Shown here piece by piece: positions 1-64,000 of a DNA stretch of 64,000 bases. Position 1 is the stretch's first letter. Each line of letters starts with the position of its first letter. This DNA comes from Inonotus obliquus (taxonomy: Eukaryota > Basidiomycota > Agaricomycetes > Hymenochaetales > Hymenochaetaceae): positions 3,100,001-3,164,000 of the forward strand of contig JAJHTX010000004.1 in NCBI GenBank assembly GCA_032164295.1, given 5' to 3'. The position numbers and the translations under genes are program-made. The notes below the pieces were generated by a model. That model was not told where the DNA came from, did not search any database, and worked only from the letters and a program-made list of their open reading frames with translations.

Positions 1-864
1 ACGCGATGTTGAGGACTTCGATTCGAGAAGAGGAGCCAAGGAATTTCAGTAGCTCGCTGACGTGAATAGGGTCCTCGTTGAATGCAAGTTTACATTGTGT
101 AGGAGTAGCGTCGAACAAGGGTCGAGGTATAAAATCGGTATCGATAGATTGAAGTCGTGGCATCAACCAAGTTTCGTATATATGCGTCAAAGGTTTGTCG
201 CTCAATTGACGGTCGAGGTACTTTGACCACCTCATGGTGAGGTGGCGGAGGACGGGAAGGCGAGTGGCAACGAAGTGGTAGTACAGAATCGGTTCGTTGA
301 TTGGAGAGATGTAGAGTTCTTCCAAACGATCGGAAAGAGCCATTATACCGGTGAAGTTGAGTGGACAATAAGAGAATGGTTCTATGCGAGCTTTGAGGTG
401 CCTTGCTCGACTTCGTTCGGCAATGGTTGAGATTTGCTTCGAGGTTGAATGGAGCATCAATTCGCAATTGGACCAAATTTCTGGAGATGAGAGGACGATG
501 GACCTAAAACGGCTGGAGACATGCGAGAGTCGGGAGGCGTCTTGGAGAGAGGAAGAGGCGTGACCGAGGATGATAGCGAGCAATTCGTCTGGTAAGCTTG
601 AGAGGCCAAAAGACATTGCGAGTGCGTTGAGGTCGGATTCTGCACGGATGTATGCATTCTCGAGGGAGATTGTGAGAGAGCGGAGGGTAGCCAGGTGGGC
701 TCTGAATTTGCTAAGATGAGCACGTGGGCTGTTATCGAGAGGAATTGAGTGGGAGTTATGTAAGAGATATTATGCAAGAAAGTATACCAGATTGAATCGG
801 TATCTGTGTTGACGAGTGTGGCCAAGAGGGCGAGTAGATCGACAAGTTCACTCCGTTGAATCAT
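1..864 (-). CDS. F-box protein, 3' part beyond window edge
   Basis: Partial gene. Exons 864..788 and 710..1 (open at the left edge), joined by a 77-nt GT-AG intron that keeps the frame. The start ATG at 864 gives a short leucine-rich leader. A clear F-box follows (core SLPDELLAIILGHASSSL, then RLSHVSSRFRSIVLSSPEIW), with leucine-rich sequence behind it containing short LRR-like stretches such as LRHLTMRWSKYL. Agaricomycete F-box/LRR proteins are thought to be substrate adaptors of SCF ubiquitin ligases, and the LRR part picks the target; the target here is unknown. It belongs to the same broad class as the intact gene at 57708-58985, but the proteins are clearly different. The family assignment is strong; the true start could lie further upstream. 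Confidence 0.8.
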
Positions 865-1277
865 GCTTAGGGGCACAGCTTGTAGTTGAGGTCACTTTAT
901 ATCTAACAACGGAAGCAATTACGTCAAGAGATGGTCGATCCCGAAGCCGAGGTGGAGTTCATTAATCGACAGGTCAGCTCAACGAGCAGGTCGACTTACG
1001 GATTTCGGATACCGATTGCTATCGGCACCGATACATGATTCCATTGATGACTAATGGTAAGCGGACCGATCTCTGGTAGCGGACCGTTCAAGAGGACAAT
1101 TCCGCCGATAACCGGAAACAGGGATCAAATACATGCATCAGTCATGCGAGTCCAGGTCAAGTCATCAGACAAGACAAGACAAGACCGTAGCTAGATTACT
1201 CAGTGCAAGGTCCTTTAGGTTTAAGAGATGGGTGATGAATGAGTTGGCGACTCGGCGTTGTGATTGATGACAACTCA
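865..1277. other. Intergenic DNA, no gene seen
   Basis: About 0.4 kb between the F-box start and the left end of the first transposon. I see no conserved reading frame or structured RNA. The last 7 bases (CAACTCA) form the target-site duplication of the neighbouring element. Confidence 0.5.
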
Positions 1278-2292
1278 TGGTGACTGGCAATTCCCTGTTG
1301 TGCACCGTGCGTTCCCACGGACCTGCCGCGTCGTGCCGGTGATCGACGCAGCACTATGCGTTTACTTTTGAGACCCACATTCAACTTAGTCTTCCTCCAT
1401 CCATAATGCAGAGACAGCCATTTTTTTTATGCATTTATGTATTTTAATGCATCACTGGAGTAATTCATATAGATTTGTTTTGTAATTCTACAAAACCTCA
1501 CTGAGATACTGGGTATTTATACCCAATATCTCAGGAAGTACACAGTTTATTCGAGATTTTTTCTATATGAATTGAAGAATTGAGTGAGAAAATAATGACC
1601 ATGCTTTGTGCTGGTTGATTCTTCAAGTGGTCGTTGAATAAAGCAACTTGTACTGCTCAGTTTGGCCGATGTAAATTGTCCTAATTAGGAAGAAAGAGAT
1701 CACGTGCTGCTTCAGAATTGTGCTCGACTCACTTCAGATCACTCAAACTGACCAGGACTTGAAGCCAAAAAATCACAAAATTATCAATAAGGGCGTTAAT
1801 TACATGTGAGAGTGTTTTGAATCAATATAGAAAGATATATAGTCATGCATTGAGTCGATATTGCTGCTCATTGATTTGGAGAGCCTGTAATTGTCCAATA
1901 GAATTAGCAGCAGTAACTGGATGTGCACAATCTTGATGGTCACAGATGACATTCAACATCATTCAGATCAAGGACACAAATAAGAGAGAAAGATGAACTG
2001 TATTGTCTGTATTATTGGCTTTATAGTTGGTTGTGCAGCAAGGGATTCATGCATCTAGCATATATGCACGTCAAACTCAGCAAGAAATTGAATACTTTTT
2101 ATTTTTGTGACATGAGAGGCAATGTCATCTATATACATGAGCGAATGTCAAAGAAAAGCTAGCTTGGGAGTTGTAGATGTGAGGACAGAAAGGCGGTAAA
2201 CGCAGATGGTCTTTCATAGCCATATATAGTAAGGTTTGTAACTCCGACTCAAGAAAATGGCACGCGCGGCAATAGGGGATTGCCAGTCACCA
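1278..2292. mobile_element. Non-autonomous TIR transposon, 1015 bp (copy 1)
   Basis: The element starts TGGTGACTGGCAATTCCC and ends with the inverted form GGGATTGCCAGTCACCA. It is flanked by a perfect 7-bp target duplication, CAACTCA (1271-1277 and 2293-2299); an 8-bp reading, ACAACTCA, is also possible if the right end is taken one base shorter. There is no transposase. The first ~320 bp match the left end of the large element at 9487, including a near-perfect palindrome at 1501-1534. The last ~130 bp match that element's right end. The interior matches the reversed copy at 22819-23841. It is therefore a deletion-type or MITE-like derivative that could be moved by the transposase at 10062-13221. 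Confidence 0.88.
1501..1534. repeat. Subterminal palindrome of the TIR element
   Basis: A perfect hairpin-type inverted repeat around a short centre (arms CTGAGATA.TGGGTA / TACCCA.TATCTCAG). The same sequence stands at 9712-9745 in the large element and in degenerate inverted form near 23583-23616. Conservation at the same distance from the end suggests a transposase-binding or end-recognition site. Confidence 0.7.
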
Positions 2293-2456
2293 CAACTCAG
2301 TTGGGAAACTACGCCGATGTCACACGCCGGTCTTATTCCTGCCGCCCGCGTCTTCCCCTCCTCTGCCCTTGTTTTCCACCATCCACGCACTCTTCAGCTG
2401 CATGTAAACTGTGAGCATAAAAATCGTCTCATGGTCTGGTAATACTGCAGTAGAAT

Positions 2457-3873
2457 ATGGAACGCAATCTGCGTGACGTTCTCTCCTCCTGGTCACTACC
2501 ATTCCACTGGTCAAACTCGCCAGAAACTCGTCACGATGTCCAGGACCAGTTACCGTTAATCTCGTCCCCCTTCTCTCTTTCAAAATCCATCGATATGCAA
2601 CAACAAGGAGACCATCGCAACTCGAGACATGCACGTGTTCCGTCTGCAACACCCTCGTCTACAGTGTCTGGTAGTCAAGCACGGTGGCTCACCCTCTACT
2701 TCCTATCGAACCTCAGCTTGACCCTCTATAACAAATTCGTCCTTGTCAGGTTTCCGTTTCCTTATACGCTTACGGCGTTACACGCGTTGTGCGGTTCGGT
2801 GGGCGGGTACATCCTCATGGAACGCGGCGTATTTGAACCTCGTGCTCTGTCGACATCAGAAAACGCCGTCTTGGTCGCTTTCAGCGTATTATACACCGTC
2901 AACATCGCTGTTAGTAACTTGAGTTTGGGGTTGGTGACTGTCCCGGTAAGCGTCTCTTCTGTTTATTTTGAGAACTGGGCTTCTGACTGAGCTTCGCGCC
3001 GCCAGTTCCATCAAGTCGTACGCGCGGCGACGCCTATTTTTGTCATGGCGATCTCGTATCTGTTCTTGAGCACACGGTATAGCGGGAAGAAGTTGGTGTC
3101 GCTGTTACCGGTCATCGCGGGAGTCGGTTTTGCGTGAGTACTTGATTTACATAACTTTTGACTTTTTTTTAACCTGGTAACTTTTCGATAGCACGTTCGG
3201 CGACTATTACTTTACGACATGGGGTCTTCTTCTCACTCTCCTTGGTACCTTCCTCGCTGCTCTCAAGACTGTCTTTACGAATGTCCTACAATCACCCCAG
3301 CCGAGCAGTAGCTCCGGTGGCAGCAGCAGCAACAACAACAATTCGTCCTCTCATGGACATCAACGTGCATCCTCTATCAATAATACTCTCCCCGTGCGAG
3401 CACGCGTTCGCTTACAATTACACCCTCTTGACCTGTTATCACGTATGTCACCTCTGGCTTTCGTACAATGTGTCTTTGTCGCTCTACTTTCGGGAGAACT
3501 GGAACGTGTGAGGGCTGCGTCGGCGAGGGAGATGGGGCTAGGGAGGGCATTGGCGTTGTTGACGAATGGGATGCTTGCTTTTGCGCTTAATGTCGTGAGC
3601 TTCACGGCGAACAAGAAAGTCGGGGCGCTTAGTATGACGGTGGCTGGTACGTTAACCCTTTATTTTATTGTTCAAGTTGCTTTTTTTGGAATCTGATGTG
3701 AGATGGTAGCGAACGTCAAACAGGTTCTTACGATCCTGTTTGCGGTTTTTCTCTTTGACCTTACTATTACCCCTTTGAATGCGCTGGGGATTGTTCTTAC
3801 TATTATTGGTGGAGCGTGGTATGCCTCTGTTGAGTACCGGGAAAGGCAGAGAAGACGGAATTCGGGCACGTAG
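2457..3873 (+). CDS. TPT-family (SLC35-like) sugar-phosphate or nucleotide-sugar transporter
   Basis: Exons 2457..2945, 3006..3133, 3192..3646 and 3710..3873. All introns are GT-AG, and the total is 1236 nt, encoding 411 aa. After a ~70-residue hydrophilic N-terminus the protein is a string of hydrophobic segments. Motifs typical of the triose-phosphate/nucleotide-sugar transporter family are present: NKFVLVRFPFPYTLTALHA early, FTANKKVGALSMTVA and ANVKQVLTILFAV late, and a GAWYASVEY C-terminal tail. Such proteins exchange nucleotide sugars or sugar phosphates across Golgi or ER membranes; the substrate cannot be read from sequence. A Ser/Gly/Asn-rich cytosolic loop (about residues 240-265) is unusual. 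The start codon is only 165 bp downstream of a transposon end, so that element sits in the promoter. Confidence 0.9.
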
Positions 3874-4806
3874 TTGAGCTACGGACGCATAGATTATAGC
3901 TTGGTTTCTATCTTTCACTCTTTTCGCCGTCTCGTCTCGTCCAAATTAGTTGCTGCTACTGTTGCTCCCGCTCCCGCTCCTGAGAACTATCCGATCACTC
4001 ATAGATTAAATCATACACAACGCTCTAAGCAATATTTTCCCCCGTATATTATTATAGGTTCAGGTTGGTTTCTCTGTATACAGATGCGTCGTATCTTGGT
4101 TTTCTCCTCGTTACCTGATTGAAGATGTATGGGCTGAGTTGGGCTTTGCATACGCGCATGCATACAGTATCTTTATTCCATACTAGTACGTCCTTGGTTT
4201 CTGCGAAATAGATTGATGATTGAGTGAGAACTTGAGACTTGGATGTCTTTTGTTGTTGTTGTTGTTGTTGTTGTGACGTGATGTGTAGATGTCACGGTGT
4301 AGATGTGTATGTACAGGCCTAGGTACAGTACGTGTCGTTCACCCGGATCTCAGATAGATACGAGACTTTGAGACCTTGTATAGTTTGATATACATATATA
4401 GACATGTATTTTGAATAGCATCGATCTCGAAAACTGTTACATAAGAAAAGACCAGATGAGGCAAGGGTTGCTGAGTTTGTACTTCCCCTACTCTTCTCCT
4501 TAAAGTTTTTCCAGGGACCAAACCCCCCGTTGATACGTCCGTACACCGATAAACATAGCATATAGCGCTGAGCAGTGCAAAGTTGGAAAAGGTTTGAACT
4601 CCAATCATTTATATATAACTTTCTCAAGACTCAAGGCCTGCTGCCTGCACAAACTCGCGCACTGCGCAGTGGTCGGACCAATAATGCATGTGCACATGCA
4701 TCAAAGATGTGGCTGGCAATAGTGGCAATCAATCAACTTACAATACAAACTTTTAATGACGGCACTGCCAGATATTCATATTCGCTATTCGCGCTTGGTT
4801 AGGACC
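3874..4806. other. Convergent intergenic region with GTT microsatellite
   Basis: This is the 3' flank of both the transporter (+) and the P450 (-). A (GTT)n run of about eight units lies at 4250-4275. No convincing coding or RNA signal was found. Confidence 0.5.
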
Positions 4807-7185
4807 TCACTTTGCCAACGACGCTGCTTCGCGAATGAGTTGAGCGGCCTCATCCGACCGTGGCGTGATCTTGCACTTGAATGGTTTCGGGTGCCTACAG
4901 CGTTATCTTTACGTCAGAAACTCCGAGTCCGAGTACAACCTTCAATTCAATTCGTATCACTCGCCTTATAATGGCCGAAGTATAGTCCTCCACCGGAGTG
5001 ATTGGCATACCATGTTCATCAATGGCCTTTTCGATATCAAAAACGCTCAAGATGGAAGCGATGCCGATAAAAACCTGGAGATCGTCTCAGGTGATTCGAC
5101 CAAGTTGTGACACAGAAGCTAAACTCACGGAATTCTCGGCGAAGAACCTTCCAGGACAAATTCTACAGTTTTTTTGGGATGCAAGAATTAGTAGAGATAG
5201 GAGATGCGCGAGCAGCAGCGACTGACCGCCGTCCGAATCCGAACGCCATTCTGTTGGCGTCCAGGGGGCGCTCCTTCCCGGGTCCGGGTAACCACCTCTC
5301 AGGTATGAATTTGTCTGGCTCAGGATATCTCTTCGGGTCTCTCAACATTCCCCTGAAATTGGGATGGTAAGGAGCGATTAGCATACTCAGGGCTGACAAC
5401 CTGATACTAGGTACATACCATGCATTGCCATATAAAGTGGTTCCGGCGGGAATAAAATACCCATTAATAACATCATCCTTCTCGGCGAGATGTGGCACGG
5501 CTAACAAACATTATAGTCCTGGTCAGTCGATGCCTTATTCACAATAGAGCATGCGCACCAATTGGAGTGACAGTTTGCCACCTAGCAGCATATAGGTGAG
5601 ATGCGCCGGGATTAGACTCAACTAGTGACCCAGTGCTCACCTTAGACACTCATTGCAAATCGCCCCGATGTACGGAAGCCTAGATCTGTCCTCAAAGCTC
5701 GGGAGATTGTTCTTTCCAATCACAATGTCCAGCTCCTCTTGGCCCTTCCTCATAGCATCGGGATACAACACCATCGCTAGTAAGAAGGTGAGCAGGACGG
5801 ACACGGTCTTTATCAGGGCGAAATTCATTAGAATTTGTTCATGGTAGATTATGGGAAAAAATAAACATACGGTGTCCCCGCCGGCTGGGTCGTGCGTAGA
5901 AAGGACATATAAGTAAGCCAACTTCCGCAGCGGATTCTTTCAAGTGGGGCACAAACCTGCATACGCAATCGCGACAGCTTTCATAATAACCGACTCGTCG
6001 GCGACATTTCCCTCACTATCTGCATACATTTCCAGTAATTTGCTCATCATTGAAGGATCAGCTGATCCGTCGGCCTTGGAACGAGGTGAGACATTCTACT
6101 AAGAGATAAGAGAGGTCGACGCACGCACCAGCATCGCTCTAGCTTTATTATAAGGTTCGTGATACATTGACATACACGCTTCATAGCCTTCTCTTGCCAC
6201 CTTGTGGAAACTCGCCCCAGGGAACCAGGTCGGAAGATGGCGCACTGGCGAGGAAGGTTATCGTTGCGTAATTACTGGAGTTGCAAAAGAAAGGTACTCA
6301 CGAATGGGTAGGGCGTTGACGACGAAAAACGTGAGTGCCACTGAAATAGCTTCCATTCCCCTATTGGTGAGTTCCACGTATGGATCATTTTCGGCAACTA
6401 AAAGGGCAATGGAGATGAAGTTCGACAAGACAAAGAACATGTTCAGTGCAACGCACTCTCATAGCCATAAGTAATTTTGATGATCGCGTGAGCGGCAGAA
6501 CTGTGGGGTGGGTCAATATCATGCAAAGATCTATTCAGAATGTATCGCACTGTCTAATGTGTTCTCGGAAGTCTTCTGGATCCTGTAGAAGTCTTGACAG
6601 CAACAGATGGGTAGATTGAGTTTGCACTTCATAGTAGTCACTCGTGACAGTCTTGTGGAAGAACTTGTTGAGATATTGTCGGGACTTTCGTAGTTCATCT
6701 CCGTAGGGCATCACAGATGTGAACCATTGCGACCACCCTTCTCTATAAGCGAAATAGATCAATGGCATGACCCTCCGCTAGTCATAGGAAGGATCGTACA
6801 AGTCTACCATCGTTGTCCGTGGCCTGCTCGAGTAAACGTTCCCGCGCTTTTCGAAGAGCTCGAAAGCAACTTCATAGGAGTTGATGAACACATAACGCGT
6901 CCCGAAATTCTTTACGTAAACCAGATCGCCTGAAACAGAACCAAGGAGTCAATAAAGAGCTTGACACGGCGTCTGATCAAGCTTGCCGTATTTTTCGCCC
7001 CATTGGCGCGCAGTCTCCCATTCGTGTTCGCCTGGCATATCAAGGATATTGCCGACGATAGGAAGTCCCTTTGGGCCGGGTGGTAGGGGAACTCCGTTTG
7101 CCCGACGCTTTCGCCATGATAGCCAGGAGCGTATGCAGACCAGAGCAAGGATAATCGCGGCAAAGTCCAGAAGGTAGATGTTCAT
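4807..7185 (-). CDS. Cytochrome P450 monooxygenase (CYP64/CYP5144-like), 15 exons
   Basis: Exons on the minus strand: 7185..6987, 6929..6800, 6742..6551, 6500..6457, 6397..6302, 6244..6129, 6074..5957, 5884..5871, 5807..5641, 5581..5559, 5500..5419, 5352..5227, 5162..5129, 5074..4965, 4894..4807. The sum is 1539 nt, 512 aa, the normal P450 length. An N-terminal membrane anchor is followed by the proline hinge PLPPGPKGLPIVGN, the I-helix AGGDTT (~300), ExxR as ECLR (~357), PERW, and the heme loop FGFGRRICPG with Cys ~438. All hallmark residues are present, so it looks functional. Two introns (4964..4895 and 6986..6930) use GC-AG borders, and one exon is only 14 nt. The family is common in multiplied agaricomycete P450 sets that oxidise hydrophobic metabolites; the substrate is unknown. 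Confidence 0.93.
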
Positions 7186-7234
7186 CGGTGCTAGGTCCAG
7201 TGCGTTGGGGCCAAGGACGGAATGAATGACCGAA

Positions 7235-7240
7235 CTTATA
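7235..7240 (-). promoter_or_regulatory. Possible TATA box of the minus-strand P450
   Basis: TATAAG on the minus strand, about 50 nt upstream of the ATG at 7185. This rests on position and sequence only. Confidence 0.35.
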
Positions 7241-7666
7241 TCCTGCCATGCAAAGATGATTGAGTCAGCAGGTAATTGGTTGGTCGATGGGTAACGGCTT
7301 CAGCAGATTACGAGACTGAAGCAAGACAAACGTCATGGAACCGAAGCTGGAGTGGAAACCACCTTTATCCATCGTTTTGAATTGGTGCTATCTTGGACTA
7401 ACTCAATTGGATCTACTCGCACACATGCGGATAATCGAGAGATGTCCGTGTTCCGTTTTTGTATAGGTATAGAACCTGGAGAGTGGCTACACGCGGTGCA
7501 TGTATGCAGCGTTGTTGACCAGATTCCCAGGCGCCCTCAAGTCGGTCATCCCACTATTGTGTCTTACGGTAGAACCTGCACTATCATGCTGGACCTAATG
7601 CCGCTGATACATTAAGTTCGAAAGGATCAGGACAATGTTATTTCAAACTGGGAGGAGAAAGTGGTA
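7241..7666. other. Intergenic: P450 promoter and MTG2-like 3' flank
   Basis: About 0.43 kb. No gene recognised; it must hold the P450 promoter and the terminator of the GTPase gene. Confidence 0.4.
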
Positions 7667-9433
7667 CTAACTCCTCTCCTCTTCTACATAATTGCGCAGT
7701 AAAAGCTTCCGCAGGTTCTGGCCAAACTTTGCTGAAATGCGGACCAAATCTAAGGGGCGTTTACGACCATCTTCTAACGTAACTGGCATCTCGGACGCGA
7801 CGAAGTGTTGGAGCTGGCTTAGCTTCTCTTTTGCTTCCTCTACACTAGAGACTCTTCCATCTCCCAACAAATCGGCCTTGTTTGCATCGACGAGACGAGC
7901 CTTAGTGCTAAGTCCTGGCCGATATGCATCGAATTCGTCGCGCAAAACTCGGAGCTCGCGCTGAGGATCCGAGCCGGAGAGGTCAACGACGTAGACAAGA
8001 GCCAAAGAACGCTCAATAGATCGAAGAAAGGAGTGTCCTAAACCGACGTTCTCAGAAGCATATAAAATTAGGCCGGGGTTATCTGCCACAGTGAAGCGGA
8101 AATCTTCTTGTATGTCATCTGACTGAACTTGATTTCGTGTAGGCACGTTAGCCAGTTCTCCGTTTTCCATCCGCTCCCTGAAGCGCTGAGCCTCGCTCCT
8201 CGTCTCATCGATCACCAGGTCTTTTCCCTCCGAGCCAAGAATATGTCCATGGGCATCCATACGTACTACGGCTATGGAGGGGTTCAATGTCGTGAAAGCG
8301 TAATCCGCAACCTCCGTCTTGGCTCGGCCACCCGTCAATGCACGAAGAAGGGTGCTCTTTCCAGCATTGGGATAACCGACTAAGCCAGTATCAGCAAGAA
8401 TCTTGAGCTCCAGAGAAAGGGTGATGCGATCTCCTTCAGATCCGCGAGTGGCGAATTATGGTGAACGGTTTTCCGTAGTTAAGAATGCAGGGTTACCAAG
8501 GCCGCCCTCACCCACTCTCGCAACAAGGTAGCCCATTCCATCTACAAGGCATGCGCCAAGCTCGGCGGTAGACCTGCTTCTCTCTGACGATGTTGCGACT
8601 GGAGAGTCTAGATCGAGAAACAAGGGTTCAGCTTGATGTTCTCTACACAGGACCCGCCGCTTTCGTTCCCGGCGAAACGGCGCGCGTTCTGCCTCCTGAA
8701 ATGAATCTCGCTCAACATAATCGTCTTCGGCACCCGGATAATGAACCCAACGTTTCTGACGCATCTTCGCAGCCTATTCATCCGGAGACAGACTTATCAG
8801 ACCTTCTTCCTCGGCTTCCCATTCGTCCTGAGCTCGGCGCGAGTCATCTCGGGGAAGTTCTCGCACTACAGTTCCAATCGGGACGCGAATGGTCGTAGAC
8901 TCTCCGCTTTTTCCGTTCATCCAGGTTCCTTTGCCATGACCACCTGGCGGGCCGCGATTGCGTTTAGGTATGGAAGAAAGCGTGGTTAGGCCTGGAGTGG
9001 GAACGATATACACATCTCCTCTTCCTCCATTCCCTCCGGAAGGAGGTCCATAGGGTACAAACTTTATCCGATGAAACGCGACGCAACCATCTCCACCTTT
9101 ACCTACAAGGTACCTTCAGTACAACAACTGTAACGATGAGAATATACTACAGACCTCCACGTATAGTGACGATGAGATTGTCTGGAATGTCTGACCCAGT
9201 ATAAAATCAGCCAAAGAAAGAAAGAAAGCACATAACGCTGAATTACCGACCCGTTGCCTCCTTTTCCATTCTCTTTTTCTTTGCCGTTTATGAACATCTT
9301 CGAGTTGACTCTTCAAGAACTCATCATTTCCGTTGATCGTCCCCGAGTTGATACATCGAATGGACCCATTACTAAGTGGACTTATTCTCGGTGAACAATG
9401 CAGTCTTGCCGCTAATGATACATTTCGCAACAT
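7667..9433 (-). pseudogene. MTG2: Mitochondrial Obg-family ribosome-assembly GTPase with two in-frame stops
   Basis: Exons 9433..9247 and 9102..7667 (1623 nt, exact codon multiple). The leader (MLRNVSLAARLHCSPRIS) looks mitochondrial. An Obg glycine-rich domain follows (GKGGDGCVAFHR, GGNGGRGGDVYIV), then the G domain: G1 GYPNAGKS, G3 DNPG, G4 NKAD, G5 SAK. Yeast Mtg2 acts in mitochondrial large-subunit assembly and is needed for respiration. Two stops interrupt one continuous frame: TAG at 8774-8776 (after SPDE, before AAKMRQKRW) and TAA near 8452-8454 (inside NRSP-FATRG). Each replaces a single residue; no plausible intron removes either. The gene is therefore a pseudogene, a dead allele, or contains base-call errors. 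A 12.4 kb transposon is inserted 54 bp upstream of the ATG; an in-frame TTG start further upstream would lie inside the transposon and was not used. Confidence 0.85.
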
Positions 9434-9711
9434 CCGAGGTAGGTAGTAGAGGAAAAAAAGTACGGAACTTGAACTAGTACTAGTAGTGGTGACTGGCAAT
9501 CCCTAACATCCCCGCGTGCATTCCCACGGGCCTGCCGCGTCGTGCCGGCGATCGACGCAGCATTAAGCGTTTACCGGTTTTTGAAGCCCACATTCAACTT
9601 CGTTTTCCTCCATGCACAATGCTAAGAGTGTCATTTTTTTTGCATATTAACACTTTATGGTACCAGAATAATAAATCATATAGATTTTTTTTGCAATTCG
9701 ATAAAAGGTGA

Positions 9712-9745
9712 CTGAGATACTGGGTATTTATACCCAATATCTCAG
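9712..9745. repeat. Subterminal palindrome of the large TIR element
   Basis: Identical hairpin to 1501-1534, about 225 bp in from the element's left end. Shared by autonomous and non-autonomous copies. Confidence 0.7.
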
Positions 9746-10061
9746 GAGGTACACAGTTTCTTTGCTTTTTTTTCTATATGAATTGAAGATAATGGTGAAA
9801 AAATGATACCCATGCATTGAGTTCAGTGATTATCCATGCGGGTGGTGAACAGAATAATTTGTAGAGTATAGTGAGAAGGTCAACAGAGTAAGGAAAAAAA
9901 CGAGCACGTGATTTGATAGAAGCATTGTTGAACTTCGCTTCGGATCACCCAAACTGAGCAAGAACATCAAGAAACGAAACAAAAAGTCAAAACACACATA
10001 CAAAAAGTATGTATTTATATTGAATATGTATATATATATCCAAATGAAGCTTTTTGTATAG

Positions 10062-13000
10062 ATGATTGGCAAGAAAGTATCAGGAAAACAAAGAAAGCAC
10101 TTAGAGAGGGCTCGAAATGCTGGAAAATGTGGTGGAAAGGAGAATGGAGTGGTTACTCGGAAGTTTAAAATAATCAGTGATGCTCTGAAGAGAAGTGAGG
10201 AGCAACTTACGGAGACCATAGGTATCGCAGCAGAACGACAGCTGACGAACAGATGCCTTCAGAAGGCTGTTGCGATTCTGGAATCAAGAAATGTGAATCT
10301 GACTACGCACCTGGAAGAAGCACAACACAAGCTCACCAGTACTGCAGACCGCTTACTCGAGGCCTGAGCACGCTCGTCTGGCTCAAGCCAGGGCATACGA
10401 AACTCACGCAAGTCTATTAGGAACTTGCGCGAGTTGAACAGTCAGCTTCTCAATCAGATCGAAGCGAAGGAGAAAGAGCTTGCCAACCTTGCAGAACAAG
10501 GAAGGCTGCTACAGATGCAGCTCCATTCCTGCCTCACCTTCCTCAATCAGATGAGCACCACCCTTGGTTTTGTGTGCTTCGAGCGTACAGCTGCAGAAGC
10601 TCAACAACAGACTACCGAGAAGCTCATAGAGCACTTGAAGCTACAGGTTCAGCAAAACGAAGAGAGATACAAGAAAAATGTCAAGACCTTATGAAATCGC
10701 CATAGTTGGCTCCAGAAGATCACTGCTCGACTTCGAGTGAAGCTGTCCCGAGCTAAAAAAAAATCATTTGCCTTTCATCATTCAAAAAAATCACTATTGA
10801 AAGCTGCCGACTTACTCACCAGGGTATATTCAAGGCACCGTTTCGCACCCTGGTTCGTCGAATTGTTTCGTTGGGCTCACCCTTGTCAAAGTGCCGATTG
10901 GTTGTCGCCGAATTCTTCAAGTACATGTACAAGACATGAGGATTAGCACTGGAGGATAAACAAAAGGGAACAATTCATATACCTAGCACACGAACGATTC
11001 GACGAATAATTGGTGAGGGTGGTATTGCCTCAAAGTTGCAACTTGCACATGAACTGAAACAATCAAGAGGTAAGTAAGAACTTCAAAGTGGAATACAGTA
11101 TAACTCACCTATATTCTTACAGGATTTACAACAGGCGGTGATGGGACGACCAACAAGAATCAAAACTTTGAGTCCTTGCACTTCAATATGACACTAAACA
11201 AAGCGGATAGTGAAGACAAGCTTTTCTCAAGTCTTTCGCAAGAGAGAGACTCACCCAAAATACGTCGAGTTGTTCGATTTGGTGAGGTTCGACTATCAGC
11301 AAACCATCGAGCCGAAACGCAAGTGCAGGGTGACACTCACTTCATGCAGGAGTTGGTCGATATTCATGAGCAAAGCTCCTTGGCATGGGCAGCAGAGCCG
11401 ACCCCTCCACTCAGCATTACTACCCTCACTCTCAAGTACCATGGATCGCATGGGGATCACGCTGAAAACCAGAAGGCAAAGCATCGGTTGCTTGCTTCTT
11501 GGAAATCCGAGACGTCTTTGCGAGGGCTTGGCGCTCAGCATTTATTTTCAATGCCTGAAGAACAACGATCGAATTTGGTTCATAAAGAACGAGACCAAAT
11601 GATTCTAGAGTTGGGAGGTGAATCAGTATGGGCGAGTCTCAGTGATGAAGAGAAACAGCAGAACAAACTACGAACTATGAACAGACTGGCAAGGACCCTT
11701 GCAGATGAGGCTTTTTTGGCACTTCCAGAAGCTGAGAAGCACCGATTCATGCTGTTTGTCTGGAGCGGATGTGGCATGCATAAGGAACTGAATGCAGTGA
11801 AGGGAGGCGATTCAGCAATGTGTGAGGAATGGAAGAAACATCAAATCTCACCTCGACTCCTCGCAAATAAGGACAACACTGCTGTTTTGCAGCTTATGGA
11901 GGCAGACAACCCATTTGATGATGATGATGATGCACCCCGGGGTGAGAGTGCTGCAGAGAAGAGAGCCCGGGACGTTTCGAAATGTGGTGGAGTGAAACTC
12001 GTGAGTTTGATGGGAGTGCTGCTAAACAATAAGGATGATAAGAAAGGTCAGACTATACTCAGCTAGGATCTATTCTATAGGTACTTACTCAAGTCTCACA
12101 TGTTTAAACATGTAGGGCAGCATCATGTCTTCCGAGACCATGCAACATGCAAGCTTGGCCAACCGATTTTGTTTCCTGACACATCTAATACCCGTTATTC
12201 ATCATATCTTGATGCTGCTGCCGAAATCCTGGCACGTTTGGATTTCTATGTCGATTTTATGCAACGTGTTCGGTTCTCAAAGGAAAAACCTGGATTCAAT
12301 AACATGGAAGAAAACATTAGTGCAGCCTTGCAAGATGGACCAACACTCACCGAACTCGCATGCCTGTCTCTGTACTGGGAGGCAGTATCTGTCCCTTTCA
12401 TCTCTACCATTCGCAATAATGGACTCGAGGCAGTAAACACGCTCGATCTTGGCCCCTTGCTGCAGAATGTTCAGTCTCACATCAAGATACTCATCGACTC
12501 ACCAGATGTAATTCTTTCAGCCAATTCCGACTGTCAAGAGGCGATTATGGGTAGAAATGAGTCCTGGAACCGCCCTGATACAATCCAAGCGATTCAATTA
12601 CTCATTGCAAATTCAAGGCTCCCCGAGCTAAGAGCCCTGTTCAAGGCCTTTCTTATAGGGGCCTTGTTGACATGGGAGCAGTTTTCGTCAGAATTTAAAG
12701 CTGATGGTACAATTGTCGGACTTACCAACGAAGAACGACAGCTGGCATGGATGCCAGCTACAAACGATGCAAATGAAGGTGCTCTTGGTGCTTATAGAGT
12801 TTATTCGTGCAGGAATCCAAACGGTACAATACATCTATTCGATTCGCTATTCAGATATCAACGAAACAATATAGAAAGTTTTATCGAGAAGGAACTCACT
12901 GGGGAAAGGCACCAAGTCTTCTTGCGGAAACGGGCTCGAGAGGATGATGTGATAGGACAGGATAGGAAGCGGCACCGAGAAGTCAATGATGAGTGTGAGA

Positions 13001-13221
13001 GAGATGTAGAGGTACACAGAGAGAAAACAGAAAAAACGGCCCAACAGAAATCCGCCCATGAGAGGAAGCTCAGAGAGCTTCCCATCATGGTGGATCACGT
13101 GTCCATTGAGAAGCTTACCTCCTCTGACTTAAAGGATCAGCTGGACAAACTCAGAGATATCAAGAACAATATACTAAGCGTACCTTCAGTTGGTGAAATA
13201 GGTAGCAAGAGGCTGGACTGA
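10062..13221 (+). pseudogene. Transposase-like gene of the TIR element, decayed
   Basis: Reading runs from ATG 10062. The N-terminal part is a Lys/Glu-rich coiled coil. Exon junctions 11069/11123 and 12046/12116 join the rest in frame to the stop at 13221. Motifs in order: GTIHIPSTRTIRRIIGEGG, GFTTGGDGTT, GSHGDHAENQK, WSGCGMHKELNAVKGG, FPDTSNTRY, ATNDANEGALGAYR and a Lys/Arg-rich tail. Proteins with this motif order are widespread and uncharacterised in agaricomycetes. The spaced acidic residues (GDGTT, GDHAE, NDANEG) and the C..H motif suggest a DDE/RNase H-fold transposase; that is inference. The copy is broken by TGA at 10365-10367, 10692-10694 and 10937-10939, each at a place where CGA (Arg) would restore the frame, plus a frame change or unmodelled intron near 10740-10840. 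Confidence 0.75.
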
Positions 13222-13293
13222 CTGCAAATTTTGCTGGATGTCTTAGACCGGTACATAGCCCGTTCCTCTGGAGAACTAACAGTAGTCCATAAC

Positions 13294-13986
13294 CACCTGC
13301 GGATCCCACCCTACGTAATCAAATTAGAGGGAACTTCCCTGTCAAAAGTTCCCTCTAATTTGGTGCCATTATGAAATTATCCCTATACTACGATTAATAC
13401 TGTGTCCTGCACATTAATGATATATGGTTTATAGTGAAGACATGCCCGGTACGTGATCGACTCTCTGACTAATGCTTTATCTGACCAAGCACTCGAGTGA
13501 TCGACTCGCGTGACCGGGTATGGGCCCATACCCGCCGCTTGCCCGCGTCTTCGTTCAACGCCGATCGTCACGCGTCTTCGCACAATGCCAATCACCACGC
13601 GCTCGCTGTCTCGCACGATGAGCACGTATGTTTAACAATAACTCGCTCATTTCTCCACCGATTTTCTTCGTTATTTCACATTTGCTTATTATTTTTCGAG
13701 CAGAAAATTATTATACAAAGAGTAAAATGAATTATATTATTCTAAAAATAATTACACACTCCGCGCGACACCTCACCCGGCCAACCAACCAACCAACCAG
13801 CCAACCAGCCAGCCAGCCAACCAACCACCCATCCATCCACAGGACCATCCCAGCTGCTCGAACATTCGATCAAACGATGATATGCACGGTCGGATCACCG
13901 GTGTTTTCAAGCAATCGAACGGGCGACTGGTGGATACATTCATACAACCGACCGTGGCACACCATCCAACCCCGGCGAGTCAAAAA
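13294..13986 (+). repeat. Left long terminal inverted repeat of KDZ element
   Basis: About 693 bp, matching 20796-21484 in inverse. It contains a 16-bp-arm hairpin at 13321-13361 and an AACC/AGCC tandem tract at about 13778-13838. Differences from the right copy fall at CpG sites in every case I compared (13 positions), apart from length change in the tandem tract. Confidence 0.92.
13321..13361. repeat. Subterminal hairpin of KDZ element (left)
   Basis: Arms AAATTAGAGGGAACTT and its complement AAGTTCCCTCTAATTT around a 9-nt loop. The mirror copy is at 21418-21458. Likely an end-recognition structure. Confidence 0.75.
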
Positions 13987-14082
13987 TGCAATCGCTTACC
14001 ATCTTCTGGAAGGAATAGCGACACGGGAGTGAGCTTGCTTCATGGGATGAATGGACGACTGATTGGTGGTGGCACGATCGAT

Positions 14083-16371
14083 TCAATCGCGATGATCATT
14101 TGAGTCAGCGCGTTCCTTCCTTGGACCACGTTTCTTGCCCTTGTCTGACCTCTCCTTCCTCTTCCTCTTTGGTGGTCCACTAGATTCATCTGGTCGCTTG
14201 TCTGTTCGCTCGTCTTCACGCTCATCTGAGTCCTTGTGATGCTCGTCTGTCCCCTCTTCTGAGTCGTTTTCTATCGCCTCCCAATGACAATCACCTGCCT
14301 CAACTGTGTCGCAAACTTGTTCGAGTGTTCGTTCATTGAGATTGTCAATTGGACCAATCTTCTCGAGCGGCCAATTGACTGAACGTTGAAGAGAACTACG
14401 TGCAGCTGAGCTCGGTATCGAGCCCAGTATCCCATTCTACGCTTATCCCATGCTACAGTACTGTCCCATCTACACCTTCCAGTATCCACCAGCACACCTA
14501 GAGAAACTGTCGGTCCCATTTCTCGAAGTACCGAACGCCGAGAGTACCGGTACCAAGCGCCAAGAAACCCGGTACCGAGAATACCGAGAGTACCGAGTGC
14601 CGAGAAACCCGGTACCGAGACAATTTGACAATTCGACATGCTCTCATGACATGGATCGGACGTCTCCCTCTCTGGTATTCATTCCTGATGGTTGGACTAT
14701 GCATGCCGGTTCTTTGGGGAAGCTCAGGGTCAGTATCTGTTAAGGTTTTCAGGTCCAGTACCACCAGAAACGTGTCGGTATCAATCAGCAGGGGTGCAGA
14801 TCTCTTGTCCTGAGGACTTTTCATCCAGGGGTACTATATGCTACATTTTCATTGGTATCTTGTCCTCCCTAACCCTTTCTTGTTGTCCCCCTGATGGCGC
14901 TGCAATGTTCACTTTCCTTGTTACATTTTTCTTCAGACTTTTCTTTGTTTTGATCTTCCTTTCTACTTTCTCCTTTTGGATTTATGAGCTAACTACGGTA
15001 CAGTAGTATAAATATCTCCTGTTGTACGTAGTAGCTCTCCAGGTAATCTTAGGAGCTAGCCTCTAGCGTGAGGGCTCGGGTTTCCTCACCCCCTTCTCAG
15101 TTCCGTCTCAGTCTCCTCTCAAGCTTCGTCCCAGTCCCAGTCCAGTTCCATCTCAAGTGAACCTTCAGAGTTAGCCTCCCGTGTGAGAGCTTAGGTTTCC
15201 TTCCCAGTCCAGTCAACACTCTCAGCTACCAGCCTCCCCCAGTCTGTTTCTTGCTATACCACCCCGTGCTAGCAGTTTCCTTGCAGTACCGACCTGTACC
15301 GATGTTTTTCCCACGGTACCGACATTTTGTTATCCTTTGTATTCTGCACATCCACCTTTCGTTTCTGTACTGAGCTTTTGTTTTACAACGTTTCTGCACA
15401 TACCGAACCCGTTCGTTCAAGTACCGACCTGTACCGAGGTTTTTCCCATAGTATTAGACTCTTGTTTTGCTACGTTCTCTCTCATACCGACCTGTACCGA
15501 AGTTTTTCCCACGTTCTAAACTGTCCTTTTCATACCAGAATAACATACTCTTCGCTTCTGGCCCATCCATTCACTCCCCCATTTCATAGACAACAAGTAC
15601 CGTGAGCGTACTGGTTAAGTACCGGCACATATTAGCCCTCCCCCACTTAAAACCATACACCCCTCGTCTCGGTACCTCTGGTACCGGACGTGATCTCGCA
15701 CATTTAGCGACATCCTCGGACCATCCATGGCGAACTTTCGTGTTGTTTGCAAATCCGACAAGAAGATCGGCCAGACGAGTGTTGTGCTCCTCGCACAGTT
15801 GTTCGATCGTCAGCCTGGAAGGGAAACGAGCGGGCACCTTCGTGACGAGCGCGGGAATGAGCGCAGTGGGTGGCTGGTTTGTGACGCGCTGAAGGCGTAC
15901 ACGAGTGAGGTCGAAATCGGTTGTGATGATGTAGCGGTCTTCGACACGGTCGATTATATTGACCTACACAACAGAACAGATGGTTCGACTTAGTGAGCGA
16001 ACGAACGAACGAACGAACGAACAAATGAATGAATGAATGAATGGACGAACAAGGCCTTTCAAAAGTTTTGTGGTGAGCGTTGCGTGCTGAGAGTGCCAAT
16101 CATTAAAATTCATGAACGTCAAAATTTTGTGTAGAGGGTCCGAGTCCTCGCGGCGTTCGTCCGCATGTTCGAGCAGAAGATCGAAGAAAGCGGCCTTTTG
16201 CTCAATCGTCCACGTAGATGGACGATCGATGTGGAAGGGCACAGCGCCATGTGGAACGACAGCGCGAGGAGCATTCCTCGACCTTGTTGCCAAGCCTTCA
16301 CGTGCCTCGACCTGCCATTGAGGCATGATGTCGTCGATGCGATCGAAGCGACCAGTCGGATTGGTGGACAT
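14083..16371 (-). CDS. Unknown passenger gene of the KDZ element, interrupted
   Basis: ATG at 16371 opens a reading frame with a basic leader and the stretch WTIEQKAAFFDLLLEHADER. A likely intron spans about 16039-15963: it contains a GAAC/GAAT tandem repeat, and its splice GT-AG rejoins in frame. Exon 2 reads VNIIDRVEDRYIITTDFDL and then RLTIEQLCEEHNTRLADLL. Coding resumes near 14400 with WPLEKIGPIDNLNERTLEQV, an acidic Asp/Glu/His run and a basic nuclear-signal-like tail (PPKRKRKERSDKGKKRGPRK), stopping at 14083. Between the two halves lies ~1.3 kb of GTACCG-rich DNA that looks inserted. I do not recognise the family. The acidic and basic tail suggests a nuclear, DNA- or chromatin-associated role. 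KDZ elements in mushrooms are known to travel with TET/JBP genes, but I see no HxD iron-binding motif. Confidence 0.5.
14400..15690. repeat. GTACCG-rich, internally repetitive insert
   Basis: A block with an unusual density of GGTACC/GTACCG words. Near 14520-14635 runs of GAGTACCGAG and CCCGGTACCGAG repeat. Near 15288, 15421 and 15485 a ~28-bp unit containing CCGACCTGTACCG plus GTTTTTCCCA occurs three times. It lies between two well-coded halves of the KDZ passenger gene. It may be a nested non-autonomous element or a greatly expanded intron; its ends are not resolved. Confidence 0.55.
16000..16045. repeat. Tetranucleotide tandem repeat (GAAC/GAAT)
   Basis: Alternating GAAC then GAAT units within the proposed intron of the KDZ passenger gene. 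Confidence 0.8.
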
Positions 16372-16499
16372 GAGGACGGACGGACGGACGGACGACTAAG
16401 TGGGGGGATGAGAGAGTGGGTGAGAGGACGAGTGAACAAGGGGACACATCCCTCAAGTGACTATAAATCGAAGCTTATCAACTAAGTTTAGACCTGCTT

Positions 16500-17226
16500 T
16501 CTCACCAAGAATTGCTTCCGTTGCTTCCATTCACCACAATGCTTATCAGCCACACATCTCCGTCAATCAGTTGCCAAATTTAGTCAAATGTTCCTCAGAT
16601 GTGCGAGAACTATGCTCGAAACTCATGTCTGCCAGTTCGTTTGACCCAAAGATTTAAACTCTATATGTACTACTTGGCATCAGACATAAGTTTCAAATAA
16701 ATCAAGCTATTTGCTTGTAAAAATACGAGGATAGAAATAATTATATATACTTGAAGTGTATTGATCATATGTATCACCATTATGTCACAAGTGCATAGTA
16801 TCTAACTAATTATGCTAAGTACAAAGCATTTGGTCCTCTATGAGATGTTGAAAATCAGCAGTGAATGAGGTGATAGTATGGTACTCTGTTAGGGGTGTAA
16901 AGCCAGAAAATTGAGAAATGTGTTCTTCAGACGCAAATTGTTATTTCTGCTGGTCTTGATTAAGTGATAGCAATGAACAGGTAGGTTTACATTGAAAAGT
17001 TTAGGCGTACATCAGATTATCTCATAGTTCTGAATATACCTGAGTTTTTAAATAGTATTCAAGAATTATTTTGAGTTGATAGTACTCAGTCAGGTGGTCA
17101 GTCACCAAACCAAACATATGATTGACATGCTACACCATCATTTGAATCTACATACACTCGTCTGACTACATATGCTATGAAATGTTTTGATCCACTTAAC
17201 CAGATAGTCACTGGTAATTATTAGTG
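16500..17226. other. AT-rich spacer inside KDZ element
   Basis: Between the passenger gene's promoter side and the transposase stop codon. AT-rich with no coding signal; presumably the transposase 3' UTR and passenger gene promoter. Confidence 0.4.
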
Positions 17227-20200
17227 TCAGTCCTCGGCAGCATCCAAAACATCAAAAATCACATCCATTTTCTCTGCATCAGTATCCGAATCATCTGAAT
17301 CGCTAGTGCTGTCAACTCCATTCTTATCACGTTGTTTGCACGGTTCATTCGATTCTCTGCCTATTCCAGCTATCGGTACGTTTACTGAGACAAACATTTG
17401 AATTGGTTTGCCAGCTCTTTCAGGTAAGTTCAAGCCGAGACTTGCAATTTGCACAAGTCGTTGACGTTGTACTTGGTTCACCTGTACCTGGATGTTCAAC
17501 CGTTTCTGCAACTGAAAGGCAAGATGATTATTTTCTTGCTCTAGTACTGCTAATTGGTGCTTCATTTCAGCTTCGACATCATTCATAAAGACGAGCAGTC
17601 GGCTTTGCTCAACATCCAAACGGGCGAGCTCCTCACGCGAACACTGCAGCTTAAAGAAAGCAGCTACTGCTTCTCGAGCAGCAGGTCAAGTCCACGGTTT
17701 CTCGAGCACGTCGTACCGACTCTCACGCAAGAGATCAAACTCGCCCACGAAGACATACTCAAGAACTTCTGCAACATTAATGGGATTTCGAGGATTCGGA
17801 AGGTCGAGTGCTGCCTTGTTATACTTCGTTACTGCCGTTCGAATGGCTTGAGAACACGATTTCAAAGCTTTCGCTATTTGAGTTCGCTGGCGGTAACCTT
17901 TATGAATGTACGGACGTCAATAATAATCATACGGTCAATTTAGGCAAAGTCATACACGTTCCGATACGATTCATTTTCGATAACTCGAACAATCGTGAGA
18001 CTACAAGGTTTTCGAGATGATCGACTGCCTTGCGGTATGCCTTTTCAGCAAGCGTCCTGTCTGCCCCACGCCATTCGGGGCAATCGGGAGTCCATCTATC
18101 TTTCACACTGAGCTTTTCTTTGAGAGCCTGGGCCGTCGTTTGAAGCACCGTAAGAGTCTCCAGACTCTTCCTCCGAGCACATTCAGCAGCACGAGTGGAC
18201 GCAGAGTCACCCGAATAGTATGTCACCGTGTCAAACTGATCGGGCGGGATTTCAGACCAAACTTACATTGATTTCTTAAATGACGACCTTTTGCTTTATC
18301 AGTCGGCAACCTAGTAGACATGAACATGGACTCACTGGGCTTCGTTCAAAGACTTGAGCGTCTGTACGTACTCACTTGCGATTATGTCCGTTTCGGGGAC
18401 CTGTGAGACTGAGGAAAGATACGCGCATTCCTCCTCCTTCCAGCGCTCAAATGTTGTGTCTGACGAGACGTCTAGTTCGCACTTTAGTTGGTCGAGCTTC
18501 TGCATGAGGGTCGCAATGTTATTCAAAGCCTGTTTATAATTTGAGTATATGAACGAGCCTATAAATAGTTTCAACGAATCGTTTAAACAATAGTTTTGTG
18601 CGCAAAACTCACTTAAGCCTATAAACCGATCTTGGTTCCATCTTTCGAAATGATGTATGATCACTTGATGACGATGGTACGAAGATGCGTGTCGAGTGCA
18701 CAGAGCGACACGATTCGATTCAGAGAATATACGTTCGCAACCTTCGAAATCCTCCAAACCGACACCCTGCTGATAGAGTGGATGCCAGCGAAGTTGACAT
18801 TTGCGACAATGCGCATGTCCATGGAACGCGTTGACGCATAATTTAAAATTCGAGTTCTTCGCCTTTGGGCCCAACAAAGGACTATTTCGAACGGTCGCAC
18901 TGAACCCGCACCCGATATCATAACCAGTCATGACATCCTCCCTGAAGGTATCGATCAATTGGTTCACGAGAGTGAGCGGATACTTGGACCTGCAAGAAAT
19001 TATATCAAGGACGACCGGAAGAACGACTATTTGGAAAGACGTACAGCTCCCCGCTTCACACCATATTGCAAAGATAGAGCACAACACCATGTCTGCACGA
19101 TGCGACAAATATGCCCGTTTCCTCAAAAATTCCCCACATTCGTTTCTTCGAATCCTCGCCTAGGTTGGTCCACCGATCCACGCAAGGTGATTCATCATCC
19201 GGACCTTCAATAGGCCGCGAGCTAGCCGTCAGTTGTTCTGTTGCATTGTTTTGACGACTTTTGACCTCATCCTGAAATTTATTCACTGTCGAACGATCGA
19301 CCATCATGTACGATGAAACCCTTCGCGAGTCGGGTAGCTCGATGCTCTCTGAGAGCGTACCCCCAGCTGCTGTTACGTCCTTCCTTCGTTCGACTCGCTT
19401 CAACGACTCGTTTCCGTCAATGGCAGTCAAGATGGATGGTGTGAGGGGTGATTCCCCGTCGAGCTTGTACGCACAGCACGGGCAGCATTTTTGTATCATT
19501 CCACGTCTTGACTTGAACAAAAGATCGTCGAGTCGATTGTTAATCCTCAGCCTGATTTCGAAGTATGCATCGTACGCATTGCGACTTGTGCGAGACATTG
19601 ATGGATTATAAACTACCTATGTCCTATCAGTCAATTGAACGTATTGTGTTTTTTTTTTGCCACTCACTTGTTGTAAATCACATAAGGAACGCACGAATGA
19701 CTGAAAGCTGAGAGTCGCACATCTACTTATGATGACATAGAAGAGTTCGAGCGTGTCGAACGCAATGGCCGCCTCGGGGTGAAGTGGGGAGGTTGCCATA
19801 TACCCATGTCGGGCCAACGTGACGACGAAGTCCTCGTCTGGGACTCGTGGCAAGGAAACGGATGAATGATCTTAATGAAAGGCGTGAGCACGAGTCGATG
19901 GTTGAGCTAATAACATACCTTTTGTTCGAATAACCAAAATCTCTGGATGCATGTCGACTGAAGTGTTTCCATGAGCTGGTGGAGATCCAGAAGCATTCCA
20001 TGATAGATATGCATCAACGAAGCGATCGTATTGTAACATCCAGGCATTGTTCATGCATAGCCTGCGATCCCTCTGCGTACGTGAATCGTGTTTCCCATTA
20101 CTTCAGTTGCATCCGTCAATACTGTTGTAATGCCATCAAGTGTTCTAACGTACCTGACCATTGCCTCGACGAACTCAATCCCTGCTGAATCAACATCTTG

Positions 20201-20449
20201 AAGTGGTTCATCAACCCATTCATCATCATCTTTGTATATCATGAAAGCATCTATATCGCCGTGGACGAGCTGCATCTCGCTTCGAATCGCCGCATTCTTG
20301 CATTCGATCTGCCTGGCCACATTGTCTCTCGCTCGTCCCGAACGGGTTTGTATTGATCTTTCAGTTTGACGGCGTAGGTGCAGGCTCGATGAGGAAGAAA
20401 TAGAACCTTGAATCCTCTTCGATAAAACGCCGTGACGATCTGCAGGCAT
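17227..20449 (-). pseudogene. KDZ transposase (CxC2-type), one premature stop
   Basis: Coding segments run in order from about 20449 down to 17227 with several short introns; the intron 17955..17898 was resolved in frame. The start at 20449 (MPADRHGVLSK) is a choice. Motifs match KDZ transposases: CPCCAYKLDGE; AIDGNESLKR (first Asp); PCVDRWTNLGED; MWGIFEETGIFVASCRHG; GYDIGCGF (second Asp); FHGHAHCRKCQLRWHPLY; GLEDFEGCERIFSESN (Glu); LENLVVSRLFELSKMN; and a coiled-coil C-terminus ending LDAAED. The enzyme excises and inserts the element. TGA at 17686-17688 splits KPWT from PAAREAV; CGA would restore Arg. The upstream catalytic core has no stop that I could see, so this copy may be only recently dead, or the stop may truncate only the C-terminus. 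Confidence 0.88.
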
Positions 20450-20795
20450 GGTGAGCGAGCGAACACTGCTCCAGTTGTGAGGAGTGTAAGGTATGATAGT
20501 GTCACACCCGTCGATCACTATCAACAGTCGGCAAGATGAACACAACCACTTGCTTATTCACTCACCCGATCTACATTTCCGTTCGCTCGACGCTGGTGCC
20601 CATCGTCAATCGCTCATCAGAGCAATCCTGCAACATGCTTGTGAATGACCGCTTTCAATTAAGCAAAACGGCTTCCCTCTGCGATCGCGACCATCTGCTT
20701 CGGTGTCTGACCAACCTCGAGATAATATCTACCCCCTATCCTTCACATCTACATCATTACTGCCCTCAACTGCCTACATACAAGATGGTTGGATC

Positions 20796-21484
20796 TTTTT
20801 GACTCGCCGGGGTTGGATGGTGTGCCACGGTCGGTTGTATGAATGTATCCACCAGTCGCCCGTTCGATTGCTCGAAAACACCGGTGATCCGACTGCGCAT
20901 ATCATCGTTTGATCAAATGTTTGAGCAGCTGGGATGGTCCTGTGGATGGATGGGTGGTTGGTTGGTTGGCTGGCTGGCTGGTTGGTTGGTTGGTTGGCTG
21001 GGTGAGGTGTCGCGCGGAGTGTGTAATTATTTTTAGAATAATATAATTCATTTTACTCTTTGTATAATAATTTTCCGCTCGAAAAATAATAAGCAAATGT
21101 GAAATAACGAAGAAAATCGGTGGAGAAATGAGCGAGTTATTGTTAAACATACGTGCTCATCGTGCGAGACAGCGAGCGCGTGGTGATCGGCGTTGTGCAA
21201 AGACGCGCGACGATCGGCGTTGAACGAAGACGCGGGCAAGCGGCGGGTATGGGCCCATACCCGGTCACGCGAGTCGATCACTCGAGTGCTTGGTCAGATA
21301 AAGCATTAGTCAGAGAGTCGATCACGTACCGGGCATGTCTTCACTATAAACCATATATCATTAATGCGCAGGACACAGTATTAATCGTAGTATAGGGATA
21401 ATTTCATAATGGCACCAAATTAGAGGGAACTTTTGACAGGGAAGTTCCCTCTAATTTGATTACATAGGGTGGGATCCACAGGTG
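20796..21484 (-). repeat. Right long terminal inverted repeat of KDZ element
   Basis: Inverse of 13294-13986, with the mirror hairpin at 21418-21458 and the TTGG/CTGG tandem tract at about 20950-21000. Confidence 0.92.
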
Positions 21485-21981
21485 TCCGTAACCGTAACCA
21501 GTAAATAATGCAATCAGAACCCTAGTGATCTTGATGTTTACAGCGACGATGATGATCTTCTTCAGACTGTAGAATAGTGCAGAGTAGAACGTATTAAGCA
21601 TCATCTGCGTTGCCAGTTCATCGGTGTGCTGCGCAGTGGAGGTTCCGGAAATGAAACTTGCGAAACTTGCATGTATGCATCGCATTTTTGCTATTATATG
21701 TTGTTTTTTGCGGATTAACGTCAGAGGTATGCATATATATTGAAATATTGATGTTTTGTATCAGAAAATTCAAGGGCTCGCAGACTGGGGTGGACGTAGA
21801 CATGAAGAGAGGAAGGCGGTAAGTATACGTTGACGATTATAGCCATACATGGTAATATTTGAATCTCCGACTAAACATTTTTAGCACACGTGACAATAGG
21901 GGATTGCCAGTCACCACTAGTAGAAGTTTGAAGTTCATGAATAAAGGCACGTGATGTTTCAATAGTCGCCTGCTCTAAAGT

Positions 21982-22812
21982 TGGTGCCTGGCACGGCCTA
22001 TGAAAAATCTGTGACACTTTTACCCGGGCAGAGTTTTAAATATTCTCCATTTATAGTAACTCGCATCGATCTTCATGTCCCACTTTCTGGTCCCCCACTA
22101 AGTCCCTTGAATATGTAGTTCCACAGAATTTGAGTTATTTGTCCCTTCTTTTCAACATTAAAAGGCTTAGAATAACCATTCAATGTGAGATATACCAAAT
22201 CCAAATCGATTGTAGGTGATATTCAGGCAGAATATACAAAACCATTTTTACTTATGTGTCACGTGATCTTATTTTGGCTTTTTTGCACGACCTTATCTTC
22301 CTCTGAAAACACTTATAAAACTCCTTTAAAACTGCTTGGACATCATGTATGTGTGTATTAGGGTAGTTCTGTCAACAATATGCGAAAACAATTGACATAC
22401 TGATGGAGAGATTAGCATATACAGTAGACACAGCAGCATAAATGCTTCCTAGTTCAATGAATTCAGGCTTTCTTGTCATATTTCTTTCACATATATAAAC
22501 CTTAACAAAAAATAAAGATTTTGTTTAAAAAATTTCTTAAGAAGTGTCTTAGTTATTTATATATGTGTCAAAAATCACCATATCTTGGAATCTGTTGGAC
22601 ATTTTTTGTGATTTTTCTTACCACCTTGTTCAGAGTGTCGAAAAATAATTTTTGGACATTTTTTCAGATTTTTTGTAAAGTTGTGGAAGGGAGGACAGGC
22701 CCTCGAATCTCAAAACAAAAAGTGGAACAGGTGAATCCGTGTTGATCGCCGCTTAGCCATGGAAGGGACCGTGGGAATGTCACGGAAATTACATAGGCCG
22801 TGCCAGGTACCA
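21982..22812. mobile_element. Non-autonomous TIR element, 831 bp, different family
   Basis: Ends TGGTGCCTGGCACGGCCTAT and the inverse ATAGGCCGTGCCAGGTACCA, flanked by a perfect 7-bp duplication CTAAAGT (21975-21981, 22813-22819). No coding capacity. The TGGTG start and 7-bp duplication resemble the family at 1278/9487/22819, but the interior is unrelated. It landed exactly on the left border of the next element: the last base of its right duplication is the first base of that element. Confidence 0.82.
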
Positions 22813-22818
22813 CTAAAG

Positions 22819-23841
22819 TGGTGGGGCGCAATCTCCTATTGCCGCACGAGCCAATTTTTTTCAGTCAGAGTTTCAAATCTTACCATATATGGCTGTAATG
22901 GGCCATCTGCATTTACCGCCTTTCTGTCTTCATGTCTACATCCCCTGGCCAGTGATTTCTAGCCTGTTCTTTGACATAGACTCATGTATACAGTACATAT
23001 TCTCCACTTTGTCACATAAATCTGAAATATTAGTCTTATTTATTGAATTTGACGTACATATATGCTAGATGCACAAAACCATGCTTACATGGCCAACTAC
23101 TGTGCCAAATAAGATAGACAAAGAAAAACTTTTTCAACTCTTATCAGTGTTCTTCATCTTAATGATGTCATAAACATCACCTGTAAGCATCGAGATTGTG
23201 CAAGTCTGGTCAGAACTTTTGCTAATTGTATGGACAATTACAGGCTCTCCAAGTCAATGAACAGCATACTGGTCCAGTGCATGATTTGATATCTGCCTAT
23301 TTAATATCAAAGCTCCAGACATGAACTTAAAACTCTTCTTAGTGATGCTGGTGTTTTTTCCTTCAAGTCCTGGTCAGTCTAAGTGATTCGAAGTGGTGTT
23401 CTGTAGTGTCACGTGACCTATTTCTTCCTAATTGAGGCAATTTACATGGAGCAAACTGCGGTAGTACAAGTTGTTTTATTCATCAACCACTTGCAAAATC
23501 ATACAACTCAATGCATTATAAGTATCCTTTCATTCAAGTATTCAAGTCATATAAAAGACATTTCATAAAAAACACCCAGCTCTTGGGATATTGGGCTGAA
23601 ATACTCTGTATCTCAGGTAATACTTGAAAATTTGTGAAACAATTTTGTATGAATTTTGCTTTTGATATAATAAAGTGATAATATGCATGAAAACTTATTT
23701 TTTTTGCATTGTGGAAGGAGGTAATTGAAGTCAAATGTGTCTCTTGAAAACCGGTAAATGCTTAACGCTACGTCGATCACTGGCACGACGCGGCAGGCCT
23801 GTGGGAATGCACGCGGGAGACTTAGGGATTGCTACCCACCA
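22819..23841. mobile_element. Non-autonomous TIR transposon, 1023 bp (copy 2, reversed)
   Basis: Reverse-orientation relative of the 1278-2292 element: start TGGTGGGGCGCAATCTCC and end GATTGCTACCCACCA are degenerate forms of the same inverted ends. Flanks ACTAAAG / CCTAAAG match at 6 of 7 bases. Interior blocks (around 22900-22960, 23160-23290 and 23750-23815) match the other copy inverted. More diverged ends suggest an older insertion. Confidence 0.82.
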
Positions 23842-23859
23842 CCTAAAGTTTCAATATAC

Positions 23860-24455
23860 TATAGAGAAGTCCAGCTGCAATATCTGTAACGTAGAAGATG
23901 TCGTGTAGTGAAAGATGTCTTCAGGCCATATTTTAGCAGTCAGGGGCAGGAATTCGAGGTAAAATTCCATCCAGAGCTCCTTCAATACAATGGAAGGATC
24001 TTAGATATCACTTTCTTCATAAGATCCCAAGTCCCGCTTCCATCATTTAGATCATCTAGGTCTGTATCATTATATAAGTGAATAATTAGTGGGTTATTCT
24101 TGCTCCTTGCTATGTGCTTCTCAGAACTGTTGCGTAGACAGTAGTTCATGTCAATAGTTGACCAGAACACCTGAGTGTCCAACACAGTCTGCCAAAATGC
24201 CCTTGAAACAAATGAAACTTGCTTGATGAGCATGTTCAGACAGGCTTGGCTGACCTCCTCTCTAACCTCACAGAGGTTTTTGATAATTCATGCAAAACCA
24301 TTGTATGGGAAGGCATATGGCTTGTCATTGTGGGATGGGACTCTCTTCATGCATTGATAGGTTAGAATCACTAGACCAATATGAATTTCATGAGCAATAC
24401 TACTTCTTGGTCTATCGTTAGGACTTACTGCAATGCTTGATCTTCATTAGTTGAC
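23860..24455 (-). pseudogene. F-box/LRR gene relic
   Basis: ATG at about 24452 (MSTNEDQALQ) precedes a GTAAGT donor. Downstream, a frame reads CEVREEVSQACLNMLIKQVSFVSRAFWQ, then FWSTIDMNYCLRN and HIARSKNNPLIIHLY. These align with the intact F-box gene at 57708-58985 (LSLVSWKFCRA, NNYCLQEGFDERIARSKNAPLILHI). There is an in-frame TGA before the F-box core and a frame shift near 23985; coding-like LRR sequence (LQILQLDFS) continues to about 23860. It stops next to the transposon end at 23841, so the 3' part is lost or displaced. Confidence 0.7.
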
Positions 24456-24691
24456 ATTGTGCCAACACTGCTAAGGCCTGAGGATGGTAGAGGACAGAGT
24501 GTATCACATACATACAGCAAACTGTGAACGTGATGGAGTCACCCTCACCTGATACGTGTCCAAGTCACAATTAGTTGAATTACAAGGCGTGTGAACAGAA
24601 GAGGGTTTACACAGCGGTCAAGTTCTTACATGATACAATGGTACAAATACAAATACGAGAACAACGATGCTAATCTGGGCTGGCAAAAGAA

Positions 24692-25387
24692 TCAAACTTC
24701 AACTTGACCACCCGCCTTTAAACCACCTGCGTCCTTTGCCTGGGGCCCCTCGTCTCCTTTCGGCGCGTTTCTCGTTGCATCTTGCTTCGTATTCCCGTAT
24801 CTGAGTTTCTGATCCAACTGCTCGGGCTTCTCACCATTGTTCGTCTCAACCGGAGGCTCGTACGGCTCGTCTTTGCTTACGGTGGCATATTCTTCCTTCG
24901 GGTCGTCCCATTGCTGGTTCGGTCTATGAGTTGCCTCGCTTGTCCCATCGACGCGGAACGTCTTGTCTGAGTTCGGTGGGTTTTCGTCCACATCTTTGAA
25001 ATAGCTTTCCGCTGAATGCTTCTCCCCAGCTCCGCTTCGTGCTACGGTAGAGGTATGTAGCTTTCGCTTGCCGCTTTCTATGCCACCGGGTGTCTTTGTA
25101 GAAGATGGGCCTGTCCTGCGTTTCGAGGGCAGTTCTGGATCGGGGGCTGCGTTCCCTTTGCCCATGTCACGGCCTTCGCTACCACCTTTGGAGGACGATG
25201 CATGTTTGAGGTGAGGATTCTGCTTGAGCAGCGTGTGTTCTTTTGGATCGCGTGCTGAATCGGGGACTTGTCCTTTGGTTTTCTTTGCCAGGAATACGCG
25301 CGTTGTTGCATGTAGAGACCGAAAACGAACAGCAGACAGAGTATTGACCGTTCGGGCGTTTGAAAGGAGGATGCGAGGGAGGTACAT
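24692..25387 (-). CDS. Hypothetical protein with mitochondrial-type leader
   Basis: Single exon, 231 aa, ATG at 25387. The first ~35 residues are rich in Arg, Ser and Leu without acids (MYLPRILLSNARTVNTLSAV), which fits a mitochondrial presequence, and LHTSTV near residue 110 could be a second such element. The remainder is hydrophilic and probably disordered, with ESYFKDVDENPP and a GDEGPQAKDAGG tail. Similar small proteins occur across basidiomycetes without a known role. No membrane segment. Confidence 0.7.
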   Translation of the reverse strand: MYLPRILLSNARTVNTLSAVRFRSLHATTRVFLAKKTKGQVPDSARDPKEHTLLKQNPHLKHASSSKGGSEGRDMGKGNAAPDPELPSKRRTGPSSTKTPGGIESGKRKLHTSTVARSGAGEKHSAESYFKDVDENPPNSDKTFRVDGTSEATHRPNQQWDDPKEEYATVSKDEPYEPPVETNNGEKPEQLDQKLRYGNTKQDATRNAPKGDEGPQAKDAGGLKAGGQVEV

Positions 25388-26277
25388 GGTGTGTTGAACG
25401 CAAGGTGGACGGTCGTTGTTCTACACGCCACTGATGAGTGTGCTGAGTTTTACTTCCTTTCATAGTGATGTCATCGTGGCGTGTCGATCATCCCTGCATC
25501 AGAATAGCACGTGCTGCCACATACCCACCTCCACGGTAGCGGCAGAGGCGTGCAATACTCATTGTTCATGCGAAAACACCACTCCTGACCTTGTTGAGTT
25601 ATCTATCTATCGCCATAGTTACTGATTCGAATTTACAGACGCATGCCGCCAAGACGGTGGAATGGAACTTTTGTGGGTTAAACAAAATGCTAGAGCTCAC
25701 GGTGCCCGTCTCCGTTGTGATCTATATGCCGTAAACACGGATCACTATCCGACGGTGTGTTGAAGAACAGAGAATCACAGGATCCGGCCAGGACACCTAT
25801 GTACAAATATACTTTGTGGGCTGGCGGCTCTTGGGTATTCTGGGAAGCGTTGAGACATTGTTTATGATGGTGACCCCTTATACGGCCCAGCGAGTTGAAC
25901 AAGTGCAAGATTCGGGTCGAAGACGGGCATATTGTTGTGAACCTGGTAATTCCCACTTTGTGTAAAGGGTGCTTCCGTACTTACATTTGACGGTAGATAG
26001 AATTGCGGTAAAGGAAAGGTCACGTAATGCTCCGAAATGGAATTTATGATACAGCGTCCCGACGGTTAATTACTGTGCATCACCCATTAACGCACAGTTT
26101 AAGGATTTTTGCTCAACACAAACTCAACATACGCAATTTGTACGAAAAAAATTACACTATGATACAGCCTGCCATCCTAAGAACACAATCCAACGATTTT
26201 TGAGAGGGACTGATGTATGTAAAATATTTTATTGAATTTACGAATGGAGGTGTCGAAAATCGCGCGTCGAAGTGAAA
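25388..26277. other. Intergenic, no gene seen
   Basis: About 0.9 kb. No reading frame with convincing coding character and no structured RNA noticed. Confidence 0.4.
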
Positions 26278-27548
26278 GACCCCTTAACGCACAGTCGTGG
26301 GAAAACTGACTGTGCGTCTCCCGTTGAGTCTTGTCGCACACTTCCTCTACTTAACTCACCGATACACAGCCAATCTCTTTCCGTGCGCATTGAAAGTCTC
26401 ATTGCTGCACTGTCTAAATGCGCATCAGACGAAGATTTTTCCGTTCATCGCCATGTCTGCCAGGCTCTTGTGCTGCAATCGTGTCTTAATCGCAGCGTCA
26501 AACACTTCCCTCCCTCTAACTCTCATCTTCGCACCGATAAACAGCCAATCTCTTTCCATGCACATCGACAGTCTCATTACTGCACTGCTGCACTGTTCAA
26601 GCGCGCATCGGATGAAGATCCCTCCGTGCATCGCCATGTCTGTCAGGTTCTCGTGCTGCTTTTGGCGTCATGGATGGAGAAGGCCGTGCCAGAGATGAAC
26701 AACGTCGCCGAATACATGCTTTACTCAACTTGAGATAAAAGCGAAGACATCGCCATGTCTTTCCGCATGCCGCACTACTTCTGGCGTTTCAGACGGAGAA
26801 GCTCATGCCAGAGATGAACAACGTCGCCGATTATATGCTTTACTCGACTTCAGATACAAACGAAATCGTGGATTTGGAAGCTTGCAAGTTCTGGCTTACC
26901 TTTTGCAGAGGTGACAGATGGCCTACATCGCTTGATTCAATAAATTAGCTACAAAAGCGGCCGAGAAGTATGAAAAACACCATACTTACACCTGTACAAC
27001 TGAATTGCTAATATCAATTTCAATTCTGCATCATTCAGCATGAAACTTTGTAGTTACATATAGTGACATATATACTAGCATAATATCCAAAAGTTGTATG
27101 TTTTCCTTCAGAGGTACAAATAAAAAAAAATTGAAAAGTCGGATTGTATCCAGTTCTCACATGATCAGACTCCAAATTGAGCAGCGTAAACGACATCCTG
27201 TAACTCGACACACAGCTAGTATTATGCTTTGAGATCTTGCACAATATTTCCACTGACCCATAGCTAGTGCTGTACAAAATTCCAGCGCAGAAGCTGCACG
27301 TCTCATAATTGTACCAATAATACAATGCGTGAGAAAGTTCTCAGTTCACAAAAAGTAACTGATTTGGAAAGAATGCTGCACTGTGCGCTCGAGATCTCAG
27401 CATATACTAGGTATTTCTACACCAAAATTTACACGGCAGTAGACATCATCACTGGCTACCTGTGTACAAACTCGTAGGTAGAACGATGAAGATTTGAGTG
27501 AGCTACGGCAAAAGTGTGCGTTAAGGGGTCATTGTGCGTTGAGGGGTC
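26278..27548. mobile_element. Putative inverted-repeat element with internal duplications
   Basis: GACCCCTTAACGCACA at 26278 is answered by the inverse GTGCGTTAAGGGGTC at 27516-27530 and by a second slightly changed copy at 27534-27548. Inside, a ~170-bp unit is tandemly duplicated (about 26338-26505 and 26506-26690, both with CAGCCAATCTCTTTCC and CATCGCCATGTCTG). A ~50-bp unit (GCCAGAGATGAACAACGTCG) occurs at 26689 and 26807. I could not find a clean target duplication, so the element borders are tentative. Confidence 0.5.
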
Positions 27549-29270
27549 ACGCACAGTATATCTCATCGGTGCTGCAAGGACTCGGGATTTGCTCTCGTCC
27601 GTCCTCATCCGCATCCAAACCCCAAGCTCCCGAGAGGTTCCTGTGTGTGTGGTTCCTATGAAAGGATCATAAATCTTCCGGTCACCGGTATTCTTAACAT
27701 TGTGAAATTTGCGACCCCAGCTCCGTTTTGCTAAAATGTATATGGATTCTTCCATCTCTTCCGACGCGATTTTATTACAGATTATCTTTTAATCGCGTCT
27801 GTCTAGACAAAGGAGACAGTTATCTACGCTCTAATACTCAGAGATGATCTTCTACTCGATCTCGGCGCTTGGTCCGTGGATGAATACTATCAGGTTGGTC
27901 AGAACACTGCCTTTACGACCTGGCTCCGTGTCTGGAGGAGGACAAACCTAAATCAAGCAATTCAAACACTCGCACGATTGAAATATGAACTCTCAGTGAC
28001 TAAGGCAGGTTGATTCGAACAGCGGCCCGACTGACTGTGCTCGGCCATTTTAGAAGGCAATAATCCAACTGAAGGCGATAAACAAGTAAATAGTATTTCG
28101 CTTTCACACGTACAGAACTCGGTTGAAGGGGTGGGGTATTTCATACGCTTTGGAAAGGAACCGATTTCTTTTGCACTTTTTCAAGCACGTACTTCTGAGT
28201 TAGTTTGAGTCAGAGTCTGGGGCACATTGCACGTGATCAGATCAACAAATCCAAGCATGAGTCATTAGTACTGAGTATCATTTCAGTTCTCAATTTCAAC
28301 TCCTCGTTCATCGATCTGGACGCGTTTCGACAAGAACTACTCGAATCGTCTGGCTGTAACACAACAAACCAACAATGGGGAATCTCATCTTGTCCACGGT
28401 TCAACCCGACATCAAGGTACTTCGAGTCTGGGAGTGCGACGTGGACGCATCTCTCCACCAGCGTCCCCCAATCCCCACGCTCGACTCGGCTTTCGAGCCT
28501 TTCAAACCTCCTCATCGAGCCGGCGCGGCGGCGCATGTCATAGTTCCGCGATATGTACCGCTGCATTCTTTGTGTATAGTAAGGGTCGTTCGTTGAGCGG
28601 TGAGTGCCGTTCCGTTGTTAACGATAATTACGCCCCAAACTCCGTCAATCTGCAATCGATCTCCTGGGCAATGGCTCCAGGTCAATTCAATCCCTTGAGC
28701 CACCCTTGATTGCGTATGACGCTGTTCTCCGACTCGATGAGCTGCCGGTGGGAAAACTAACAATGAGTCTCCAAATAATGCGATGACATGAATTTGATGC
28801 CTCGACCTCGAATAACGTAAGCATAAGCTTTTCTTCTAGCATCCTGAGCTTAACATCTGTATCTAGCTAGAACTTTCTGACTGTGTTGGATCTTATCTGC
28901 GGGCCTAGTGGAAACGATGCCAGCGAAAGTTGTCTGGACGAAGTGGTCTAGCCTTGAATCAGGACGCAACTGTGAGGATAGAGAGTAACCGTCCGCAGTA
29001 AGACTGATATCATAATTATACCATTTGTCCCTTATCTGACGTCCCCGTGTTTCATCACCCAGAGTTTTCTTAGGGACTGCAAATTGTAATGATTCGGCGG
29101 CGTAGAAGCGCCTGACCAACTTCATCCGTGCCACCATCATCCTTGTGAATATCAATCGAACCTTGGGGCTCTATCGGCGTGTCTCATGGAGCCACCGTTT
29201 CGTATTTCTCTTGGGGAGCTGGATTTCAATAGAGGGGACAACTATTTCCTTATCTGCTGAGGATGATATC
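27549..29270. other. Gene-poor spacer
   Basis: 1.7 kb with only weak open frames. The longest (about 28205-28543, +) shows no domain and ends in repetitive Ser/Pro/Arg. I would not annotate a gene here. Confidence 0.4.
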
Positions 29271-29278
29271 TATATAAA
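29271..29278 (+). promoter_or_regulatory. TATA box of the plus-strand P450
   Basis: TATATAAA, 71 nt upstream of the ATG at 29342, followed by a pyrimidine-rich tract up to the start codon. Well placed for a core promoter. Confidence 0.55.
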
Positions 29279-29341
29279 GGGATCAGGAGGCGACTCCTCT
29301 CCGCTATACTTCTGTCTCGTCTGTTATATCGTTCTCTTGCT

Positions 29342-31525
29342 ATGAATTCGCTCTACTACGTACCGTTGTTGTCTCTTCAGGAGTCATTAGCAGTACCTGT
29401 AGTTGCAGGGCTGGTATGTGCTACTCTTGAGTGAGGTATATCTTCTGAATACTGACTGGTTTTTATCCTCAGGTAACTTATTTCATCTATAAGAAGCTCG
29501 AAATACAGCCATCGAGTCCTATCACTACTGCTGCGCTTCTCCTTGCTTTCCCGATAGCCTCGTCTGCATTTCTTCTCAACCATTGTTCGAGAGTGGTCTC
29601 GATAATTGCTGGCTTCTTTATCTTCCACTCTACTTTCCTGTCAAGCCTTGTGCTGTATCGAGTGTCCCCATGGCATCCACTCGCAAAATATCCGGGGCCA
29701 CTTCTTGCGAAGGTCTCGCAGTTGTGGCTTGCGTATGGAACTGCGACAGGAAAGTGGCACGACAAACTAAAGGAACTGCACGCGCAGTATGGGCCATTCG
29801 TGCGCATCGGTAATTCGGCTGCGAAGTTGTATATTGTTGAATTTAGTGCCACTAATATGATTCGTGCAGGACCCAATCAACTCTCTTTCGTCGATGCTAC
29901 ACTCATCCCGAAGATAATGGGTTCTGATGGAATGCCCAAAGGCCCAAGTATGTTTCCCGGAACATTTATCACCCCATTATCTCCATCTTATGAGGTTTAT
30001 GACAGTGTTCGATGGCGCACGCATCCCACACGTTCCCGCAAACGTCGTAGCTATCCGTGACCTTACAGAGCACACCCAATTACGAAAGCCATGGGCGAAA
30101 GGCTTGAGCTCTGCCTCTATAAAGGAGTACTCACCGACTATCGTCAAGCGTTCGTTGCAGCTCGCGGAGAAGCTCGACGAGTTTGCAGAGAGAAATGAAA
30201 GCGTTGACCTCGTGATGTGGATGAGTCGTTTCGCCTTTGACTTCATGGGTGACATGGTGTACGTGAAATGCGTCAGTGAGCTTTTCTAAGTGCTCATGGT
30301 CTCGCCTTCTAGATTCGGAGGTGCTTTCGAGCTGATGAGCGAGGGGGACACAACAGGTATTTGGGGTATGATTAACGAGCAGATGAAGTATGCCACTATG
30401 CTCCTCTGCATCACAGTCAATCTTTGCTGATCACCTCCTAGAGCACAAGCGCTGCTGCAACGTCTTCCATGGTCGGTTCATATCATGCATAAGCTCCCAT
30501 TTGTGGTTGCCGCCATGGCGAAATTCACGAAGTTCGTCAATACTTGCGTAGCGAAGCGAATGGAGCGGGGACCGAGACAGAAGGACTTGTTCTATCACTT
30601 GGCTAGCGAGGATGTTGAATCCCCGGCGAGTCGTTTGGAAAAATCAACCATGCCTTTCGGTCAAGGTGGTGATAAGCACGCCCTCGCGCTCCTCCGGGAA
30701 AACTGCAAGGTCGCGGTCGTTGCGGGGTCCGACACTACTGCTACGACGCTCAGTAACGTGTTCTATTACTTGTTGACGAACAAGGATGTTCTTTCGAGGC
30801 TGAGGAAGGAGTTGGATGAGGCCTTCCCTCCTGGGGAAGGTGACCCATTTGATTTTGCAAAGCTTTCGGAATGCACTGTTCTGAATGCCGTGATGTGAGT
30901 GAGGTTACATTTCCCATCATTCTTTTCGGTTGACTGATTGATTTTACCCGGTGCGTGATAGAAACGAGACGCTGCGTCTGCAACCGCCCGTCCCTACCGA
31001 CTTGCAACGCGCCCCGGCTGCAGGATCAGGAAGTAAGCAGATCGGAGAACAGTACGTCTTTCGTTATTAATATTGCTGCTTCATTGTTCCATTCTGATGC
31101 ACTGGTAAAGCATTCTACCCGAAGGCACGTCAGTCAATATTCCACCATACGTGCTTCACCGGCAGGCCCGGTATTTCTCTCCGATGCCTGAAAAGTTCTG
31201 GATTGATCGATGGCTCCAAGCTCCGACCTCCGGCTCCAAATCGAGCTCGGATACAGACCCGACCTCAGCACCTTCTCCACACTTTATTCATGATACCTCT
31301 GCGTACATTCCCTTTGCCTATGGCCCAGCGAACTGTGCCGGTAAAGCTCTTGCGCTCTCCGAGATCCGATCTGTCACTACGCTTCTGCTGCAGCGATTTG
31401 ATGTTGAACTCGTTGAGGAACTTAAGGACAAGTATGAGAAAGAGGGACAATGGGAGCGCGAGATTAACAGCTTTTTCGTTTTTAGGCTTGGAGAGTTGAG
31501 GGTGTCGCTGAGGAGAAGGTCGTAA
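29342..31525 (+). CDS. Cytochrome P450 (CYP67-like / 'high nitrogen upregulated' type)
   Basis: Exons 29342..29413, 29473..29809, 29870..29947, 30006..30258, 30313..30387, 30442..30894, 30962..31051, 31111..31525. The total is 1773 nt, 590 aa, long for a P450. The extra length is an N-terminal membrane region with about three hydrophobic segments before YPGPLLAKVSQLW. Downstream come the I-helix AGSDTT (~368), ETLR (~425) and the heme loop FAYGPANCAGK (Cys ~528). This heme loop lacks the usual FGxGxR form but matches this fungal family. All introns are GT-AG. The family assignment rests on overall look; the substrate is unknown. No biosynthetic partner genes lie nearby. Confidence 0.92.
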
Positions 31526-31786
31526 ACATTATATCAATAGCCAAAACACAGCCTGATGTATTTATGTAGAATGTGTAATCTACATGAGCGATAGCAAACA
31601 GTACTACAAGACAAGCATCGGAGACGTGACAAGAGAATCCAAACAACTGCGGTATTTAGGTCAAGACTTTGAGCCAGCAACATTCAAACACCATTCGCAA
31701 AAAACGTCTGAGCATCAAGAGGAAAAAAATGTATGTGAAGGACAGAATGAATCAAAGTTCTCCGGAGACCTTCATGATTGTCTTGT

Positions 31787-33346
31787 TCATCCATCCTCCT
31801 CGCTGACTTCCTCAATAATTTCTTCCGCTTTCTTCTTCCTTGAGCTACTCGGCTTCTTAGCCTGATTCTTAGACGGCGGTTTGGCTTTTGAGTTGGGTTT
31901 GGCCTTCGACTCGGCTTTGGCCTTAGATGCGGGCTTTGTAGAAGGTGGCCTAGCGGCTTTTGCTTTCGCTGCGGTCTATTCACGGGAAATAAACAAGTTA
32001 GTTCACGGTAAATAATATTAAATGATACGAGAGTACCTTCTTGGGTTTCTCCGCCTCATCTTCGTCTTCCTCAGTGGCAGACACCTTATCAAGCTCGTCC
32101 CCGAGGTCTTCACCTGATTCTCCTGCGTCATCCTAAGGAGCGAGCATGGTCGTTAGTACATCGCAACATTTTCAAGTTATATGAAGTACCTTCGCTTTTT
32201 TCGCTTTACTAGTTGTTTTCTTCTTAGGTGCAGCCTTCTTCTTCGGTGCTGAAGCCTCTTCGCCATCAGTCCCGTCTGATGCCTGGCAGAGAACATTGTA
32301 AGTTGGGGAGGACCGGAAAAGAAAGAAACGGACGTACCTTTATCTCGGCCTTCTTACGAATGCGTTTCGCTGCAGGTTTCTTTTCTCCATCTTCATTATC
32401 GTTCTTCTGTCATGAAGTAGCAAATTAAGCCAACGAAAGTCAATGTTTCTAGGTATCATCGTGCACGAACCTTTGCAATTCGCTTGCGAGGTGCAGCCTT
32501 CTTCGGCTTTTCCTCGCCATCGCCTTCTTCTTCCTCGATATCAGATTTCTGAGAAAGACATATTAGAATGTAACGAAGGGGGTGGTTTCAGTTGTACCTT
32601 GACGCGCTTCCGAGCGGCTGGCTTCTTTTTGGGTTTCTCATCATCCTTCTCTTCCTCCCCATCTTCGTCCTTCGCATCCTTCATTAGCGCCATTCATAAA
32701 TCAAGAGAAAAAAAAGACACACCCTAACCCTCTTCTTCGCCGTTTTCTTCTTCTTTTTCGTTTCTCCATTCTCTTCCTCGCCTGATTCTTCAGGCTTTTG
32801 AGCGCTCTCGGGTATGTCTGCCTCATCCACATGACCATCTTCGTAGGCCTTGCGGACTTTATCCTGGTATGTTTCAGGGATTTCATCAAAGCCATCGAGA
32901 TCCGCGGGGTCCTCGAATGACTTTTTCATGTTGCTAATGATACGCTCTGTGACACAGCCCCAGTGACGCCATGCACTGTTTATCGAGGAGTGGAAGACCC
33001 GGTTGTTAATGGGAGTTCCCAACAGGCTTCACAAGAGAAAAAACGTACAAGGACGTGTTTCCTCGAAAATCCACAATAGAACCTAAGCGCAGCTCGCCTT
33101 TCGTGATTTTAGTTCCTGAAAGACGCGTCAATCGTCTTAATTCACGCGACAATACACAGAATGACCCACCTTTGCATGGTTTTGGGCCTGGTAATTTTGA
33201 AGGAAGGACGTGAGCAACGCGCCTAGTGAGAAATGATTCGAAGACGGGAGAAAGAAAGTAGGAGTACCTTTACACTGAGCTCTGGCTGATGGAGCGATTT
33301 CAAGGCGGTAGCCCGACTTTTTCCCTCCGCCTTCGTCGTCAGACAT
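31787..33346 (-). CDS. PARP-type zinc-finger protein with acidic/basic repeat tail
   Basis: Exons: 33346..33268, 33187..33170 (18 nt), 33115..33049, 32975..32729, 32678..32598, 32548..32471, 32406..32338, 32282..32190, 32132..32037, 31975..31787. The sum is 1017 nt, 338 aa. Residues 13-70 form a zf-PARP finger: YRLEIAPSARAQCKG with Cys25 and Cys31, then WRHWGCV with His59 and Cys62. PARP fingers bind DNA nicks and ends; this protein has no PARP catalytic domain, so a DNA-damage-sensing or chromatin role is inference. From residue ~110 the protein is a series of units, each an acidic run followed by a basic run (for example KPKKAAPRKRIAK). Exons 5 to 9 each encode about one unit and the introns are all phase 0. 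Nuclear location is likely. Confidence 0.88.
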
Positions 33347-35034
33347 AGTTTCTTTCTGCGTTTTTGGTTGAAAATTTCGTGATGGTGAGTGGGGAGATGT
33401 TGGTTGGTTATGACGGTGGACGCGTCGCGGCACAAGAGCCACGGATGATTTGGTAAGACGCTCCCACGACTATAAAGAGACCACCTACCACAATATTAAT
33501 TGTGCACAGGACACCACAATTTCAATTACAGCTTGCTGCTCTTGCTGGACAACCTTCTCTATCGATGTCGAGTTATTTGTTCACATCAGAGCTCATGCTC
33601 AACCTAGTTCTATCCTCATTCTGCATCCTATGGCTCGAACGCCATTGCGCTTATATGTCAGCCGAAGCTTTTCCTTTCCGCTTCGGTGAAAGTCTTTGTT
33701 CCTGCATTGGCCAGCAACGCCGACTGTCGGATTTCCGCCGGAATACAGAGGTTTCCTCCTTCATTAGAGACAGTCACGGGAGCAGAGAAGCTACGACGAA
33801 AACTTGAAGGTAACCTTGAGAGTGGATGGCAATATCAAGGTGAGCTCTTTCGTGTCTTCCAGCTGCTTTCAGGCAGAGGACCAAGCAGTGAAGCACGCGT
33901 ACCTTTTATGGGTGCTGAAGGTCGTCCACTACCTGAGGGGAAGCTGGCCGTGATCATGAGCGCTGCGAAGTTGCGGTCCGTATTTTTGATAATCTCTATT
34001 TGGAGCCGAAGATCGTATTTTGCAAACGCCTTACTCATGACTCATATTGATCTTACCACCATCCAGATAGTCATTGGTCGCAATGTATGGAATCTCGCAA
34101 ACGATTCCGTTGAGAGTAGTAGAGTCGCTTCTGCGACTTGAATGCAAGTCTGGAGCAATACCAGGGCATCGACTTACCGTGCCTCGAATCCGAATTCTTG
34201 TCGTTCGATCGCGTGGACGACTGGGGCGAGTTCTCGAGGTTGTATGTACCTCTCTAAACATTGAATCCCAAAACGCGACTATACCACGGGTCCCCTATAA
34301 TGAGTTGACCTGATCCCACGTCATGATATTATATACTACGTATCGGGGGGAATCTCATGAACTTCCTAGGTTACACATACTCCGACGCCTTTCTCTCCCC
34401 CGACCCAAATGGTTATTCTGATATGCCGTTGAACTGGTCAACTACTGTCAACGTTCCCTGGTCCTGAAAGAACTACGTGCAATACAGCAATAGTGTTCAA
34501 TAAGAACCGGACACTTCTCACCAGTCGAAAAGAGATCTCTTCGCATTCTGACGAGCAACGACATGAACTTGCTCCATCAGGATGTGACCTGGACGCCCAG
34601 TTATGCAGAACCAGCGATCTCGTGTGCCACAAATTCGCGCATACCTTCTAGTTCTTGGTGGCTTTGATCAGGAAGCAGCCACATATCCTCGATGGGAGGC
34701 GGTTTCCTGATTCAATCGCACTGAGACTATGTGCTTGTAGTTCGTAGCTCGTGTAACATGTTTTCTATTGTTATTTACTTTAGAAAGTATGTCAATCTTC
34801 CTCACATCAGGAACAAAGAACAAGCGTCGATCAGTGTCTATTACATAATATGCTTAAAATGGAGAAATCATTGTTCATTGTTTTGTGGTGGACGTTGCAA
34901 CGAACCACAGTTATTGTTCTCTTGCCAAAAACACCTCATTCAGAAAAATGAACGCAGTCGTGGCCATTTCGCATCTCTTCCTCCTACTTTCACGTTCCCT
35001 TTCAATTCCTTCTTCTCTTTCAGTGCTGCGCTGA
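33347..35034. other. Spacer with one weak candidate gene
   Basis: Between the divergently transcribed zf-PARP gene and the cysteine-rich membrane protein gene. It must hold both promoters. Apart from the candidate listed at 33617-34141, I see nothing coding. Confidence 0.4.
33617..34141 (+). CDS. Possible hypothetical gene, low support
   Basis: A frame of ~150 codons contains coding-like sequence (FPPSLETVTGAEKLRRKLEG, ESGWQYQGELFRVF, GAEGRPLPEGKLAVIMSAAK). It has no ATG of its own. An upstream ATG near 33629 (MARTPLRLYVSRSF) could be joined by a short intron, and the end may be spliced further (a GTCCGT donor follows AKL). I recognise no domain. It may be a real small gene with unresolved exons, a relic, or chance. 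Confidence 0.3.
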   Translation, partial: HSASYGSNAIALICQPKLFLSASVKVFVPALASNADCRISAGIQRFPPSLETVTGAEKLRRKLEGNLESGWQYQGELFRVFQLLSGRGPSSEARVPFMGAEGRPLPEGKLAVIMSAAKLRSVFLIISIWSRRSYFANALLMTHIDLTTIQIVIGRNVWNLANDSVESSRVASAT

Positions 35035-38000
35035 ATGCTTGCCAGCACTTTCCTCGTTTTTCTTTCGTTTTTCGGCGCTTCAGTCGTCGCTCAAGACACA
35101 CCGTCGGTCGTGTGCATTGCTGGCCAATGCGTGCAGGGTTTCACAAACTTGACTCGTGAGTGGTCATTGCTGCCGTGGCTGCACGCGTACTTATGTGATT
35201 CGCACAGTGGGGGCGACGTTGAGCGCGCCAGATGCATCAACGAACCTGCACTTGCTTCCTGGGCAATACACCGAGTCGACTAATCCACAGCTCTTGCACT
35301 CCTTGCTAATCTCAAGCTCAGCATCGGTCTCAGGGTCTGCCGGTTTTCCGAACAGCTCCACTATCTCGCTGCCTTTGTCAGTACAACTACAACCCGGCTT
35401 CGCCTTCTATTCGTCTGTAAACTACTCTGGAGCGGCGAGTTACATTCCACTACCGACGAGCGCCGACGCGTCGAACGTGACGACGCCTTTTAATGGAGGT
35501 TCTTTTGTCCTGTCGTCAAACACTTGGGCCGAGCTTTCTTCGTCGAATGGAAGGATCATACTCTGGGACGCATCGCCTGATGTATCACAATTACCGGGAT
35601 CTCTTACCACCCTCACGCTCTCACAGCTTCAAAGCAGCTCATGTAGCTCCGCCTGCTCAAGTGGCGGTGTGTGTACCTCTCAAGGATCGTGTGCTTGCCT
35701 TCCGGGCTTTACAGGTTCTTCGTGCGAGGCTTGCCAGAGTGGCTTTTTCGGTCCCAATTGCCAGGCATGTCCCAGCGATTGTGAGATCTGCGACGATGGG
35801 ATCAATGGGTCGGGCGTTTGTCTGAAAACCAGGAGTGATACTCAGGATTGCAACTGTTTGAATGGGCAATGCGCGGGTGACGGCTCGTGCGTTTGCAACG
35901 CAGGATGGGTGGATAGTTCAAACGGAACCAGGTGTGCATCTTGTGCAGACGGTTTCTTCTTGAGTAATGACGGATCATGTAAAGGCAAGTGATATTGAGC
36001 TCAACGTCCCTCTCCCATACTTACCCTTCTCCAGTCTGTGAACTCGGTTGTGAAACATGTGCGGACTCTACTGGAACGTGTACTGCCTGCAAGAGTGGGT
36101 TTACCCTCTCCTCAACGGACTCGACGAAATGCAACCCACCCACCAGCTCGACAAGCACGGGAACAGTTTGTCCCGACGGTTCTTTCTCTAGCGGCACCGA
36201 GTGTTCCCCATGCAATAGTCTCTGCACCACCTGCACTGGTCCGGGTGCGAACGACTGTGTCGTTTGTGGTGCAGGGCGGTACCAGTTCAATGGCGCTTGT
36301 GTATCTGTTGACGGTTCTGGTGTATGTCAGACAGGACTGACAAGTGGTAACGGTTTTGTGGCGGATAATAACAAGAGAGAATGCGAGGCATGCCCAGAGA
36401 AGTGTACGGCCTGCGGAATTGCCGGTTTCAGTATTGCGAGTACCATCGATCAAGTTAGATGCACAGCCTGTCTCCCCGGCTTCGTATTGAGTAACGGAGA
36501 GTGCGTGGAGAGTTGCCCAAGTGGTACATTTCTCGATCCAAGGGATAATCTCACCTGTACGGCATGCTCGTCCTCATGCAGTACTTGTGCGGGCTCTGCG
36601 GGCACATGTCTCACGTGCTCGAATAATCTCCTCGCTTCCTCCGGATCTTGCGTTTCGTCTTGCTCGTCTGGATCATTCTCTTCATCAGGCGCCTGCTTGC
36701 AATGTCATCCAGACTGTGCAACATGTTCCGGTGGATCTTTCAGCCAGTGCTCAACCTGCCCTGCCTCGCGACCTGTCCTTTCGAATGGACGCTGCTTGCC
36801 AACGTGCGCGAAGAATGAATTTTTTGATACCTCGAGCGGTGGAGGACAATGCAGGGGTTGTGATGGCTCTTGCGCGAGTTGCTCTGGACCCGGAAGCTCA
36901 AGTTGTTTGAGCTGCTCGGACGGCGGGAGCGTTGTTAGGGGAGGGAGATGCGTATCCGCGGCCTGCACGGGTAGCACCAGCGTAGTTAACGGCTTGGGGG
37001 CGTGCCTAAGTGACCTTGTTGCCATTCCTCAAGCCTCTGGAACAGGCACTGCCTCGGCACCGCTACCCACTATCACCGGCATTGATACACCAACTACGCC
37101 TTCTTCCGGTGGCTCGGGTCTTGAGTGGTGGCAGATTTTATTGATGGCCCTCGGCTGTGCGTTTATTCTGCTTTGTATTGTGCTCTGCTGGCGGAGACGC
37201 GCGAGAAAGAAGCGCGCCCAGCGCACTCAAGAGTTTGCACGTGCGAAGAGGCTCGATGATGGATTGACATGGCGGGAGAAGGTCGTGCGATTTGGCGAAC
37301 GTCTGTTTGGTCACACGCTTGGAGAACGCGTTTTAGGGACACGTAAACCCACAACTGGTCCTATTGCATTGCAAGATGTTGGTCCGGGTGACGACAAACA
37401 ACGCGAGTCTAAGAGGATGCGGGAGCGGGATCTGGAAGAGGCGAGGTATGAAAGGGATTTTGACAAGCTTCTTGACGGATACGCTTACTCTCGCCGGCAA
37501 ACATCGAATACATATGACGAACGGTCAAGATACCTCGCGAACGTACATGCGGACGCTAGATCACAGTCATCAAGGTCAAGGTCAAGGAACTCGAAGCTGA
37601 GAAGAGAGCGAAGAGGAAGGGAATTGGATAGAGATGTTGATTTGAATACGATGTCTGACGAGTCGATGTACACTTATGTCACGGGACAACCACGTCGAAC
37701 CGCAGACGCGCGTCAGCCAATTCGTTCGGGAGCTGGTCCTATACCTGCTGCTTCCCTTGACTTGCACGCGCGGGACCTCGAGCGCGAATATGATCGGCGA
37801 GCTTACTTGAATCGAGATAGGGGTCTCGACCGAGGTCTTACATCTCGTTTCTCTGCATCGTCTTACTCGGACTCCAGTTATCGGGCTCCGCCTCTTCGTG
37901 ACCGCCAACACAGTCCAGGCTCGAGGACACCTACGCCTGCGCAGGAGTACGCCTTGTCTGTCGTGGAGCGTGAGCATAAGCGAGGGAAGAGCCCACTTGG

Positions 38001-38175
38001 TCGGACGGATCGTTCGCCTTCTCATCGTCTTATTGATCTCGATGATTCGCATGATGTATACGCTGGAAAAGGCAATGGTGGACTGGGAGGTGGTAGAGGC
38101 GAGTATTGGATTCGCCCGACACATACCGGCAATACGTCTTCGAGTGGTGGATCGAGGAACCCTTTCCGAAGATGA
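35035..38175 (+). CDS. Cysteine-rich (EGF/furin-like) type I membrane protein
   Basis: Exons 35035..35155, 35208..35984, 36035..38175; 3039 nt, 1012 aa. A signal peptide (MLASTFLVFLSFFGASVVA) is followed by a Ser/Thr-rich region with N-glycosylation sites. From about residue 215 to 620 there are many EGF- and furin-like cysteine units (CSSGGVCTSQGSCACLPGF, CTACKSGFTLS, CTACGIAGFS). One transmembrane helix lies at ~663-685 (WWQILLMALGCAFILLCIV) with a stop-transfer RRRARKK. The ~320-residue cytosolic tail is rich in Arg, Ser and Asp. Cysteine-rich surface proteins of this shape occur in basidiomycetes without known ligands; a receptor or wall-sensor role is inference. The second intron (35985..36034) has a GC donor (AG|GCAAGT); using the nearby GT gives a stop. 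Confidence 0.88.
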
Positions 38176-41100
38176 ACAAGAAGTTAATTGTGGCTCTATT
38201 CTTCCTTCTGATGATCTGGACTCCGGCTTATGATGGACCGATTTGACCCGTTACACGCATCACACACACATCACGGATCCTCGTTGCATTTGTTTATTAA
38301 CCTGTTTGCAAACCCTGCATTTTTTTCCTTGTTATGACTTTGTCTGTGTATGGCTGACTCTCACTAATAACTATTCCACTTGTTACTGTATTCACTCGAT
38401 CTTTGTTTGATTTATTCTTATTGTATCGGTACTTCTTGGAGTGCTACGGATGATAATGCCATTAGATAGGCTTGGGTCTAAACGAATCTATGGTCGTTGA
38501 ATCTCTTCTCGAGTAGAAATAAGACGAAAGATGTGAATGTTGACCTTAATTGCACAGAATTATCGTGGGTTACTGAATCGCCGAGGTAGAGCCGGCTGGA
38601 CAAAGGGATACATTCAAGACGAAGATGTACGGTAGCAGTTGCGTCCTAATCCTACGTCATTGACGAACATGAGACTATCCAAGTTCTCTGGCATGGGTAT
38701 CAACACCGTGAGTGGTTTGCGGGTGTTGAACGGCTTGGGTGACGGACGGGAAGACGTACACTGTGTATGTATAACAATATCGGAGATAGCAGAGGTAATC
38801 TACGAACTTATGACATGGCGCTTTAATTTCGATAACAAGAGGATGAGCGAAAGATGTTTATAGATTGAAACCTGTGAGATAGATGATGTTTAAGTCGTAG
38901 AGACCATATTTGACTGTTTACCCGGACCGTCCCTGCAGTATCGTGAATTCTTACATCTGCATCTGGGAAGAGTGGAGCAGAAGTTAAGATTAAGATTCGA
39001 CTTTGTATAGAATATACGATGTTGGTAAACTTGAGGGGTGACAGAGACCGTAGAGACAAGGCACACATGTGGGAACAGGAAATGGAAGAATAACAATCTT
39101 TCATTGTACTTTATGCTTACCTTGAAAGCTCTGAGATCGTCTTTTGAGGGTGATACTGCGGTAGCAACGACTTGAATGGTTTTGCTGCGAGAAAGTAAGG
39201 CTAGGCGACTATAAGGTACGTATGGTGGAGCTGCTGCGAAGCACGAGTATCATTTAGCTAAATGGACGAAAGGCGCTTTTCGTAAAGCGTTGAATATGCA
39301 TATAAAAATATGTATGCCTTAAACCTTGAGAACTTGAGTCTCTTTAGTTATTTATTTCGCGTAGCTACGTACGTTCAAGAGTAAGTTCATGGTCGCATAT
39401 CTCCATAAAGGAAAAGGCGCAAATCAAGACTAGAATGACGGATCGTATCATGTCCTCGTAACCTACTTTACATCATTCCCGAACAATCGCGGAAAGAGGG
39501 GGTCTTTGGTATTGTCAAGTTCTTTCTGCGGGAATATGCGAAGTTGTGAAGTCGCGAAGTGAGCCCAAGGCAACGCGTGTGTGTGGTTGTGGCGTCTGGG
39601 CGGACCGGTTACGGTAGGCATGGTGTTATTGTAGTATAAGTTGAGGTTCGGACGAAAGTGACGGCGCAAAGTCGCCGTTCTGTACGACTTCTGGAAAGTT
39701 AAAATCAACTTTTCAATTCGATCCTGTCAATAGACGCTAGAATAGAGATATTTGACAAGTTCATACGATTCAGAGAAACTAACGGATGAGATTGCTACTT
39801 TATTCAAATACTGTTATAATGGACACGAACCATATGGCAACCAATCGACGCTGAGTTTGAGACCGTCCTTGGACAGAGAGGAGTTTTCTCGTCTCTCATC
39901 TCTATGTGCTATTCTTATTTATAGCTTTCTTGACGTCTTGGGATACTAGAAGCGAGTTTGATGTGGCTTGGCTTTCTGTCTTTGGAGTTTTGTCCATTCC
40001 GTCTGAACGCGCGATGGTTCAATATGTCGACAGTTGGGGGGAGAGTGGATCTAGATGCTGGTTAACTCCAAGCGAGCGCCTATGTGGCAAGCGTAAAAAT
40101 GACATTAGGACATCAGTTGTACTTCGTTTGTGTTGACAAACGCAGGGAGGCATATGCTCGAAGTGTACTATTATTCGAAATTGACGTAAAAGGAGCCCGA
40201 CGAAAATAGGCGGGGTGAGGGAACGCCTGCCTGGGAGACAGAACTAAGTATGATTATTTTGTCTGATGCGGCAATGAGAATGAAGGCGTTGGACGATCGT
40301 GATGGACAGTCGTTCCGAGATTATTGCGCAGATCGTTCGGGTTGGATTGAGGCGCACGAGCGGACACAGTGCGTAGTTAACCGAACAATTATTGATGTAA
40401 TCCATCCGCATCGCGAACCCAGATATCACCATATCACCGAGGGAGGCTGAACGATAGAAATAGATCCTCGTTCCGAGTTGCCGGTGGTGAATCGGCGAGT
40501 ACTGGAACATCCCCTAGTCGGAGAGTTGGACTAGTCCTCTGCTCGGAGATACGGGTGGAGCAAGGACAAGGGTGTGGCTTGTTGCCGTCCTGTCTTGTGA
40601 GGAAACAGTCGAGAAGACGGATAGAATGACATCTGCGGGGAAATATGCGCACCGAAGTTTATGCAACATGTTCGCGCGGCGTGCGCACGTCTTACTCCAT
40701 CTCGACAATCCTGACCTCTTCGCATCTTCCATCCGGACGGACGCAGGAACTCGGACATCACGACGGAAAGTTGAAAATAGAAGCTGCGGGAAGAAAGGCC
40801 CTCGTTTGGGTTAAGCTTGTGAGGTCTCGAGAAGCGCTGAGGGACTTCGGATGTTTGCGATTGGGGTGTTCGGTGCTTGGTTTGTATTAGTGTCAGGAGA
40901 CGACGGGTTCGCTGTACGATGCGCGGAGAAACGGCGCTTGCTTTCTGGTTGGTATCGGAGTTAAGGAAGAGAAGGTTTCCTTTGAGAAGGATCGATTATT
41001 GTGCGATTGGATGAAAGGCGGGACGGATGAAGTGAACGTGACCAGAATGAGTCCCGATAAACATTACAATTCATTTTGAGCGATGTTAGTCATCGATCGA

Positions 41101-42810
41101 GTGTGATGGTGTCGGTACTTTCAGCTGAACTGTGAACTAATCATGGGTCAGCAGACCACAATCGTTGATAGCTTTGAACGACCGACAGAAAGGAGACATG
41201 ACTCCCGAACTGTCACGCGCACACTTCTTCCTGGTTCATTTGTGCTAGGATGGTTACTGATTCCTTCTCTGGTCATTGAAATGAACCTTCTGTGTCTTGT
41301 GTATCGAGGATAACAGGCTTCGCTCCAGCAGACGGGTAAGGTGAACGTGAAGCCGGTAAGGCTTGATAACGCGCGCGGCAGGCGAGCCATGGATTCCAGC
41401 ACGACGATGTTCGCTGTACACTTGCAGCGACGGTTGCGTGCCGGTGTCATCATGGATATGACGTCCTACAGGGACTGAAATAATTGAGATTTGATAACTT
41501 GGGCAATTCCGGCGTATCTATCGTCCTGGCATAAGCTTGCACAGGTTTATTCTCAGCTCAGCAACAAATGTACAAGCGAGCAAAAGATACCACCGGGATA
41601 ACCGCATTATCCGGCTCCGAGCATATGAGCACGCGCATAGTTGGAATTGCAGAGAAGGACGAAACGAGCAGGGATTCCTGAACCAGTTATGCTCGTGCGG
41701 GAAAGGATGGAAGGAGTGACAGCATGTGGGTCGAACGTTGGGAGCGGGAAGCTAGTGAACGTAATCAGGGCAGGATAATGGACCAGATCAAGGACTGGTA
41801 GGGATCAGCATCAGTGGATATACAGGCCCCATTCATTCGGGACTTGTATCTAGAGGTTCGCTTGTTCGCTTGTCCTGCTCGATGAGGAAACTTTGCTCAG
41901 ATCATCAGAACAGTCTCATAGCGGTCAGAACGCACGAGTGTCGGCTAGCTTATATCACCGCGGGAAAGTACATGAGGATGGAGGGAGCGCAGTACGCTTG
42001 AGTCGGCAGCGTTCAATGGAGAGCGCAGCCGCATGAGAAATTCGCATGTTGTAAGGAATACGGATATTGCGGAAGAGAATTGCCAGGCACAGAAAACATA
42101 CCGTATATACTGGGCATTCTCACGGATGGGATTGCCGTCTCGGAGGGTCACTTGAATGACTTACGGATTTAGCGGCACGGCACGGAGTTATTTTATGCTT
42201 TGGCTTTCATCCATGATGATCAGCAGACGTCAGTAGGGGAAATGTGTGAAGATTGAGAAGAAGAGAAAGAATATTGAAGACGGAACCAAGGCGAGGTCCA
42301 CCCGATCCGTATCGAATGCACTGCGAAATCAGCAGCCGAGAGAATGAGCGCGAGAATGAGCTGAGTTGAGCTGGGAAGATCAGCCTAGGAAGAGAAGACG
42401 AGATTGAGATGTTTAAAGTGAAAGAGGAAAGGCAGAATGACCGGGAAAAGAAAGGAGTTGTACGGATAGAACGGAACATGGAACGACCGGAAGACAAAGC
42501 GGAGAAGAGGGGGAGATGTGCAGGTGATCGTACGGGGAAGGAATAAGTAGTAGAACGAGGAGAGGATATGACGACCGAGATTTGGCCAGAGGAGATGCTA
42601 TACTCACTTAAACGGAGTACCCTCGGCATATCCTATTTAAAAACAAAATCAGTAACTATTCACTCCAGGACATGTTCATAAAATATGCTTACCATGTGCT
42701 TTATACTACTTTGTAAAAAAGTATAAGTAGGCATCCATCTCCTCCCGCTCATTACTTGACCCCCCTCTGCTGCTCGTACGTTTCTCGCCAAGCGAGGCAC
42801 AATTACCTCA
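38176..42810. other. Long gene-poor region upstream of bZIP gene 1
   Basis: 4.6 kb with only short random-looking frames in both strands and no recognisable domains, tRNA or repeats. It lies 5' of the first bZIP gene, so it may hold regulatory DNA, a long 5' leader or non-coding RNA. A TATA-like GTATAAG at about 42721 is 85-90 nt upstream of the bZIP ATG. Confidence 0.45.
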
Positions 42811-44739
42811 ATGGAATACCATTCTTCAAGGGCACATTTGGCAATGCTGGACTCGGCAGCCGCGTCCGTATTGCAGGCATGGGAGAACTCCCAGCGACAC
42901 AGTGCGATCCATCGCTCACAGTTCCAGTATAATGCGTTCCCTATTTCCCCAGTTTCTCCCTCTTCATCTCCATCTGCAGCTAGCTGTATGTTGAGTAAGC
43001 AGTGGCCACCACCGTCGTCGTTGTCGTCGTCGTCGTCGTCGTCGACGATGAATGAGTTTGAGATGCTACAGGTGAGGCGGGGAGGCCTTTTACCGGCGGG
43101 AAATGCCGACCGGGAGCCGACTACGCCGACCGCCAATTTCACTTTCGATTTCACTCTCCCACATCTTCCACTTCAACATCCATCATCCAACAATCTTCAG
43201 CCTTGCTCGTCGTCTCTCCCAACGCCGACCTCACCAACCTCATCGTCAGCACTCTTCTCTTCTCCACCAGTCACGCCCCCAAACAACATGACCTTCCGTC
43301 GCGACTCTTCTGTTTCCGCACACTCCTACTCAGGCACAAAGCGCTCCTCAGATGAATCCGAGCCTCCTTCAGCGACGGCGACGAGCGCAAAGAAGCCTCG
43401 TGCTTACATGAGTCTCAAGGACTTTGTTCCTCCGGATGTCACTGGACTCTCCAAACGGGAAGCGCGTCTAGTCAAGAATCGCGCCGCCGCATTCCTTAGC
43501 CGGCAACGAAAGCGAGAGGAATTCGAGCTCATGGAAATGTACGGAGTTTACTTGTTCAGTCTATTCCTCCGACCTAATCCTCTACTACAGCCGCGTCGCC
43601 GAGCTTGAGCGAGAAAACACCCGTCTGCGTGAAATGGCCGATGGCTCCTCTCCACCGCCAACCTCTTCTATCGACTCGTCCGAACTTGAGCTTCTGCGCA
43701 TGCAGCTTACCGCTTCTCGCCAGCGAGAAGCCGAACTCGTTCACCGTATCGAGTGTTTGAAGCATGAGCAACAAAAAATTAAGACGGAGGCAAACGAACC
43801 GAGTTTAAGCGACGGCGTAAGCTCGGGAGCCAACTCGCCTGTCATGGCTCCCACTTTACCTCTCAAGAACATTGTTTCCAACCCAAAGACTGGAGCTAGT
43901 CTGGGACTCATGGTTCGTGCTCATTTTTCATAGAAAAATTCATACAGCTAAATGAACTGCCTCCGTAGGTTCTCCTCTGCGCACTGCCTTCACTGCTTTC
44001 GGATCCCTCTTCACACCCACGATCTACCCTTCCAACGTCCCAATCGTTCCTAGATACTATCCAATGGGATGCGCCGTCATTCTTCCAGACATCTACATCA
44101 ACGTCGGCGTCGATTGATGAAGTACCATCGTGGGAACTTGATTTCCCTGGTACGACAGCAGGGGGCATGGATATGGATATCGACTACGGGAACGTGCACA
44201 AGACGGAAGAAGAACCAGAATGGAAGAAATTGGAGTTGGGCCTTGAGGGTGGCGAGGACCTCGCAGGCCTGGGACTAGGGGCGCTCGACATTTCCTTTGC
44301 GACCCGTCGAACAAAGGACGGCAAGATCCGCGTCAAAGTACACTCCTCGCCATCCACTTCATCTACCGAACCTAACCTCAAAACGGAAGACAACTCTGCA
44401 ACTCTTGATACCTTGTCCGATCAGTCGCTCATGCCGTTCTCTCTCCCCTCCCCTGCTCAGTCACAATCAAATACCCCATCCGCTTCCAACTCTGACGAGA
44501 ATGGCATGGTTAACCCGCTTGCATTGTCCTTTGTTGATTCTGACCCCTTGGGCCCTTTCCTTGGTGCCGGTTCTTCGCCGACGGGGGCTTTTGAACTGGG
44601 TGCACCCTTCGACTTCGCCGGAACTGGTTCCGGAATAGCCGGTGCGCAGACCGGTGAGCGACGCCGAGTACGCATCGCCCTCCGCTCATTGCCACAGCCT
44701 GGCGGCGAGGGTGGTGAATGGGAGGTCGAGGTGCGATGA
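42811..44739 (+). CDS. bZIP transcription factor (paralog 1)
   Basis: Exons 42811..43538, 43591..43912, 43969..44739; 1821 nt, 606 aa. Ser/Pro-rich N-terminus with a poly-Ser run (from a TCG repeat). The basic region SKREARLVKNRAAAFLSRQR (about residues 215-235) has the bZIP signature N-x7-R, followed by a short zipper (VAELERENTRLREM) and a second coiled stretch (ELELLRMQLTASRQREAELV). Intron 1 falls between basic region and zipper; intron 2 splits a hydrophobic stretch ASLGLM|VLLCALPSLLS (~345-361). An acidic region (DMDIDYGNVHKTEEEPEWK) and a conserved tail RRRVRIALRSLPQPGGEGGE end the protein. It resembles ATF6/HAC1-like fungal bZIPs more than GCN4. Targets unknown. Confidence 0.93.
43012..43050. 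repeat. TCG trinucleotide repeat in bZIP gene 1
   Basis: A TCG/TTG-TCG run encoding poly-serine. Paralog 2 has no equivalent run here but has CAG-type poly-Gln and poly-Ala tracts elsewhere. Confidence 0.8.
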
Positions 44740-47700
44740 TATTATTCCCAAGAGTGTAAATTAGTTTCACTGCTTCTTTCTTGGCCTCTGGTTTCCAAGG
44801 CTTTGAGTTTTTCTTTGCCTTACTTATTGAGCTTTTTACTCCTCGCTTTTCTTTTGCAGACCAGCTATATTTTTCCTCTTCGACTACCCCTTCTTTTACC
44901 CCGCAGATATCGCTTTCCACTATACCGTTTTATATCGCTGCTACTCGTCCTCCTGCATTGTGCTCGATTATTGCTTGGCTTTCGAGTCTCGCCTTCCTAT
45001 GTCAGCACCTTCACCTCCTAATCCGCTTTGACATCAATAGTCCTCTCTCGGGCATCCTTGATAATTCTGCTCTTCTTCGTACAAAATTTTCCTGCCCCTG
45101 TGCCTTCCCTTCGCTTCATTATTTGATCTTGTCCAGGTCTTACGCTTTCTTGGTCTGTCCGCTTTGAAGCCTTGGGCTTGGCCTATGCATTGCTCCAAAC
45201 TGCGCCACCAACAGCTTAGATGCGCGCTGAGTATATATATTCATACAAAAGAGAATCGCGGAGTAAATTATTGTATTACAGAATGGTATATGATACAATG
45301 AAAAATATGATTGACTAGTTTTTAATTTTACGTGATGGATTCCGTATTTTGTTTTTGTTTGCCCAGCTGAGAACGACACCGTCTAGGGGAGATGAGGCGG
45401 GGTTCTAGGAAGAGTTCCAGGTCCAAAATCGATAGTTATAAATTAAGGGAGAAGAGGGTTCCTTGTGGCTCGGGCTTCGGGATACTAAACTCTTTCGGAC
45501 TGGTTCCTCCATCTTCAGAGCAACTCTGGCCAAGCGTCCTCCTATCTCACCACAAGCACGAAAGGAGTGCAGGCTAATATCTTGATGAGGTTCCAGTTGA
45601 TCGGATGATCGAAGTGGATTGACCTTCCATTCGAGAGCAAATGTAGATAACATTAATGAGATACGTTTGGAAATGCAAACGGCCAAAGGAGGGCTGAAAA
45701 TACCCGGTATGAATCCCAGTCGCTATGTAGCAGCACGACTTTTCGGACCCGCTGCCGTGTCCTGGCCCCCTCGAATTGTGCACGCATGCCTTGTTCTTTG
45801 ATATGGAACGGACGAAGTTCTGCACTAATGGATTTCTGGGGACTGTACACATTTATCGTGCATCCCAGGGTGGGTCCGGAACCGGATGTCCAGAACTGTT
45901 GTGGAAGTATTACGATAAATTTTGCATTGATTCTCATTTGACGGTTTGTTTGTGCTCGGTGTGCTCGGAGAGAGGTTCCGCTTTTGCGTTCCTTAAGCCG
46001 ACTCTGGTGATTCTACCGGAAGCGAAATTTTCTTTGTATTCGCGATGGGGGGTTGACCTGGGCTCTACGAATCTGATACTGAGTACAAGTGCTCATAAGC
46101 GGAGACTGTATACCCGGTAAAGCGATCTGCTGCGCCGCAGGCAATGATATGAGAACAGCACCTTTATAGTAGACACTGAGCCCACCTCCGAGAGCGATAG
46201 GTGAATGAACTTCCTGATCCGAGACTGCGTAGGGGTGAGATCCAGGAGGACAAGAAGCAATGGGATATCGACCTATCTTAAGCCAATCAACCTATTCCTG
46301 TCGATCTCAGCCGAGGGTGGCCAATACATCCAACTCGATGATGGAACAGATATGGTTCGAACGGATCATGTGCAAAACGTTGGTAGCTCATTGGCCCCTC
46401 AGGTTGGCGTTGACCGACCACGACTGCCTTCGGCGTAATAAAACGAAAAGCTGCCCTCGGGAAGCACATCCTTCGACGGCGGGATACGTCCGAGTTTCGC
46501 GCGGTGCATGGTTCGGTTCTGTTTGATGCGCCGGTTACCCGGCTTCGAAAGTGATTTTTTCCAGGAGTGTTGTTTATTGGACGAGAGTGTTGGAACACCC
46601 GAATGATATCCGACTATCTGTAGAGTTCAAGGGCGACATGGTGGTGGTCGATGTTCTCAGTCAGTGAGGCAAGGCTCGTGATGTGGACGTTAGATAAGCA
46701 ATGATGACATAATGGGACTATCGATGATGGGTGGCACGCGAGTTCGTTTCTCGCTCCCACCTCTCCCACCTCAAGTTACGACGACTCCTGATCTCAACAG
46801 TCTACGGATATAGATTATATGGACTACTTGGCCCATGTGATCAGCAAGACGGCGAAGTACTTGGAAAAGGAGCCTTTTGCTATCTCGTATCTCTTCTATG
46901 CACTTGCACTTGGAGAAACAGAGTTCTAGGCTGATACCTTCGCATGAGTGTCGGCGTTAGCACCCTCGTAAACGAGAACTAAGGAGGGTCTGAAGCATGC
47001 GCAACTTAGTTATTTTCAGCCCACATTGCCAGCAGCTGAAAGGCTCGGCATGCATCATCCATATCATATCACTTAGATCGTCGAGATGATGAACCGTGTT
47101 CACGGGGACCAGGCAAGCGGGGAAGTCAACTATCTGGAGTCTAGACAACGGTGTGTCTGATACTTTTCTTGTATATGTTTTTTTTTGCTCTAGCTTGACA
47201 GATGCTTCTCCTTGTTTTATTTCTTCGATGAAACCGGGTATTGATGATTTTGTTTTTTGCCGTGACAGGGACATGCGACTCGTCTCACATCTACGGGAGA
47301 GTGTTACAATATTAGTACCACGATGAGCCTGCAGATCGTAGCATCTAGTACCACTCTAGATCCCTGAGAGCTTCTTCCAAGCATGCATGTCGTCATTTTT
47401 CTCGCTCGCACCTACACGTCGATATCTCCGAGGTCGCTTTCTCGGAAGCCTGATGTCAATCTACTCTCTCCCAATCTCTCACACGCTCCTCGATTTTAAT
47501 GCTCCTATCGGTAATTTTGCGGCCATCAGAACATGTTACTATATTTTCCTCGACTATCATCTCATATCGAATGCGTCCCCGACTTACGGGTCTCTCGGCT
47601 TGGTTATAGCGCCTCCATCTCAGTGTCCCATTCCCAATACCATGGAAAAGGAGTCGTCACAAATAGGATCTATCGATCCTCCGACCCTTTCTGTGAAGCT

Positions 47701-49627
47701 TGGTATCTGTGCTTCTGTGCGCCCCTAGCTAACTCCCACCGTTGTACCTCATGGTACCTGCTATTTCTTCCGTGCGCTCGCTTCCGCAAGAAGGGATGCT
47801 TCGTTTCTCTTTGCGCTCCGAGTTCATCCTTCCCGCGACTACCCGCTACTATAAGCCCTACGATACGGCGATAGGACGTGCAAAAGATAAGAGCCCGTGT
47901 TGCCGTCGGGATTCTGTCCGGCTTGTCCTGCTGAGGAAAGCGCAACACATTGCGCTTAGAATTCGAGAACGAGCTTGGTATTGTATTGCGCTCCGCCTTT
48001 GTCTACCACTGCTGGTGTTCTGCCTGTTCATCTTGAGCCTTCCTTACCTCACGCTCCTGAATCTAAATGCGCCACAGGATAGAACGAAAGCACTGTATCT
48101 CAAATTAATCCTCGTGCTCTCGACCGCCGTGACCGCTTCTGCCGTCAGTTTCCGCCCTTGGAATATTAATCTCAATGAGCAAGAAGATGAACGGAGCAAT
48201 TCAGAAATGGTTCGCAAGGCGGAGCAATGTGGTTTGGAACTTAAAGGAATCTATTCTTTCGGTAACGCCATACGTTTCTCCTTGTTTTTTTCTGAACATA
48301 TCTGCAATCCGACATAGCACATGTCTGTCTGAACGAAGAATATAGCTCGGGAGCCATGTGAGTCACGGTCGAACCACTCAGGGCCGCACATAGCAGAAAT
48401 CAACTTTGGGCTTCTCACATATACTGGATGAACGATTTGTTCTATCTCTCAATGCCGTACAATTATCCTATATGGGCGGGCTCCTTGCCGATCTCGCGTG
48501 CATGTGGTGCGGGTCCGCGATCGACCTCATGGATCCTTTAGATTTGATCAACATTCAGTAGGTCCGTACATGCTTTAACTACCCAGTTACTCTCATATGC
48601 TTGTTGTGCATATGTTTCTCGGGATGCGCCGTCCAGGTACAGGAGAGATGCTATTACTATAGTATGAATGTTCAATCCATCGTGACAAGAAAGAGTCTAT
48701 TCCGTTTATCCGCCAGTACCGCTGAGTTCTTCCTAATGATACTAATGTTAGTACTAATAGTGACTTTCGCATCAACCCGTGCCATCATCAGTGGATACTC
48801 ATGGCCGTTTTTGTCGTCTTAGGTCATACTGGGTGTTCGGGTTCGTCAGCTGAGCCTATGACTGTCGTGTGCCGTAAGTGTTTTTCCTCGGTACCGTCGT
48901 GATCCCGAAGAGTTAGTTTTGACAAAAACATGCGAGGGTCGATCGTCACTCCTTTGGATATGACTAGAGCAATTTGACTGACCATCCCAATGAACGAGGT
49001 TGCTTGCTGGTGCTGATATTGCTATGACTTCTATCTAATGAACGGATACAATGCGACAAGATTATCGACTATCAATGCAAGTGTTCTATTGGAAAGAGGA
49101 AAGACAATACCCAATATAACGGAGGAAGAAGAATGAAAATGAAAATGCTTGGTCAAATGCAGTTTGAGATATTGGTGTGAAGGATGAAAGTAGTACTGGT
49201 CTGCGATTGAATAATACGAGGTGTCAAATAAAAAGCACGTCGTTGCTGTCGACAAACAACTTGGCGTAAACATGAGGCGCCTCTGATAAATACACGAGTA
49301 TTGAGATGAACTGAGTAGAGAATCTGATGTAGTAAGGATGATTCCGTGACACAATGTAGAAGGAACTGTAAAATCGGAAAGGGCATAGTGGGAAGGGGAA
49401 AGCCATAGTAAGCATATTGCGCAAAGTGCTCAAGAAGGCGAAGAGATGCAATAAATACAATGTGCATCCGAGCACCCAAAATATTAGTAGAAGAATCCGA
49501 TCCGATGAGCATAGCGTGTAGCATGGCATAGTGAAGGAAGTAAAACATCAAGAAAATCGAGGTAAGCAAGGGAAAATAAGGGAAAGCCAAAAGAGAGAGT
49601 TCAAAATGCTGAGGGGAAAGGGTGACA
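44740..49627. other. 4.9 kb between convergent bZIP genes
   Basis: This is the 3' side of both bZIP paralogs. Apart from one weak open frame (47751-48317) no gene is supported. It may hold long 3' UTRs; no repeats linking the two ends were seen. Confidence 0.4.
47751..48317 (+). CDS. Possible small two-helix membrane protein, low support
   Basis: Uninterrupted 188-codon frame from ATG 47751. It has two hydrophobic stretches (ALRLCLPLLVFCLFILSLPY and LKLILVLSTAVTASAV) separated by a short polar loop, then an acidic tail (NEQEDERSNSEMVRK). No family recognised. The length is near what chance allows, so this is tentative. Confidence 0.3.
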   Translation: MVPAISSVRSLPQEGMLRFSLRSEFILPATTRYYKPYDTAIGRAKDKSPCCRRDSVRLVLLRKAQHIALRIRERAWYCIALRLCLPLLVFCLFILSLPYLTLLNLNAPQDRTKALYLKLILVLSTAVTASAVSFRPWNINLNEQEDERSNSEMVRKAEQCGLELKGIYSFGNAIRFSLFFSEHICNPT

Positions 49628-51673
49628 TCATCGCACCTCAATCTCCCACTCACCGCCTTCACCGCCCGGCTGTGGTAAGCTACGGAGGGCGATGCGCACG
49701 CGGCGTCGTTCACCGGTCCTTGCACCACCCAAGAGACTTTCAATTCCGGAAACACCGGAAATAACATCAGAATTGGGGTTAATGTTCGAAAAGTCGAACG
49801 GAGTGCCAAGCTCGAATGTACCCGTTGGTGAGGACCCAGCACCAAGGAAGGGACCCAACGGGTCGGAGTCAATAAAGGATAAAGAGAGCGGGTTGACGAC
49901 CGCCGAGTCTGATTCGGGAGTTGATGAGGAATGCGATTGGGCGGGAGACGGGAGTGAGTTAGCCATAGCAGATGGGTTGATTGGATCGTCGGGTGTTGGC
50001 GATGAACGCCCCGGTTTTGACGGGACCAGTACTGTTGATGATGAAGATTGGACGCGGACTCGGATTTTGCCGTCCTTAGTTCGACTTGTTGTAAAAGAAA
50101 TGTCGAGAGAACCCAATCCCAGCCCACCAAGGCCCAACTCGTCGCTGCCTTCCAGGCCCAATTCTAACTTCTGCCACTCGGACTCGTCCTTTGTGTTGTG
50201 TACGTTCTGGTAGTCAACATCCATGTCCATGTTCCCGGTAGTTGCGCTCGTGTGAGTGCCCGAGAAATCAAGTTCCCACGATGGAATTTCATCAATTGTC
50301 GCAGATGCTGATGCCTGGTAGACAGATGAAGCGTCCCATTGGATCGCGTCCAATAGCGACTGAGGAGTCGAAAGAGTGGGGCGTGGGTGAGAAGACGGCT
50401 GTGATAGTAGAGAAGGTAATGCGCAGAGGAGAACCTGAAACGAATAGAGCTCGTCAGCCCAACTGGACTAATTCAGCTGTGAGTAATGTGAAGAGAGAAA
50501 ACGAACCATGAGTCCAAGGCTAGCGCCAGTCTTTGGGTTGGAGACGATGTTCTTTAGGGGCAAGCTAGGAGCCATGACAGGAGAGTCAGTTCCCGAACTT
50601 TCTGAGTCGCTGAGACTAAGTTCATTTGCTTCCGTTTTGATCTTCTGTTGTTCGTGCTTCAGTGCTTCAAGGCGGTGGACGAGGTCCACTTCTCGCTGAC
50701 GAGACGCAGCGAGCTGCATGCGTAATAAGTCAAGCTCGGATGAATCTACGGATGAAGTTGGTGCTGGAGAGGAGCCGTCGGCCATTTCGCGCAAACGAGC
50801 ATTTTCTCGCTCAAGCTCGGCAACGCGGCTGTAACAAACCGTTAGAATTGCTACAATGATGCATGTATAAAGTCCATACATTTCCATAAGTTCGAACTCT
50901 TCCCGCTTTCGTTGCCGACTGAGGAAAGCGGCTGCGCGGTTCTTGACTAGACGCGCTTCCCGTTTGGAGAGACCAGTGACATCTGGGGGAACAAAGTCCT
51001 TCAGGCTGGTGTAGGCACGAGACTTCTTTGTACTCGTTGGACTTGTTGAGCTATCATCTGAGGAGCGCTTTGCGCTAGAGTGAGAGTGGATAGAACCGGG
51101 AGAGTCGCGGCGGTAGGTCATATTGCTGCTCGGAGGCGGAGAAGAGAAGAGTGCAGAGGACGAAGTTGGAGTAGAAGGAGTTGGGAGAGAGGACGAGCAG
51201 TGCTGCTGCTGCTGCTGCTGTGAGAGATGGTAGGATGGTGGTTGTTGAAGAGCAAGTTGCGGGAGTTGTGGGAGAGAGAAATCAAAGTTGTAGAAATGAT
51301 TATTGGCGGCGGCGGCAGCAGCAGCAACCGTCTGGGCGTTGGTCGCCGCCGGCATCCTCGGCTCTCGGTCGGCTATGGTCACCGGTCCCGTCACGCCGGT
51401 CACGCTCCGGCGTAGTTGCACCATCTCAAGCTCACTCATCATCGGCGCCCACTGGTTACCTGCTGTCAACGACATCGCATTTCCTGAAGAAGTTGGCGAC
51501 GAAGAAGGTGAGATGGGTGAAATGGGAAAACCGCTGTTGTTATACTGCAGATGATGGCGATGCATAGCATTCGGATGGTGTGTTGCATGTCGCTGCGAGT
51601 TCTCCCATGCTTGCAATACGGACGCCGCAGCTGCATCCAGTGCAAACTGTGCTCTGGAAGACTGGAAATCCAT
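49628..51673 (-). CDS. bZIP transcription factor (paralog 2)
   Basis: Exons 51673..50880, 50828..50507, 50434..49628; 1923 nt, 640 aa. Closely related to the gene at 42811-44739 throughout: same start region (SRAQFALDAAAASVLQAWEN), same basic region SKREARLVKNRAAAFLSRQR (~237-256), same zipper, same hydrophobic ASLGLM|VLLCALPSLLS (~372), same C-terminal RRRVRIALRSLPQPGGEGGE, and introns at identical sites and phases. It differs by poly-Ala and poly-Gln tracts in the N-terminal half. Intron 1 is 51 nt with no stop, so retention would add 17 mostly hydrophobic residues between basic region and zipper. Tail-to-tail orientation with paralog 1 indicates an inverted duplication. Confidence 0.93.
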
Positions 51674-54600
51674 GGGTGGTAGGAATAGTAGTGGTGTGCC
51701 TTGGGCTAGATGATAGAGAAGAAGAGCGGCGGGGAGGGGGAGTAAGTATTGTCGGATTTAAGCTCGGGAGGAGGAGGAAGGGATGGAGGGCGTATTCTTA
51801 TATTCTCGTTGGATGAGGAGGTAGCACATGGTAATTGATACTTCTTTGCAGAATAATAATAAATAACACTGATTTCTGGTATGAACAGATTCTGGACAAG
51901 TGCTTCTGGAGTAGCTTGTCCCGGAGTGCGTTGCGAGTGACTGAAAAAGGGAAATGAAGTGTACTGCTTAGCTTCTAAGCGAAAGGAGACAAGTATGGTG
52001 CCAGTCTGCATTTGCTGGCCTGTCTCTGTCCCTATTCTCGTCGCTGTCTCCGAGGGTATTCCGAACAAATACACAACACCGGTCTGACGGTGCGACAACA
52101 ACAACAACAGCAACACACAAAGACACTGGCATTGGCACTACCGCTAGTCCTCCGGTACGCCGCTATGTCCATCACTAAGTTAGTTCACTTCTTCCAATCG
52201 ATTTGTTCTTGTTCACTCTGCAGTACACCGGATTTCCATTTAGCCTGCCTATTGGCCAATCCTCGGTCTCTTCATCTACTCTGCCTCCGAATGCGAGGAG
52301 ATGCCATCCCACCGGGTCCCGGATCACTACAACGATCACCTGCCTCGGCTCGTATTCATCCAATAGATTCCGCAATGCTCATCCAGTCGACTCGTGAGTG
52401 ATCAGTTTGTCGAACATGCCCCGTTCGCCGTGTCACGCCTGCGCTTTCCCGTTCCGCCTGCGGCAACAGAAAGGCACAGACAGTAAAAAAGGCCAGCGAT
52501 GCTCCCCTACTCGGTCTACTTTTCCCATCTCCGTATTTCGTTCCTGCGTGGTACCTCCGGAGAAGAGAACTATCGATTCCCTTGTTAAGCGTTTCCTTCG
52601 TTGTGCGGGGCGTGGGGCGTCATTCGGAACCTATTTTGATCCCAATCCTCGTCCTCTCCTCTCCTATCGCCTGACCGACTCCTATTCGGAAAAAAAGTTC
52701 ACTGGAAACTTCAGTATACTACAATCTTCACAAACCGCCGACATCCGCCCCGCTATTGCATTTAGTGTCAGCACAAGCAACTCGTGATATACTCCGGTGC
52801 CAAGTTCATTATTCTGATGGAAGAGTCGTCCAATATTACATTGTGAGGCATAAGCATGATATGTGGTTTGGGGCAGCATGCTTTTTCTTCATTGCACATG
52901 GCATTGCACCTGATAGCATGTTTCAAGCAAATTCGCGAGACTCGCGCCGCACTTCACACGATCCGCATCTCAGGGATGAGAGGAAGGCGGTGATCGCGTG
53001 TCTTCGTCTGGATCGCCCAGTCATATGAATGCGCAGATGCGCAAAATGACCACAGGATCATTATCACGACGAACTATATCGATCTCAGCCAGGTTGATCA
53101 TCAGCATCGCGGACTGCTTCTTTCGGAGGAATGTGCGACTTTCTTGTGGGTTCAGGCCGAGAACGTGCAATACGACGATGCGAGGACACGGCGATGGGAC
53201 TTTAATTAGCTTTTTGGGAATTAGATATTGGATATTGTATGTGCACTTCGCTCGGTATGCAACCTTCCTTCTGCTTCGGGGCTCCTATGGTGGTATCCCG
53301 GGCCAGTACCAGTGAGGCTGGCGGAACACGGGCATTCACATGCTTACGCATCAAAGCGAATTCCGCTCGCTTGGCTCCTGTCTGTGAACTTCGCGCAGAC
53401 ATCGTTTCGATCGCAACTGTATGTGGATTCTGTTTCGAGACAACATCAACTTTTGACAATGATATGTCGAATTTTCACATTTCGACATATCCGAGCGTCT
53501 CTCTGCCGATGCTTACTCGGATGCTTTTGACGATTAGCACTCTATCTGGTACGGATCATCGTTATTTCCACTTTCCACATACTCATACTGACAGACTCCC
53601 ACCATCAAGCAAAGCTTGACTCCTGAACTTTCTTCATTGGTTGGTTGACCATGCGATCATCTTTCGAAAGAAGACATCCCACTGATTCCCAGTAGTCGCT
53701 TCGCAAACACGTGATCGATCGGCTAAACCCGGCTTTTCGGCGTGCACTATATCCCGTATGCAGACGGAGGTCAAGGGACAGAACATCACTATGTTTGGTA
53801 CTTTTATGCTTGGCTAGTATGCCCATCAATATCTCTGAGCAGCTAGTAGAACGTTTAGGAGTCATCAGAATCCTAGCTACTCGAACAGCTCAGCAGTCCT
53901 GGTAAGCGAAGCATTGCATTAACCGCACCCGGCAGCCACTGACGCAACCCATCTATTCCAGTTCTAAAATCTCCCTTCGCTAAGCAGTGGTTTGCAGCTT
54001 AAACCCGTTTCACCGAGTGATAATCCGTGTCCTCACGGCATCGTGCTATTTTAAAGCGTAGCATGTCCTCTTTTTGGGATGTTTGTTCCCTGCACCTGGT
54101 GCCTCTCATCGGGCTCTTCCGTCCCATAAAGATGTATACCTGCCTAAACCTCGGATGCGAGATGTGCGGAAGTGGATGCATCGACGACCAAGCAAACGGA
54201 CTTATGCGCTGCTTCTCTGGAAGCGCAATTACCCCGCGCCGAGTGCTCTCCGGGGTTGCTGGATCCCATGTGAGTGTATGCATACCAAGCTACTGTCACA
54301 ATCTTAGAAGCTGAGAAGAGAAGTACAAGCTGTTTGTATCTCCAGAACGATGAGGTGGACAGACCGGCCCGACGGAGGTTGAAGTAACCTATGTACGTCC
54401 GCGCGCCTTCGTATTCTGTTTTATTTATGTACATTGAATAAACGACGGCGTTAACGACTACTACTTAAAGTGTCGACGGAGATCTATACGCGTGGAAATG
54501 TCGAGGATATCTCCCGGAGAAAGGAAGATTATTTTTGCTCGGATTTTACGGTCCTTTTGCGTCATTCTTTGTGCACGCCAAGAGATAAGCGACCTCGGAT

Positions 54601-57600
54601 TTCGCACTTGAGATCTATGCTTGGCTATGGGAGAGGAGGCTACGCGGCGAGGGGCTTTGACATCGGATGCGCCTTTGACACTGTTTGGTTGCTAGTACTT
54701 ACGTCATCACACCCCGTATTAGCCAAACATTCTCATGTGACGTGTTACGTATCCTTTCTCCCTTCCGTTCTTGCCTTGCAACTGACCTGTATAAATGGAA
54801 ATACTGACCCGTTCCATGTCACCAGCGAAACTAATCCTGGAGGCTCCATGACAGTTGCCAGCTAAGTATCTATCTTCAATCCCCATCCCTGCTATTTCAC
54901 GCTCGGATATACGAGCAAGCATATGCCCAGAGAGTATTCAACGTCTATGACTTATTCATCCTCCCTTCTCTGATTGAAATAAAGTAGCTGATGCACATGA
55001 CATGTCTATATCCAGTGACGGTTGTCTAGTAATCGTGTCCTCCGCGGTTCTACTACACAGCATGACCAGTGAGCATTCGTCGTTCTGCGTTGTTCCAAGT
55101 CGTTCTCTCAACTGAGTCGTTGAAGAATACCGACTTTCACTATTTTCTGTACCCTTGTCGGTTGTCGCACTTGATTTCGTCCCCGGTGTCGACTTTTACG
55201 TTTTTCTGTCTTCCTTTCATCTGGTTCTCACTCTGGTGTGTCGTTTACTCCACTTGCATCTACTGCTATCTACAACTGCTTACCTTTTCAGGACTGCCCA
55301 TTTCTGATAATCGGTTTGTGAAGATATAGCACTTCAGCTACTCATGACAATCAAGTGCTTAGACGGCAACTGGACAGTGAGATGACGGACTTCCGTGATT
55401 GTGTCTCGAGCTCTCAAAGCTACAGGACAGAGAAGGGTCTTTGATTGACTTCTCTAGGATGTAATGCGCACCGGTTTGTTGATACTTCTCTCCATACGGT
55501 CTCTCCGCTCTTGGAGTCCAGCGCCGCTTGTTAACTACTGACAGACACCCGATCCCAATTCCTATCTGTTCTTTACCCGTGCTTTTGCTTTTCAGACTTG
55601 CGCGAAACGTGAGAACAAAACTTCAACCTTTTGATTGAACTAGCTGGAAGGCTATTTGACTTCTGCCATCTGAGGCGGCGGGATTGTACGATTCTGCTGA
55701 AGCGTCGGAAGACAGCTGATGTACTTGGGGCGTCTATCAATAACATTAGCATGAGAAGGCGTTACATACATACAAAGACTCCAACCGCACCACAATGACT
55801 TGCGTACTGGATCAAAGGATCTTCCATTCATAGTAAGTGAAGTACTTTCCATTCGACGATAGTGTAACAGACTCAGATCTCTTGATAATATTTCAAAATA
55901 CACAGAAATAGATGTACCCGCCGTCATCGCAGTTTTACTATGCCAGGTGCCGTATGTCCGTATGCTCCTTCACTTCTTTCGTCCTCCGGCAGCGGCGGTT
56001 TCACCTCCGGTTCTTCAACTCTTGATTGGATACGGAATCTGATTATCATCCATGTTGGAGGTGAGAACTGGGTGCGGGCATATCTCAGGTCTCGAGATAG
56101 GTAAGAGTGTAGCTCAAGTGCTGAGATGCCCGCCAATAATCGTTAGCCACTGTAGGATCTTTAGATGATGCATTCCGGAAGTGTTTGAAGCGATTTGATT
56201 TTTGATCCGGTGATTGAAGGAAACGGGAACCGAAAAAGTTGTAATACGATTAGTGAGTCGGTCGAAATGGAAGCAGAAGAAGAGAAATATCAGAAGGACG
56301 AAGGCGAGCATTGGTGTGGCCTTCTGGGAAGTAAGTAAAACATGTCCCTTCCCGCCGTGATTTGATGCCGAATTGTCGAGGCCGAGGCGAGACTGAATGT
56401 TTCTTAGTACATTTCGACGGATAACATATCTTCTTGAAATTTGTCTGATACTGTTTCATCACGTCTCCCTTGTCGGGATTTAACATATATCAAAGTCCGA
56501 CCATAGACGAGGAAGGGAATTCACTTCCTCGGTTCTGTCTTCCTCTACTTTTCTGACTCAGCATTGACTTTTGTTAGCTAAATCAATGATCGCATCATTC
56601 TGCCGCTCAACTATCTGCTTCCTCTTTCATTCGTCTAATCAGATTTTGACTAACATGATTCTCTTTTATGGTTAACTCGTTGACTATTTGAAATACGCTT
56701 GTTCGATTCGGAACCGTGATTTTCTTGACTTTGAAAGAAGCGTGTCGCTTCCAAGAGAGTCAGATATACATGATTCAGGATGCAGCAAGTGACTTTGAGG
56801 ATCAGAGTATAATGTCCACATCCTCGAGGACAACTTAGCATCCACTGGAGTCACGGTCATGGCAGTACTAGTGTCGTTGCAACTACTTCGAGAACCCATC
56901 TACAGGTAACGTAACTGTACAATGCCTCCACCTCGGTCCTTTGTTTCTACTCGTGCATGACTGTTCCAGATAACTGACTCATCATTCTGGCGCCGTTACA
57001 CTCTGTCAGCGAAGCGGTCCGACTACCATGTTGGTGCTGCCCATTCTTTGTACCTGCGTAACATCAAAAAATATGCGGAGCTTACTTGACTTACAAAAGG
57101 GACTCGGATAGTCCGGGATATCAACAGACACGGGGTTGTAGTTCTTGAAAATACGGGAGACGAGCAATCGAGGTGGAGCTATGCACTAATGCAGAGCAGC
57201 CTAGCATATCTTGAGCTTACTTCTTCAAGTATGACAGAACCCACCCACATATCATTCACTATGGGTAGCTACCGAGTATCTAGACGAATATTCGACCAAA
57301 GTAATATTTTAGTGGTCCCCGGAAAGTTTCAACGCACGACAAATCGTGAATATTATACTGGGACGTGTTACATACATCACGTGGTTGCGCATCAGCTTGG
57401 TCACAGTCACATACCTCGATCTAATAATCTATCTTAGACTAAGTCCATCTATCGACTCGGATTGGTCGTTCCCAAGTCCCAAAGTTCAGGACCGTTACCA
57501 TATACAAGTCCACAATACAATCCCACGAGATAGGCGGAGCCTGGTGTCTAACGGATTATCTCGGTAAGGAAAATCCGAATAATATCACTTCTGATTATGA

Positions 57601-57707
57601 CGGTCTGTTATAGGTATCAGCCCTTTCCCATCGCTTAAGGGAGCAGCCACGCTCGACCAGATCTCACCCGCCGCACCCTCAAGCTGACGGCTTCAGAAGG
57701 CCGGTCC
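51674..57707. other. Long gene-poor region upstream of bZIP gene 2
   Basis: 6.0 kb with no supportable gene on either strand. It mirrors the 4.6 kb gap upstream of paralog 1. The distal part must contain the promoter of the F-box gene at 57708. No repeats recognised. Confidence 0.45.
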
Positions 57708-58985
57708 ATGACTGACAAGAAACCCCCATACCAAATCGCCAGACCACTTCCCGATGAATTACTCATGCAGATAATTGATCTACTTTGTGCCGAGGCTGAG
57801 AAGGTGGAAGGGCGTCGAAACATCGACAAGATAATAACTTGCCTTTCCCTCGTTTCCTGGAAGTTTTGTCGGGCTGTCGCGAATACGGTCTCTTTATGGG
57901 CAAGGGTCGATAACAACTACTGTCTCCAGGAAGGCTTTGACGAACGTATCGCACGAAGCAAGAATGCGCCACTGATATTGCACATCAATCTCTTTCGTAT
58001 GCAGAGCGGGGACAAGGAGACATTATTCATGCGCCTCATGGTGCTAAAGGACCGCTGTAAACACATTCGTGCGAAGATACCGTGGGGGATTTACCCCGCC
58101 GCTCCAGGCATGGAGTTCCCTCTAGTGGAGTCTGCTTATTTGAGGACCTCCTTTTTCGGTAGGGAGCGGGATGAGGAAAGCTTCTATCGAGCCTGGAAGT
58201 TTCCGAGAATCAAAACCCTGGAGGTGTCTGGCAAGGCTCCTCCTTCAGGCTCATTCCGCGACTTGGTCGCAGTCAAGCTTCGGATCGATATCGATCGTCA
58301 CTCCGGAAATTATTACTATAACCACGTTATGATGTTCTTAAGTGGCACTGCACGCCTTGAATGCCTTTTTCTTTACCTGTGCGGTGACGGGTTTTACACG
58401 CCTTTTACCCTGGCCCATGTCGATTTGCCCTATCTCGTCGCGTTTTCCCTCTCTAGTTATAGGGACGAGTCTGATAATGACGGAGTACCGGAACACATTC
58501 GATGGGTCCTTTCCTCGTTGAAGATGCCCAAGATAAGAGATTTTCACCTTGGTCTCTTCTTGGATGACTGGAATCAGAGTTGGATACCTCAGTGGATGGG
58601 GTTGAAGGCTTCTATTGCACATGAACTTCAGCGTGTATCATCATTGTCGATTTTCTCGACCCAGCGTCTCAACAAGGATTGCATGGAACTAATAATCGCA
58701 TCGCTACCGAACGTCCGAAAATTACGAATTGACGCGCCGAGCATCGTGGAAACTCTGCAAACAGTGGAGCCGGACTTGAAGCTCGGTCACCTTCGATCAC
58801 TTGTTTCAGCCGTGGACCATTTCATGGAGCCTTGGAAAGTAGACCAAGCCAGTGCTCTGAGCATATCCATGACGGGAGCAGATAATCTTGAATTATTACT
58901 CGAGAAAAGGAAGCAGAAGGTCTTGGAGGTCTGGCCCGACGATGGATACCAAGCTGAATTCGAAGATTTCAAGCCGTTCCAGTGA
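57708..58985 (+). CDS. F-box/LRR-type protein, single exon
   Basis: 425 aa without introns, ATG at 57708. The F-box is near the N-terminus (LPDELLMQIIDLLCAEAEKV, then CLSLVSWKFCRAVANTVSLW), followed by a DNNYCLQEGFDERIARSKNA stretch typical of agaricomycete F-box proteins and degenerate leucine-rich repeats (IKTLEVSGKAP, LRIDAPSIVETLQTV). Expected to act as a substrate adaptor for SCF ubiquitin ligase; the target is unknown. A decayed relative lies at 23860-24455. Confidence 0.88.
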   Translation: MTDKKPPYQIARPLPDELLMQIIDLLCAEAEKVEGRRNIDKIITCLSLVSWKFCRAVANTVSLWARVDNNYCLQEGFDERIARSKNAPLILHINLFRMQSGDKETLFMRLMVLKDRCKHIRAKIPWGIYPAAPGMEFPLVESAYLRTSFFGRERDEESFYRAWKFPRIKTLEVSGKAPPSGSFRDLVAVKLRIDIDRHSGNYYYNHVMMFLSGTARLECLFLYLCGDGFYTPFTLAHVDLPYLVAFSLSSYRDESDNDGVPEHIRWVLSSLKMPKIRDFHLGLFLDDWNQSWIPQWMGLKASIAHELQRVSSLSIFSTQRLNKDCMELIIASLPNVRKLRIDAPSIVETLQTVEPDLKLGHLRSLVSAVDHFMEPWKVDQASALSISMTGADNLELLLEKRKQKVLEVWPDDGYQAEFEDFKPFQ

Positions 58986-59227
58986 GTCGCTCCTGGTATA
59001 CGAGGCAGATGCATCTATGTTGGTAGGTGGACGCGTATGAATGTGGCGGGGTGTGATGCCGGGTCAGTTCCTTTCTCAGTTTGGCGCATTGGTACACCTA
59101 TGTAGAGTACGAAGTCGAAGTAATGGGTATGAGACTGAGACTGTAGATGCTGACTAATAGTGATAAGCCCGCAACCGACACGTCGATCCGCAGCGCAGTC
59201 ACACGCGTGCCTCTCCAAATCCCAATC

Positions 59228-59515
59228 ATGTTCGCTGCACGATATGAGCGCCTTCCGACATCTCCTGAACGATCAGGTTTACCTTCGAATAGTCAAAGTA
59301 CTACGAGCCTCGACTTGGATGAAGAAGCTCGCATCGGACGCGCTCCACCGTCGACAAGCCGAGTCGTATTCGCTCATGACCCACGCTTTGACCTACCGAC
59401 ACCGCCCAAGTGGCAGCGCGCTGCGCTAATCATTTTTGTCATATTTCTGTTCTGGCTCGGATTCAGGCTGAGGGGATCGTTGATAGAGGAGGGCATTCCC
59501 TCTCTATTGGACTGA
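59228..59515 (+). CDS. Small single-pass (tail-anchored type) membrane protein
   Basis: 95 aa from ATG 59228 (MFAARYERLPTSPE); an in-frame ATG at 59147 would add 27 unlike residues and is less likely. A hydrophilic Ser/Arg-rich N-terminus with FAHDPRFDLPTPPKWQRAA leads into one strong helix, ALIIFVIFLFWLGFRL, and a short acidic end. The layout (cytosolic domain, one C-terminal helix) fits a tail-anchored protein. Short proteins of this kind are conserved in basidiomycetes; function unknown. Confidence 0.65.
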   Translation: MFAARYERLPTSPERSGLPSNSQSTTSLDLDEEARIGRAPPSTSRVVFAHDPRFDLPTPPKWQRAALIIFVIFLFWLGFRLRGSLIEEGIPSLLD

Positions 59516-60198
59516 TTGCATAGACCGACCAGTTTCGGTGAGTACTGTTTGTGTAAATTGACGCAAGTAATAACACACATTGAAGCATGGTGCTCCTAGT
59601 TAACAAGTGCTTGGACTCGGTCTGGTCCAACTGATGACTATTCGGCCTGACACACCAATCGCTAATTCTGGGAGGCGACACAGTGCACTGAGTCTCGACT
59701 GCGAATATTAGTGAAGGGGAGTGCTGGCATAACCTGGCGGTGTAAGGCCTGTTGGAACCTTTGCGCCCTCTATAGTTTTTACTTTTATTCATGGATAGTC
59801 GCTCGGACATTTGAAATTTCTCATAATCGCTTGCTTGTATCCTTCGTCTGCACATTACTAGACTCTTAAGGACGGCTTTTCTTCTTTTCTTCTTTCTTTA
59901 TCCAAGAGTAGATAGGCTGATGGCTAGCAGCAGACGACACTGGTACTTATATAACGTACGGGTCCTACGGGGACGTGAGCTGTCGCTTTGATGTTGGGTG
60001 GTAATATTAATTATCAATATCATACCTTGCCAAGTCACGTGAAGTACTTTTTAAAATTGATTAATGATTTGCAACCTTTTTTTTCGCGTTCGGTGCACTT
60101 GACCCTCCTAGTGCGTACTGAACTGAACTCGAGTAGAGCTCTTGGTCGTCCTCCATCTCCAAATTCTCCCCCGCTGCCCGCTTCTGTCTAGACTGAAG
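59516..60198. other. Intergenic, GGC1 promoter region
   Basis: About 0.7 kb, partly pyrimidine-rich near 59875-59905. No coding signal recognised. Confidence 0.4.
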
Positions 60199-61275
60199 AT
60201 GTCTCAAATAACCTCTGTAAAGGGAAAAGATAGCGGTGCAGCTCGTATCTTGGGTTCTGGCACGTCAGGTAAAGGCGCTCATGACTCATCTCTGAATGTT
60301 ATGAGTTTTTTATTCATTTTGAGCTAGGTGTCGCAGAGCTGCTTGTATTTCATCCAGTGGATACCATTGCCAAGCGGCTGATGAGCAACAAAAGCAAGGC
60401 ATTGGGTAATCTTACGACAATCATTTTCCGCGAACATGCTGCTGCACCTTTAGGCAGGAGGCTACTCTCACTCTTCCCTGGGCTTGGATATGCTGCGGGA
60501 TACAAGGTTTCTCAAAGGATATATAAGTTCGGAGGACAGCCGTGGTTCAATGACATTATAAGTTCGAATTTCAAAACAAATTTTACAAACACTTTTGGAG
60601 AGCGGAAGGGAAAAATGATGATGCAGGCGACGGCCGGGAGTTTGACTGGTATAGGTGAAGTGGTGAGCAGTTTTACTTCAGCGATCAAATCATTGGGGGC
60701 AGTCGTATTTAGCTATTATGCATTAGCTCTTACTGCCTCTCGACGTGCTGAAGATCAAGCGGCAAGTAAACCCAGAGGCCTTTCGTGGACGCGGTGTGAT
60801 TCGTATTTTCTTGGAAGAAGGCACGACGCTCTACCGAGGATGGGGATGGACTATGGCCCGCAATGCACCAGGTTCCTTTGCGGTAAACTGCAAAATCTTT
60901 GTCTCCATCCCGTTCTGCTCCTCATTATTCCGTCTAATCTAGCTTTTTGGTGCTTCAGCAGCAACGAAAGATCTCCTCGGTGTAACTGACTACAGCCGGG
61001 CAACATGGACTCAAAACTTCATTGCGTCCGTGTCCGGCGCCGTTGCGTCCATCACCGTAGCTGCACCACTCGATGTCATCAAAACGCGAATACAAAACGC
61101 AAATTTCGAGACTCGAGTTTCTGGCGCAACGGTCTTCCGTGACTTGGTTCGTACGGAGGGCGTAAGCGCGCTGTTTAAGGGCCTGACGCCGAAGATTCTT
61201 GTTGTGGGCCCGAAGCTTGTGTTTAGTTATACTCTGGCTCAAAGTTTGATTCCTTGGTTCTCGAAGTATGTATAG
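60199..61275 (+). CDS. GGC1: Mitochondrial GTP/GDP carrier
   Basis: Exons 60199..60268, 60328..60662, 60727..60882, 60943..61275; 894 nt, 297 aa, the normal mitochondrial carrier length. All three carrier signatures are present: FHPVDTIAKRLMS, LPLDVLKIKRQ and APLDVIKTRIQ. The closest family is yeast Ggc1/Yhm1, recognised from SGAARILGSGTSGVAELLVF, FPGLGYAAGYKVSQRIYKFG, LYRGWGWTMARNAPGSFALF and FKGLTPKILVVGPKLVFSYT. Ggc1 exchanges GTP for GDP across the inner mitochondrial membrane and affects iron homeostasis. Introns are GT-AG with short lengths; no damage seen. Confidence 0.95.
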
Positions 61276-61846
61276 GCGGCGGAATGTCTTGGGAAACATA
61301 GGAACTAGCATAGCATTCGAAACCGATACTCTCACGGTGATACTTGACATAGAGTTATTGTAGTTAGATCATGTAGACGACTTAATGATTAGAGAGTTCG
61401 CGAAGCCCCGCTTGTTCTAGTTTGTTCGCCACTACTGCTGGATGCAAAGCCCGTACGTCGAGGATGCATATCGTCAGTGTGAAAAGACCTTAATACTCCT
61501 GCGGCAGGTCAATTGGAAGTAAATTTAATCTGGAGTAAGAATAAAGCTTCTCTTCATGCATGACCAGACTGACGTTGGTCAGATCGAAAGGACGACAGTC
61601 ATTCGTCTCTACTGACTGGAATAAACGTCTGCCAGTCAGAGATAGCAAGAAATAGATTGCAAAAATTGTTTCCTAACTACAACGCGAGCGAATAGGTTTG
61701 AATGAGATTTTAGAGAGCATAGTCCGAGAAGTGTAAGCAAAAGTTCGGAATGGTATTACGACGTGAGCATCGTCACATTAACGGATGATAAAAGGGAGCG
61801 AAGTGGATGATCGTCCGAGAAGCTAGATGGGTGACCCGGTTTACTG
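61276..61846. other. Convergent 3' spacer
   Basis: About 0.57 kb between the 3' ends of GGC1 and the tetraspanin gene. No further feature seen. Confidence 0.4.
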
Positions 61847-63172
61847 TTAAAACTTCTTTGCGTAATCTTCTGTTCCTCCCTGGGGGTGCACACCGGGCGT
61901 GAGTGTTGGAGCCGTATAGATTGGCGGGGTGCTAATGCCTGACGTGCTTCCGCCATGTTTTCCAAGGCGGTCCGCGATTTGACTGCAGGAAACGTTAGCT
62001 ATTGCCACAAAAGCGAAGGAGAACGACATGCCTTGCATAGTTATCGATAATAAGCGCCATGGTAGACATATCTAATCGATATGCCTTGGGCATCATGCCT
62101 TTGCCCCAGCGGTACGTGACATGGTTAGAGCACAGCAATGCAACCAACATCGCGACTAGCTGGACTGGAACTAGAGCGAAGGAGGTGGTGTACCATCTCT
62201 TCAGCGCCATCCTCTCAAATTTGAGGTAGTCATTCTTGCAGCCAGGAAGCACCGAGCGGGCATAGCATGTGTTTGTCACAGTAGCCTCGACAAACGGCGA
62301 ATAGTATCCGCAACATTGCAACTGGTTCTGGATACGAGCACGGCCACTCATACCGAGGTCGCGACTCCATTGCTTGTTGATTTTTCCCTCAAGGTTGAAC
62401 GTGTACTTCTTATAGGTTATGTATCCCGGTGCAACGATGAATGCGAAAAGAATCCAAAGGAGGAAGGTATAAACCGCGAGGAAACCGCGATTATTGAGAA
62501 GGATGCCGGCCCAGCCAAGGAGGGATGTAGCAATACCGATGACAGCCGCGACCGTAGAGAGAGTGAGTTCTGTTGTGTTACCAACGCGGACGATGTCGGC
62601 GTGGTGCCATACGTTGAGCCAGGTGAGAATGCAGAAGATGAGGAGAACGAGGGAACAGATTGTCACGACGAGGTTCGAAATGAGTAAAATCCATTTAAAT
62701 CGATTCCACCGCAGCTTCGGGCTGACTTGAGCTAAGTTAATGTTGTCAACACCGTCGTAGTCGTCATCGTTGGCATCAGGCATTCGAGCCTCGTTGCTGC
62801 GAAAAGCCTCCCGTCCACCGCCTGTCTTTCCACTCGCACCTTTCAGGGCACTGCGGCGTTGCTGTAGACCGGCCGATGAGATCGCAGAGAACTTGTTGGG
62901 CACGTAATTGACTGAGAGAGACGCGGTCGACGAGGCCATGGATGGGACGTCAGATATGGGACGTGCACCATTGTTAGGGACAAAGGGTGCATTTGGAGGT
63001 TCAAGCATTCCGTCCCCTTGACGGGAAAGGATATGCTGTTGGGACGAAGCAACTGAGCTGCTAAGCGAATGTCGGCGCCGAGGTCGACTAACGAAGAGTC
63101 AAGTCAGAATGCATGACCGCGCGCACAATACTTGAAAGAGATGAGGAATGTCATGAAAACATACGCAGACAT
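61847..63172 (-). CDS. Tetraspanin-like membrane protein
   Basis: Exons 63172..63165 (8 nt), 63087..62032, 61982..61847; 1200 nt, 399 aa. I chose the start at 63172 because ATGTCTGC followed by a GTATGT donor joins perfectly to the upstream extension of exon 2; starting at the internal ATG 63008 would lose 29 basic, Ser-rich residues. A ~120-residue hydrophilic N-terminus precedes four membrane helices (WILLISNLVVTICSLVLLIF; TVAAVIGIATSLLGWAGILL; VYTFLLWILFAFIVAPGYI; ALVPVQLVAMLVALLC). The large loop has the tetraspanin CCG motif plus more cysteines (LQCCGYYSPFVE, TCYARSVLPGCK). The last intron (62031..61983) is GC-AG. Tetraspanins organise membrane protein complexes; in fungi they are linked to infection structures and polarity. 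Confidence 0.88.
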
Positions 63173-63722
63173 GATCACTGTATGTTCTCGTCAAGTTTAG
63201 AAGAGACTTCAGGGAACGGGTTTTCGGCTGTGAGTCTGTACGACCGTGAGTTGTTTGGTCGTCGTCACTGAGGATGACAAGCTCACGAGCTTTGAAGCCC
63301 GGAAAAGATCCCTGGAAAGGTCTGATTAACCTTGGTGCCGATGCTTCATCAAGAAAAAAAGACCAGCAAACCTAGAGTTACCGGGCAACGAGGTAGTAGC
63401 AAGTAGAATGGATGATGATAGTAGGGATGAGGATGCCAAGATGAACAGTATGGCGCAGAACAATATTATGTAATCTAACTTGGTACTTGGCCACAGCGAC
63501 TGCAGGCAGACGTACACAAAATACTCGCGTCCAGCAGATTGTATAAATGCCTTTAACTGACGCGCACGCAGGTCAAAGCGAGATGAACTATTCACTTGTA
63601 GACTATGAAATACCTGCTCTCTCTGCTGTTTGCTTTTGGCTGTCTGGTCTAGTTCTGAACTGGGTCTCTATCACTTCCCGCCTCCCGAACTCATTGACTT
63701 GCCACCTCCCTTCACTTTCGTT
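63173..63722. other. Divergent promoter region
   Basis: About 0.55 kb between the tetraspanin start and the last gene's apparent start. The frame reading LYHFPPPELIDLPPP just before 63723 hints that the last gene may begin earlier with another exon. Confidence 0.4.
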
Positions 63723-64000
63723 ATGCCGGCCAGAGATGCGCAGCCTCCAGGCGGTCGTCCTCGTACTTCATCAGACATATACACGGCTGTTCCTCCTCGT
63801 GCCCTTCATCGCGATCGTCCTGCACTCCACCGTGTCTCCGATGCCACTCCCCCACTTCGACAAATGCAAACTCACTCACCTGTACTTTCCAATGCGTCAA
63901 TTCCCAAAGGTCAACATCCACCCGGCTATGATGACGCAAGCTCCCCCTACTCGAACGATCGTCAGTTTGCACTTCATGCGTTGATTGGAGGACGAGACTC
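63723..64000 (+). CDS. Unknown protein, N-terminal part only
   Basis: The frame opens at ATG 63723 (MPARDAQPPGGRPRTSSDIY) and stays open to the window edge (…FALHALIGGRD). It is Pro/Arg/Ser-rich and probably disordered. The same frame continues upstream without a stop (GLYHFPPPELIDLPPPFTFV), so the real start may be further 5'. No domain visible in the ~92 residues available. Overlapping frames in the same stretch are less protein-like. Confidence 0.5.
   Translation, partial: MPARDAQPPGGRPRTSSDIYTAVPPRALHRDRPALHRVSDATPPLRQMQTHSPVLSNASIPKGQHPPGYDDASSPYSNDRQFALHALIGGRD

Follow-up and report, generated by a model that had tools for sequence, protein, structure and literature searches.

What process drives the two terminal repeats of a transposon apart at CpG dinucleotides and almost nowhere else? 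This question is raised by an element of Inonotus obliquus located in a stretch of 64,000 nucleotides (contig JAJHTX010000004.1, positions 3,100,001 to 3,164,000), referred to here as the window. In the first-pass annotation, comparison by eye had yielded 13 base differences between the repeats, all at CpG and spread over both copies, which were ascribed to methylation followed by deamination or to a CpG-directed RIP-like process, rather than to random ageing.

Structure of the KDZ element

The element is a DNA transposon of the KDZ superfamily, displaying a KDZ transposase domain, inverted repeats of about 690 bp and an 8-bp target duplication. Alignment of the arms delimits a left terminal inverted repeat of 693 bp, which starts with CACCTGCGG (13294–13986, plus strand), and a right one of 689 bp (20796–21484, minus strand). 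The flanking target duplications, TCCATAAC on the left (13286–13293) and TCCGTAAC on the right (21485–21492), differ only by CA versus CG, as had been noted before. Two open reading frames on the minus strand match PF18758 with E-values of 7e-47 and 6.4e-23, passing the curated cut-off. The C-terminal part of the domain (PF18758 positions 99–217) lies in an open frame at 18635–18991, and the N-terminal part (positions 2–101) at 19038–19436 contains one TGA within the matched stretch, which may be explained by an intron.

Further copies are present in the genome, for which the counts given are lower bounds. Among four other two-ended copies, two possess perfect 8-bp target duplications and the copy at C1:202269 shows one non-CpG difference. 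The arms of the C10 copy lack matching 8-bp flanks and therefore possibly do not represent the ends of one insertion. No arm pair was obtained from the C8 copy, whose right arm did not turn up within the stretch examined, or from the C13 copy, which is truncated by a contig end. Plasmid records were searched and gave no match. Carriage of TET/JBP by the element is unsupported, the genome yielding no Tet_JBP match; control genomes were equally silent, so that absence is not established.

Differences between the two arms

Superposition of the left arm with the reverse-oriented right arm gives 689 aligned columns with 15 substitutions and one 4-bp indel, gap columns being dropped before all counts. 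No transversion was found in these columns, and 14 of the 15 substitutions are C/T or G/A transitions at CpG. The initial observation is thereby confirmed in substance, with two corrections: neither a change near 13909 nor that at 13816 nor the indel is mentioned with the earlier count of 13, and the restriction to CpG does not extend to the indel or to the G/A change at 13816, both of which fall into a CCAA/CCAG tetranucleotide array (approximately 13782–13829, plus strand). The changes are indeed distributed over both copies, since the left arm has lost seven CpGs (13411, 13570, 13586, 13590, 13702, 13886 and 13909) and the right arm another seven (in left-arm coordinates 13300, 13314, 13579, 13779, 13860, 13867 and 13888).

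Transitions affect 14 of 120 CpG columns, compared with 1 of 569 columns elsewhere. With CpG columns making up 112 of the 689 in the arm pair, the binomial probability of finding 14 of 15 changes at CpG is 1.1e-10, and 20,000 simulated sets of 15 random transitions on the left arm scored 4.2 at CpG on average and 12 at most. Once CpG columns are set aside, together with a block of 100 columns surrounding the array (about 13770–13833), the arms differ at none of 511 columns. At the same non-CpG columns, 16–21 of 510 differ between the window arms and those of the C8 and C10 copies, indicating that these positions are free to vary.

Direction of change and CpG content

The arm changes are losses of CpG. 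Four arm sequences from elsewhere in the genome were compared, and CG is retained in one or more of them at 13 of the 14 changed sites; at the remaining site, 13579, these four sequences carry TG or CA, which still indicates an ancestral CG.

Copies elsewhere in the 36-Mb genome display a similar bias. Between the core of the window element and that of the C8 copy, transitions are found at 150 of 594 CpG columns and 41 of 3451 others, and in comparison with the C10 copy at 212 of 682 and 46 of 3960, respectively, hidden TG/CA columns having been reassigned to the CpG class. The resulting transition bias in the 4-kb cores is 16- to 27-fold, varying with the treatment of such hidden sites. Residual non-CpG transitions in the cores amount to 26 of 1528 at CpA, 8 of 866 at CpC and 6 of 1398 at CpT. 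The higher value for CpA suggests that this dinucleotide may be a weaker second target, but a CpA preference of the Neurospora type was not observed, as CpG dominates and CpA is a weak residual.

The observed/expected ratio of CpG had been proposed earlier as a check. It amounts to 1.17 in the core of the window element, to 0.89 in the C8 copy and, taken over a somewhat longer stretch, to 0.73 in the C10 copy, and a depletion of the window element itself is thus rejected. Within the window, 27 of 29 open reading frames outside the element have ratios of 0.82–1.26. A pair of gene paralogues, 74% identical, gave 39/218 and 102/886. CpG loss appears to affect transposons and to leave no visible mark on genes.

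Palindromic relatives and possible exchange between arms

Three palindromic, non-autonomous relatives of 2.5 kb (C5, C1 and C8) have ends of about 130 bp in common with the KDZ element. Compared pairwise over the first 1180 bp, these elements are separated by 15 to 59 substitutions. Arm compared with arm over the same distance, C5 and C1 are identical and C8 differs at three sites. CpG losses found only in C8 are present in both arms in 11 cases and in one arm in a single case. In the window element, whose arms lie at a distance of 6.8 kb, the two now show 14 CpG differences. From these sequences it could be that inverted arms of the KDZ family copy the scars of CpG decay from one to the other, a tentative reading to which slightly less than an even chance is given. 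Gene conversion between arms would then spread or erase decay, and one element would contain two clocks, CpG loss and arm conversion.

Insertion of a cut-and-paste element does not make its arms identical. For this reason, and since the arms in the KDZ family look homogenised, the use of arm divergence as a simple measure of time since insertion was rejected. In the C8 palindrome one further TpA is shared by the two arms; it stands outside the TpA count given below.

Copia, Gypsy and other repeats

From 60 Copia matches the best 8 loci were compared, in an alignment cut to positions 1–2880 of locus L049, columns with fewer than five letters or more than two alleles being skipped. The Gypsy comparison covered 7 of the best 8 loci from 150 matches, L057 being omitted at only about 75% identity. 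As the best-scoring copies were used, both samples favour intact copies. CpG transitions account for 49 of 82 copy-private changes (60%) and 26 of 124 shared changes (21%) in Copia (p = 2.5e-8), and for 23 of 63 (37%) and 22 of 107 (21%) in Gypsy (p = 0.03). Among polarised private CpG changes, losses outnumber gains by 36 to 8 in Copia and by 18 to 4 in Gypsy. The 37% of Gypsy private changes counts against an explanation by decay of methylated CpG. Among repeat pairs the bias is not universal, as one pair of inserted repeats, L024:3159–4886 and L027:5360–7087, 98.5% identical, includes only 5 CpG transitions among 24 differences.

Origin of the CpG losses

Five PF00145 matches were found at four places in the genome. 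Judged by the fragment sequences alone, these are a Dnmt5-type homologue at C3:1645026 (E-value 1.2e-91 to chain 7r76_A), DNMT1-like homologues at C2:1713350 and C1:865543 and a DNMT2-like homologue at C1:3499574, and the genome would thus encode homologues of CpG methyltransferases, one Dnmt5-type and two DNMT1-like. For published basidiomycetes, DNMT1 and DNMT5 as well as CG methylation concentrated in transposable elements are described (PMC7862722, PMC7473861).

The KDZ element was very probably silenced by maintained CpG methylation and then lost CpGs slowly by deamination. After insertion, methylation would be sustained by maintenance enzymes of the DNMT1/DNMT5 type, and methylated cytosines would turn into thymine by deamination at a rate far above that of mutation at other sites, each event converting CpG to TpG or CpA on a single strand. 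A site changed on one strand would no longer be a CpG and would not be re-methylated, leaving the partner cytosine safe, and the two arms would decay separately from their last identical state. Methylation itself, the enzymes responsible and a spontaneous rather than enzymatic deamination are what we infer from the pattern of losses. This part of the original proposal is well supported, if indirectly, since loss needs an intact CpG, treats both strands alike and is seen in transposons but not visibly in genes, and homologues of CpG-type methyltransferases are found. The distinction from random ageing stands in modified form: the process is ageing, yet of probably methylated CpGs.

The other half of the proposal, a RIP-like burst aimed at CpG, which during the sexual cycle would recognise repeats and mutate many CpGs of both copies at once, is not favoured and is considered improbable. 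C to T changes on either strand, at CpG in 14 of 15 cases, inside the repeat and in both arms would fit such a burst, and a CpG signature in the transposable elements of one agaricomycete has been termed repeat-induced point mutation, the process being left open in that account (PMC6980582). However, a burst acting on both strands predicts TpA double products, of which 5 were observed versus 46.0 expected across nine copy rows; this deficit points to protection of the partner cytosine after breakage of a CpG. Moreover, strand runs of CpG changes were not detected, their order matching that of shuffles (core p-values of 0.50 for the window, 0.40 for C8 and 0.12 for C10), though rounds confined to one strand of the whole element would evade this test. 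Of six TIR rows, the right arm of the window element (p = 0.013) and C13 (p = 0.012) show clumping of adjacent losses, which is absent from the other four and from the three core rows. A TCG-type target is rejected as well, core loss per site being 0.14 for TCG and 0.21, 0.19 and 0.18 for ACG, CCG and GCG, respectively. The PF00145 places tentatively read as the types listed above, and not as RID/Masc1. The difference in the 8-bp target duplication is located beyond the repeat, although leakage of RIP has been described (PMC4014442). Many small CpG-specific rounds of a RIP-like process would give a matching pattern. Taken together, the rarity of TpA and the lack of strand runs favour a gradual disappearance of maintained 5mCpG rather than a burst.

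Ordinary mutation slightly biased towards CpG, the bias being exaggerated by the small sample and by purifying selection acting on the repeats, is very improbable. The arm pair offers just 15 differences, and the share of non-CpG changes is larger in the between-copy cores (Fisher p 0.04 and 0.08), but the binomial value, the free variation of non-CpG columns between copies and the transition bias of the cores contradict it. Editing of silenced repeats by an AID/APOBEC-like cytosine deaminase, or transcription-linked damage, agrees with the C to T direction and is the least credible explanation in view of the strong CpG dependence, the missing strand runs and the balanced strands (56 and 58 changes in C8, 74 and 88 in C10).

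An element with long arms provides an internal control, as both share one location and hardly any non-CpG mutation, and the TpA and strand tests work from sequence alone, without bisulfite data. In such genomes, ages of transposable elements calculated from uncorrected TIR or LTR divergence would come out too high owing to CpG sites.

Comparison with known systems

In structure, the window element resembles KDZ transposons of the Zisupton/Dileera side, which are described with a KDZ domain, an 8-bp target duplication and inverted repeats; it is unlike two Laccaria Kyakuja families, reported with 7-bp duplications and no TIRs (PMC12730594).

RIP of Neurospora and other Pezizomycotina likewise changes C to T in repeats, but is reported to act mainly on CpA and not, as here, on CpG (PMC4352252). 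Microbotryum shows RIP-like hypermutation at TpCpG, a CpG-containing target in transposable elements as in the present case, where the TCG preference is missing (PMC5381629). In the agaricomycete Rhizoctonia solani AG8 a bias from CpG to TpG is also found, yet it is described between nuclei and at similar levels in genes and repeats, whereas most host open reading frames examined here are without CpG depletion (PMC4014442).

Closest in kind are the basidiomycete transposons in which a C-to-T bias with CpG signature was reported, strong in Microbotryum and weak in two rusts (Amselem et al. 2015, PMC4352252). For three CpG-only species that report gives a Masc2-like DNMT1 and no RID/Masc1, and its authors propose that a MIP-like process methylates cytosines de novo and that the methyl-cytosine is then deaminated. 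C to T change at CpG is common to both cases; that work treated transposable element collections of whole genomes, the present one the two arms of a single element with strand and TpA tests. The agaricomycete Tricholoma matsutake, with two masc2 copies, shows the same CpG-biased decay, there presented as RIP with the process open, while the present evidence leans to slow decay under maintenance methylation (PMC6980582). Published work thus already documents CpG-biased decay of transposable elements in basidiomycetes, an agaricomycete among them, and the window element is an unusually clean new instance.

The KDZ element and its terminal repeats

The 36.07-Mb genome is assembled in 30 contigs, one of which, C4, carries the window (3100001–3164000). 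The KDZ element of the window (13294–21484) is bounded by inverted repeats of 693 and 689 bp (13294–13986, plus strand, and 20796–21484, minus strand), which display the ends CACCTG...CAGGTG and are flanked by an 8-bp target duplication. On the minus strand, two ORFs of the element hit the KDZ transposase family with E values of 7e-47 and 6.4e-23.

The first-pass annotation had confined the divergence between the two arms to CpG sites in both copies. Pairwise alignment with a count of CpG against other changes upholds this for 14 of 15 substitutions, all of them CpG transitions with 7 decayed sites per arm, but not for one non-CpG substitution and a 4-bp indel, both located within a CCAA/CCAG array. 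If a column counts as CpG whenever one or more of six arm sequences has CpG there, arm-to-arm transitions affect 14 of 120 CpG columns versus 1 of 569 other columns. The 511 bp that remain after masking of the CpG columns and of 100 columns surrounding the array are identical. At the same non-CpG columns the window arms differ from the C13 copy at 2 of 510 positions and from the arms of the C8 and C10 copies at 16 to 21 of 510; since these columns vary among copies, constraint does not explain the absence of other changes between the arms. At 13 of the 14 changed sites CG survives in one or more of four further arm sequences, while the fourteenth is TG or CA there, and from these alignments all 14 differences are best read as CpG loss. 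Four more CpGs are lost in both window arms, compared to a chance expectation of 2.0 (p 0.10).

Genomic copies and CpG content of ORFs

In the core of the element, transitions relative to the C8 copy are found at 150 of 594 CpG columns and 41 of 3451 others, with 15 transversions in all; relative to the C10 copy the values are 212 of 682 and 46 of 3960, with 22 transversions. These counts include a correction for hidden TG/CA sites, the uncorrected ratios being 15.9 and 16.5. Observed/expected CpG (o/e) of the core is 1.17 in the window, 0.89 in C8 and, over a slightly longer stretch, 0.73 in C10. The outer ends of the C10 copy (L027:128 and L028:8646) lack matching 8-bp flanks; its arms may belong to different insertions and the copy may be rearranged or composite, but the copy comparisons are independent of the C10 arms being ends of one insertion. 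With CpG and hidden TG/CA positions excluded, the transitions left in core 15709–20372 aligned with L025 and L027/L028 amount to 26/1528 at CpA, 8/866 at CpC and 6/1398 at CpT. The CpA excess may stem from old CpGs that escaped recognition or from a second, weak target of methylation.

The first-pass annotation had suggested a comparison of CpG o/e in transposons and genes. In the window, 27 of 29 ORFs outside the element show a CpG o/e of 0.82 to 1.26, the remaining two having 0.66 and 0.68. The full set comprises 33 stop-to-stop ORFs of 150 aa or longer on both strands, 4 within the element, some overlapping and not all genes. In a diverged paralogue pair (43204–44334 and 51199–50057, 74% identical) transitions are found at 39 of 218 CpG and 102 of 886 other positions.

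The two long ORFs with the values 0.66 and 0.68 (11104–12063 and 12067–13218) lie directly beside the transposon. For the second, Pfam gives no match at E 0.1, but there are 222 database matches; among 120 listed, the named ones are hypothetical or uncharacterised agaricomycete proteins. ORF 12100–13221, adjoining the element, has 222 matches, with a Sanghuangporus weigelae protein ranking first at 57% identity. Sanghuangporus belongs to Hymenochaetales, Agaricomycetes, and the host is probably an agaricomycete.

Palindromic relatives

Three non-autonomous near-palindromes of 2.5 kb, at C5:353243 (L029:2744–5286), C1:202269 (L030:2770–5330) and C8:1988588 (L031:2589–5149), share the same KDZ-type ends of about 130 bp. 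Over the first 1180 bp neither C5 nor C1 shows any difference between its two arms, although 15 substitutions separate these two elements. The arms of the C8 palindrome differ from each other at 3 sites and from C5 at 57 and 56; of its private CpG losses, 11 are present in both arms and 1 in a single arm. Longer self-alignments into the central part (about 1370–1390 bp) give 97.6 to 98.0% identity within elements, indicating either an unhomogenised middle or a spacer aligned on itself. Judged by sequence, concerted evolution of the arms would be the best explanation of the common scars, although assembly or polishing may also have homogenised them.

A repeat at 21977–22738, 0.5 kb right of the window element, is 92% identical to L031:5149–5911, directly adjoining the C8 palindrome. 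CpG o/e in the 22–24 kb stretch of the window is 0.52.

Mode and timing of CpG loss

The first-pass annotation had left the choice between methylation followed by deamination and a RIP-like process. Over nine copy rows TpA was observed 5 times versus 46.0 expected if both cytosines were hit independently, so that the second cytosine appears largely safe once a CpG is broken. Hits along one strand formed no runs (core p 0.50, 0.40, 0.12); clumping was absent in the core, and two of six arm rows were clumped (p about 0.01). No TCG preference was detected among the losses. CpGs lost in both C8 and C10 had changed alike in 33 cases and oppositely in 22, and many losses were therefore independent, some common ones being probably inherited. 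Together, these patterns fit a symmetric CpG mark whose sites are lost singly and in sequence; the TpA deficit and the lack of strand runs and of a TCG preference do not favour a RIP-like burst. An alternative to such sequential loss may be numerous minor rounds of CpG-specific mutagenesis, or rounds each covering a whole strand.

In eight Copia copies, CpG transitions account for 49 of 82 private but 26 of 124 shared changes (p 2.5e-8), and in seven Gypsy copies for 23 of 63 versus 22 of 107 (p 0.03). Among polarised private CpG changes, losses outnumber gains by 36 to 8 in Copia and by 18 to 4 in Gypsy. Since private changes should be mostly post-insertion and shared ones carried in transposing lineages, the CpG bias looks like a trait of resident copies. 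Not every repeat pair shows the bias: a 98.5%-identical pair of inserted repeats has only 5 CpG transitions in 24 differences. This pair belongs to a repeat with inverted parts found at L024:3159–4886, L027:5360–7087 and L030:5505–7273, one copy interrupting the C10 KDZ copy.

Comparison with known systems

The genome contains five DNA_methylase matches at four places which, by one fragment of each, resemble one Dnmt5-type, two DNMT1-like and one DNMT2-like homologue. The Dnmt5-type homologue matches 7r76_A (E 1.2e-91), a chain titled Rad8 which we take to be Cryptococcus Dnmt5. The ORF of the second DNMT1-like gene (C1:865543, L046) ends in SGFPW, about where we would expect a PPCQ-type catalytic motif, and may be split there by an intron.

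A narrow, multi-term literature search retrieved no paper on fungi that links TIRs with gene conversion and CpG deamination. The available text of a kingdom-wide RIP survey of 2025 is without the words Basidiomycota, CpG, TCG and deamination and contains Agaricomycetes twice (PMC12543289); another 2025 paper cites Horns et al. 2012 for absence of hypermutation in Agaricomycotina (PMC12730594). Other reports describe a C to T bias with a CpG signature in TEs of basidiomycetes (PMC4352252), hypermutation with a CpG bias that acts between nuclei in Rhizoctonia solani AG8 and affects both genes and repeats (PMC4014442), and CpG-biased hypermutation in Tricholoma matsutake TEs, the actual process being left open (PMC6980582). 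In a review of fungal methyltransferases, the main basidiomycete set is described as DNMT1 plus DNMT5 with CG preference, methylation being located preferentially in TEs (PMC7862722).
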